A stretch of DNA of 39,529 nt from positions 1 to 39,529 of IMG/VR virus record IMGVR_UViG_3300037189_011092. One strand, written 5' to 3'. The stretch's first letter is position 1, and each line of letters starts with the position of its first letter. The notes below the pieces were generated by a model. The model had not been told where the DNA came from. It did not search any database and worked only from the letters and a program-made list of their open reading frames with translations. This DNA comes from a virus. Both the position numbers and the translations under genes were made by a program. Of this stretch, positions 1 to 39,529 are shown piece after piece.

Positions 1-108
1 CATCGAAAACTTATATATAATATAGCATCCTCAAAGTCTATACAAGAGGACGATGACGATGCTTTAGATTATGCTTATGTGGCACATACAAAAACTAAAC
101 GTCGTTAA
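1..108 (+). CDS. C-terminal end of an unidentified protein (5' truncated)
   Basis: Frame 1 is open from the first base to a TAA at 106-108 and gives 35 residues ending in a basic tail (HTKTKRR) preceded by an acidic run (EDDDD). The gene starts outside the window. In T4, genes 33 and 59 (late-transcription co-activator and helicase loader) lie just upstream of gene 32, so one of these is possible from position alone. The short tail has no motif I can recognise. It could also be a phage-specific small protein. The 35 bases between it and gp32 hold a strong ribosome binding site for gp32. Confidence 0.5.
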   Translation, partial: HRKLIYNIASSKSIQEDDDDALDYAYVAHTKTKRR

Positions 109-131
109 TATAAAACTATACACCGTTATAC

Positions 132-139
132 AAGGAGAT
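132..139 (+). promoter_or_regulatory. Strong ribosome binding site of gp32
   Basis: AAGGAGAT lies five bases before the ATG at 144 and is a near-ideal Shine-Dalgarno sequence. It fixes the gp32 start and fits a protein that is made in large amounts. Most downstream structural genes have much weaker sites and rely on coupling. Confidence 0.8.
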
Positions 140-143
140 ACAA

Positions 144-1070
144 ATGGCATTTCAATCACTATCTGATCTAAGAAAATCCCGCGGCGGATTCGACAACCTT
201 ATGAAAGAGGTTGAGAAAATTGGAAACCCCCAAGGCGAGTCAAAAGGAAGCGATGACCGCTTCTGGCAACCCGAAGTAGATAAAGCAGGCAATGGCTATG
301 CTGTTATCAGATTTTTACCCCCACCTAAAGGCGAAGAATTACCCTGGGTTCGTATTTGGAATCATGGTTTCCAAGGACCTACAGGTAAATGGTATATTGA
401 AAATTCTTTGACCACAATCGGTAAACCCGATCCTATTTCTGAACACAATACTGAGTTATGGAACTCAGGTTCAGAGGCAAATAAGGAAGTTGCTCGCAAG
501 CAAAAGCGTAAGCTATCTTATATCACAAATATTTTAATTGTTAAGGATCCTTCACACCCTGAAAATGAGGGTAAAGTATTCTTATATAAGTTTGGTAAGA
601 AAATCTTTGACAAGATTAAAGATGTTGCTGAACCACAATTCGAAGATGAGAAACCAGTTAATCCTTTCGATTTCTGGGAAGGTGCAAACTTTAAGCTTAA
701 GATTCGTAATGTAGAAAGTTATCGTAATTACGATAAGTCAGAGTTTGATTCAATTAGTTCAATTTCTGAGGATGATTCTGAAATTGAAACGATATGGGCT
801 AAGCAACATTCGTTGCAACAATTCTTGGATCCTAAGCATTTTAAATCATACGAAGATTTGAAGAAAAAATTCGATATGGTTATGGGTCTTACCGGAGGAA
901 TGGCTCCTGTTAAGAAAGCAGAAGATACTTATTTAGAAGAAGAAGATTTTACTCCTAAAGCTACCGCACCTAAGGTAGAAAAGAAAGTGGAAAAAGCTCC
1001 AGCTAAAGAAGTAGACTTTGATGACGATGATGAATCGCTCTCGTATTTTGCTAAACTAGCAGAAGATTAA
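144..1070 (+). CDS. gp32: Single-stranded DNA-binding protein gp32
   Basis: This 308-residue protein (T4 gp32 has 301) binds and protects single-stranded DNA cooperatively during phage replication and recombination. The N-terminus has the basic B-type region (LRKSRGGFDNLMKEV). The OB-fold core includes WVRIWNHGFQGPTGKWYIE and an HNTELWNSG segment. The end is a Lys/Ala/Pro linker and an acidic tail (DFDDDDESLSYF) of the type that recruits replication partners in T4. T4 gp32 binds zinc through one His and three Cys in the core. Here the matching loop reads TTIGKPDPISEHNTELW and the whole protein contains no cysteine, so the zinc site is absent. The gene has a strong ribosome binding site and ends at a hairpin terminator facing a convergent gene. 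Confidence 0.96.
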   Translation: MAFQSLSDLRKSRGGFDNLMKEVEKIGNPQGESKGSDDRFWQPEVDKAGNGYAVIRFLPPPKGEELPWVRIWNHGFQGPTGKWYIENSLTTIGKPDPISEHNTELWNSGSEANKEVARKQKRKLSYITNILIVKDPSHPENEGKVFLYKFGKKIFDKIKDVAEPQFEDEKPVNPFDFWEGANFKLKIRNVESYRNYDKSEFDSISSISEDDSEIETIWAKQHSLQQFLDPKHFKSYEDLKKKFDMVMGLTGGMAPVKKAEDTYLEEEDFTPKATAPKVEKKVEKAPAKEVDFDDDDESLSYFAKLAED

Positions 1071-1092
1071 AAAAGGCCCGAAAGGGCCTTTT
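1071..1092. terminator. Bidirectional intrinsic terminator between gp32 and the minus-strand tail operon
   Basis: A perfect 9-bp inverted repeat, AAAAGGCCC (1071-1079) and GGGCCTTTT (1084-1092), surrounds a GAAA tetraloop of GNRA type. It starts directly after the gp32 stop codon and ends one base before the minus-strand stop codon at 1094-1096. The A-tract on one arm and T-tract on the other give a U-run after the stem on both strands, so one hairpin can end both convergent transcripts. Confidence 0.92.
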
Positions 1093-1093
1093 A

Positions 1094-2809
1094 TTATGGT
1101 CTCCCCGGTACCGGGGTGCCAAAGAATTTATATAATCCGCCTTGTGTTGGACTTGGATTATATACCGAAGAATTAACTGCAGGCATCGGAGCAGGAGGTG
1201 CACTATTGACATTATTGATAGTAGTGGTTGCATAGTTTGCCATAGCTTCCTTTGCAGGGTTTAACAAGTCCTTTCCTTGTTCATATGTTTCGGAAAGAGC
1301 TTCACCTAACGAAGTACCGAATGTAGGCGCCAAATTAATTCTTTTACTTACCATATTTCCTTGTGCATCAGGTACATCAACATTAAACCCGATATCGTTT
1401 AACATTGGTTCAACTGATTTTTTAAAACCTTCCATTGCGACTTGCTCTATAAAATCTTCAAGTTTATCTTCTAATGTTAGGAATCCTTTTAATCCTTCTG
1501 CCATCATTCCTTTAAACTTATCCTGCCAACTATCTAAGTCCTTATAAGCTTTAGCAACAAGCGTATCTACTTCGCTCTCGGTTTCTTTTTTAAGTTTTTC
1601 TGCAGACTTTTTGGCACCGTTAATCATTTCATCTCTAAATTTTTTATCATCCTCATTTGTAACGCCTGTTACTGCATCTTCTTTTTCTTGTTTTCTTTTT
1701 AGATAGTCATCTACTTGACCAGATGGTCCTTTAAATCCAGAAAAAGGATTAAGGCTACTACCTACATCTTTTAAAATGTCAGTAAAACTTTTATCTGGAT
1801 TTTGAGATGCTTCTGTTAAAATTTCTGCAGCAATAAGTAGACCCGTTATCCATCCCGCACCTTTTAATGCGCCAGATAATCTGCCCCCACCGTTAGGAGT
1901 TACGTCGGTAATAGGTTGACCTGAGCCGCCAAACCCCTTTGGCTTAAATGGTGGTTTTTTACCATCATTAGGCAATTGCTTGTTATCTGGTCCAGGTAAT
2001 TGGGGAGGTTGGCCTGTTCCTCCGCCGCCAGGTGGGACAATTATAGGCGGGGCTCCTCGACCTCCCCCACCCGGTCCTGTAGTTGTGGGTGGGCCTCCCC
2101 TAAAAAGATTTGTTAAACCTGTTATTGCCGCAGTTATCAACGCAATTGCTTTTTCTAATACGCCACCTAGTCCTGCAATGGCTGCAGCAAAAATTGGTCC
2201 TAATGCTATTAACGCTCCACCTATCATAGAACCTAAACCGGATAAGGCTCCTCCCAATAAACTTCCTGCGCCAGAAGCAAGACCGCCCAACATACTTCTA
2301 CCTCCGCCACCTCCTCCGCCAAGATTATTTAATTTGTTGGCAATAGCAGTAGCTAACATTTCTCTGTCATATGCTTTTGTTTTATCAGAATACTGGTTTT
2401 TAATAAATCGAATATCTTTTGATTGAAGGTCAGTTATATCTTTAAGTGCACTAATTTCATTTAATAAATTTTGCTGATATTTAGATGGCCCAAACATCTT
2501 AGTAAACAAATTAGTAAAGAACCCTTTATCGGGACTAGCGCCGCCCGCACCAGACTTAGGTCCTATTTGTGTACCATTGATACTAGTACCTCTGCGCATA
2601 CTATCTAAATATTTTTTAATTTCAGATATACCGCTTAGATTCTGAGCGAAGCTTTTTTTCAGATCACCCATATCCTTTTTAACATTACCAAATTCTTTCC
2701 GCTGAGATATTATAGTGTCGGATAAAGAATGTAGCACCTTTGACTGGGCATTCAAATTCTCAGATTGTGATTTGATTGAATCTAATAGTTGGTTTATTGG
2801 TATGGTCAT
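1094..2809 (-). CDS. Probable tail tape measure / baseplate hub protein (gp29-like)
   Basis: The protein has 571 residues, close to the 590 of T4 gp29, the tail-length ruler. Residues 1-75 are predicted to be a helical coiled coil rich in polar heptads. A Gly7 run lies at about 164-170, a long hydrophobic Gly/Ala/Leu/Ile segment at about 171-235, a Pro/Gly-rich linker at about 237-310, then a second hydrophobic helix and a charged helical C-terminal region. Coiled coil plus hydrophobic segments is typical of tape measure proteins, which are stored in the tail tube and may enter the host membrane. It directly follows the gp26/gp51-like tail-assembly genes, as tape measure genes follow chaperone genes in many tailed phages. 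I infer gp29 from size, order and composition, not from a diagnostic motif. A different Gly-rich virion protein is the alternative. Confidence 0.68.
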   Translation of the reverse strand: MTIPINQLLDSIKSQSENLNAQSKVLHSLSDTIISQRKEFGNVKKDMGDLKKSFAQNLSGISEIKKYLDSMRRGTSINGTQIGPKSGAGGASPDKGFFTNLFTKMFGPSKYQQNLLNEISALKDITDLQSKDIRFIKNQYSDKTKAYDREMLATAIANKLNNLGGGGGGGRSMLGGLASGAGSLLGGALSGLGSMIGGALIALGPIFAAAIAGLGGVLEKAIALITAAITGLTNLFRGGPPTTTGPGGGGRGAPPIIVPPGGGGTGQPPQLPGPDNKQLPNDGKKPPFKPKGFGGSGQPITDVTPNGGGRLSGALKGAGWITGLLIAAEILTEASQNPDKSFTDILKDVGSSLNPFSGFKGPSGQVDDYLKRKQEKEDAVTGVTNEDDKKFRDEMINGAKKSAEKLKKETESEVDTLVAKAYKDLDSWQDKFKGMMAEGLKGFLTLEDKLEDFIEQVAMEGFKKSVEPMLNDIGFNVDVPDAQGNMVSKRINLAPTFGTSLGEALSETYEQGKDLLNPAKEAMANYATTTINNVNSAPPAPMPAVNSSVYNPSPTQGGLYKFFGTPVPGRP

Positions 2810-2811
2810 TC

Positions 2812-3006
2812 TTAGCGATCCTTACTTGCCTTTTGTTTTAATTTTTCATTTTGTTCATTAATATAGTTTAATAACATAGTAACGTAAATATCTCTTTCCC
2901 ACGGTATCATATCTTCTATCTCGGATAATGAATAATTATGATTATTTACGAGAGAAAAGTTTAACTTATAATAGTTAAGAAGTCCTTCGTGTGAAAGAGT
3001 TAGACG
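2812..3006 (-). CDS. gp51-like C-terminal extension of gp26, reached only by -1 frameshift
   Basis: The -1 frame relative to gp26 is open from an in-frame TGA at 3027-3025 to a TAA at 2814-2812. From the slippery site it adds 64 residues, starting RLTLSHEGLLNYYKL and containing SEIEDMIPWERDIYVTML and a Lys-rich end (EKLKQKASKDR). No ATG, GTG or TTG occurs in this frame before the ATG inside EDMIPW, about half-way along. Expression as a separate full-length protein is therefore unlikely. A slip on T_TTT_TTC would give a 293-residue gp26 fusion. The position between gp26 and the tape measure candidate matches T4 gene 51 (baseplate hub assembly factor). The PWERDIY core resembles tail-assembly chaperone extensions as I remember them. 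The TAA lies two bases before the next ATG (2809). Confidence 0.8.
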   Translation of the reverse strand, partial: RLTLSHEGLLNYYKLNFSLVNNHNYSLSEIEDMIPWERDIYVTMLLNYINEQNEKLKQKASKDR

Positions 3007-3692
3007 AAAAAATTTTGCAGGCCCTCAAGAGTAACTTCATTATGGGCACCGCATTTTGAGCAATTCTGTTCTATATGTTGAGTAACTTTTGGCATAGTTA
3101 TAAAGAACTGTTCCAATTTTTCAAACTGTGCTCTTGAAAAAGAATTGACAAATTCTATTAATTCTTCCTTTGTATAGTCCTCAGTGTATTGCTCATCTGT
3201 AAATACCGCCTTAATACAAGTGCATAACATTTCCACTACAGACTCAGATTTAAAATTCTCATAAATTGCTGCCATTTCTTCAAATTTAGGATATCGCATT
3301 TCTAATCCTATTGTATCAGTAATGAATATTTTTGTAGTATGCTCAGGATTACGCTTAACTTCTGCTTTAGTTATATCTAGTTCAAAGTTTATTTCGTTTT
3401 CGCAATTGTTGCACTTTAAATTTAAACTTGTCATTTCTCCTATAGATTTTGCTCGTATATTTAAAAACAAATATTCTATATCAAAATTTGGTAAAGTTCT
3501 AACATCAAGTTTATTAAATGTGCAAACATCTACTAAATCTGTTACTATTCTTTGTATCTCTGTTCCATCTGATTCTAATGCGGTTAAAAGTATTTTATAT
3601 TCCTTTACTAGGAAAGGTCTATACTTAACCTTTTGGTCGGTTGATGGTAAAGTCAATTCATAGGTAGGTGTTTCTAATTTTGGTAAAGCCAT
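3000..3692 (-). CDS. gp26: Baseplate hub / tail assembly protein gp26
   Basis: This 230-residue protein (T4 gp26 has 208) fits the T4 baseplate-protein family needed to assemble the central hub. Two CxxC pairs, C94/C97 (CNNCE) and C211/C214 (CSKCG), could form a zinc ribbon. The N-terminal motif with YELTLPSTDQKVKYRPF and EYKILL is typical of cyanophage-type gp26. The start at 3692 has a good ribosome binding site (AGGAGA, plus-strand TCTCCT at 3697-3702). The last codons hold the TTT TTC slippery pair just before the stop, so this protein is likely the short product of a pair. It follows the gp54-like gene by 25 bases in the minus-strand operon. Confidence 0.85.
   Translation of the reverse strand: MALPKLETPTYELTLPSTDQKVKYRPFLVKEYKILLTALESDGTEIQRIVTDLVDVCTFNKLDVRTLPNFDIEYLFLNIRAKSIGEMTSLNLKCNNCENEINFELDITKAEVKRNPEHTTKIFITDTIGLEMRYPKFEEMAAIYENFKSESVVEMLCTCIKAVFTDEQYTEDYTKEELIEFVNSFSRAQFEKLEQFFITMPKVTQHIEQNCSKCGAHNEVTLEGLQNFFV
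3006..3012 (-). other. Programmed -1 frameshift site (slippery heptamer T_TTT_TTC)
   Basis: In the gp26 frame the codons are AAT TTT TTC GTC TAA. The last T of AAT plus TTT TTC gives the canonical X_XXY_YYZ heptamer T TTT TTC. Slippage joins gp26 to the overlapping 64-codon frame ending at 2812. A possible stimulatory hairpin starts seven bases downstream: TCTTTC (2998-2993) can pair with GAAGGA (2988-2983), with one G-T pair and a four-base loop. The hairpin is weak, so the heptamer and the missing start codon carry the argument. Confidence 0.8.
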
Positions 3693-3717
3693 ATTATCTC
3701 CTGTTTTTCATTTAGGG

Positions 3718-4521
3718 TTATCTTGCAAATTCTCGTAATTGTTCTGTAGTAAGACCCGTTGTTCCTGGGCCAAAGTTTCCAGTTGGGGTAGGAGTGAAAC
3801 TTGTACTTCCACCTATATCTAAAGGATTGCTTGGTCTAACTGTTGATCTATCGTAAGGTTGATTCTCAAATGGTATAGTAAACAATTCCGCAGTATTTTC
3901 TTGAACATCTGCAACCGGAGGGGAAATGGGGGCCAACGGATTAGATTTATTAGGGGTAACAGGTGCTGAAATTTTATCTACTGCAGAATGATCTGCATAC
4001 CATCTTCTATAAACAAAAGTCACATTTAATTTCTGTACAGAATTTTGATTGCCTTGATTTAAATCTAACATAGATAATGTTTTAGGAAATACATCTTCAA
4101 ACACAGCGGAATAAACATCTTGATCTTGTTGATTAAGTTGCGTTATTCTCATAGTTGATGTATATTCCCTAGAATAGTTTACGTGAAAACTATAAGGATC
4201 TATAACTAGTTGCATCCATGCATCAAAATACCCCTTGACATCCATATTACCATCTATTATAAAAGATAGTGTTATACCATCCCCACCGTAGTCTACACTA
4301 GTTGGTCTTTGATATGCCGGGCCATAAATTCTTTGTTGCCTAACACCTATATTATGTGAAGGCAAATTTGCTGATTCGCAAAATAAAGATATTAATCGAA
4401 GATCAGGTATTGTAGATAATAGTCGAATAGGTGTTGGAATTAAAACCTCAAATCTATTAGGTCTTGCGACTCCTTTACTTCGAATTTGAGTTTGAAAATC
4501 TCTTATTGTGAAGTTTGCCAT
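3718..4521 (-). CDS. gp54: Baseplate tail tube initiator, gp54-like
   Basis: The protein has 267 residues. Its N-terminal part (MANFTIRDFQTQIRSKGVARPNRFEV style) closely parallels the tube protein encoded at 36586 (VDRFKAELTNGGARPNQFAV). Both share the pattern of a short N-terminal helix, an 'ARPN-F-V' strand, then 'LPG/LPSxxIGV...Y.GR/GPAY...' and a 'MQLVIDP/MEQWMNGIEN' helix. This tube-like fold with a Pro/Thr-rich C-terminal extension (after about residue 185) fits gp54, which primes tube polymerisation on the baseplate. The extension and low complexity after residue 235 are phage-specific. gp48 is the other candidate for this role, but that is better matched by the gene at 5563. It lies 12 bases after the upstream minus-strand gene. 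Confidence 0.75.
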   Translation of the reverse strand: MANFTIRDFQTQIRSKGVARPNRFEVLIPTPIRLLSTIPDLRLISLFCESANLPSHNIGVRQQRIYGPAYQRPTSVDYGGDGITLSFIIDGNMDVKGYFDAWMQLVIDPYSFHVNYSREYTSTMRITQLNQQDQDVYSAVFEDVFPKTLSMLDLNQGNQNSVQKLNVTFVYRRWYADHSAVDKISAPVTPNKSNPLAPISPPVADVQENTAELFTIPFENQPYDRSTVRPSNPLDIGGSTSFTPTPTGNFGPGTTGLTTEQLREFAR

Positions 4522-4533
4522 TAATTTTCCGTA

Positions 4534-5070
4534 TTAGTAGGGCGAACCCTTTTGAAACTGTTGTACAGGTAACATTGCCGCAGTTTTCCAATCTGAAAAA
4601 TTTATTTTTAAAAACCTACTTCTCATATGACTGGTAAGATAATGCTTTACGCATTGTTTTGCCGGCGCAAATCTTGCGGTATTGTCTATTAGTTGCCATG
4701 ACAAATTTATCTTTGTTCTTTCAGTAATACGTGCATCTGCAGTTAATTTGCTTAATTCTTCAACCAATTTAAAGCGAGAACCGTATGGTAAATAATGCAA
4801 ATTCAATCCTAAAAATCCTGCAGCAACACTTTTGAAGGGAATAACTAAGGGGGCTGTATCATAATAGGGTAGCGTTTCTTTATATTTTGGATCATATAAA
4901 AACAAATACATATTACCTGGAACTATAGAACCTACAAGGGATTGATTTGATAACGTATCTGTACCTTCAAGTCCTAATGCTAAACGCTTGCCCTGCCCCT
5001 TATACCAGTTAAAAGATTTCTCTTGATCGTCTGAGGTTATTCTAATAGGGCGGTATCTTTTATCTGCCAT
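4534..5070 (-). CDS. Conserved T4-superfamily protein of unknown function
   Basis: This 178-residue soluble protein has a GNMYLFLYDPKYKETLPYYD segment, then PLVIPF and GFLGLNLHYLPYGSR, a combination I recall from uncharacterised proteins of many T4-like phages. It shows no signal peptide, membrane segment or catalytic motif. The C-terminal half is basic, with KINLSWQLIDNTARFAPA and KHYLTSHMRSRFLKI. It overlaps the end of gp4 by 11 bases, so the two are translationally coupled. T4 places tail-completion gp3 (176 residues) and DNA-end protein gp2 beside gp4, so a head or tail completion role is plausible. Similarity to either is not visible. Confidence 0.82.
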   Translation of the reverse strand: MADKRYRPIRITSDDQEKSFNWYKGQGKRLALGLEGTDTLSNQSLVGSIVPGNMYLFLYDPKYKETLPYYDTAPLVIPFKSVAAGFLGLNLHYLPYGSRFKLVEELSKLTADARITERTKINLSWQLIDNTARFAPAKQCVKHYLTSHMRSRFLKINFSDWKTAAMLPVQQFQKGSPY

Positions 5071-5518
5071 TAACTACCCCTAAATCTTTTTCTGTTAGTA
5101 TCATAAACTTCATATTTCTATCCTCACAAAATTCAAATGCTGCTTTCCATTTAGCTTCATTTACACCATATTGAAACACTTCGTCTATGAACCTCTTTGT
5201 CTTTTTCTTAGGAATTTCCGGAGGTTTAGTAAACCTCTCAGGTTTAATTTCTATTAAATATTTTTGGGGTTCTCCCGTTTTATTCTTTACTTTCATATAA
5301 AAATCCACGAAATACCTATGTACTTTTCTATCTATAGGCGACACGTAGGGCACAATAACTATCTCAGATCCCCATTCCTGCACAGATGGATTTATGTCAC
5401 ACCATTTCATAAATCTAAGTTCCCACAAGGAACGATATACAATATTAGCCACGTCCCCTCTATATTTTCCGGGATTCTTAGGTCTAAACTTTCCTTTGTA
5501 CGTTTTGGTATATAACAT
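5060..5518 (-). CDS. gp4: Head completion protein gp4 (nuclease fold)
   Basis: At 152 residues it matches T4 gp4 (150), which acts after DNA packaging so that tails can join heads. The N-terminal NIVYRSLWELRFMKWCD and the central HRYFVDFYMK ... YLIEIKP segments form a restriction-endonuclease-like site: E33, D72 and E90-x-K92. This is the arrangement seen in TnsA-type nucleases. The site appears intact, so nuclease or DNA-end trimming activity is possible. It is the first gene of the minus-strand operon and starts 28 bases from a late-promoter-like sequence. Confidence 0.88.
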   Translation of the reverse strand: MLYTKTYKGKFRPKNPGKYRGDVANIVYRSLWELRFMKWCDINPSVQEWGSEIVIVPYVSPIDRKVHRYFVDFYMKVKNKTGEPQKYLIEIKPERFTKPPEIPKKKTKRFIDEVFQYGVNEAKWKAAFEFCEDRNMKFMILTEKDLGVVNGR

Positions 5519-5522
5519 TTGC

Positions 5523-5530
5523 TATAAATA
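5523..5530 (+). promoter_or_regulatory. T4-type late promoter upstream of gp48
   Basis: TATAAATA is an exact match to the T4 late promoter element read by sigma gp55. It lies 32 bases before the gp48 ATG in the only gap between the divergent operons. Its location in a short non-coding gap supports function. Confidence 0.75.
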
Positions 5531-5546
5531 ATATTAACTTCAACAA

Positions 5547-5554
5547 TATTTATT
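5547..5554 (-). promoter_or_regulatory. Late-promoter-like element for the minus-strand tail operon
   Basis: On the minus strand the sequence reads AATAAATA, one base from the T4 late consensus and matching the looser NATAAATA form described for cyanophage late promoters. It lies 28 bases before the gp4 start at 5518. It faces the plus-strand element at 5523, so the two late promoters overlap in a 44-base divergent region. Confidence 0.6.
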
Positions 5555-5562
5555 AGAGAACA

Positions 5563-6726
5563 ATGGCAAACTCTTTAGACCCCACACAAGATCCTGTAGC
5601 GGCGGGTAGAAATTTAGATAGAAAATATCAGAACCAAAATGATCTAAGAGGCAACTACAATATTGGTACTCTCGAATATCCGGAAGGTCTTCGCGATAAA
5701 CCAGATCTTCAACATTATGTTGCTTTTTTTATAAATGTTAGGGACAAAAGTACCACTTCTACTAATACCGGGGCAAATAATTCAAAAAAAGAAGATAAAG
5801 ATTACTACGTAAGTGCGGATGAGCAAAAAAGATTGGATGCTTTGCAAAGAGCTGAAGGTAGATTATCCCAAAATGCGATTAACTCTGCAACAAAAACCGT
5901 CGCAGACAATTCAGGAAAAATTGTAGGAGCTCTAACATTTTTACACGGGGTAGGTACTGCATCTCGTATTAGGGACGTTCTATCAGCAGGGGTTAGAGGT
6001 CTTGCTACAGGTATTGTAGCTTCCGCAGCACAAAAAGAGATAGCAAAATTAAATTTAGACGCATTCACGTCTAGTACAACCAAAAGATTAAAAGATGTAA
6101 TTACTTTACATGTGGACGAAAAGCCAAGTGTAAAGTACGGGGTAAACTATAGTACTGCTGAAATTAGCGCGCTAGCGGGTATTATGATTGAAGGTTCTGC
6201 AAGTGCCACCGCAGATAATATACAAGGATTTGCTAGAGAAGCACAGGGAAGATTTTTGACTACTTTAGCACAGGCACCCCAATTTGGAGCAGCCAGAGGT
6301 TTTATTAATGATATTCGAGAACTATCGTCAAAGACAAAAACTAATCCTTTTAGAGAAACTTTATTTGAATCAATTGATACAAGACAATTTAATTTTAGAT
6401 ATAGATTTTATCCTAGCAGCAGACAAGAAACTGAAAAGGTAAAGGCTATCATAGATAAATTTAAATATCATATGTATCCTACTCTTACTCCTAATAAGTT
6501 ATTTTATGTATATCCTGCAGAGTTTGATATACAATATTATTTTGGGGATGAGGAAAATAAATATTTACATAAGTTTACAAAATGTGCATTAACAGACATG
6601 CAAATAGATTACGGTGGAGAACAATTTGTTACTTTTGATAATGGTGCCCCCGCAGAGATTGGCATGACTTTATCTTTTACCGAATTAGAACAACTAAACT
6701 CTCAAAAAGTAACAGATGGCTATTAA
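5563..6726 (+). CDS. gp48: Baseplate tail tube cap gp48
   Basis: The protein has 387 residues (T4 gp48 has 364). The N-terminal region contains NIGTLEYPEGLRDKPDLQHY followed by VAFFINVRDKS, the typical opening of cyanophage-type gp48. The C-terminal part has RFYPSSRQETEKVKAIIDKF, FYVYPAEFDIQYYFG and LTFTELEQL-like endings, seen in tube-cap proteins with a LysM/tube-like end domain. A small Ala/Gly-rich segment (about residues 125-165) is hydrophobic enough to pack or anchor. It starts the plus-strand operon after a TATAAATA element; the ribosome binding site is weak (TTAGAG). It overlaps gp53 by 11 bases. Confidence 0.85.
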   Translation: MANSLDPTQDPVAAGRNLDRKYQNQNDLRGNYNIGTLEYPEGLRDKPDLQHYVAFFINVRDKSTTSTNTGANNSKKEDKDYYVSADEQKRLDALQRAEGRLSQNAINSATKTVADNSGKIVGALTFLHGVGTASRIRDVLSAGVRGLATGIVASAAQKEIAKLNLDAFTSSTTKRLKDVITLHVDEKPSVKYGVNYSTAEISALAGIMIEGSASATADNIQGFAREAQGRFLTTLAQAPQFGAARGFINDIRELSSKTKTNPFRETLFESIDTRQFNFRYRFYPSSRQETEKVKAIIDKFKYHMYPTLTPNKLFYVYPAEFDIQYYFGDEENKYLHKFTKCALTDMQIDYGGEQFVTFDNGAPAEIGMTLSFTELEQLNSQKVTDGY

Positions 6727-7324
6727 TTTCTTTTCTACTTTTCCCAGAACAGGATACACTTTAGATGACTATGCTAGTCAACAAATAGTTGTAGACATTT
6801 TTAAACGGGTTATCTTTTCTAAAGAATACCAAGAGAATAGTTCATACTATGAAAAATATGAAGTGTTCTATGGAGAAACCCCTGAAGAAATTTCTTATAG
6901 ATTCTATGGCACAACTAGTTATCATTGGTTAGTTTTAATGGTGAATGATATAACAGACCCTAGATTTGATTGGCCGCTTTCAGAAAAAGTATTAACAGAT
7001 TTAGTTGAAAGTAAATATGGATCTAAACAAAATATATTTGCAACCAATAGAGCAAAAAATGCTAAAGGATATCAGGTAGAAACATTTTTTGTTTTAACAG
7101 AAGAATCTTCTCATAAAGAGCCCCAAAGATTATTATACGAAAGTAATGATCCTGAAAGCATCAACACCGCAATTGCTTATGATACGTCTGAGGACATTTC
7201 ATATTTTGAAAGTAATTTTGAGGTTGAAACTGAAAAAAACGAAATTAATAGAACTATAAAAATACTCAAACCCGAAATAGTGCAAGAAATTATATCAAAT
7301 TATCAGGGGTTAATTAATCCATAA
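6716..7324 (+). CDS. gp53: Baseplate wedge protein gp53
   Basis: The protein has 202 residues (T4 gp53 has 196). The N-terminal FFSTFPRTGYTLDDYASQQIVVDIFKR region, the FYGETPEEISYRFYGTTSYHWLVLMVND core and the 'DPRFDWPLSE' segment are characteristic of gp53, which clips wedges to the hub. It overlaps gp48 upstream by 11 bases, and its stop TAA shares bases with the gp27 start (TAATG). Confidence 0.92.
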   Translation: MAINFFSTFPRTGYTLDDYASQQIVVDIFKRVIFSKEYQENSSYYEKYEVFYGETPEEISYRFYGTTSYHWLVLMVNDITDPRFDWPLSEKVLTDLVESKYGSKQNIFATNRAKNAKGYQVETFFVLTEESSHKEPQRLLYESNDPESINTAIAYDTSEDISYFESNFEVETEKNEINRTIKILKPEIVQEIISNYQGLINP

Positions 7325-8664
7325 TGGCTGAAGAAATTCTAAGGCAACCCGGCCAAATAGAGATTGACGATCTTCTTTTGGTATCCTTTAAAACCGGAAC
7401 TGCAATTAACTTAATAGATTATCTAGTTGAATTGGTAATTTATGAAAGTATTTTTACTCCTTTTTTATCTGGCGAAATACTTTTATCTGACAGTAGAAAT
7501 TTAATTAAAGACCAAGAGTTACTTGGGGATGAGTTTTTATATGTCAACGTTAGAACTACTACATTTTCTTCAGATAAGGCAATATCCAAAGTATTTAAAA
7601 TTTACTCTTTAGATAATAAGAATTATGTTAAAGACGGAAGTTCAATGATATACAAATTGGGCTTCTCATCTGTAGAAACTTTTCAAGATTTAATAAATCC
7701 AATTTACAAATCTTTTAACGGTACGCCCAATGATATTGTGCAACGAATTTACACAGAATATTTACAAACAGATAGAAATTTAGAAATAGCGGGAAAACAA
7801 GCTCCAATTAAAAATAGTTTAACTATATTTGGCAAATCTGCAAATAGCATAAAATTTGTTAGTCCAGGTTGGAGTCCCGTAAAATGTATCAATTGGATAG
7901 CTAGCAAATCGTTACCCGAAAATAATAAAGCTGCGAATTTTCTTTTTTGGGAAACCACAAAAGGATTTTATTTTGGTAGTATTGGGGATATAATAGAAAA
8001 ACAAGATGATTTATCTATAGGGACATATAATTATTCTTTAACATTACTTAAGACAATGGATGAACAAGGAATACGAGATCATACATACATGTCTGTTATT
8101 AGATCGTTAATTGTGGAAAAAAGTTTTGATCAAATAAAAAATCTTATGGAAGGTTACACAACTAATAGATTAGTTAATATAGATGTCTTAGGTAAAAATT
8201 TCGAAAATGTAGATTATGACCATGGGTCAAAATTCGATGTATATAATCATCTTGAAACTGGCAAAGCTATACCTATGTTTGATCAAACAACTGTAAGAAA
8301 TCCATTAACTTATACTGACATAAATTTTGTTCACAAAAATTTACACACAGGATACGCTGAAAACTTTGATTATAAGCTTAAAGATATTTTTGGAAACAGA
8401 CGATCTAATATGCTAGAATTAGAAAATTTTCAAATGAAAATAACTATTCCTGGAAGAACAGATATTGAAGTAGGCAGAACTATTAATATACAATTACCAA
8501 AAGATAAACCTGGCTCGGAAATAAAGGCAATTGAATATAAATCAGATGAAATGTATTCAGGTAATTATTTAATTACAGGATTGTCTCATAAAATAAATCT
8601 TCGTACACATTTTATAACTATGAATGTGACTAAAGATTCTTTACCTGGAAGCCAACAACAATGA
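7324..8664 (+). CDS. gp27: Baseplate hub protein gp27
   Basis: This 446-residue protein (T4 gp27 has 391) forms the trimeric ring joining the gp5 needle to the tail tube. It begins RQPGQIEIDDLLLVSFKTG and has the hub-type 'YESIFTPFLSGEILLSDSRNL' strand and the GSSMIYKLGFSSVE segment. The C-terminal IPGRTDIEVGRTINIQLPK and 'SGNYLITGLSHKI' strands match the beta-rich hub domains of phage tail VgrG/gp27-like proteins. The stop overlaps the gp5 start as ATGA (8661), so the two partners are coupled one after the other. Confidence 0.85.
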   Translation: MAEEILRQPGQIEIDDLLLVSFKTGTAINLIDYLVELVIYESIFTPFLSGEILLSDSRNLIKDQELLGDEFLYVNVRTTTFSSDKAISKVFKIYSLDNKNYVKDGSSMIYKLGFSSVETFQDLINPIYKSFNGTPNDIVQRIYTEYLQTDRNLEIAGKQAPIKNSLTIFGKSANSIKFVSPGWSPVKCINWIASKSLPENNKAANFLFWETTKGFYFGSIGDIIEKQDDLSIGTYNYSLTLLKTMDEQGIRDHTYMSVIRSLIVEKSFDQIKNLMEGYTTNRLVNIDVLGKNFENVDYDHGSKFDVYNHLETGKAIPMFDQTTVRNPLTYTDINFVHKNLHTGYAENFDYKLKDIFGNRRSNMLELENFQMKITIPGRTDIEVGRTINIQLPKDKPGSEIKAIEYKSDEMYSGNYLITGLSHKINLRTHFITMNVTKDSLPGSQQQ

Positions 8665-11243
8665 GAAATTTAAATTGGTGGATGGGCGTTGTTGAGGATA
8701 GAGACGATCCAGAAAAATTAGGTCGTTGTAAAGTTAGAATATTTGGCCTTCATACTGAAAATGTTGGATTACTGCCAACCGATGATTTGCCTTGGGCAGT
8801 TCCTATGCAGCCTATAACGTCTGCAGCAACTTCTGGAGTAGGATCTACACCGGTAGGTATAGTTCCTGGTGCATGGGTAGTTGGATTTTTTATGGATGGT
8901 GCAGAATGTCAGCAACCGGTTATAATGGGGACAATTGCAGGAAAACCTAAAGATAGAGCTCCAGCAATAAGCAAACAAAAACAAGATGCATCTAAAAAAT
9001 TAAATGTAAAACGAGATGCGTTAGGTAATCCTGTATACGATGGCAAAGGGTCAGTAATAACTATAGACTCAACTAATACATCTATTCAAAGTCAATTTTT
9101 TCCTTTGGCGTCTACTGATTTAAATAAAATTTTTAGTTACTTAGGAAAACAACTATCAAATGATGATTATGCAAAAGAAGGTGAATATGGCGAATTAGGT
9201 AGATATCAATTTACAGTTTCAAATTTAATTGATTTAGGATTTATCTCATATCCTTTTTTAGGTGACGTTCCTATAGGTAAAGCATTATTAGAAACTTCTA
9301 GTAATTGGACAGGTAAAAGTGGTATCACGTCTAAAAAAGGATTTTTAGCTAGTAAAAAAATACAAGATGATGCAGTACTTGTGTTAGCTAAAGACAATTA
9401 TGATACCATGGTTACTAATGGAAAAATTAAACCTGATGATGAGGCAGCTTTTGTTGCTGGATTAATTGCAACTGCACATATTGTAGGTCCTAACTATGCA
9501 GAAAATTTAGATAGGAAAAATTCATACGGTATACGGGTTAAACAATACTTTGTAGACGTTAATGCATTATTTGGCGCAAATGTTTCAAGCATTTCAATAA
9601 ACTATAGTGATGCAAATGATTATTACCCTGTATCTGATAATGACTATAACAATACTGAATTAGCAGACATTATTGGATTTACCGATCCAAGTAAAAAATA
9701 TCCTAAATATGAATATCTTGGATTATCCGATGTCAATAAATTAGCTATAGGAAATACTACCCATACTTCTTTAAAAGTAAAAGAAAATAAAAAAATAACT
9801 AATATTGAAATAGCAAACTCAGAAGAAACGTGGAACGAACCTAGTTCTGCTTTTATGGGTAGATATCCATATAATCAAGTGATTGAAACTGAAGCTGGAC
9901 ATATTATAGAATTAGATAATACTCCCAATGCTGAAAGAATTCACGTATTCCACAAGTCAGGAAGCTATATAGAAATAGATGGTAATGGAACTATGGTTAA
10001 GAAAACCGTAGGTGATAACTATGAGATTATTGATCGAAATAATAGTTTATATGTTAAAGGGGCGCAACGATTAACTGTAGAAGGTAAAACTAGTATATAT
10101 GTAAAAGATGATGCATCAATTGAAGTCGACGGAGATGTTTCAATAATTGGGCATGGTGATGCATTGGTGCAAACTGCAGGAAATATGAAGGTAGCTGCAA
10201 AAAGTCTTGAAATTTCAGCAACAAATGCGTTAAATTTAATTAGTGATGGACCTGTTAATATTCAAGGTTCTAGTGTTAATTTATATTCCAAAGGTGGGAT
10301 GACAGCAAAGGCTTTAGGAGATTTTTCAATACAATCCAGCGGAACCATGAGTATAAAAGGATCTGTTACTTTACTATTAGATGCTCCGATAGTCAAAACT
10401 AAGATGGGTGCGAATCTAGTTAAGGCTATAGTTTATTATACCTCAAAATTGCCTACAGCTAGAAATCCAGATAAAACAGTTTTACAATATTTAGAAAGAA
10501 TTAATATAAGGGAAACTGACGGTGAAGTTGCGGCATTAACTGCAGGACAAGTTACTACTTCTCAATTAACTGGTCAACAAATATTAGATAAAACTACAAG
10601 CACCAATTCTACCGTAACAGATTCTCAAAATATACTTACAACTTCCAACGCAGGAAATATACCAATTACGGTTCAACCATGCGGTGATATTTTTGCATTT
10701 AAAACTAATTATTTTAGAGAAACCGTTAGATTATCTCGTAATTTTTACTTAAAAGATTTATTAAGTTCAGAATGCGCGCCAGTTAGGCCAGTTAAACAAG
10801 CAGGAGTTTCTGCAAAAGAAATTGTTTGTAATTTACGTCAGTTAGCATGGAATTGTCTAGATCCAATTTATAACAAATATCCAAGTATATACATTACCAG
10901 CGGACTTCGAGTGCCTGGATGTGCAGAAAAATCCGTAACTGATAGTGACCATAATATAGGGTGTGCCGTAGATATAAAATTTAAGGTTGGTATTTTTGAC
11001 GATTATTTTAATGCGGCGAAATGGATTGAGGCGAATATTCCATTTAAACAATTATTACTTGAGTATACTACAGATAAATCTGGAAATAATTTAGCAGATG
11101 CATGGATTCATATTGCATTTAAAGTAGATTATACTACAGGAAAATTATTAAGATCCAACCTACCAGTAGGTGTAATTAAAAATTACGCAACTAAGTATAC
11201 ATTTATTCCTACGGTAGAACAAGCGAAAAAATTAAAACTTTAA
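8661..11243 (+). CDS. gp5: Baseplate hub needle gp5 with lysozyme-like region, beta-helix and C-terminal M15 peptidase
   Basis: The protein has 860 residues (T4 gp5 has 575). The N-terminal OB-fold (about 1-105) reads NWWMGVVEDRDDPEKLGRCK. Residues about 165-300 contain GEYGELGRYQF and GPNYAENLDRKNSYGIRV, like a phage tail lysozyme-type domain at the same position as T4's lysozyme. I cannot assign its catalytic Glu. Residues about 410-585 hold VgrG-like beta-helix repeats (EAGHIIELD, HKSGSYIEID, GDVSII). Residues about 685-850 are an added M15 peptidase-like domain: SGLRV, then S-D-H-N-I-G-C-A-V-D with H764 and D771, and W-I-H at 815-817, giving the zinc ligands H764, D771 and H817. It would cut peptide stems of peptidoglycan. 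The M15 domain sits beyond the beta-helix, unlike T4. Confidence 0.88.
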   Translation: MRNLNWWMGVVEDRDDPEKLGRCKVRIFGLHTENVGLLPTDDLPWAVPMQPITSAATSGVGSTPVGIVPGAWVVGFFMDGAECQQPVIMGTIAGKPKDRAPAISKQKQDASKKLNVKRDALGNPVYDGKGSVITIDSTNTSIQSQFFPLASTDLNKIFSYLGKQLSNDDYAKEGEYGELGRYQFTVSNLIDLGFISYPFLGDVPIGKALLETSSNWTGKSGITSKKGFLASKKIQDDAVLVLAKDNYDTMVTNGKIKPDDEAAFVAGLIATAHIVGPNYAENLDRKNSYGIRVKQYFVDVNALFGANVSSISINYSDANDYYPVSDNDYNNTELADIIGFTDPSKKYPKYEYLGLSDVNKLAIGNTTHTSLKVKENKKITNIEIANSEETWNEPSSAFMGRYPYNQVIETEAGHIIELDNTPNAERIHVFHKSGSYIEIDGNGTMVKKTVGDNYEIIDRNNSLYVKGAQRLTVEGKTSIYVKDDASIEVDGDVSIIGHGDALVQTAGNMKVAAKSLEISATNALNLISDGPVNIQGSSVNLYSKGGMTAKALGDFSIQSSGTMSIKGSVTLLLDAPIVKTKMGANLVKAIVYYTSKLPTARNPDKTVLQYLERINIRETDGEVAALTAGQVTTSQLTGQQILDKTTSTNSTVTDSQNILTTSNAGNIPITVQPCGDIFAFKTNYFRETVRLSRNFYLKDLLSSECAPVRPVKQAGVSAKEIVCNLRQLAWNCLDPIYNKYPSIYITSGLRVPGCAEKSVTDSDHNIGCAVDIKFKVGIFDDYFNAAKWIEANIPFKQLLLEYTTDKSGNNLADAWIHIAFKVDYTTGKLLRSNLPVGVIKNYATKYTFIPTVEQAKKLKL

Positions 11244-11253
11244 GTTTTTGGAT

Positions 11254-11261
11254 AATAAATA
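11254..11261 (+). promoter_or_regulatory. Possible late promoter element just before gp25
   Basis: AATAAATA fits the NATAAATA late form and ends six bases before the gp25 ATG at 11268. It lies in the 24-base gap after gp5. If it is used, the transcript would begin at or next to the start codon. The motif is short and AT-rich, so a chance match is possible. Confidence 0.35.
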
Positions 11262-11267
11262 TCAAAT

Positions 11268-11666
11268 ATGGCCACAACAAAACAAATAAAAAATTTTGTA
11301 GATATAGATTTATCGTTTAAGGTAAACCCTTTCACTAAAGACATATATCTAAAAACAGATGAAGATGCTGTTAAAACAGCACTAAAACACCTTATACTAA
11401 CTAAGAATTTTGAACGACCATTTCATCCAGAAATAGGCACACAAGTTCAATCGTTGATGTTTGAAAATTTTTCTCCTGCGGTTAAAATAGCATTAGAACG
11501 AACTATACAAGAAACTATAGAATTATTTGAACCAAGAGTAAGGTTAATTAATATATCTGTAAGTGAAGCTAGAATGTCAAACGATTTGGTAATTAATATA
11601 GTGTTTGCTTTAAGAAATACTGAAACACCTATTACACTTACAACCCTTTTAAGTAGAGTACGATAA
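11268..11666 (+). CDS. gp25: Baseplate wedge protein gp25
   Basis: The 132-residue length equals T4 gp25. The protein shows the gp25/TssE-type EPR motif (ELFEPRVRL), plus FHPEIGTQVQSLMFENF and the IDLSFKVNPFTKDI opening. It sits in the wedge and primes the sheath. No clear ribosome binding site is visible, and the next gene begins directly after the stop (TAAATGG), which suggests coupling. Confidence 0.97.
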   Translation: MATTKQIKNFVDIDLSFKVNPFTKDIYLKTDEDAVKTALKHLILTKNFERPFHPEIGTQVQSLMFENFSPAVKIALERTIQETIELFEPRVRLINISVSEARMSNDLVINIVFALRNTETPITLTTLLSRVR

Positions 11667-13514
11667 ATGGCAAATTATAGAATATCTGAATTAGATTTTG
11701 ATCAGATAAAAGTCAATTTAAAACAATTCTTAACTAATTATCGGGATAAAGATAACAATCTTGTTTTTAAGGATTATGATTTCGAAGCATCTAGCTTATC
11801 AATATTAATTGATCTTTTATCGTATAATACTCACTATAATGCGTATTTAGCAAATATGGTAGCAAATGAAATGTTTTTAGATTCTGCCGTAAAAAGAGAA
11901 TCTGCAGTTTCAATTGCTAAGCATTTAGGTTACTCTCCTCTTTCATATAGAAGTGCAAGGGCAAAGGTTTCTTTTATAGTATCTGACCCAGTAAATACGC
12001 CGTCCTCTTTAACATTGCCTAGATATTCTGCATTTACCTCAACTATAGACGGTGTTCTTTATACCTTTTCTAATTTAGATTCAGTAACAATACTTCCGGT
12101 AAATGGTATATATGCATTTACTGACGTAACAATTGTAGAGGGTCAACCTCTAACATATACTTATAGAGTAGATTTGGGCGGACCTTCAGAAAAATACTCT
12201 ATACCAAATAGAAATGTTGATACTACATCAATTAGAGTAATTGTACAAAATTCATATTCCGACGTTGGACAAACTACATTTACGTTAGCAGGCAATTTAG
12301 ATGCTATAACCGGTGAGTCTAATGTTTATTTCTTAGAAGAAAATACAAAAGGAAGCTGGGATTTGTATTTTGGTGATGGTATACTTGGTAAAAAATTAAC
12401 ATCTGGTAACTTGGTTAAGGTAGAGTATTTAGTTAGCAATGGTTCTCTTTGTAATGTATCTGAAACTTCACAACAGGAATTTACTTTAGAAGTTCCAATT
12501 GGAGGAGTAACACTACCTTCCACTATTATTGCAACACAAAATTCAACAGGCGGGGATGAGCCCGATACAATTGAAGAAATAAAATTTAAGGCTCCTAGAT
12601 TTCTTTCATCTTTTAATAGAGCAGTAACTGCGAATGATTATAAATCTATTATAGAAGCAAATTATCCTCTGGTAGAATCGGTATCTGTTTGGGGAGGAGA
12701 AGATAATGATCCGCCAATCTATGGAAAAGTTCTTATATCATTAAAACCATATTTAGGTTTTACTATTAACACAGAATTAAAAACTAGAATCCTACAAGAA
12801 ATTCTAGCAGATAAAAAAATGATGACAATAATTCCAGAATTTGTGGATCCTAATTATTTGTATATCTCTTTAGACAACAGAATAAAATTTGATTCTAAGA
12901 ATTCTAGATATACCGCAGCACAAATAGAAGTATTGGTTAAAGCTGCAGTACAGGATTATTTTACATCAGATCTACAAAAATTTGATAAGAGTTTTATATA
13001 TTCTAAATTATCTAAAAATATAGATTCAATTGATTCTTCAATTATCGGTAACGTAACCTCATTTAGAATACATAAAAGAATTGCACCTGGCGCAAATACG
13101 GCTAGAGATTATACCGGAGCATCATTAATTAAATATGCAAATAAATTAAATTCTGGCACAATACAATCAACAGGATTTTATTATACTACTACAGATAATA
13201 AAGTAGTAGCAGTTTATATGAAAGATGTTTTAACTACTACATCCTCAGGGGTTATAAATTTATACAATTTATACACTGATGCATTAGTTGCTTCTAATGT
13301 GGCAACTGTAGATTATACGAATGGTACTATTTCTATCCCAGCTTTTATTATAGCAGGATATTTTGATAATTCTACAGATATAAAAATATACGCAAAGATT
13401 GATGAATTGGATATTCAAACAACTAGAGGATTAATTTTAGTAACAGATGATTCTAATTTAAATACGGAAATTAAACAATTTGCAGGTTTATCGGTAAACG
13501 TAACTTTAATTTAA
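11667..13514 (+). CDS. gp6: Baseplate wedge protein gp6
   Basis: The protein has 615 residues (T4 gp6 has 660). It contains FKDYDFEASSLSILIDLLSYNTHYNAY and NMVANEMFLDSAVKRESAV, and YFGDGILGKKL, all hallmarks of the gp6/J family that forms the inner wedge heterotrimer with gp7. The 'YPLVESVSVWGGEDNDPP' segment is typical of cyanophage-like gp6. The C-terminus ends with a strand-rich domain (TRGLILVTDDSNLNTEI). Its start follows the gp25 stop without a gap. Confidence 0.94.
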   Translation: MANYRISELDFDQIKVNLKQFLTNYRDKDNNLVFKDYDFEASSLSILIDLLSYNTHYNAYLANMVANEMFLDSAVKRESAVSIAKHLGYSPLSYRSARAKVSFIVSDPVNTPSSLTLPRYSAFTSTIDGVLYTFSNLDSVTILPVNGIYAFTDVTIVEGQPLTYTYRVDLGGPSEKYSIPNRNVDTTSIRVIVQNSYSDVGQTTFTLAGNLDAITGESNVYFLEENTKGSWDLYFGDGILGKKLTSGNLVKVEYLVSNGSLCNVSETSQQEFTLEVPIGGVTLPSTIIATQNSTGGDEPDTIEEIKFKAPRFLSSFNRAVTANDYKSIIEANYPLVESVSVWGGEDNDPPIYGKVLISLKPYLGFTINTELKTRILQEILADKKMMTIIPEFVDPNYLYISLDNRIKFDSKNSRYTAAQIEVLVKAAVQDYFTSDLQKFDKSFIYSKLSKNIDSIDSSIIGNVTSFRIHKRIAPGANTARDYTGASLIKYANKLNSGTIQSTGFYYTTTDNKVVAVYMKDVLTTTSSGVINLYNLYTDALVASNVATVDYTNGTISIPAFIIAGYFDNSTDIKIYAKIDELDIQTTRGLILVTDDSNLNTEIKQFAGLSVNVTLI

Positions 13515-13515
13515 T

Positions 13516-14892
13516 ATGACTCAAAATATTTACGAAACAACTGAATATTTAGGACCATTGAAAATAAATGGTACGTCTAAACCCGATTCGTTTGGTGGGT
13601 ATAGGACTGGTTGGTTTTACCCCTTATACACAAATCGAGCAGAAGCAATTCAATCGGATATAGATAGAGGCGGCAAGGGAATATATCAAGTTTTAACCTT
13701 CTACGGTAGACAAGGAGAATTTTATATTCCAATTAGTTTTACTAATTTAGGTGAGGCGAAGGATCCTTTAATTTATACATTATATGAAAAAGACGGTGCG
13801 GAAAATCCTTTTAAACGAATTCAAAATCGATTGTCGGTTTTAATTGAAGAGCAATTACCGGAATTTGTTGCAACAGATTATCAAGGGTTCGTACAATTTT
13901 TAAAGGCATATTACGAATTCTTAGAACAAAATAATAGCGCACAGGAAGTGCTACAAGATATTACTAAGTATGCAGATATAGATCAAACTACCGAAAACTT
14001 AGTTACAAGATTTATACAAAATTATGCAAGTGATTTTACTCAATCAAATATTGCAGATAACGTAAATTTTATTAAAAAAATAAGAGAAATCTATAGCAGA
14101 AAAGGGTCGGAGCCTGCATATAAGATGATGTTCAATCTTTTATATAAAGAAACAATTAGCTTTTTCTATCCATATGAAGTTGTACTTAAAGCATCTACAG
14201 GCAAATGGACAACAAGATATGCACTAAGAATTAAACAAACAAACTATCGACAAAATATGTTTGATTTTGAGAACACGGAAGTTATAGGCAAAACGACAGG
14301 CGCTAAAGCTATAGTAAATAAAGTTATTAAAATTTCACTTGAAGGCAATGACATATATGAATTAATTTTAGATACCACAAGTCTAAAAGGAATTTTTTCA
14401 AAAGATGAAGATGTTGAAGCAACTAAAACAGTATTACTTAGCGGGAATAATTTTTCAATATCTCCATTAACTGCACATGTATATTCTGTTATTTCCAATA
14501 TAGATATCATAGATGGGGGACTGGGGTATATTAAAGGTCACCCTATTTCTATCACAGATGAATCTGGAATACAAGCTAAAGTTAAAGTCAATAGCGTAAA
14601 TAGATTTGGAACTATAACAGGATTTAATATTATTGAGGCAGGTGTTAATTATAGTGCAAACACTATAGTTGATCCCGGATTACCAACAGAATCTTTAGAT
14701 GGTACTTATTCAATATTTCGAGGTTCAGTTACGGTTACTTTTCCAAAACAACATGGTCTGGTACGAGGAAAAAATATAGAGGTGTATTATTCGGGGAATA
14801 TATACAGCCCAATAGATAATACTTTACATACTGCAAGGGTTTTATCTATACCAAATGTACGGCAAATTAGATTTAAATATCCAGGATTTTAA
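13516..14892 (+). CDS. Baseplate wedge protein at the gp7 position, N-terminal part
   Basis: The protein has 458 residues. It has an N-terminal segment with FGGYRTGWFYPLYTNRAEA and a core FVATDYQGFVQFLKAYYEFLEQ followed by RKGSEPAYKMMFNLLY. This combination recurs in gp7-position structural proteins of marine T4-like phages, which sit between gp6 and gp8. Residues about 310-400 carry two GY-type beta modules (IIDGGLGYIKG..., IIEAGVNYSANT) like those in the sheath gene. It ends in TAA immediately before the ATG of the next gene, which is in the same frame. Together they total 948 codons against 1032 in T4 gp7. Confidence 0.7.
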   Translation: MTQNIYETTEYLGPLKINGTSKPDSFGGYRTGWFYPLYTNRAEAIQSDIDRGGKGIYQVLTFYGRQGEFYIPISFTNLGEAKDPLIYTLYEKDGAENPFKRIQNRLSVLIEEQLPEFVATDYQGFVQFLKAYYEFLEQNNSAQEVLQDITKYADIDQTTENLVTRFIQNYASDFTQSNIADNVNFIKKIREIYSRKGSEPAYKMMFNLLYKETISFFYPYEVVLKASTGKWTTRYALRIKQTNYRQNMFDFENTEVIGKTTGAKAIVNKVIKISLEGNDIYELILDTTSLKGIFSKDEDVEATKTVLLSGNNFSISPLTAHVYSVISNIDIIDGGLGYIKGHPISITDESGIQAKVKVNSVNRFGTITGFNIIEAGVNYSANTIVDPGLPTESLDGTYSIFRGSVTVTFPKQHGLVRGKNIEVYYSGNIYSPIDNTLHTARVLSIPNVRQIRFKYPGF

Positions 14893-16365
14893 ATGGCATA
14901 TACGTTAACATCATCTTCTGCTTCTGTAAATGAAGATTCCACTGTAAGTATAACAGTATATACTACAGGGTTATCCAATGGGACCCTTGTACCATATAGT
15001 ATTTCAGGTACAGGAATTAATTCTGCAGATTTTGTAGGTTCGCCATTACTTACAGGCAACTTTGTTATTAATAGCAATCAGGCAACAATAACATTAAATC
15101 CGAAGGCAGATTTTAAAACAGAATTTCCTGAAACTGTAACTTTAATGTTAACCAATACAGGATTTAATGAATCAATTGACATAATAATAAATGACACATC
15201 TAAAACAGTTTCGAACGTAATTGCAGACATATACGTAACCGCGGATCCTTTAGTTATACTAGAAGGGCAAACTGCTAACTTTAGTATTAGAGCAACAAAT
15301 GTTGATCCTGGTACCGCAGTTGCATATTCTATATTTGGTATTACTGGTGCGGATTTATCTAATCCTAGTTTAATTAGCGGAATAATAACATTAAATTCTA
15401 CAAATGTTATTAATGAAACTTCAGCAACGTTATCCTTACCTTTACTTACAGACTATGTAACCGAAGGTACAGAAAGTGTCGTTTTAATACTTTATCCAGA
15501 TTTTCCATACAGTTTACAGGTATCAGGTACAGTATCAGTTATTGATAGTTCAATTAATAATGAACCAATTTATTATCTTGCAGCAAATAAAAATACGGTT
15601 GTTGAAGGTAGTAATGTAACTATATTTTTAACTACCTCGAATATACCAGATGGGACAATAGTTCCGTGGAGAATATATGCATTTAAACGAGGAGAGATAA
15701 CAGATTCAGATTTTGAAGATGTAAACAATTTAACTGGATTTTTTCCTCCGCTATCGGCAAATGTTGCAAATATTACATTGCGAGTACGGGATGATTTTAT
15801 ATTTGAAAATACTGAAATTTTTTATGTAGGTGTACCTGGTACAATATCTAGTACGCAATACATTAGTATTTTAGATTCAGGGAATACTTTAATAACTACA
15901 GATAATACCTACACTGGTAATATCAATGTTAAATTTTTAGATCCTGCAGTATTAACGGCAAATTTAGGAAGTGTTACTAGAAGCCTTAGTTTTTGGGAAG
16001 GTACTACGGGGCTATTGTCTGAGAATATGGTACTGCAAGGAAAAGCTCCATACGCAACTTCAGAGTCTTTAGCATTATATCATCCGTTTTCCTATGTGAT
16101 TAGATCCAAAATCTCCATAGAAAACTGGAGAAATTCTATCAAAACGCTACTACATCCTGCAGGATTAACTGCTTTTAGTGAAATAAATAATGATACAGCA
16201 TTAGGAGAAGTGTTATCTTTAGCTGTAAAACCTACAGAAGAATCATCTATTAATATCGTGGATATTTTAACTGCGGACGAACCTGGGGTATATGCAAGCA
16301 ATACGTTATTAGACGGAACTCGCACATTAACAGCGGATTCAATATCATTATCAATTAACCTTTAA
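14893..16365 (+). CDS. Calx-beta-like virion protein at the gp7 position, C-terminal part
   Basis: The protein has 490 residues. Residues about 1-105, 110-215 and 220-325 are three repeats with the pattern 'SVNEDSTVSITVYTTGLSNG..', 'DF..LTGNFVI', 'TITLNPKADF' and 'ETVTLMLTN', like Calx-beta domains, which often mediate adhesion. The remainder (about 375-430) has YATSESLALYHPFSYVIRSK and ENWRNSIKTLLHPAGLTAF, a C-terminal module seen at the end of long gp7-position wedge proteins. It starts with ATG directly after the upstream TAA in the same frame, and only a weak GGA lies upstream. It probably is made by re-initiation. Confidence 0.72.
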   Translation: MAYTLTSSSASVNEDSTVSITVYTTGLSNGTLVPYSISGTGINSADFVGSPLLTGNFVINSNQATITLNPKADFKTEFPETVTLMLTNTGFNESIDIIINDTSKTVSNVIADIYVTADPLVILEGQTANFSIRATNVDPGTAVAYSIFGITGADLSNPSLISGIITLNSTNVINETSATLSLPLLTDYVTEGTESVVLILYPDFPYSLQVSGTVSVIDSSINNEPIYYLAANKNTVVEGSNVTIFLTTSNIPDGTIVPWRIYAFKRGEITDSDFEDVNNLTGFFPPLSANVANITLRVRDDFIFENTEIFYVGVPGTISSTQYISILDSGNTLITTDNTYTGNINVKFLDPAVLTANLGSVTRSLSFWEGTTGLLSENMVLQGKAPYATSESLALYHPFSYVIRSKISIENWRNSIKTLLHPAGLTAFSEINNDTALGEVLSLAVKPTEESSINIVDILTADEPGVYASNTLLDGTRTLTADSISLSINL

Positions 16366-16371
16366 TAAATA
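16364..16371 (+). promoter_or_regulatory. Possible late promoter element before gp8
   Basis: AATAAATA overlaps the upstream stop and ends four bases before the gp8 ATG at 16376. The context TTTAATAAATA resembles the sequence just upstream of gp25. The close spacing to the ATG makes the promoter assignment weak. Confidence 0.28.
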
Positions 16372-16375
16372 ATAG

Positions 16376-17695
16376 ATGCCGAACCTAGTTACTAAACAAT
16401 TTAAGCTTAGCAATGCAAAGAATTTCATAGAACAGTTTAATGTTTCTAGTGGCAATTCGTTGTATATGTTTTTGGCTAAACCTAGCGTTTGGTCATCTGA
16501 TTCTGAGATACCACCCAATCCTGTAGATAATCAGCAATCATATTCAAAGCTTTGGCAAGAAATAATAGGGTTAAAAAAGATAAGCTTTACAAATATGGTG
16601 CACGTAGTTCCAAGAATAACTTGGGCATCTAATACGATTTATGATGAATATGATAACGAAGATCCCAATTTATTTGGTAAGAATTTTTATGTGATTAACA
16701 GCGAATACAATGTATATAAATGCATAGATAATAACAATCGAAAAATTTCCAACAATGAACCTATTGGGAAAAATTTAAATATATTTAGTACAGCTGATGG
16801 ATATAAATGGAAATTCCTTTACAATATTTCCAATGCGGATCGGTTAAATTTTTTAACTGATACCTGGATGCCCGTTAGAAAAAACGAGGATGTTGCAAGC
16901 GTAGCTAAAGATGGTGCAATTGAACATATTAAAATTTTAAATAGCGGGTTAGATTATTCCGTTAGAGCAAGAGTAGTTGTTGAAGGCGACGGAGCAAATG
17001 CAAGTATTGGTACTAGACAAAGTTTAGGAGTCATATATGATTTCATTTATACTAACAATGGCGACGGGTATCGTTTTGCAAATGCATATGTTGTAGATTC
17101 AGGGAGTCAAGGACGAGGTGCGAATATTCGCCCAATACTAAGTCCAATCGGCGGACATGGCTCAGATCCTATTAATGAATTGGGTGCACATTATGTAATG
17201 CTACAATCAAGAACAGATTATAATGAGGGGTTTGGGGATTTTCCTGCAGGGTTTACTTATAGAAAATTAGGACTATTAAGAAATCCAAAAAATGTATATA
17301 ATACTGTAGCAAACGTTTCTACGTTATCTGGATTAGTTTCTTTAACACTTGCTAACGTGAATGGCACATTTAATAATAATGAATTTATTGAAGGATTGAC
17401 TTCAAAGGCAAATGCCTACGTAGTAACAGCTAATATAACAGTTGCAGCTAATACAACAACAGGTAATGGTTATATTAAATACATTCAAGTTAATGGGTTA
17501 ACGGGTAATTATAATTCCTTTACAGTAGGCGAATCTGTTTTAGGAAAATCTTCTGGTGCGATAGCTCAAGTTGTTGGTACAGTTTCTTCTGAGGTAATAC
17601 ATGACACAGGTGAAATACTATATATTGAAAATCGGTATCCTATAACAAAATCGCCAGACCAATCAGACAATTTACATCTTGTATTAGAATTCTAA
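16376..17695 (+). CDS. gp8: Baseplate wedge protein gp8
   Basis: The protein has 439 residues (T4 gp8 has 334). The N-terminal part reads KQFKLSNAKNFIEQFNV, and HVVPRITWASNTIYDEYD and YKWKFLYNISNADRLNFLTD are characteristic of gp8, a dimeric wedge protein holding gp7 and gp10. Residues about 180-255 (HIKILNSGLDYSVRARVVVE, TNNGDGYRFANAYVVD) form GY-type beta modules like those in gp18. The C-terminal region has more strand-rich repeats (TVGESVLGKSSGAIAQV). The gene ends ten bases before the next, which has an AAGGA ribosome binding site. Confidence 0.85.
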   Translation: MPNLVTKQFKLSNAKNFIEQFNVSSGNSLYMFLAKPSVWSSDSEIPPNPVDNQQSYSKLWQEIIGLKKISFTNMVHVVPRITWASNTIYDEYDNEDPNLFGKNFYVINSEYNVYKCIDNNNRKISNNEPIGKNLNIFSTADGYKWKFLYNISNADRLNFLTDTWMPVRKNEDVASVAKDGAIEHIKILNSGLDYSVRARVVVEGDGANASIGTRQSLGVIYDFIYTNNGDGYRFANAYVVDSGSQGRGANIRPILSPIGGHGSDPINELGAHYVMLQSRTDYNEGFGDFPAGFTYRKLGLLRNPKNVYNTVANVSTLSGLVSLTLANVNGTFNNNEFIEGLTSKANAYVVTANITVAANTTTGNGYIKYIQVNGLTGNYNSFTVGESVLGKSSGAIAQVVGTVSSEVIHDTGEILYIENRYPITKSPDQSDNLHLVLEF

Positions 17696-17705
17696 GGAAA
17701 AAAAC

Positions 17706-20700
17706 ATGGCAGTGGATACAACAGTTTCTCCATACTTTGATGATTTTGACAAAGACAATAATTATGTCAAAGTTTTATTCAAACCAGGAGTAGCAGTTCA
17801 GTCAAGAGAACTTACTCAGATACAATCTATATTACAGAATCAAGTTACATCTGTAAGCGGATTTTTCTTTAAAGATGCTGCTAAGATTAACGGCCCAAAA
17901 CCAATTGTTAACCTAAGTGCTAGAACTGTTAGATTAAAAACTACAAATGCTAGAAATGAAACAATAAATGTAAATAATTTTCTAAATACATATGTAGTTG
18001 CAAATGGATCTACAGTAATAGGTTATGTAGAATTTGTGTATCAAGCGGATGATCCTGTAGTAGGCGATCCTCCTTCTTTCGTCATGTCGTTAAAAAGATT
18101 TAATTCTACAAATGACGGAATGTTTGATCAAAATACAGAATTAAGTTTTTACACAAATTACATTGACGCATTAAACTTAACTTCTCCTCAATATACTGCG
18201 TTAACTGCGAATGATGTTACTAAAAATGCCGCATCTACTTTAAGTACTTTTGCTAAAACTATTATACTAACTAATCCAAATACTAGTTTAACAGTTGGGG
18301 ATTTGTTAGTACACCCTGCACTAACTAAAAAGTTATATATTACAGAAGTTGTAAATACTACACAATTAGAAGTCAACGAAGCTCCTGGAATAAACTTAGG
18401 AAGCGAATTAATTTCATATGTTGTTAAGGCAACTTCTCCTACTTCTATTGTTACGCAAGATAATGCAACCTATTACAAAGATGGTTATTTTGTAACTAAT
18501 GCCCAACAAAGTGTTGTTCCAGATAAAAGAACAATATTTCCATCAAAATTAATTGCATTTATAGTAGATCAACAAATCATTACAAGCGATGATGATCCCA
18601 CTTTACTTGATCCTGCTCTCGAAAGTTCAAATTATTTTGCAACAGGCGCCGATAGATTAAAAGTAGATTTAAACATATCAGCGTTAGATGTTTTTGAAAA
18701 TGGTAGAACAGTTATAGAACCAAACTTGTTAATTCCTTTAATAAGTTTCGATAAAGGAGAAATTAATTATTTAGGTGAGGTTGCAAGCGATGCCGAATTA
18801 GAGAAAAAATTAGCTGAAAGAACATACGATGAATCTGGTAGTTATACTGTTAATCAATTTAGTATAACGCCAGAGCATGGTTTAGAAAATTCTGCAAATT
18901 TAAATTTTACCATTTCCTCAGGTAAAGCTTATGTAGGTGGGTATCCTGTTACGATGGTAGATTCAACTCGAATAACAATACCTAAACCGACAACCACAGA
19001 AACAAAAACTAATTTTAATTTAAATACCACTTATGGTAATTATTTTAAAGTTTCAAATGTTAGGTATTCGCTCCCTAATCCGTCGGACTTAGAAGCAAAA
19101 ACAATGTTTTTTGAATTACATAATACAACTAATCCAACAAATGCTAATAGTTTAGTTGGTACAATTGCATTTAAGAATTTAGAATACGACAATTATAATG
19201 GTACAGAATTTTCTCCGCAGTATAAATTATTTTATCACTATTATTCGCCAGTAAGAGAAGTACCGGCAACATGGTCAGCTTGGTCAACAAAATATAAGAT
19301 TGGGTCGGAGGACGGACAATATATTGCTAATGTGTTATATACTAATGGCAATATTTTAGGTAATTATGGCATAGTAAAAGCACCATATTATGGACTATTA
19401 AGAGAGCCCGACACTGGAGGAGTAGCATATTGGTACTCGAGATGGGTCGCACTAGGTAGAGATATTGCTAAGTTAAAAGAAGAATTTGCTTTATCTTTTA
19501 CTAATATTAATGATCCGGATTATTCTAGAGTAAGAAGTAATAATAAAGTTTTCTTAGAAGTTATTAATGGTAGTCCGTTTTATGATGGATTAATCAATGT
19601 TAAAAAAATTAGAAGTATAGTGGGGATTGCGAATCAATTAACTGCATATGGTTCAGCAGGTACCTATGCTTCACCTACTTTTTATGCCAATATTTCAACT
19701 ACAGGTATTAATTCTGTTAGTGGCGAAGCTATTATTTTTGATAATAATAAATCGACAGATAGTTTGGTAATACCCACATCAAAATCTTATGTAAAAACTA
19801 TTGATCGTATTCAAACAAGTTACACTAAATCTGTAACCAATGCAATTTTTTCAGGCGGAAAATTTACTAAGGTATTATCTGGAACTGAAACTTTTGCAAT
19901 AGGAGATGGGTTAATTCCTTCTAGTACTGCTAGAGCAAACTTTATAGTATTGGTGAAAAGCAGTGCAACAGCAAGTGTTCCATTAGGAACATGGAATTTT
20001 GAAGCAGGAACAGTAACCGTTTCCGATGATGCAACCACTGTAATTATAGATACAGGTGATCCTACATTTACGGGCATTGCAGATATTCTTTTTGTTGTAG
20101 AAACCGATGGTATTACTCCTAGGCAAAAAACATTAGTTACTAATGCAGTAAAACTTATAGATGTAAAAACTGGAGATTTGGCATATTCGTTAGGTAAAGC
20201 AGATGTTCAAAATTTCTCATCTATATATCTTCTTTCGAACGTGAACAAATATTTAGGCAATTGGACTAGTGGAACAACGTATGATTATGACAGCATTGTC
20301 ACCTTTGCAGGTGCCGCGTATTATGCTGAATTACCTACAACAGATGTTTCTCCGTTTTATTCAAATGCATGGATAGAATTGGATAGGTTAAGAGAATCTG
20401 TCTTTTTATTAGATAATGGACAACGAGATCATTTTTACGATCATGGTACAATTAAATATATTGGAGCCGGTGCTGGTCCAGGTAACGTATTAGTTACTTT
20501 TAGTTATTACACGCATACTGGTGAAGGACCTATTACTGTAAATTCATATCCTGCTACAGAATATGCGAGATTGCCTACATATAGATCCGTCATAGATGCT
20601 CAAGAATATGTATTAAGAGATTGTTTAGATTTTAGACCACGCAGAGTCGATGATTTAATTTATCAAGACTATGATCCAGCAATTATACCAAATTCTACTG

Positions 20701-22379
20701 TTACAACTGAAGCAGATATAACATATTATCTTGGAAGAAAAGATAGAATTTATGTAACAAATGATTTACAAAATTTTAATTCTCCATATGATAAATTCTA
20801 TATAGAGCAAGGTAAAGAAGCACTTAATTCTATTACCACTATAGATAGTTCAGACATAACAAAATTAAGTATTGCGACTTTAGATATTCCTCCATTTTCT
20901 GTTGATGCAATGGACGTTAAAATTGTTTACGATGATAGTAAACGATTTACAATGCGAGATATTGCTAAAATAGAAAATTTAACTATACAATTAGATAAAT
21001 CTGTAAAATTACATTCAGTAGAAATATCAAATTTAAAAGGAATAATAACCGGAGATGACGGTGAATCATTATTAAAATCTGGTATTTTAGTAGAAAATTT
21101 TGACGATTTCGAAACTGCAGATTTAACTTCCCCGTATTTTTCTGTATCAATTGATGTAGATTCTGGAGAATGTTTTCCTAGTTTTGGTTGCTGGAATGTA
21201 GATTTGCTTTTACCTGAAACCGCACCCACTGGAATTTTTGCGTGGCAAGATATTATTACTATGGAATATGAAGAAGAATTATATGTAAATAATTTAAGTG
21301 CAGACAGCACATTAATAGTAAATCCTGCAGGGATTAATGATGGTAAAGGAAGAGCAAATCTTTCCAAGAAAAATTCTTTCAGCATTAATCCATTATTGGC
21401 AGGCGGATTAATGGTTGCAGGATATGTTGCGTTTAAAACTTATTCAGTAATACAAGCAGGTCAAGCTTTTGGTTTTGTGAATGGAGGGTATGGTTCTATT
21501 TTAGCATATCAAGCAGAATCAACTTTAGCTGTTGCGTGGGGGCAAGTGCAAGCATTGGCATTACCAATTAAACAAGCATTTATTGTAGTAGATGCCTTTA
21601 TGTCAAATCTTGGGCCATACCGAGCAGTTAAAGCTGGATTTTCTTGGATATATGATAAGCTTATAGGTGGAGCAACTGATCTTATTCCCGGTGAAACATT
21701 CGGAAATACAATAGGTTCATCCTTGTTTGGTGCGACTGCATGGACACAATTAACTGCAGGGTTCGAACTAGTTACTTCTGCTGCCAGTGGATTTATTACC
21801 GGAACACAAACTGCTACGTATAGTTATAGTCTTTTGTCACAAGGATTTTCTTCTTTAGCCAGCGGGGCATTTTTAGCAACCTACGGACAACTGGCTACCG
21901 CAGCTTCGTCTCTTGCAGCTGCGACCTCAGGCGTACCAATATTGGGTTCTGCAATGAGTTATATTTCTACAAACATAATAGGAACTGCGGGCGTAGGCGG
22001 TGCAGGTGCTACCGGAGCATACGCTTGGATATTATCAGCCGGTCCATTCGTCCAAGCAGCAGTTGCAGTTGCTGCGGTATATGTTGCAGTTAAATACGGC
22101 GGAGCGATTATAAAGGGTGTGATAAACGTAGGTAAAAAGGTATTGAAATTTTTGGGTATCTCAGATATTAGAACTAAGAAAAATATTTCGCTGGTAGGTA
22201 AATTACCAAATGGATTAAATCTGTATTCATTTGAGTATAAAAAGAAGTTTAAACATCTAGGTGGGCATGGGCAACATCTAGGATATATTGCGCAAGAAGT
22301 GGAAAAACGTTATCCAAAGGCAGTAAAAATTGAAAGTCATGGTTATAAAGTTATAGATTATTCTTTAATAGGACACTAA
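17706..22379 (+). CDS. Large DUF4815-type baseplate/fibre protein with S74 chaperone end
   Basis: The protein has 1557 residues. The start (YFDDFDKDNNYVKVLFKPG, then VQSRELTQIQSILQNQV) and later QRDHFYDHGTIKYIGAG and YVLRDCLDFRPRR are typical of the cyanophage DUF4815 virion family. A DUF4214-like insertion (LLREPDTGGVAYWYSRW, about residue 560) and a carbohydrate-binding-module-like strip (NWTSGTTYDYDSIVTFAG...YYAE...WIEL, about 850-895) sit inside the family domain. Residues about 1225-1480 are long hydrophobic Ala/Gly-rich segments. The last about 75 residues (SDIRTKKNISLVGKLPNGLN, LGYIAQEVEKRYPKAV) are a peptidase S74 chaperone with the Ser and Lys of its self-cleaving dyad. It is probably a trimeric peripheral protein at the gp9/gp10 position. 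Confidence 0.75.
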   Translation: MAVDTTVSPYFDDFDKDNNYVKVLFKPGVAVQSRELTQIQSILQNQVTSVSGFFFKDAAKINGPKPIVNLSARTVRLKTTNARNETINVNNFLNTYVVANGSTVIGYVEFVYQADDPVVGDPPSFVMSLKRFNSTNDGMFDQNTELSFYTNYIDALNLTSPQYTALTANDVTKNAASTLSTFAKTIILTNPNTSLTVGDLLVHPALTKKLYITEVVNTTQLEVNEAPGINLGSELISYVVKATSPTSIVTQDNATYYKDGYFVTNAQQSVVPDKRTIFPSKLIAFIVDQQIITSDDDPTLLDPALESSNYFATGADRLKVDLNISALDVFENGRTVIEPNLLIPLISFDKGEINYLGEVASDAELEKKLAERTYDESGSYTVNQFSITPEHGLENSANLNFTISSGKAYVGGYPVTMVDSTRITIPKPTTTETKTNFNLNTTYGNYFKVSNVRYSLPNPSDLEAKTMFFELHNTTNPTNANSLVGTIAFKNLEYDNYNGTEFSPQYKLFYHYYSPVREVPATWSAWSTKYKIGSEDGQYIANVLYTNGNILGNYGIVKAPYYGLLREPDTGGVAYWYSRWVALGRDIAKLKEEFALSFTNINDPDYSRVRSNNKVFLEVINGSPFYDGLINVKKIRSIVGIANQLTAYGSAGTYASPTFYANISTTGINSVSGEAIIFDNNKSTDSLVIPTSKSYVKTIDRIQTSYTKSVTNAIFSGGKFTKVLSGTETFAIGDGLIPSSTARANFIVLVKSSATASVPLGTWNFEAGTVTVSDDATTVIIDTGDPTFTGIADILFVVETDGITPRQKTLVTNAVKLIDVKTGDLAYSLGKADVQNFSSIYLLSNVNKYLGNWTSGTTYDYDSIVTFAGAAYYAELPTTDVSPFYSNAWIELDRLRESVFLLDNGQRDHFYDHGTIKYIGAGAGPGNVLVTFSYYTHTGEGPITVNSYPATEYARLPTYRSVIDAQEYVLRDCLDFRPRRVDDLIYQDYDPAIIPNSTVTTEADITYYLGRKDRIYVTNDLQNFNSPYDKFYIEQGKEALNSITTIDSSDITKLSIATLDIPPFSVDAMDVKIVYDDSKRFTMRDIAKIENLTIQLDKSVKLHSVEISNLKGIITGDDGESLLKSGILVENFDDFETADLTSPYFSVSIDVDSGECFPSFGCWNVDLLLPETAPTGIFAWQDIITMEYEEELYVNNLSADSTLIVNPAGINDGKGRANLSKKNSFSINPLLAGGLMVAGYVAFKTYSVIQAGQAFGFVNGGYGSILAYQAESTLAVAWGQVQALALPIKQAFIVVDAFMSNLGPYRAVKAGFSWIYDKLIGGATDLIPGETFGNTIGSSLFGATAWTQLTAGFELVTSAASGFITGTQTATYSYSLLSQGFSSLASGAFLATYGQLATAASSLAAATSGVPILGSAMSYISTNIIGTAGVGGAGATGAYAWILSAGPFVQAAVAVAAVYVAVKYGGAIIKGVINVGKKVLKFLGISDIRTKKNISLVGKLPNGLNLYSFEYKKKFKHLGGHGQHLGYIAQEVEKRYPKAVKIESHGYKVIDYSLIGH

Positions 22380-22380
22380 A

Positions 22381-24285
22381 ATGGCAACAAACACCGATGG
22401 AGCAGTATTAGCAGCAAAAGGAGCAGATGTTCCCGTATTTGCGGGTTCAGAAGTATTGGCGTTTTCGGTGGCAGATATGCCTCCCAATATTCGTATTTAT
22501 ACTTATGTGAATGGTATTAATATTACACCTTTTACCGGACCAACAACTGACGGCGCTAAGTTAGCAGATCCTATTACAACAGATCAACTTGGTTTTGGAA
22601 GCGGATATTTGTATATTCCTAGCGGTTTTGGAAAATATCAATTTGCTGCAGGTGAGATACGTTTAACGTTCGGCGATAGTTCGGATGGTATTGATCAATG
22701 CAATTATGTTTCAGAATCTACTTTGTTTAATCATGGATTAAATCTTGTAGATACAGAACAGGGCGGCACGGTATCTTTGAGACAAACTGAGAAATTCAGA
22801 ACAGATAATTCTGGTTCGTCGGGTGATAAAAATACAACGCAAAAAAGATTAGATCCGTTAACGCAAACCTTTATAGTCGACGCGCAAAAAAATCCCCTAG
22901 GCGTAATGTGTACGGGATTAGCACTATTTTTTACTAAAAAGGATGACGTATATCCGGTAGGTATAGAATTGCGTCCAATGGATGGTGCTGTCCCATCAAC
23001 TACAGAATATTTTTCAGGAACGACTGTTTTTGTAAAACCGCAAAACGTAAATCTATACACAGCAACAGCTGGAGCAAAGGCCACTCAATTTACTTTTGAA
23101 CATCCTATATATTTGAAACCTGGTACTTATGCGTTTTCCGTATTAACTAAATCTGCAAAATATGAATTGTTTTGTTCAGGTAAAGCATCAGCTACAACAA
23201 CGTTTGTTACTAATCCGCGTGGGGTAGTATCAGATATAAAAATTACCTCAAAATTAATTCAAAATTTACAATCAGATTCTGGCGCTTTAGTTGTACCAGA
23301 ATATGCTACAAATTTCAAATATCTTAGTGCAGACAATACTTTTTCAGGTGCGATCCCAACAAATTTAAAACCTAGCATAAGTGTATATCCAGGTAAATTA
23401 TTTAAGGCGCAAAATACTGGTGCATGGTTTTCAGATTTAACTCAAGATATAACTTTTTATTTAAGAAAAGCCAAATTCAAAACTGGTACTGCAGTTGTTG
23501 AAATGTCTTCTCCCGATTTAGCTATAATTGATTATAATAGATTGCGGCTTTTAAGTACAGAAGTAGGATTAGGTGATACCGCATACGTTTCTTATAAAAT
23601 GCAAACAACTGCGCAAAATACGAATAGAGATAAATCTGAATTTACAAATATTGTCCCTGGTGATCTTGTAGACATTGTAGGCAGACAATCTGCTAAAGAT
23701 AAAGGCGATATTAAGTTGCAGATTTCTATGACGACTAAATCTGCAGATGTTGCACCTATGTTGGATCGCCAGTTAATTAAATCTCAAATTTTTAGAAACA
23801 ATGTTACTGAATATAACGATGCCATTTCAGCATCAGAATTAGCTGCAAGTAATGGTACTGCTAAGTCAAGGTATATTAGTAAAGTTGTTACATTACAAGA
23901 AGGATTTGATTCTACGGGTTTAGATGTCAAGGTTAATGTTAATAGAAAAGTTGGCACGGATATTGAAGTTTTTGCCCGAGTATTATCTAAAAACGATAAA
24001 GCATTTACTGCAGGTATTGCAGCTAGACCTTGGGTTAAAATGCCATTGGTTTTGCCTAAAACAAAATCGTTTGCAGGTACAGATGAAACATTATTTACCC
24101 AAGAAAATTATAAATTAACAGAGCCAGCTTTATCATATACGAATGTTGCAAATGTCCAAGCTAATGTTGCTATTACTGCAGCATACGAGGATTTTAATCA
24201 ATATCAAATTAAAATAGTATTCTATGCTAGTAATCCTGTCTACATTCCTAAGATTAAAAATTTAGTCGCAACATCTGTACTATAA
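22381..24285 (+). CDS. Virion structural protein of marine T4-like type (DPLTQTF motif)
   Basis: This 634-residue beta-rich protein contains KRLDPLTQTFIVDAQKNPLG followed by LALFFTKKDDVYPVGIELRPM, a module that regularly accompanies DUF4815 baseplate proteins in marine T4-like phages. It has no signal peptide or enzyme motif. It lies between the 1557-residue protein (one base after its stop) and the fibre genes, so a peripheral baseplate role (fibre attachment or gp10-like) is likely. A direct T4 counterpart is not visible. The final TAA overlaps the ATG at 24285. Confidence 0.7.
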   Translation: MATNTDGAVLAAKGADVPVFAGSEVLAFSVADMPPNIRIYTYVNGINITPFTGPTTDGAKLADPITTDQLGFGSGYLYIPSGFGKYQFAAGEIRLTFGDSSDGIDQCNYVSESTLFNHGLNLVDTEQGGTVSLRQTEKFRTDNSGSSGDKNTTQKRLDPLTQTFIVDAQKNPLGVMCTGLALFFTKKDDVYPVGIELRPMDGAVPSTTEYFSGTTVFVKPQNVNLYTATAGAKATQFTFEHPIYLKPGTYAFSVLTKSAKYELFCSGKASATTTFVTNPRGVVSDIKITSKLIQNLQSDSGALVVPEYATNFKYLSADNTFSGAIPTNLKPSISVYPGKLFKAQNTGAWFSDLTQDITFYLRKAKFKTGTAVVEMSSPDLAIIDYNRLRLLSTEVGLGDTAYVSYKMQTTAQNTNRDKSEFTNIVPGDLVDIVGRQSAKDKGDIKLQISMTTKSADVAPMLDRQLIKSQIFRNNVTEYNDAISASELAASNGTAKSRYISKVVTLQEGFDSTGLDVKVNVNRKVGTDIEVFARVLSKNDKAFTAGIAARPWVKMPLVLPKTKSFAGTDETLFTQENYKLTEPALSYTNVANVQANVAITAAYEDFNQYQIKIVFYASNPVYIPKIKNLVATSVL

Positions 24286-24491
24286 TGAATAACAGATTTT
24301 TACGAATTGAAGACAATCCTGATTATGTCAAAGATATAGAATCTAATGCCATACTAAATACTAATTTAGCCGCAGTTGCTGATTATAAAGCTAAAAAGAA
24401 ACAGGCAGCAAAAATTATTAGTTTAGAACATGAAATAAATATGTTGAAAGAAGAGCTTGAAAAAATTAAAACTCACTTAAAGTTAAGTTAA
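24285..24491 (+). CDS. Small coiled-coil protein
   Basis: The protein has 68 residues. An N-terminal segment ends in ESNAILNTNLAAVADYKA, and the rest is a charged helix with heptad spacing (KKQAAKIISLEHEINMLKEE), predicted to coil. I recall short proteins of this shape next to fibre genes of marine T4-like phages. It could help trimerise or attach the downstream fibre, but this is inference. Its start overlaps the previous stop codon. Confidence 0.65.
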   Translation: MNNRFLRIEDNPDYVKDIESNAILNTNLAAVADYKAKKKQAAKIISLEHEINMLKEELEKIKTHLKLS

Positions 24492-24495
24492 AACC

Positions 24496-26127
24496 ATGCC
24501 AGCAAATAAAAATTTATCTAACGTAAATATAGGAACCTCACCTAATAGCGGGGACGGAGACCTTTTACGGGATGCATTTGTTAAGATTAACGAAAATCTT
24601 AACTCAATATATGATAACGGTCAATTTTTAACGTATGGCAGTGATAACAATTTTGTTCCAGGTTATGCATGGGTTAACGATAAAGATACCGGAATGTTTA
24701 GAGCCGGTTCCGGAAGAATTAGTTTTACTTTAAACGGGGTTGAATCTTTATCCCTAAATGAAAACGGAACCTTTAGATGGTTTGGTGCAGACATTGCAAC
24801 CCAATCATATGTTAATACATTATTAACTACATTTACTGGCGGTATTAATGCTGCAAATATTACAGTAACAGTTAATACTGGAGCTAATGTACAAGCAAAT
24901 GTAACTGTTAATGGATTGCCCGTTGTATCTTCTTTACCTACAATAGGTAATAGTCAAGGTAGAATAGTACAATATAACGGTGACGTTTGGATATTCTCAG
25001 GATATCCTGCAGGGAATGGGGTTGGTTTATTTGCAGATCCAACCATAGCAAGATTAGCAGGATCGGATTTTAGATGGGTTAGATTTAGAGGCGAGTCTGC
25101 AATTTCCATAGGAAGTATTAGACCGGCAATTGTACCAGAAGGCACAATTTTTTATGAAACCGGTAATGCGATTCCTTATTTGTTTATTTCTGGGGCATGG
25201 AGAACATTAGCTAGTGTAATTAATCAAAGTGCTCCGCAGGGATTGGAAGTTTTAGGGGTGTTGCCTGCGGCAGCAAATCCATCTAATTATACAGGTAGAA
25301 CCGTAGTTGTAGGAAATAATAGTTTTATTTATATAAGTGGAGCATGGAATAATTTAGGTAGTTATATTACTGGCACCGTTGGTTCTAGTTCCGGTTCTGG
25401 TATTTCTACAGGCGCTTCTTTACCGGCTGCATCAGGCAACGTAGGAGATTTATTTAGAAAAACTGGAGCAAACGCAGACCTATACATTTATAGCGGAACT
25501 GCTTGGCAAAATATTTCTAGATATACTAGTAACAATTCTGTTATGCGTGTGCCTACTTTACCAGCCTTACCTGCAGATGTTACCAATTATGATGCCGGTT
25601 CTTTAATTATTGTAGGCACTCGTACTTATATTTTAAATACGACAAAAACTTCTTGGGATTTATATACTCCAGGAAATGTTAATACCACTACAAGTATAAC
25701 TTTAAATGCAGGTCAGGTAGGTAATGTACAACTTGCAGCAAATGCAGTAATTGCTACTAAACTTGCCCCTAATGTTGTTGCAGGATATCATCTAGTAAGT
25801 AATACTATTTCCTCTAGAGAAATTTTAATAGGATCTATAGACTCAACTAAGATAGCAACTAATGCAATAATAGGATCAAAAATTCAAAATGGAACTATTA
25901 CTGGCGATAAAATTGCAGCGAATAGTATAGATGGTTCTAAAATATTATTAGGAACAATTGGTAGATCACAATTAGCTGCGAATATTTTTACTGCGGCATC
26001 TGTTAGCGCTAATAATCTTTCAGAAATTTCAACGAACGTTGGCATTATATCTGCAGGGACATTGCGTTCTATAGATGGTAAAATGATAATAGATTTAAAC
26101 AGTAAATATATAAGAATAGAATTTTAA
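24496..26127 (+). CDS. Tail fibre protein
   Basis: The protein has 543 residues. The N-terminal module (NVNIGTSPNSGDGDLLRDAF, VKINENLNSIYDNG) is common to fibres of marine T4-like phages and is probably the attachment end. A TGMFRAGSGRISFTLNG strip follows. Residues about 150-380 are repeated modules around 'SGAWRTLAS', 'SGAWNNLGS' and 'SGTAWQNIS', each with an FIYISG-type strand. The last 150 residues show short periodic repeats (AANAVIATKLAPN, TNAIIGSKIQNGTITGDKI), expected to form a thin triple-stranded shaft, ending YIRIEF. Receptor binding is likely. Confidence 0.8.
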   Translation: MPANKNLSNVNIGTSPNSGDGDLLRDAFVKINENLNSIYDNGQFLTYGSDNNFVPGYAWVNDKDTGMFRAGSGRISFTLNGVESLSLNENGTFRWFGADIATQSYVNTLLTTFTGGINAANITVTVNTGANVQANVTVNGLPVVSSLPTIGNSQGRIVQYNGDVWIFSGYPAGNGVGLFADPTIARLAGSDFRWVRFRGESAISIGSIRPAIVPEGTIFYETGNAIPYLFISGAWRTLASVINQSAPQGLEVLGVLPAAANPSNYTGRTVVVGNNSFIYISGAWNNLGSYITGTVGSSSGSGISTGASLPAASGNVGDLFRKTGANADLYIYSGTAWQNISRYTSNNSVMRVPTLPALPADVTNYDAGSLIIVGTRTYILNTTKTSWDLYTPGNVNTTTSITLNAGQVGNVQLAANAVIATKLAPNVVAGYHLVSNTISSREILIGSIDSTKIATNAIIGSKIQNGTITGDKIAANSIDGSKILLGTIGRSQLAANIFTAASVSANNLSEISTNVGIISAGTLRSIDGKMIIDLNSKYIRIEF

Positions 26128-26128
26128 A

Positions 26129-26776
26129 ATGCTAGGACATCATGTTTCTGATGAGGTTTTTAATTTATTAAAAACCCAAAATAAAATTTATTTAGCGCAA
26201 CATGAGGGCAAACTGGCAATAAAAAAAGTAGAAGAACCGGCTGTTGCAATAGTTCTTAAAAAAACAGATGATTGTGTATCAAAATTAGAATTAGAAGAAC
26301 GTACAGAATTAAATAATTCAAAGATATTGTTTGTTACTGTAGGTTCTTCTAAAAACATATCCGAGGTTTTTATACCTAATGAATACTTTGAAAATGCCAA
26401 GTATGAAGGAAGACCTTTTTTACATGGAATATTTGATTGCTATACTTTAATACGAGATTATTATAAAAGAGAATTTAATATTTTTCTCCCAACAAATATG
26501 CAAAGAAATTGGGATTGGTGGTCACATGGGGAAAATTTATATGTCGATAATGCAAAATATCATGGATTCGAAGAAGTTGCAGATATTAAAAAACATGATG
26601 TATTAGTTATGAAAATAGGAAGTCCTGTGCCTAATCATGGTGCGATATATTTAGGTAATAATAAAATATTACATCATGCTGCAGGAAGATTTTCAACTAT
26701 ACAAACTTTAACGAATTCTTATAAACAAAAGATTTCAGTAATTTATAGAAATAAATCATTACAAAATGCCAACTAA
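26129..26776 (+). CDS. NlpC/P60-like tail cysteine peptidase (lambda gpK-like)
   Basis: The protein has 215 residues. The C-terminal half has FLHGIFDCYTLIRDYYKREF with a candidate catalytic Cys104, then PNHGAIYLGNNKILHH with His170 and a third polar His182/183. This is the Cys-His-His pattern of NlpC/P60 peptidases, and the 'DCYTLIRDYY' form matches the lambda gpK tail-tip group that trims the peptidoglycan during DNA entry. The first about 100 residues (with KKVEEPAVAIVLKKTDD) do not show the JAB domain of full-length gpK. There is no signal peptide. It sits right behind the fibre gene by one base. A different peptidase or amidase use is possible. Confidence 0.8.
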   Translation: MLGHHVSDEVFNLLKTQNKIYLAQHEGKLAIKKVEEPAVAIVLKKTDDCVSKLELEERTELNNSKILFVTVGSSKNISEVFIPNEYFENAKYEGRPFLHGIFDCYTLIRDYYKREFNIFLPTNMQRNWDWWSHGENLYVDNAKYHGFEEVADIKKHDVLVMKIGSPVPNHGAIYLGNNKILHHAAGRFSTIQTLTNSYKQKISVIYRNKSLQNAN

Positions 26777-27290
26777 TGTTTTTTGGGCAGGTAACGTATC
26801 GGGAACTAAAGTAGTTTCCATTTACAACAATCCAGACGGAGCAGTTGGAAATACTGCTCCTCTTTTAGAACCCAATGTATATATTGATAGAATTTATTTT
26901 GATACAAGATTTGACTATTTGAATATTGTGGCTAAAGTTACTTTTATTAAATCTTATCCGTATATAGAACCATATTCAAATGGAACCAATGCCAAAGGTA
27001 AGGATCCCACGGAGTTTCCGAGAAAAGGATATAATATTTATACTATTACTAGTCACGGGTTAGGATATACGCCCGCAGGAATATTATTAGATTCTGATAC
27101 TAGAGAAGTTATTGGTTCTAATATGATTATTCAAAATATAGGAAACGATTCTATAAGACATATTGGATTAATAGCAGATTCTACAAATTTTTATATTAAA
27201 GAAAATTATTTTGTTAGAAGACAAGCATTAACAACGTTGACTCGTTCATATACTTTATTAATTTTTAATAACACTGCAGAATCGCCGTAA
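26766..27290 (+). CDS. Putative minor tail / fibre-associated protein
   Basis: This 174-residue protein of unknown function is beta-rich, starting TNVFWAGNVSGTKVVSIYNN, with YNIYTITSHGLGYTPAGILL and an ending TLTRSYTLLIFNN. Such short strands in a fibre region suggest a structural protein. It overlaps the peptidase gene by 11 bases and shares its stop (TAATG) with the next gene's start, so it belongs to one translational unit. Confidence 0.6.
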   Translation: MPTNVFWAGNVSGTKVVSIYNNPDGAVGNTAPLLEPNVYIDRIYFDTRFDYLNIVAKVTFIKSYPYIEPYSNGTNAKGKDPTEFPRKGYNIYTITSHGLGYTPAGILLDSDTREVIGSNMIIQNIGNDSIRHIGLIADSTNFYIKENYFVRRQALTTLTRSYTLLIFNNTAESP

Positions 27291-28426
27291 TGCCTTCATA
27301 TCTTTTAAATGCCGCCGGTAATTTAGTTACGATGGGAAATGTTTTTTCCACCGATCGTAGTTATTTGTATAAACAAGAAAATCAATATAACAAGCAATCT
27401 ACATTTGCTTTTACTAAAACTTTATACTCCCCAAATCTACAAGTCTACAGAGAAACGTATGCGGGTTATACTATTTCAAATTTTACGCAAATTGCTATAA
27501 GAGAATCCTTGGCACCCGCAGTACCAGTTAAAGGTCCCTTTATAGAAAATTATTCTGCGGATGGAACTTTAAATACTGACTTATTTGTGAATTTATTATT
27601 AATAGATAAACCACCCATTAGAACAGGATTTTTTGAATTTAAAATAGGTGAGTTTTCTTTCCCTGGGTTTGTTACAAAAATGACCCCGTATGTTCATTAT
27701 AATTGGCAATTGATTGGGTCTAAATATAGTTACGTTGAACAAAGTACCAATTTGGGATATGGTATAGAAATTAGCAGAAATCTACTATATACTGCGGAAA
27801 TACAATCTAATGGAAGTTATCTTTATATACCTACACCATTGAATTTATTTTTAAATCAGTTAAATGGTTTAGAAGAAATAACTTCTGTAGCATCTACTGC
27901 AGACCCTAACAGTTACTTATCGAGTATACCCGGGGAGCCAGCGGGAACTAGCGGAACATTGCCTATTAATTTTTATTATATTCCTGCCGCCGACGCACTA
28001 AGATATATAGCAAGTTATCCTAATTTAATAACTACAGTAGGTGCGGATTATTTAAAAGGACAAGAATTATATGCAGCAAATGGCGGAACAATAACTTTTA
28101 ATCCTTTTGCATATTTAAACAAATATTCGGATATACGAGCGTTATATGGTTACGACACGTATGCTGCAACAGTTCATTATATTACTACAGGATATTTTCA
28201 AGGTAGAACAATTGAGCTTTCTAGTGGAACCGATCCATTAGTTGGTGGATTATATGATGAAAGACTTGGTGCTGTTATACCTGAGTCCGATCAAATTATT
28301 TGGCCAAGAGAACAAACTTTGGCGGGATTGAATACTGCATTGACATATGATTATAATAGTACAGTATATTATTTAAATGAATCTATAGATGTTACCGCAA
28401 ATATACTTTATCTTGGAGTACAATAA
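27290..28426 (+). CDS. Unknown virion protein with two 'YIASYPNL/YLNKYSDI' repeats
   Basis: The protein has 378 residues. The first about 220 are beta-rich and not recognised. Residues about 231-268 (ADALRYIASYPNLITTVGAD) and 269-306 (NPFAYLNKYSDIRALYG, then ATVHYITTGYFQGR) are two copies of a helical repeat resembling the cellular 'DALAYIASNPDLIAAFG...HYI..G..EGR' units of bacterial secreted and surface proteins. The role in the phage is unknown; host-surface recognition is an inference. It overlaps the next gene by one base (TAATG at 28424-28428). Confidence 0.65.
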   Translation: MPSYLLNAAGNLVTMGNVFSTDRSYLYKQENQYNKQSTFAFTKTLYSPNLQVYRETYAGYTISNFTQIAIRESLAPAVPVKGPFIENYSADGTLNTDLFVNLLLIDKPPIRTGFFEFKIGEFSFPGFVTKMTPYVHYNWQLIGSKYSYVEQSTNLGYGIEISRNLLYTAEIQSNGSYLYIPTPLNLFLNQLNGLEEITSVASTADPNSYLSSIPGEPAGTSGTLPINFYYIPAADALRYIASYPNLITTVGADYLKGQELYAANGGTITFNPFAYLNKYSDIRALYGYDTYAATVHYITTGYFQGRTIELSSGTDPLVGGLYDERLGAVIPESDQIIWPREQTLAGLNTALTYDYNSTVYYLNESIDVTANILYLGVQ

Positions 28427-28917
28427 TGGGGTTGTTGTTAGAAAAAGATAATTTTGTTATAACAAATTCCTTAGGAGATACTAAATTTTCTTTGACTAAA
28501 AGAATGTCACATATTCTTTTTACTCCTTCTGGTACTTTATCTTTACCGTCTTTGCTTAGTTCTGATCCAACAGGGCAAACAATTAATAGAACAGATTCGT
28601 ACACTATCATATCTGATCCAAAAATTACAAGAACAGATTTTTTCGTAATGCCGTTTTATAAAATTACCAATGGATATGCTGATACCGGCGGATATACTAT
28701 TAGTGGCGTAGGATCTACTCTAATTAGAGTTGTGAATCAATCAATATCCGGTATAGTATTAGGTACAAGTATTTTAGATACAGTTGTTGAAGATGGTGCT
28801 TTAAAGATAAAGGTAAGAAATACATTTGATAGATTAGGAAATTTCAATGCTTCACTAATTGCAAATGATACTGCAGTAAGTTTATCATATAAAATTTATT
28901 ATGGGAGATTTCAATGA
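28426..28917 (+). CDS. Hypothetical small tail protein
   Basis: This 163-residue protein of unknown function is beta-rich throughout, with SYTIISDPKITRTDFFVMPF and an end SLSYKIYYGRFQ that resembles the ending of the gene at 26766. The N-terminal segment (KDNFVITNSLGDTKFSLTKR) recalls short decoration or minor tail proteins. It overlaps the following gene by ATGA, consistent with coupled expression. Confidence 0.6.
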   Translation: MGLLLEKDNFVITNSLGDTKFSLTKRMSHILFTPSGTLSLPSLLSSDPTGQTINRTDSYTIISDPKITRTDFFVMPFYKITNGYADTGGYTISGVGSTLIRVVNQSISGIVLGTSILDTVVEDGALKIKVRNTFDRLGNFNASLIANDTAVSLSYKIYYGRFQ

Positions 28918-29129
28918 GTATTAATATAATTAGTATTTCGTCAGATTATAACGATAACAGCACAAAAGTTGTATTAGAAACGTATGAGATGGTTGGGACA
29001 ATAGAAAGATTAAAAGAAAAATTAATTCTAACTTTAACAGGAAAATTTGATAACCCAGAAGATTTGAATGATGCTATAGATAATGAACTAACTAAAAACG
29101 GATTACAACCATTTAAAATAACAGAGTAA
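28914..29129 (+). CDS. Hypothetical small protein
   Basis: The protein has 71 residues, with no recognised domain, signal or membrane segment. It is acidic to neutral, with an alternating strand-like N-terminus (SDYNDNSTKVVLETYEMVG) and a helical end (NPEDLNDAIDNELTKNG). It starts by ATGA overlap with the upstream gene and ends two bases before the next. Function is unknown. Confidence 0.55.
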   Translation: MSINIISISSDYNDNSTKVVLETYEMVGTIERLKEKLILTLTGKFDNPEDLNDAIDNELTKNGLQPFKITE

Positions 29130-29131
29130 CA

Positions 29132-29464
29132 ATGGCAAATACTAAAAATATAGATATAGATCAGGGTGCGACATTCACCGATTATGTGCGGTATCTAAAT
29201 ACTAATAATACAGGTATATCTTTAACAGATTACACCGTAACTAGTCAGATGAGAAAATCATATTATAGTGCAAATGCAATTACAATTACTGCATCTATTG
29301 TAGATTCAGCAAATGGTAATGTTCAAATTAGTTTATCAGCTAACATCACTGCAAATATTAAGGCGGGTAGATATGTATATGATGTAGAGGCTAAGAGTAA
29401 TACGAAGGTAGCTAGAATAATAGAAGGAATAATAACGGTATATCCGGGGGTAACACATGGCTAA
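29132..29464 (+). CDS. Small beta-rich virion protein of marine T4-like phages
   Basis: The protein has 110 residues. The sequence NIDIDQGATFTDYVRYLN, SQMRKSYYSANAITITASI and KAGRYVYDVEAKS is a single beta-sandwich type unit that I recall in the tail region of cyanophages, resembling a BppU-like fibre or baseplate adaptor domain. Function is unknown. It overlaps the gp13 start by eight bases. Confidence 0.62.
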   Translation: MANTKNIDIDQGATFTDYVRYLNTNNTGISLTDYTVTSQMRKSYYSANAITITASIVDSANGNVQISLSANITANIKAGRYVYDVEAKSNTKVARIIEGIITVYPGVTHG

Positions 29465-30200
29465 TATAACAAGTAGAGAATTATTAAAAGATTATTGCTT
29501 AAGAAGATTAGGATTCCCCGTAATTGAAATAAACGTGGATGAGGATCAAGTTGAAGACCGTTTAGATGACGCTTTTCAGTTTTACAGAGACTATCATTAT
29601 GATGCGATTGAAAAGGTATATTTAAAACATCTAATAACGCAAACGAATTTAGACAATAAATATATAGAGGTACCTGATTATATTATCGGTGTTACTGGAA
29701 TTTTACCGTTTACTAACAAAGCAACGGGTACTAATTTATTTAGTTTGCAGTACCAGATATTAATTAATGATTTATATAGTTTAATGTCGACTGATCTGAT
29801 CTATTACTATGAGGTTAAGAGACACATTGAACTAATTAGTTTCCTTTTATCTGGACAAAAATCCGTAAGATTTAGTCGCCATACTAACCGTTTATATGTT
29901 GATATGAATTGGGCAGAAGGGGTTGCTGCAGGAGATTACGTTATACTTGAGGCAACTAGAATATTAGATCCAGAAACATATACCGATGTATATAATGATA
30001 GATTTCTTAAGATGTATGCAACAGCATTGATTAAACGTCAATGGGGTGAAAATATGAAGAAGTTCGGCGGAATACAATTACCGGGCGGAGTGATACTTAA
30101 CGGAAAAGAAACATACGATGAAGCTGTTGATGAGCTACAAAAGATTGAAGCACAAATGCAATCTATGTATGAACTACCGGTGGACTTTATGATAGGGTAA
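29457..30200 (+). CDS. gp13: Neck protein gp13
   Basis: The protein has 247 residues (T4 gp13 has 309). It contains DYCLRRLGFPVIEINVDEDQ and RLDDAFQFYRDYHYDAIEKV, the hallmark of gp13, which forms the neck with gp14 and connects head to tail. The C-terminal helix KIEAQMQSMYELPVDFMIG is also typical. A 56-base gap then separates it from gp14, with no clear promoter seen. Confidence 0.93.
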   Translation: MANITSRELLKDYCLRRLGFPVIEINVDEDQVEDRLDDAFQFYRDYHYDAIEKVYLKHLITQTNLDNKYIEVPDYIIGVTGILPFTNKATGTNLFSLQYQILINDLYSLMSTDLIYYYEVKRHIELISFLLSGQKSVRFSRHTNRLYVDMNWAEGVAAGDYVILEATRILDPETYTDVYNDRFLKMYATALIKRQWGENMKKFGGIQLPGGVILNGKETYDEAVDELQKIEAQMQSMYELPVDFMIG

Positions 30201-30256
30201 TATTAATAGGGTACATGGTAATTCTAACATCTGGTCAATAGAAAGTCAACAGAGTA

Positions 30257-30997
30257 ATGCCTACAGTTAACCAATATTTTCAATCTGGTCGTTCGATAGG
30301 GACAAGACCAGAACAAAACCTTTATGAGGATTTAATCATAGAGGCAATGAAAATTTATGGTTTTGAAGTCTATTATATGCCTCGTACTCCTAGTAATGAG
30401 GATAAGATTTTAACTGAAGACCCCACCAATCAATTTAAATATGCTTATCCGATTGAAATGTATTTGGAAACGAATATGGGGTTTCAGGGTGAGAGCGAAA
30501 TGTTATCTAAATTTGGTTTGGAAATTCGAGATTCGGTTACCTTAGTTGTTGCTAGAAAAAGATGGAATACTATAGTTGGTAGCACCGGTAATGCAGTTTT
30601 ATCTAGACCTTCTGAGGGCGACGTAATATATCTTCCTTTAAATAAAGGATTTTTTGAAATACGTAAGGTTGAGAATTCTCAACCATTTTATCAGGTAGGA
30701 AAGCTCTACGTCTATACGTTATATTGCGAATTGATGCAGTATTCGAATGAAAGATTTAACACCGGTGTTGCTGAAATAGATCAATTGGCGGCAGGGTTTG
30801 ATCTTTCAATTGATAATCATGAAGTGCTTTTGGAAAATGGAGATACTCTATTGACAGAAGCTTATGAATTAACCCCAATTGTCTTGGAAGATTACCATGA
30901 AGATCTTCCAGCAGTAGGATCGGATAATGAGAAATTTACTGCAGAAGTAGATTCTATTTTGGATTTCTCAGAAAGAAATCCTTTTGGGGACGTATAA
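30257..30997 (+). CDS. gp14: Neck protein gp14
   Basis: The protein has 246 residues (T4 gp14 has 256). PTVNQYFQSGRSIGTRPEQN and YYMPRTPSNEDKILTEDPTN are characteristic, with later ERFNTGVAEIDQLAAGFDLS. It assembles with gp13 at the neck. The C-terminal tail is acidic. It directly precedes gp15, whose ATG follows the stop TAA. Confidence 0.94.
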   Translation: MPTVNQYFQSGRSIGTRPEQNLYEDLIIEAMKIYGFEVYYMPRTPSNEDKILTEDPTNQFKYAYPIEMYLETNMGFQGESEMLSKFGLEIRDSVTLVVARKRWNTIVGSTGNAVLSRPSEGDVIYLPLNKGFFEIRKVENSQPFYQVGKLYVYTLYCELMQYSNERFNTGVAEIDQLAAGFDLSIDNHEVLLENGDTLLTEAYELTPIVLEDYHEDLPAVGSDNEKFTAEVDSILDFSERNPFGDV

Positions 30998-31744
30998 ATG
31001 TTAGATCAAAGATTTTATTGGGGAACAATTCGCAAAGCAATTGTTGCCTTTGGAAACATATTTAACAGTATTACTATAGAGCGGAAAGATGCTAATGGTA
31101 ATACTGTAGGCATTCAGCGAGTGCCTTTATCGTATTCACCTAAACAAAAATTCTTAGCTAGAATACAGCAACAACCTGACATGGATTTTAATCAATTCAA
31201 TGTAATTTTGCCTCGTATGGGGTTTGAGCTAAATTCTATTACGTATGATCCTAATAGAAAAGTTAGTCCAATACAGCAAACTAGAAATTTAAATTCAGCA
31301 GTCACTGCAAGTGCACAATATGCGCCTACACCTTATAATCTTAATGTAACATTATACGTATATGCTAGAAATCAAGACGATGGTTTGCAGGTAATAGAAC
31401 AAATATTGCCATATTTTAATCCTGATTATAATTTAACTCTTAAAGCTATTCCAGAATTAAATATACAGAATGATCTTCCTGTAATACTTGAGAGAGTAAG
31501 TTTTCAAGATGAATACGAAGGTGATTTTGTAACCAGGCGCGCCATTGTATGGTCATTAGATTTTCTTCTAAAACTTAATTTCTATGGCCCAGTTAATAAA
31601 CAAGGCGTTATTAAAAAAGTATTAACAAATACGTTTAATGATCTTACATCTGCGCAGTTACAAAAAATTACAATAGAAACAGATCCTGCAACTGCAAACG
31701 TTACTGATAACTATAGTTATATTTCAAACTTTGAAGATTTTTAA
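30998..31744 (+). CDS. gp15: Tail sheath terminator gp15
   Basis: The protein has 248 residues (T4 gp15 has 272). It starts MLDQRFYWGTIRKAIVAFGN and has IVLPRMGFELNSITYDPNRK-like segments and LERVSFQDEYEGDFVTRRAI, known for gp15, the hexamer that ends the tail and receives the neck. It lies immediately after gp14, with the gap consisting only of the stop/start junction. Confidence 0.95.
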   Translation: MLDQRFYWGTIRKAIVAFGNIFNSITIERKDANGNTVGIQRVPLSYSPKQKFLARIQQQPDMDFNQFNVILPRMGFELNSITYDPNRKVSPIQQTRNLNSAVTASAQYAPTPYNLNVTLYVYARNQDDGLQVIEQILPYFNPDYNLTLKAIPELNIQNDLPVILERVSFQDEYEGDFVTRRAIVWSLDFLLKLNFYGPVNKQGVIKKVLTNTFNDLTSAQLQKITIETDPATANVTDNYSYISNFEDF

Positions 31745-31746
31745 TT

Positions 31747-32166
31747 ATGAAAAATTTAGAACAATTAAATGATCTATTTGATATAGAACCGATTCCTAAA
31801 ACTAAGTTACCTTTGCCAATTGAGGAAACTGAAAATGCTACGAAGGAAATAGATCAAGAAGAAGATTATCAATTAGCTAGAAGAACTCTTCGTAAGCTAA
31901 TTTTAAAGGGTGAAGATACTTTAGATACCCTTGTAGAATTATCAAAGAATTCTGAAACTCCGCGGCATTATGAAGTTGCAGGTCAATTCATAAAAACACT
32001 TTCAGATGTATCTAAGGATTTACTTGCCTTGCAGAAACAAGCAAAGGACTTAGGAACTGAGGCTCCGAAACAAATTGGAACTCAAAATAACGTCGTATTT
32101 GCTGGCTCTACAAATGAGCTTATGAAATTATTAGGTAAGAAAAATGACAACATCATCGACCAATAA
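31747..32166 (+). CDS. gp16: Small terminase subunit gp16
   Basis: The protein has 139 residues (T4 gp16 has 164). It has an acidic N-terminus, then a helical segment 'DEDYQLARRTLRKLI'-type and SETPRHYEVAGQFIKTLSDV followed by KDLLALQKQAK, the helical oligomerisation core that forms a ring and regulates the gp17 motor. It overlaps gp17 by 23 bases, a strongly coupled arrangement. Confidence 0.9.
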   Translation: MKNLEQLNDLFDIEPIPKTKLPLPIEETENATKEIDQEEDYQLARRTLRKLILKGEDTLDTLVELSKNSETPRHYEVAGQFIKTLSDVSKDLLALQKQAKDLGTEAPKQIGTQNNVVFAGSTNELMKLLGKKNDNIIDQ

Positions 32167-33820
32167 AAGAATTTCATATAATGGCAATCCAAATCTAAAA
32201 CAGATTGGAACCGCAATTTCCTATACCTCGGAACAGGTGCAGGAAATAATGAAATGCATAAATGATCCTATATATTTTATTGAACGATACTGCCAAATTG
32301 TATCTTTGGACAAAGGATTAATCCCCTTTAAACTATACGATTGCCAAAAACGAAAAGTAGACCTTATTCTAAATAATCGTAAGGTTATTCTTATGGAAGG
32401 TCGCCAGCAGGGGAAAACAATTACATCTGCTGCTTGTATTCTATGGTACACACTTTTTCAGCCAAACAAGACAGTTGCTATTCTGGCAAATAAATCTTCA
32501 GCTGCTCGAGAAGTTCTTTATCGATATGAGATGATGTATGAATTGCTTCCTATGTGGATGCAGCAAGGTGTTAAGACATTTAACAAGGGCGATATTGAAC
32601 TTGAAAATGGATCTAGAATATTTACTGCAGCAACAAGTTCTTCGGGTATTCGAGGTAAATCTGTAAACTGGTTATACATTGACGAAGCCGCAATTATTCC
32701 AAATAATGTTGCTGAGGACTTTTTCACATCTGTTTATCCAGTTGTTTCTGCGGGTGAAACTACAAAAATTCTTTTGACATCTACTCCGTTGGGATATAAT
32801 CACTTTTGGAAATTTTGGAATGAGGCAGAACAAGGCCTCAACGGGTTTACTCCTATGTTTATACATTATAGTGAGATTCCGGGTAGAAATGAAAAATGGG
32901 CAGCAGAACAAAGAGCTATTCTAGGTGAGCTTAAGTTTAATCAAGAGGTCTTATGTAACTTCCTTGGATCATCCAATACATTAATTAATCCTGATACTAT
33001 TGGCAGAATGTCTGCCAAAAAACCAATCTATAATAAGGATGGGTTGGACATATATGAGGAACCCGAAGAAGAGCACGTGTACATGCTTGTAGCAGATACG
33101 TCGAGAGGAGTAGGTGGGGATTACTGCGCCTTTGTGGTTATGGATATTACCGCGTATCCTCACAAAGTAGTAGCTAAATATAGAAACAATAAAGTTAGTC
33201 CATTACTATTTCCAAACATTATACATAAGATTGCCAAAGATTATAATAAAGCATATTGTTTAATTGAGATTAACGATAACGGTCAGCAGGTTGCGGATTC
33301 TCTATATACAGATTTAGAATATGAAAACGTATTCTTTGTTGGGTCTAATTCTAAATCGGGACAATATCTTTCTGGAGGATTTAGTCCTGGGGCAACTCTT
33401 GGAGTTAGGACTACCAAACTTGTAAAGCGGTTAGGATGTACGTCGTTTAAGAGTTTAGTTGAAAGTAATAAACTACTAATTCATGATGCTGATATTATTA
33501 GTGAAATATCCACCTTTATCGAAGTCCGTGGATTCTATAAAGCAGACGAAGGGTATAACGATGATCTGGTAATGTGCCTAGTTCTATTTGCATGGGCGAC
33601 CAACGAATCTTTCTTTAAAGATTTGACAGATACCAATCTTCGTAAAATCCTGTACGAAGAGCAATTTAAACAAATTGAGGAAAATTTAACTCCATTCGGA
33701 TTTATAGATAATGGTCCCGCAGGAAAACCTGCGCCAGAAGTAGCGTCCGGGGACATGTGGTTCCATGACGGAAGAGAAGATATGAATAAAGTTGTACTAA
33801 ATTGGCTGGAAAAAGTCTAA
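32144..33820 (+). CDS. gp17: Large terminase gp17 (packaging ATPase and nuclease)
   Basis: The protein has 558 residues (T4 gp17 has 610). The motor domain has a Walker A at residues 86-92 (GRQQGKT), a Walker B LYIDEAA with D180 and E181, and a motif III LTSTP (211-215). The nuclease domain has candidate metal residues D318 (LVADTS), E375 (CLIEIND) and D473/D474 (YNDDLV). All core residues look intact. It pumps DNA into the prohead and cuts the concatemer. It is followed by a 71-base gap holding the gp18 promoter. Confidence 0.97.
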   Translation: MTTSSTNKRISYNGNPNLKQIGTAISYTSEQVQEIMKCINDPIYFIERYCQIVSLDKGLIPFKLYDCQKRKVDLILNNRKVILMEGRQQGKTITSAACILWYTLFQPNKTVAILANKSSAAREVLYRYEMMYELLPMWMQQGVKTFNKGDIELENGSRIFTAATSSSGIRGKSVNWLYIDEAAIIPNNVAEDFFTSVYPVVSAGETTKILLTSTPLGYNHFWKFWNEAEQGLNGFTPMFIHYSEIPGRNEKWAAEQRAILGELKFNQEVLCNFLGSSNTLINPDTIGRMSAKKPIYNKDGLDIYEEPEEEHVYMLVADTSRGVGGDYCAFVVMDITAYPHKVVAKYRNNKVSPLLFPNIIHKIAKDYNKAYCLIEINDNGQQVADSLYTDLEYENVFFVGSNSKSGQYLSGGFSPGATLGVRTTKLVKRLGCTSFKSLVESNKLLIHDADIISEISTFIEVRGFYKADEGYNDDLVMCLVLFAWATNESFFKDLTDTNLRKILYEEQFKQIEENLTPFGFIDNGPAGKPAPEVASGDMWFHDGREDMNKVVLNWLEKV

Positions 33821-33831
33821 AAGGTGATAAT

Positions 33832-33839
33832 TATAAATA
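33832..33839 (+). promoter_or_regulatory. Late promoter of the tail sheath gene
   Basis: TATAAATA is an exact T4-type late element, with a second overlapping ATAAATA at 33837-33843. It lies 52 bases before the gp18 ATG in a true non-coding gap. The leader also contains a 6-bp inverted repeat, TATAGA (33854-33859) with TCTATA (33866-33871), and a strong AAGGAG ribosome binding site ending at 33885. This fits the high late expression expected for the sheath. Confidence 0.82.
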
Positions 33840-33891
33840 AATAGAAATCAAATTATAGAGAGACTTCTATAAAATTATCAAGGAGAAGAAG

Positions 33892-36570
33892 ATGGCATTT
33901 CAGCTTTCACCTGGCGTTTTAGTAACCGAAGAAGATAGAAGCACCGTTGTACCTTCGGTAGCAACTACTGCTGGAGCATTTTCGGGAGCCTTTGCATGGG
34001 GACCTGTCAATAAAGTAACATCGGTAGAGTCCGAGGCTAAACTCGTAGAGCAATTTGGGACTCCCAATGACACGACTGCAGGATACTTTTTTACTGCGGC
34101 AAATTTTTTATCGTATGGAAATAATTTAAATTTAGTTCGTGTCGTTGATAAAGGAGTTGCACAGAATGCTGTTTCTACTCCAGACGGGCAAGTAACAGGA
34201 ATTACCAATTTAGTTTCATCTAATGATTTTTTAAGAACTGACGTAACAACTGCGGTTTTTAGTGCACCCCCAACGGGCGGCACCCAAGCTACAGCCAATG
34301 TAGTATTAAATACTACTGGTAGTTTATATCAAGTTGATATTGGACTAAGAGGATTTGGTTATAACGTTCCACCTACTATTACATTTGTAGATCCTAGTGG
34401 CGGCGGCACTGGCGCAGAGGCAACAGCAACAATAGGCGCGGGTCAAGTTTCAATAATATCTGTGGTAACATCTGGCAACAATTACAACACATCTTCAAAT
34501 ATCGTAATTCAAAATCAAGATTCAACTTCAGCCAATGCGCAATTAGTAATACACTTTAAGTTAAAAGATATACAAATCAATAATGGTGGAACCAACGTTG
34601 GTCCTTTTGGTACAGGATGTAATGTAGTAGTATCCGGCGGAACATTAGTTGCGGGCGGAAGTCATGCAAATGTTATTCCTATTATAACAGGTAATGTGGT
34701 TACAGGATTTACTATTGTCAATAACGGCAATGGGTATATTCAAGCACCGAATATTATTTTAAATAGACTAGATGGTAATACTGGTACTGCAACATCATTT
34801 ACCGCAAACCTTGGGTATGGTATTGTTAATAGTATTACTATAGTAAACCCTGGAGCAGGTGGTTATTCGTCTACTCCTAATGTCACTATTAATAAAAATA
34901 ATTCTTTAGGTGGAACAACTGCTACAGCAACTGCTCGTATTATTGCACAATTAAATGATATTACGTTAGATTCTATCGGAGGCGGTTATAGTAGTAATAC
35001 GACTGCAGTAGTAACACCTGCATCGGCAGATATTCCATACATAACAAGCAACGCAACTGCAACCGCAATAATTGGATATGGAGTTTCTGGTGTAACAATT
35101 ATAAATGCTGGAGCAGGTTATACTACAGTACCTAATGTAACAATTAGTTCTACAGGAAATGCTACTGCAACTGCTACTACGGTATTGGTATATGATGCAC
35201 CATTGATTGAAAATAGAGACGATTATGATACAAGTCATAGTACAGGTGGTTACATATATAAAGAATTTGCCGCAAAATATCCTGGTGCTTTAGGAAATAC
35301 TATTAAAGTATCAATGGCAGATTATAATACATTTACAGGTTGGCAATATTCAAATCAATTCAATTCTGCACCATTAACATCTTCTAGTGTTTCAACTAGG
35401 GGCGGCATACGTGATGAAATTCATTTAGTTGTTGTAGATGCAACAGGCGTTTGGTCAGGTAGCGCAGGAACAATATTAGAAAAATATTCATATTTATCTA
35501 AAGCATCTGATGGAAAAAATTCAGATGGTTCTACAAATTATTATAAAGATGTAATTAATAATTCATCAAAATATATTTGGGTTTTAGACCATCCAACTAA
35601 TACGTCAAACTGGGGCACTACTGCAACCAGCAAAACATTCGACGGGTTAACAGCAAATATCACATCTACATTATCTGGCGGTGTTTCTGGAGATTCAGTT
35701 TCCTCTGCTAATATATTAGCAGGTTATGATTTATTCTCAAATGATGAATTATACGACGTGTCGTTAATTCCAATGGGCCCAACGACATCGGCAGGCGCAG
35801 TTAATTCTGTTATTTCCCTTGCAGAAACAAGAAGAGATTGCGTAGTGTTCGCATCTCCTCAGTATTCGGACGTGGTCAATACTACAAGCCAAGCTGATAA
35901 GATTGTTACATATAGAGATACTTTAACAAGCTCATCGTTTGCGGTATTGGATTCAGGTTGGAAATATCAGTATGACCGTTACAACGATAAATACAGATAT
36001 GTGCCTTTAAATGGTGATACCGCAGGCTTAGCCGCAAGAACAGATTATGTTTCTGATCCATGGTTCTCACCTGCAGGATATAACAGAGGTATAATTAAGA
36101 ATGTAGTTAAATTATCGTATTCACCTTCGAAGTCGGATAGAGATACTTTATACAAGAAGGGTATTAATCCTGTAGTAACATTCCCAGGACAAGGAACATT
36201 GTTATTTGGAGATAAAACTCTATTAGCAAGACCAAGCGCATTTGATCGTATTAATGTTCGTAGATTATTCATTGTTTTAGAAAAAGCAATTGCAACCGCA
36301 TCTAAGTTCCAATTGTTTGAATTCAATGATCCGTTTACAAGAGCACAATTTAGAAATCTTGTAGAACCATTCTTAAGAGATGTACAAGGTCGTCGTGGTA
36401 TTACAGATTTCCGTGTAGTTTGCGATGAAACAAATAATACTGGAGAAATTATAGATCGTAACGAATTCGTTGCAGATATATTCATTAAGCCTGCAAGAGC
36501 AATTAATTTCATCCAGTTGAATTTCATAGCTACAAGAAGCGGCGTATCCTTCGAAGAAGTTGGCGCTTAA
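33892..36570 (+). CDS. gp18: Tail sheath protein gp18 with inserted beta-repeat region
   Basis: The protein has 892 residues (T4 gp18 has 659). It starts FQLSPGVLVTEEDRS and has the contraction-core ending RAINFIQLNFIATRSGVSFE, the standard hallmarks. The inserted region, about residues 130-435, is built of GY-type modules: GLRGFGYNVPPTITF, NNGNGYIQAPNIIL, NPGAGGYSSTPNVTI, SIGGGYSSNTTAVV and NAGAGYTTVPNVTI. They are separated by Ala/Thr-rich spacers. The insertion would sit on the sheath surface. Strong leader and ribosome binding site. It forms the contractile tube with gp19 inside. Confidence 0.95.
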   Translation: MAFQLSPGVLVTEEDRSTVVPSVATTAGAFSGAFAWGPVNKVTSVESEAKLVEQFGTPNDTTAGYFFTAANFLSYGNNLNLVRVVDKGVAQNAVSTPDGQVTGITNLVSSNDFLRTDVTTAVFSAPPTGGTQATANVVLNTTGSLYQVDIGLRGFGYNVPPTITFVDPSGGGTGAEATATIGAGQVSIISVVTSGNNYNTSSNIVIQNQDSTSANAQLVIHFKLKDIQINNGGTNVGPFGTGCNVVVSGGTLVAGGSHANVIPIITGNVVTGFTIVNNGNGYIQAPNIILNRLDGNTGTATSFTANLGYGIVNSITIVNPGAGGYSSTPNVTINKNNSLGGTTATATARIIAQLNDITLDSIGGGYSSNTTAVVTPASADIPYITSNATATAIIGYGVSGVTIINAGAGYTTVPNVTISSTGNATATATTVLVYDAPLIENRDDYDTSHSTGGYIYKEFAAKYPGALGNTIKVSMADYNTFTGWQYSNQFNSAPLTSSSVSTRGGIRDEIHLVVVDATGVWSGSAGTILEKYSYLSKASDGKNSDGSTNYYKDVINNSSKYIWVLDHPTNTSNWGTTATSKTFDGLTANITSTLSGGVSGDSVSSANILAGYDLFSNDELYDVSLIPMGPTTSAGAVNSVISLAETRRDCVVFASPQYSDVVNTTSQADKIVTYRDTLTSSSFAVLDSGWKYQYDRYNDKYRYVPLNGDTAGLAARTDYVSDPWFSPAGYNRGIIKNVVKLSYSPSKSDRDTLYKKGINPVVTFPGQGTLLFGDKTLLARPSAFDRINVRRLFIVLEKAIATASKFQLFEFNDPFTRAQFRNLVEPFLRDVQGRRGITDFRVVCDETNNTGEIIDRNEFVADIFIKPARAINFIQLNFIATRSGVSFEEVGA

Positions 36571-36585
36571 TAGGAGCAAGAAGAA

Positions 36586-37173
36586 ATGGCAATTCCATTT
36601 AATGTAGATAGATTCAAAGCTGAACTTACAAATGGCGGGGCACGTCCCAATCAATTTGCTGTTCAATTAACTTTTCCTAATTATGTTGTTGCTAGAGCAG
36701 CTGCAGTAAATAAGGCACCATTTTTGGTTACTACTGCAGAATTACCTGGACAATCAATAGGAGTTACTCCAGTTTATTATAGAGGTAGATTAATAAAAAT
36801 GGCAGGGGATAGAGAATTTGCTCCATTCTCATGTACGGTAATTAACGATTCAGGATTCACCATTAGAACAGCAATGGAACAATGGATGAACGGAATTGAA
36901 AATTTAAGAAATAAAACTGGTGCATTACAGCCTTCGGTTTATCAGACAGATATGTTTGTATCACAGTTAGATCGTAACGGGGCAGTTCTGAAACAATATA
37001 AATTATTAGGTGCGTTCCCAACAGACATTAGTGCGGTACCATTAGATTTCGGATCCAATGATCAAATTTCTAATTTCCAAGTATCGTTCCAATATCAGAC
37101 TTTTGAGGCTACTAATACACCTGCAAGTCAGTTGGTTAATGCTATTACGTCTCTCGGCGGAATAGCGATTTAA
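36586..37173 (+). CDS. gp19: Tail tube protein gp19
   Basis: The protein has 195 residues (T4 gp19 has 163). PFNVDRFKAELTNGGARPNQ, FLVTTAELPGQSIGVTPVYY and the AMEQWMNGIENLRNK helix match gp19, the inner tube through which DNA passes. The ribosome binding site AGGAG at 36572-36576 is good. It follows gp18 by 15 bases and is 27 bases from gp20. Confidence 0.94.
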   Translation: MAIPFNVDRFKAELTNGGARPNQFAVQLTFPNYVVARAAAVNKAPFLVTTAELPGQSIGVTPVYYRGRLIKMAGDREFAPFSCTVINDSGFTIRTAMEQWMNGIENLRNKTGALQPSVYQTDMFVSQLDRNGAVLKQYKLLGAFPTDISAVPLDFGSNDQISNFQVSFQYQTFEATNTPASQLVNAITSLGGIAI

Positions 37174-37200
37174 ATTATAAAATTATAAAGCGAATAAATT

Positions 37201-38781
37201 ATGGCACTTAAACTATTTGGTTTTACTATTACTCGTGAAGACGAAGACGTAATAGACATGAAAAATCAGGGGTTTGCTACCCCTGTAGCAGATGATGGTG
37301 CAACACAAATAAACTCAACCGGGTTTCATGCCGGTGGTTATTTTGGTACTTATTTAGATATGGATGCTACGGCAAAATCCGAATCTGAATTAATTACCAG
37401 ATACAGAGAAGCATCGTATTACCCAGATTGCTCTACAGCAATTGATGAAATTACAACTGAAGCTATTGCATCTTTGGATGATGAAGTTCCAGTAACTATA
37501 CATCTAGATGAATTAGATATTCCTGACGACATTAAAGATAGCATTACCGAAGAATTCGAAAGAATTGTAGAATTGCTTCAATTTAATGATAAAGGCCACG
37601 ACATGTTTAGGCGATGGTATGTCGATGGTAGATTGTATATGCAAAAGATTATTGATATGAAAAATCCTAAACGAGGGATTCAAGATATCATACAAATTGA
37701 TCCGAGAAAAATTCGTAAAGTAAGAGAATTGAAGAAAGAAAAAGATGAAAAAACTGGAATTGATGTAATTAAATCTATTGATGAATATTTTGTATATAAT
37801 GATAAGGGTATAAATTATAGTCCAAATTATTCCTTTTCTTCTACAGCAAGTCAAGGAATAAAAATTACTCCAGATACGATTGCCTTTGTGCCATCGGGTC
37901 TAATGGATTTAGAAAAGAATGTTGTACTGGGACATTTGCACAAAGCAATTAAACCGGTAAATATGCTAAAGATGATGGAAGATGCTTTAGTAATCTATAG
38001 ATTAGCTAGAGCTCCTGAAAGAAGAATATTCTACATTGATGTAGGTAATCTTCCAAAAGTTAAAGCCGAGCAATATCTCAAAGATATCATGGCTCGCTAT
38101 AGAAACAAAATTGTTTACGATTCTAACTCAGGTGAGATTCGAGACGATAGAAAATTTATGTCATTGCTTGAAGATTTTTGGTTGCCTCGTAGAGAAGGTG
38201 GCAAAGGTACAGAAATTACAACTTTGCCCGGCGGAGAAAATTTAGGTCAAATTGAAGACATAAATTATTTTCAGACTAAGTTATATCAAGCATTGAATGT
38301 ACCGTTATCAAGAATGCAGGCTCAGCAAGGTATTTCGTTTGGTAGAGCTACGGAGATTACCAGAGACGAATTAAAGTTTGCTAAGTTTGTTTCAAGATTG
38401 CGTAAAAAGTTTAATGTGTTATTCGCAGATTTATTGAAAACACAATTGTTATTAAAAGGTGTCCTAACTGAAAAAGATTGGGAACAGATTAAAGAAAAGA
38501 TTCAGTATAAGTATGCGCAGGATCAGTATTTTGAAGAAATGAAAAGTGCTGAAAACTATAGAAATAGAATTGATTTACTAAATCAAATTCAGCCATACGT
38601 AGGAACTTATTTTAGTCAGAAATTTATTATGAAAGATATCTTACGACTCACAGATAAAGATATTGAAATAATGAAAGAACAAATGGAGAGTGAACCGCAA
38701 CCGCAACCAATGGGTGCGCCGGGGCAACCGCAACAACCTCAGGATCAGTCTCAAGGACAACCTGACGGCGGACAACAATAG
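37201..38781 (+). CDS. gp20: Portal vertex protein gp20
   Basis: The 526-residue length is almost identical to T4 gp20 (524). It has REASYYPDCSTAIDEITTEA, RLARAPERRIFYIDVGNLPK and GQIEDINYFQTKLYQALNVP, the standard portal segments. The C-terminal tail is Pro/Gln/Gly-rich and low in complexity. It forms the DNA channel at one capsid vertex and starts prohead assembly. The ribosome binding site is weak. Twelve bases follow before the next gene. Confidence 0.97.
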   Translation: MALKLFGFTITREDEDVIDMKNQGFATPVADDGATQINSTGFHAGGYFGTYLDMDATAKSESELITRYREASYYPDCSTAIDEITTEAIASLDDEVPVTIHLDELDIPDDIKDSITEEFERIVELLQFNDKGHDMFRRWYVDGRLYMQKIIDMKNPKRGIQDIIQIDPRKIRKVRELKKEKDEKTGIDVIKSIDEYFVYNDKGINYSPNYSFSSTASQGIKITPDTIAFVPSGLMDLEKNVVLGHLHKAIKPVNMLKMMEDALVIYRLARAPERRIFYIDVGNLPKVKAEQYLKDIMARYRNKIVYDSNSGEIRDDRKFMSLLEDFWLPRREGGKGTEITTLPGGENLGQIEDINYFQTKLYQALNVPLSRMQAQQGISFGRATEITRDELKFAKFVSRLRKKFNVLFADLLKTQLLLKGVLTEKDWEQIKEKIQYKYAQDQYFEEMKSAENYRNRIDLLNQIQPYVGTYFSQKFIMKDILRLTDKDIEIMKEQMESEPQPQPMGAPGQPQQPQDQSQGQPDGGQQ

Positions 38782-38793
38782 TAAGGAGTAATT

Positions 38794-39093
38794 ATGGAAA
38801 ATAATGCAGTTAAAGATATGGTAAATAATATTTTAGCGGGCAAAGAAGCCGATGCTATGAATGACTTTAATACTGCAGTTGCTGAAAAATTAACTGACGC
38901 TTTAGATTTAAGAAAGCAAGAAGTTGCTGCAGAATTAGGCGAAGCTGATAAATCTATTCCGCAAAAAATGTTCGATGCTGCAGGTAAAGCTATAGATACA
39001 ATTTTTAATCCTAATAATTATCCTGCTCCAGGAAAACCTGAGTCGGATGAAAATAAACCTGCTGCTAACGGTCAAACACCTAAAAAGAAATAA
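38794..39093 (+). CDS. Prohead core protein, gp67-like
   Basis: The protein has 99 residues. VKDMVNNILAGKEADAMNDF followed by NTAVAEKLTDALDLRKQEVA is the short helical motif shared by T4-type prohead core proteins. The tail is Lys/Pro-rich (KPAANGQTPKKK). Position after gp20 equals T4 gene 67 (80 residues), and the AAGGAG ribosome binding site at 38783-38788 is good. It is a scaffold peptide expected to be cleaved by the gp21 protease. Confidence 0.72.
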   Translation: MENNAVKDMVNNILAGKEADAMNDFNTAVAEKLTDALDLRKQEVAAELGEADKSIPQKMFDAAGKAIDTIFNPNNYPAPGKPESDENKPAANGQTPKKK

Positions 39094-39095
39094 GT

Positions 39096-39529
39096 ATGAA
39101 AAAATTTAATGCCATTAGAGAAGACTCTCTATTAGAAAAATTAAAATCATCGGATCCTGCAGGTAAGTGGATTCATGACTTTGTCCATAGCGATAATCCT
39201 AAATTTGCTGGTAAGAGCAAAAAGGAAAGAATTCGTATGGCATTAGGTGCCTCATACGGCGCTAAAAGAAATGAAGAAATTGAATATCATTTTAATATGT
39301 TAGAAGAAGCAGTAACTTCAATTGATAAAGGCGAATATGACTATGAAGGTCAAATGGCCAGAACTCAATTACAAACTATTCTTCGCAACTCAAAAGATTT
39401 AATTGAGATGATATCTAATTCAGATAATATGCCTGAATGGGTTCAATCCAAAATTACTTTAGCCCAAGATTATATTTCTTCTGTAAGAGATTACCTACAA
39501 TCTAAAGGTGAACTTGGCGAGGAAGTTGA
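39096..39529 (+). CDS. Conserved T4-like protein at the gene 68 position, 3' truncated
   Basis: An ATG at 39096 opens a frame that stays open to the window end, giving 144 residues and no stop. It contains KWIHDFVHSDNPKFAGKSKK, then ERIRMALGASYGAKRNEE, a motif found in many uncharacterised proteins of T4-like marine phages, and YDYEGQMARTQLQTILRNS with PEWVQSKITLAQDYI. T4 places gene 68 (141 residues, core protein) here. I cannot confirm homology to it. It starts two bases after the previous stop. Confidence 0.72.
   Translation, partial: MKKFNAIREDSLLEKLKSSDPAGKWIHDFVHSDNPKFAGKSKKERIRMALGASYGAKRNEEIEYHFNMLEEAVTSIDKGEYDYEGQMARTQLQTILRNSKDLIEMISNSDNMPEWVQSKITLAQDYISSVRDYLQSKGELGEEV

Follow-up and report, generated by a model that had tools for sequence, protein, structure and literature searches.

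One gene in this phage very probably encodes both of its tail assembly chaperones. A −1 frameshift at the slippery heptamer U_UUU_UUC would join gp26 to a downstream frame and yield a gp26–gp51 fusion of the lambda G/GT type. A sequence-only reading had proposed this programmed shift as an analogue of lambda G/GT, and the conserved site and constrained −1 frame reported here support it at the level of sequence. The window that we analysed is the whole of IMG/VR virus record IMGVR_UViG_3300037189_011092 (39,529 bases, positions 1 to 39,529). It carries a T4-like virion gene set that includes tail sheath, portal, terminase and baseplate wedge genes, and the source virus appears to be a Kyanoviridae-like, T4-related phage of aquatic bacteria.

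The gp26 gene lies on the minus strand (3692–3000) and encodes a short tail assembly chaperone (TAC-N) of 230 residues in 230 codons. It matches Pfam PF12322 (T4_baseplate, E 4.9e-62) and PHROG_150 (baseplate hub, E 3e-66); no solved structure in the PDB matches it by sequence at E<0.05. Read on the minus strand, the gene ends GAG GGC CTG CAA AAT TTT TTC GTC TAA, and the slippery heptamer (T_TTT_TTC in DNA) occupies positions 3012–3006. Its TTT and TTC codons stand in frame 0, a register that fits tandem −1 slippage, so that both tRNAs can re-pair after slipping back one base.

The −1 frame is open from 3024 to 2815 on the minus strand and can be entered only after the TGA at 3027–3025. From the heptamer onward it reads TTT TTT CGT CTA ACT, and it runs for 64 codons from position 3006 to a TAA at 2814–2812, two bases ahead of the ATG of the next gene at 2809. 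There is no ATG, GTG, TTG, CTG, ATT or ATC in its first 34 codons past the site; the first start codon is the ATG at 2910–2908, which is codon 35. The predicted shifted product has 229 + 64 = 293 residues and crosses from gp26 into the −1 frame through the junction ...LQNFFRLTLSHEGL.... Direct reading of the sequence thus reproduces every position given earlier for the heptamer, the TGA, the start-less frame and the TAA, as well as the 293-residue length.

The 64 residues of the −1 frame match PHROG_634, the baseplate hub assembly catalyst gp51 (E 5.8e-25, profile positions 58–118 of 121), and align with the C-terminus of T4 gp51. We take the frame to encode the predicted C-terminal domain of gp51 (TAC-C). 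The same protein also matches the end of PHROG_150, the gp26 family (positions 236–276 of 282), which suggests that some members of that family carry the −1-frame domain joined to gp26. With the −1 frame protein as query, tblastn gave matches in 746 phage records (E ≤ 1). Among 58 close relatives, the region downstream of gp26 has a pN/pS of 0.25 in the −1 frame versus 1.02 and 2.39 in the other two frames, and none of the 58 has a stop in the −1 frame there. Judged by these substitutions, the −1 frame is under protein-coding constraint, which excludes an abandoned or random frame.

The site is conserved far beyond the close relatives. We gathered gp26 relatives from IMG/VR by four queries and from named phages, and removed duplicates. 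The resulting set, the window included, holds 264 distinct loci that lie outside the T4 clade and have a complete gene end. It spans Kyanoviridae (cyanophages, Pelagibacter phage Mosig and Methylophilales phage Melnitz-1) and also Sinorhizobium phiM7, Rhizobium RHph_Y68, KVP40-type Vibrio phages, Aeromonas G2 and Desulfovibrio phage 7757. All 264 loci have U_UUU_UUN in the gp26 frame. The last codon of the site is TTC in 239, TTT in 17, TTA in 7 and TTG in 1; the last base of the heptamer can therefore be C, U, A or G, as the X_XXY_YYZ pattern allows. The site mostly lies 10 nt ahead of the gp26 stop, with distances of 7, 13 or 31 nt also seen. In named examples the −1 frame extends 54–65 codons beyond that stop, and in most loci the next ATG overlaps or nearly adjoins the −1 stop.

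What is conserved includes the wobble bases. In 48 representatives with less than 60% gp26 identity to each other, T occupies the third position of both the codon preceding the site and the first Phe codon in 48 of 48. No other column of gp26 has an invariant third base (the median is 0.48). The codon ahead of the site is otherwise variable (AGT, GAT, AAT, TCT, ACT or GCT, for Ser, Asp, Asn, Thr or Ala). From codon usage, the probabilities of the two wobble bases are about 10^-9.4 and 10^-7.3, naive values that ignore phylogeny and are smaller than the true ones. The alignment of relatives that had been suggested as a check on the heptamer and on a start-less −1 frame under constraint is thus strongly positive (264/264, 48/48 and a pN/pS of 0.25).

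Two kinds of locus depart from the common pattern. Synechococcus phage S-SCSM1 was kept apart from the 264 loci as an exception: at about 2205–2240 its heptamer is intact, its −1 frame ends after a few codons and gp51 is encoded in the third frame, the break being either a sequencing indel or a lineage-specific change. In several other loci (L234, L209, L324, L088 and others) the longer T run NNT TTT TTT is followed directly by the gp26 stop, with the site 7 nt before the stop, so that slippage would occur beside a stop codon.

The roughly 12,500 in-frame positions of the window's main genes hold 126 XXXYYYZ sites and nine T_TTT_TTN sites. Only the T_TTT_TTN of gp26 falls within the last 10 codons of a gene and opens a long start-less −1 frame. 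On the evidence of the aligned relatives, a chance origin of the heptamer with its start-less −1 frame is excluded, because the heptamer is conserved among them. The window has one comparable XXXYYYZ site, an AAATTTA in the gene 22381–24285 ahead of an open −1 frame, which we considered as a second frameshift candidate and rejected: the next gene (24285–24491) has its own ATG overlapping the stop and is an ordinary small gene.

A Shine–Dalgarno-like element, GAGGG, lies 9 nt upstream of the heptamer (3026–3022, minus strand), with a predicted anti-Shine–Dalgarno duplex of −6.1 kcal/mol. It is a probable stimulator. Across the 48 representatives, predicted anti-Shine–Dalgarno pairing was scanned over 100 nt and is strongest for the 8-mers that start 15 nt upstream of the heptamer (mean −5.85 kcal/mol). 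Within that region the best pairing is −5.89 versus −5.01 ± 0.19 for a synonymous-codon null (z −4.7; same 48 representatives). Moreover, the Glu codon at the element is GAG in 59% versus a background of 29%, and among 11 conserved Glu columns this one has the highest share of GAG. The few ATGs that follow gp26, for example in S-PM2, would be too far from the element for it to serve as their Shine–Dalgarno sequence. From its position and conservation, the GAGG probably stimulates the frameshift. In dnaX, an internal Shine–Dalgarno-like element lies about 10 nt upstream of a slippery heptamer and a strong hairpin lies downstream. The window resembles E. coli dnaX in having its GAGG at a similar spacing upstream of the heptamer. 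It differs in the gene and in the heptamer, and the downstream hairpin, strong in dnaX, is weak or absent here.

The hairpin noted in the earlier reading does exist, 7 nt after the heptamer (2998–2993 with 2988–2983, minus strand), and it is weak, at about −4.5 kcal/mol with one G-U pair. It is not conserved as an element. The 50-nt windows downstream of the site are more folded than shuffled sequences (mean z −1.56 ± 0.28 in the 48 representatives versus −0.39 and −0.09 in controls), and downstream hairpins are common, lineage-specific and sometimes strong (−24 kcal/mol in S-WAM1). Folding of the ungapped alignment gave no consensus downstream structure. We therefore rejected a conserved downstream stimulator structure, the individual hairpins notwithstanding. 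The upstream GAGG, which the sequence-only reading did not mention, is the more consistent cis-signal of the two.

In the T4 clade the arrangement is different. T4, Citrobacter CF1, Aeromonas 50AhydR13PP and phage Phi1 have gp26 on the opposite strand from a complete gp51 of about 250 residues, and the heptamer is absent near the end of gp26 in 4 of 4. T4 gp26 is homologous to the gp26 of the window (hhalign E 1.5e-25), and T4 and CF1 keep the Phe-Phe pair, in the non-slippery codons TTC TTT. The site is kept outside the T4 clade and lost within it; nucleotides, and not only amino acids, therefore seem to be kept where the shift is needed.

The long chaperone of T4 has a similar plan. In hhalign profile comparisons the N-domain of gp51 matches the frameshift-type gp26 family (E 3e-12) and T4-type gp26 (E 1e-16), and by this measure it is a gp26 paralogue. 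By this homology, T4 would encode the fusion as a gene of its own. As the N-domain of gp51 is gp26-like and its C-terminus resembles the −1 frame, the 293-residue fusion has the layout of T4 gp51. The two are colinear: the 249-residue T4 gp51 consists of a gp26-paralogue N-domain and a C-domain that corresponds to the −1 frame. They differ in how the long form is specified, by a separate gene on the other strand without a slippery site in T4 and by one gene plus a site in the window.

We hypothesize, and regard as evenly balanced, that a U_UUU_UUN shift with a Shine–Dalgarno-like stimulator is the ancestral and nearly universal source of the T4-like long chaperone. The T4 clade would then have given up the shift in favour of a gp26 duplicate joined to the C-domain (gp51); its slippery codons would have disappeared, with Phe-Phe kept in T4 and CF1. 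Frameshifting of the G-T kind is described as conserved in long-tailed phages except T4 (PMC5009743, which reviews the work on lambda G/GT by Levin 1993 and by Xu, Hendrix and Duda 2004). If our hypothesis is true, the ‘except T4’ statement would be revised, and the cost of losing the shift would become testable. Frameshifted and duplicated long chaperones form a natural pair for comparison.

The slippage itself, its efficiency, the role of the stimulator and the chaperone function are steps that we infer. Most ribosomes would finish gp26 and release the 230-residue TAC-N. In a minority, the anti-Shine–Dalgarno sequence of 16S rRNA would be paired with the GAGG, some 10 nt upstream, on arrival at U_UUU_UUC. 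Their P- and A-site tRNAs would slip back by one base, and reading in the −1 frame would produce the 293-residue gp26–gp51 fusion (TAC-NC). If the parallel with lambda G/GT holds, the gp26 portion would coat the tape measure protein, the gp51 tail would recruit tail tube subunits, and the efficiency of the shift would set the ratio of TAC-N to TAC-NC.

Two other explanations of the locus have to be weighed against frameshifting. Many records (S-PM2, P-HM1 and S-SRM01 among them) annotate a separate gp51 CDS from an ATG, and in 110 of the 264 loci a start codon of some kind stands within the first 14 codons of the −1 frame. gp51 could on these grounds be a separate small protein, made from a weak or non-canonical start or by reinitiation after gp26, the T-tract being the product of a conserved Phe-Phe pair and AT-rich codon usage. 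However, the remaining 154 loci have no start before codon 15, a start with a Shine–Dalgarno-like 4-mer is found in only 36, and the window offers none of the six codons sought over 34 codons. The annotated starts in Syn19, phi-pp2, Melnitz-1 and C48C1 fall at internal codons, truncating the conserved domain. Nor does codon usage account well for the T-tract, given that T4 and CF1 encode Phe-Phe without slippery codons and that the two wobble positions have probabilities of about 10^-9 and 10^-7 in the 48 representatives (naive, phylogeny ignored). We consider an independently translated gp51 highly improbable.

The same protein product would also arise if RNA polymerase slipped on the T-tract and added one U in some transcripts, and the conserved run of 6–8 T is in keeping with this. 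In most loci, however, the run is only six T followed by a non-T, and six T is short for transcriptional slippage. Moreover, the T run stays strictly in the codon phase N NNT TTT TT, which tandem tRNA re-pairing requires, and a Shine–Dalgarno-like element at dnaX-like spacing would act on ribosomes. Polymerase slippage accordingly receives very little credence from us, and a ribosomal −1 frameshift is the explanation that we prefer.

The locus has counterparts among known systems. As in lambda G/GT, a short protein and its predicted −1 extension precede the gene that is the tape measure candidate here, the second frame is start-less and the next gene is tightly coupled. The lambda slippery site is G_GGA_AAG. 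The window differs from lambda in its U_UUU_UUC site, in belonging to a contractile T4-like phage and in its Shine–Dalgarno-like upstream signal. T4 gp26 and gp51 have long been listed as hub chaperones of unclear mechanism, and the locus ties them to the assembly logic of lambda G/GT. Vladimirov, Gautam and Davidson reportedly identified gp26 and gp51 as the T4-like tail assembly chaperones in 2022 (Virology 566:9-15, 10.1016/j.virol.2021.11.003), and the title of that work points to a mechanism other than frameshifting. In Vandenendeviridae (PMC12846349), too, the TAC-N gene ends in a poly-T slippery site, and an unbroken −1 frame separates it from the tape measure gene, an arrangement found throughout the family. 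This chaperone differs in phage family and in its GTTTTT core. A passage in the same paper cites Vladimirov et al. 2022 for poly-T slippery sequences in T4-like TAC-N genes, and one in PMC10885494 cites them for T4-like phages that have both a short copy and a long, fused one. As far as these citing passages go, Vladimirov et al. 2022 may already have described the frameshift for relatives that fall outside the T4 clade.

The novelty claimed for the shift stands in part. Public annotations do miss it, as had been predicted of gene finders: none of the annotated frameshift-type phage records that we examined has a joined CDS. The idea itself is less new, in that gp26 and gp51 were already T4-like chaperones and poly-T sites are credited in the passages cited above. 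New as far as we have checked are the addition of this locus to the group, the almost complete conservation across 264 loci together with the T4-clade contrast, and the Shine–Dalgarno-like element. Public records of abundant marine and freshwater phages split gp26 and gp51 or truncate or omit gp51, and a joined CDS is due. In S-WAM1, S-CAM1 and Aeromonas G2 no annotation covers the gp51 region that separates gp26 from the next gene.

The neighbours of gp26 are also tail genes or candidates for them. Upstream lies a gene for a 267-residue tail-tube-family protein (4521–3718, minus strand; PHROG_45 tail tube, E 2.6e-39). Downstream lies the tape measure candidate that the sequence-only reading had pointed to, a 571-residue protein (2809–1094, minus strand). 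Its position and weak PHROG tape measure matches (E 0.002–0.004) favour that assignment, and its length resembles that of T4 gp29 (590 residues). However, the gene has no profile match to T4 gp29, and we rejected homology between the two. Elsewhere in the window, the 892-residue tail sheath gene (33892–36570) has a long insertion, and segments of it also match head-closure Hc2, baseplate wedge and other virion structural families; these sequence matches suggest shared surface domains. A hub lysozyme-type protein of 860 residues (8661–11243) has a C-terminal part that matches a separate endolysin family, PHROG_894.
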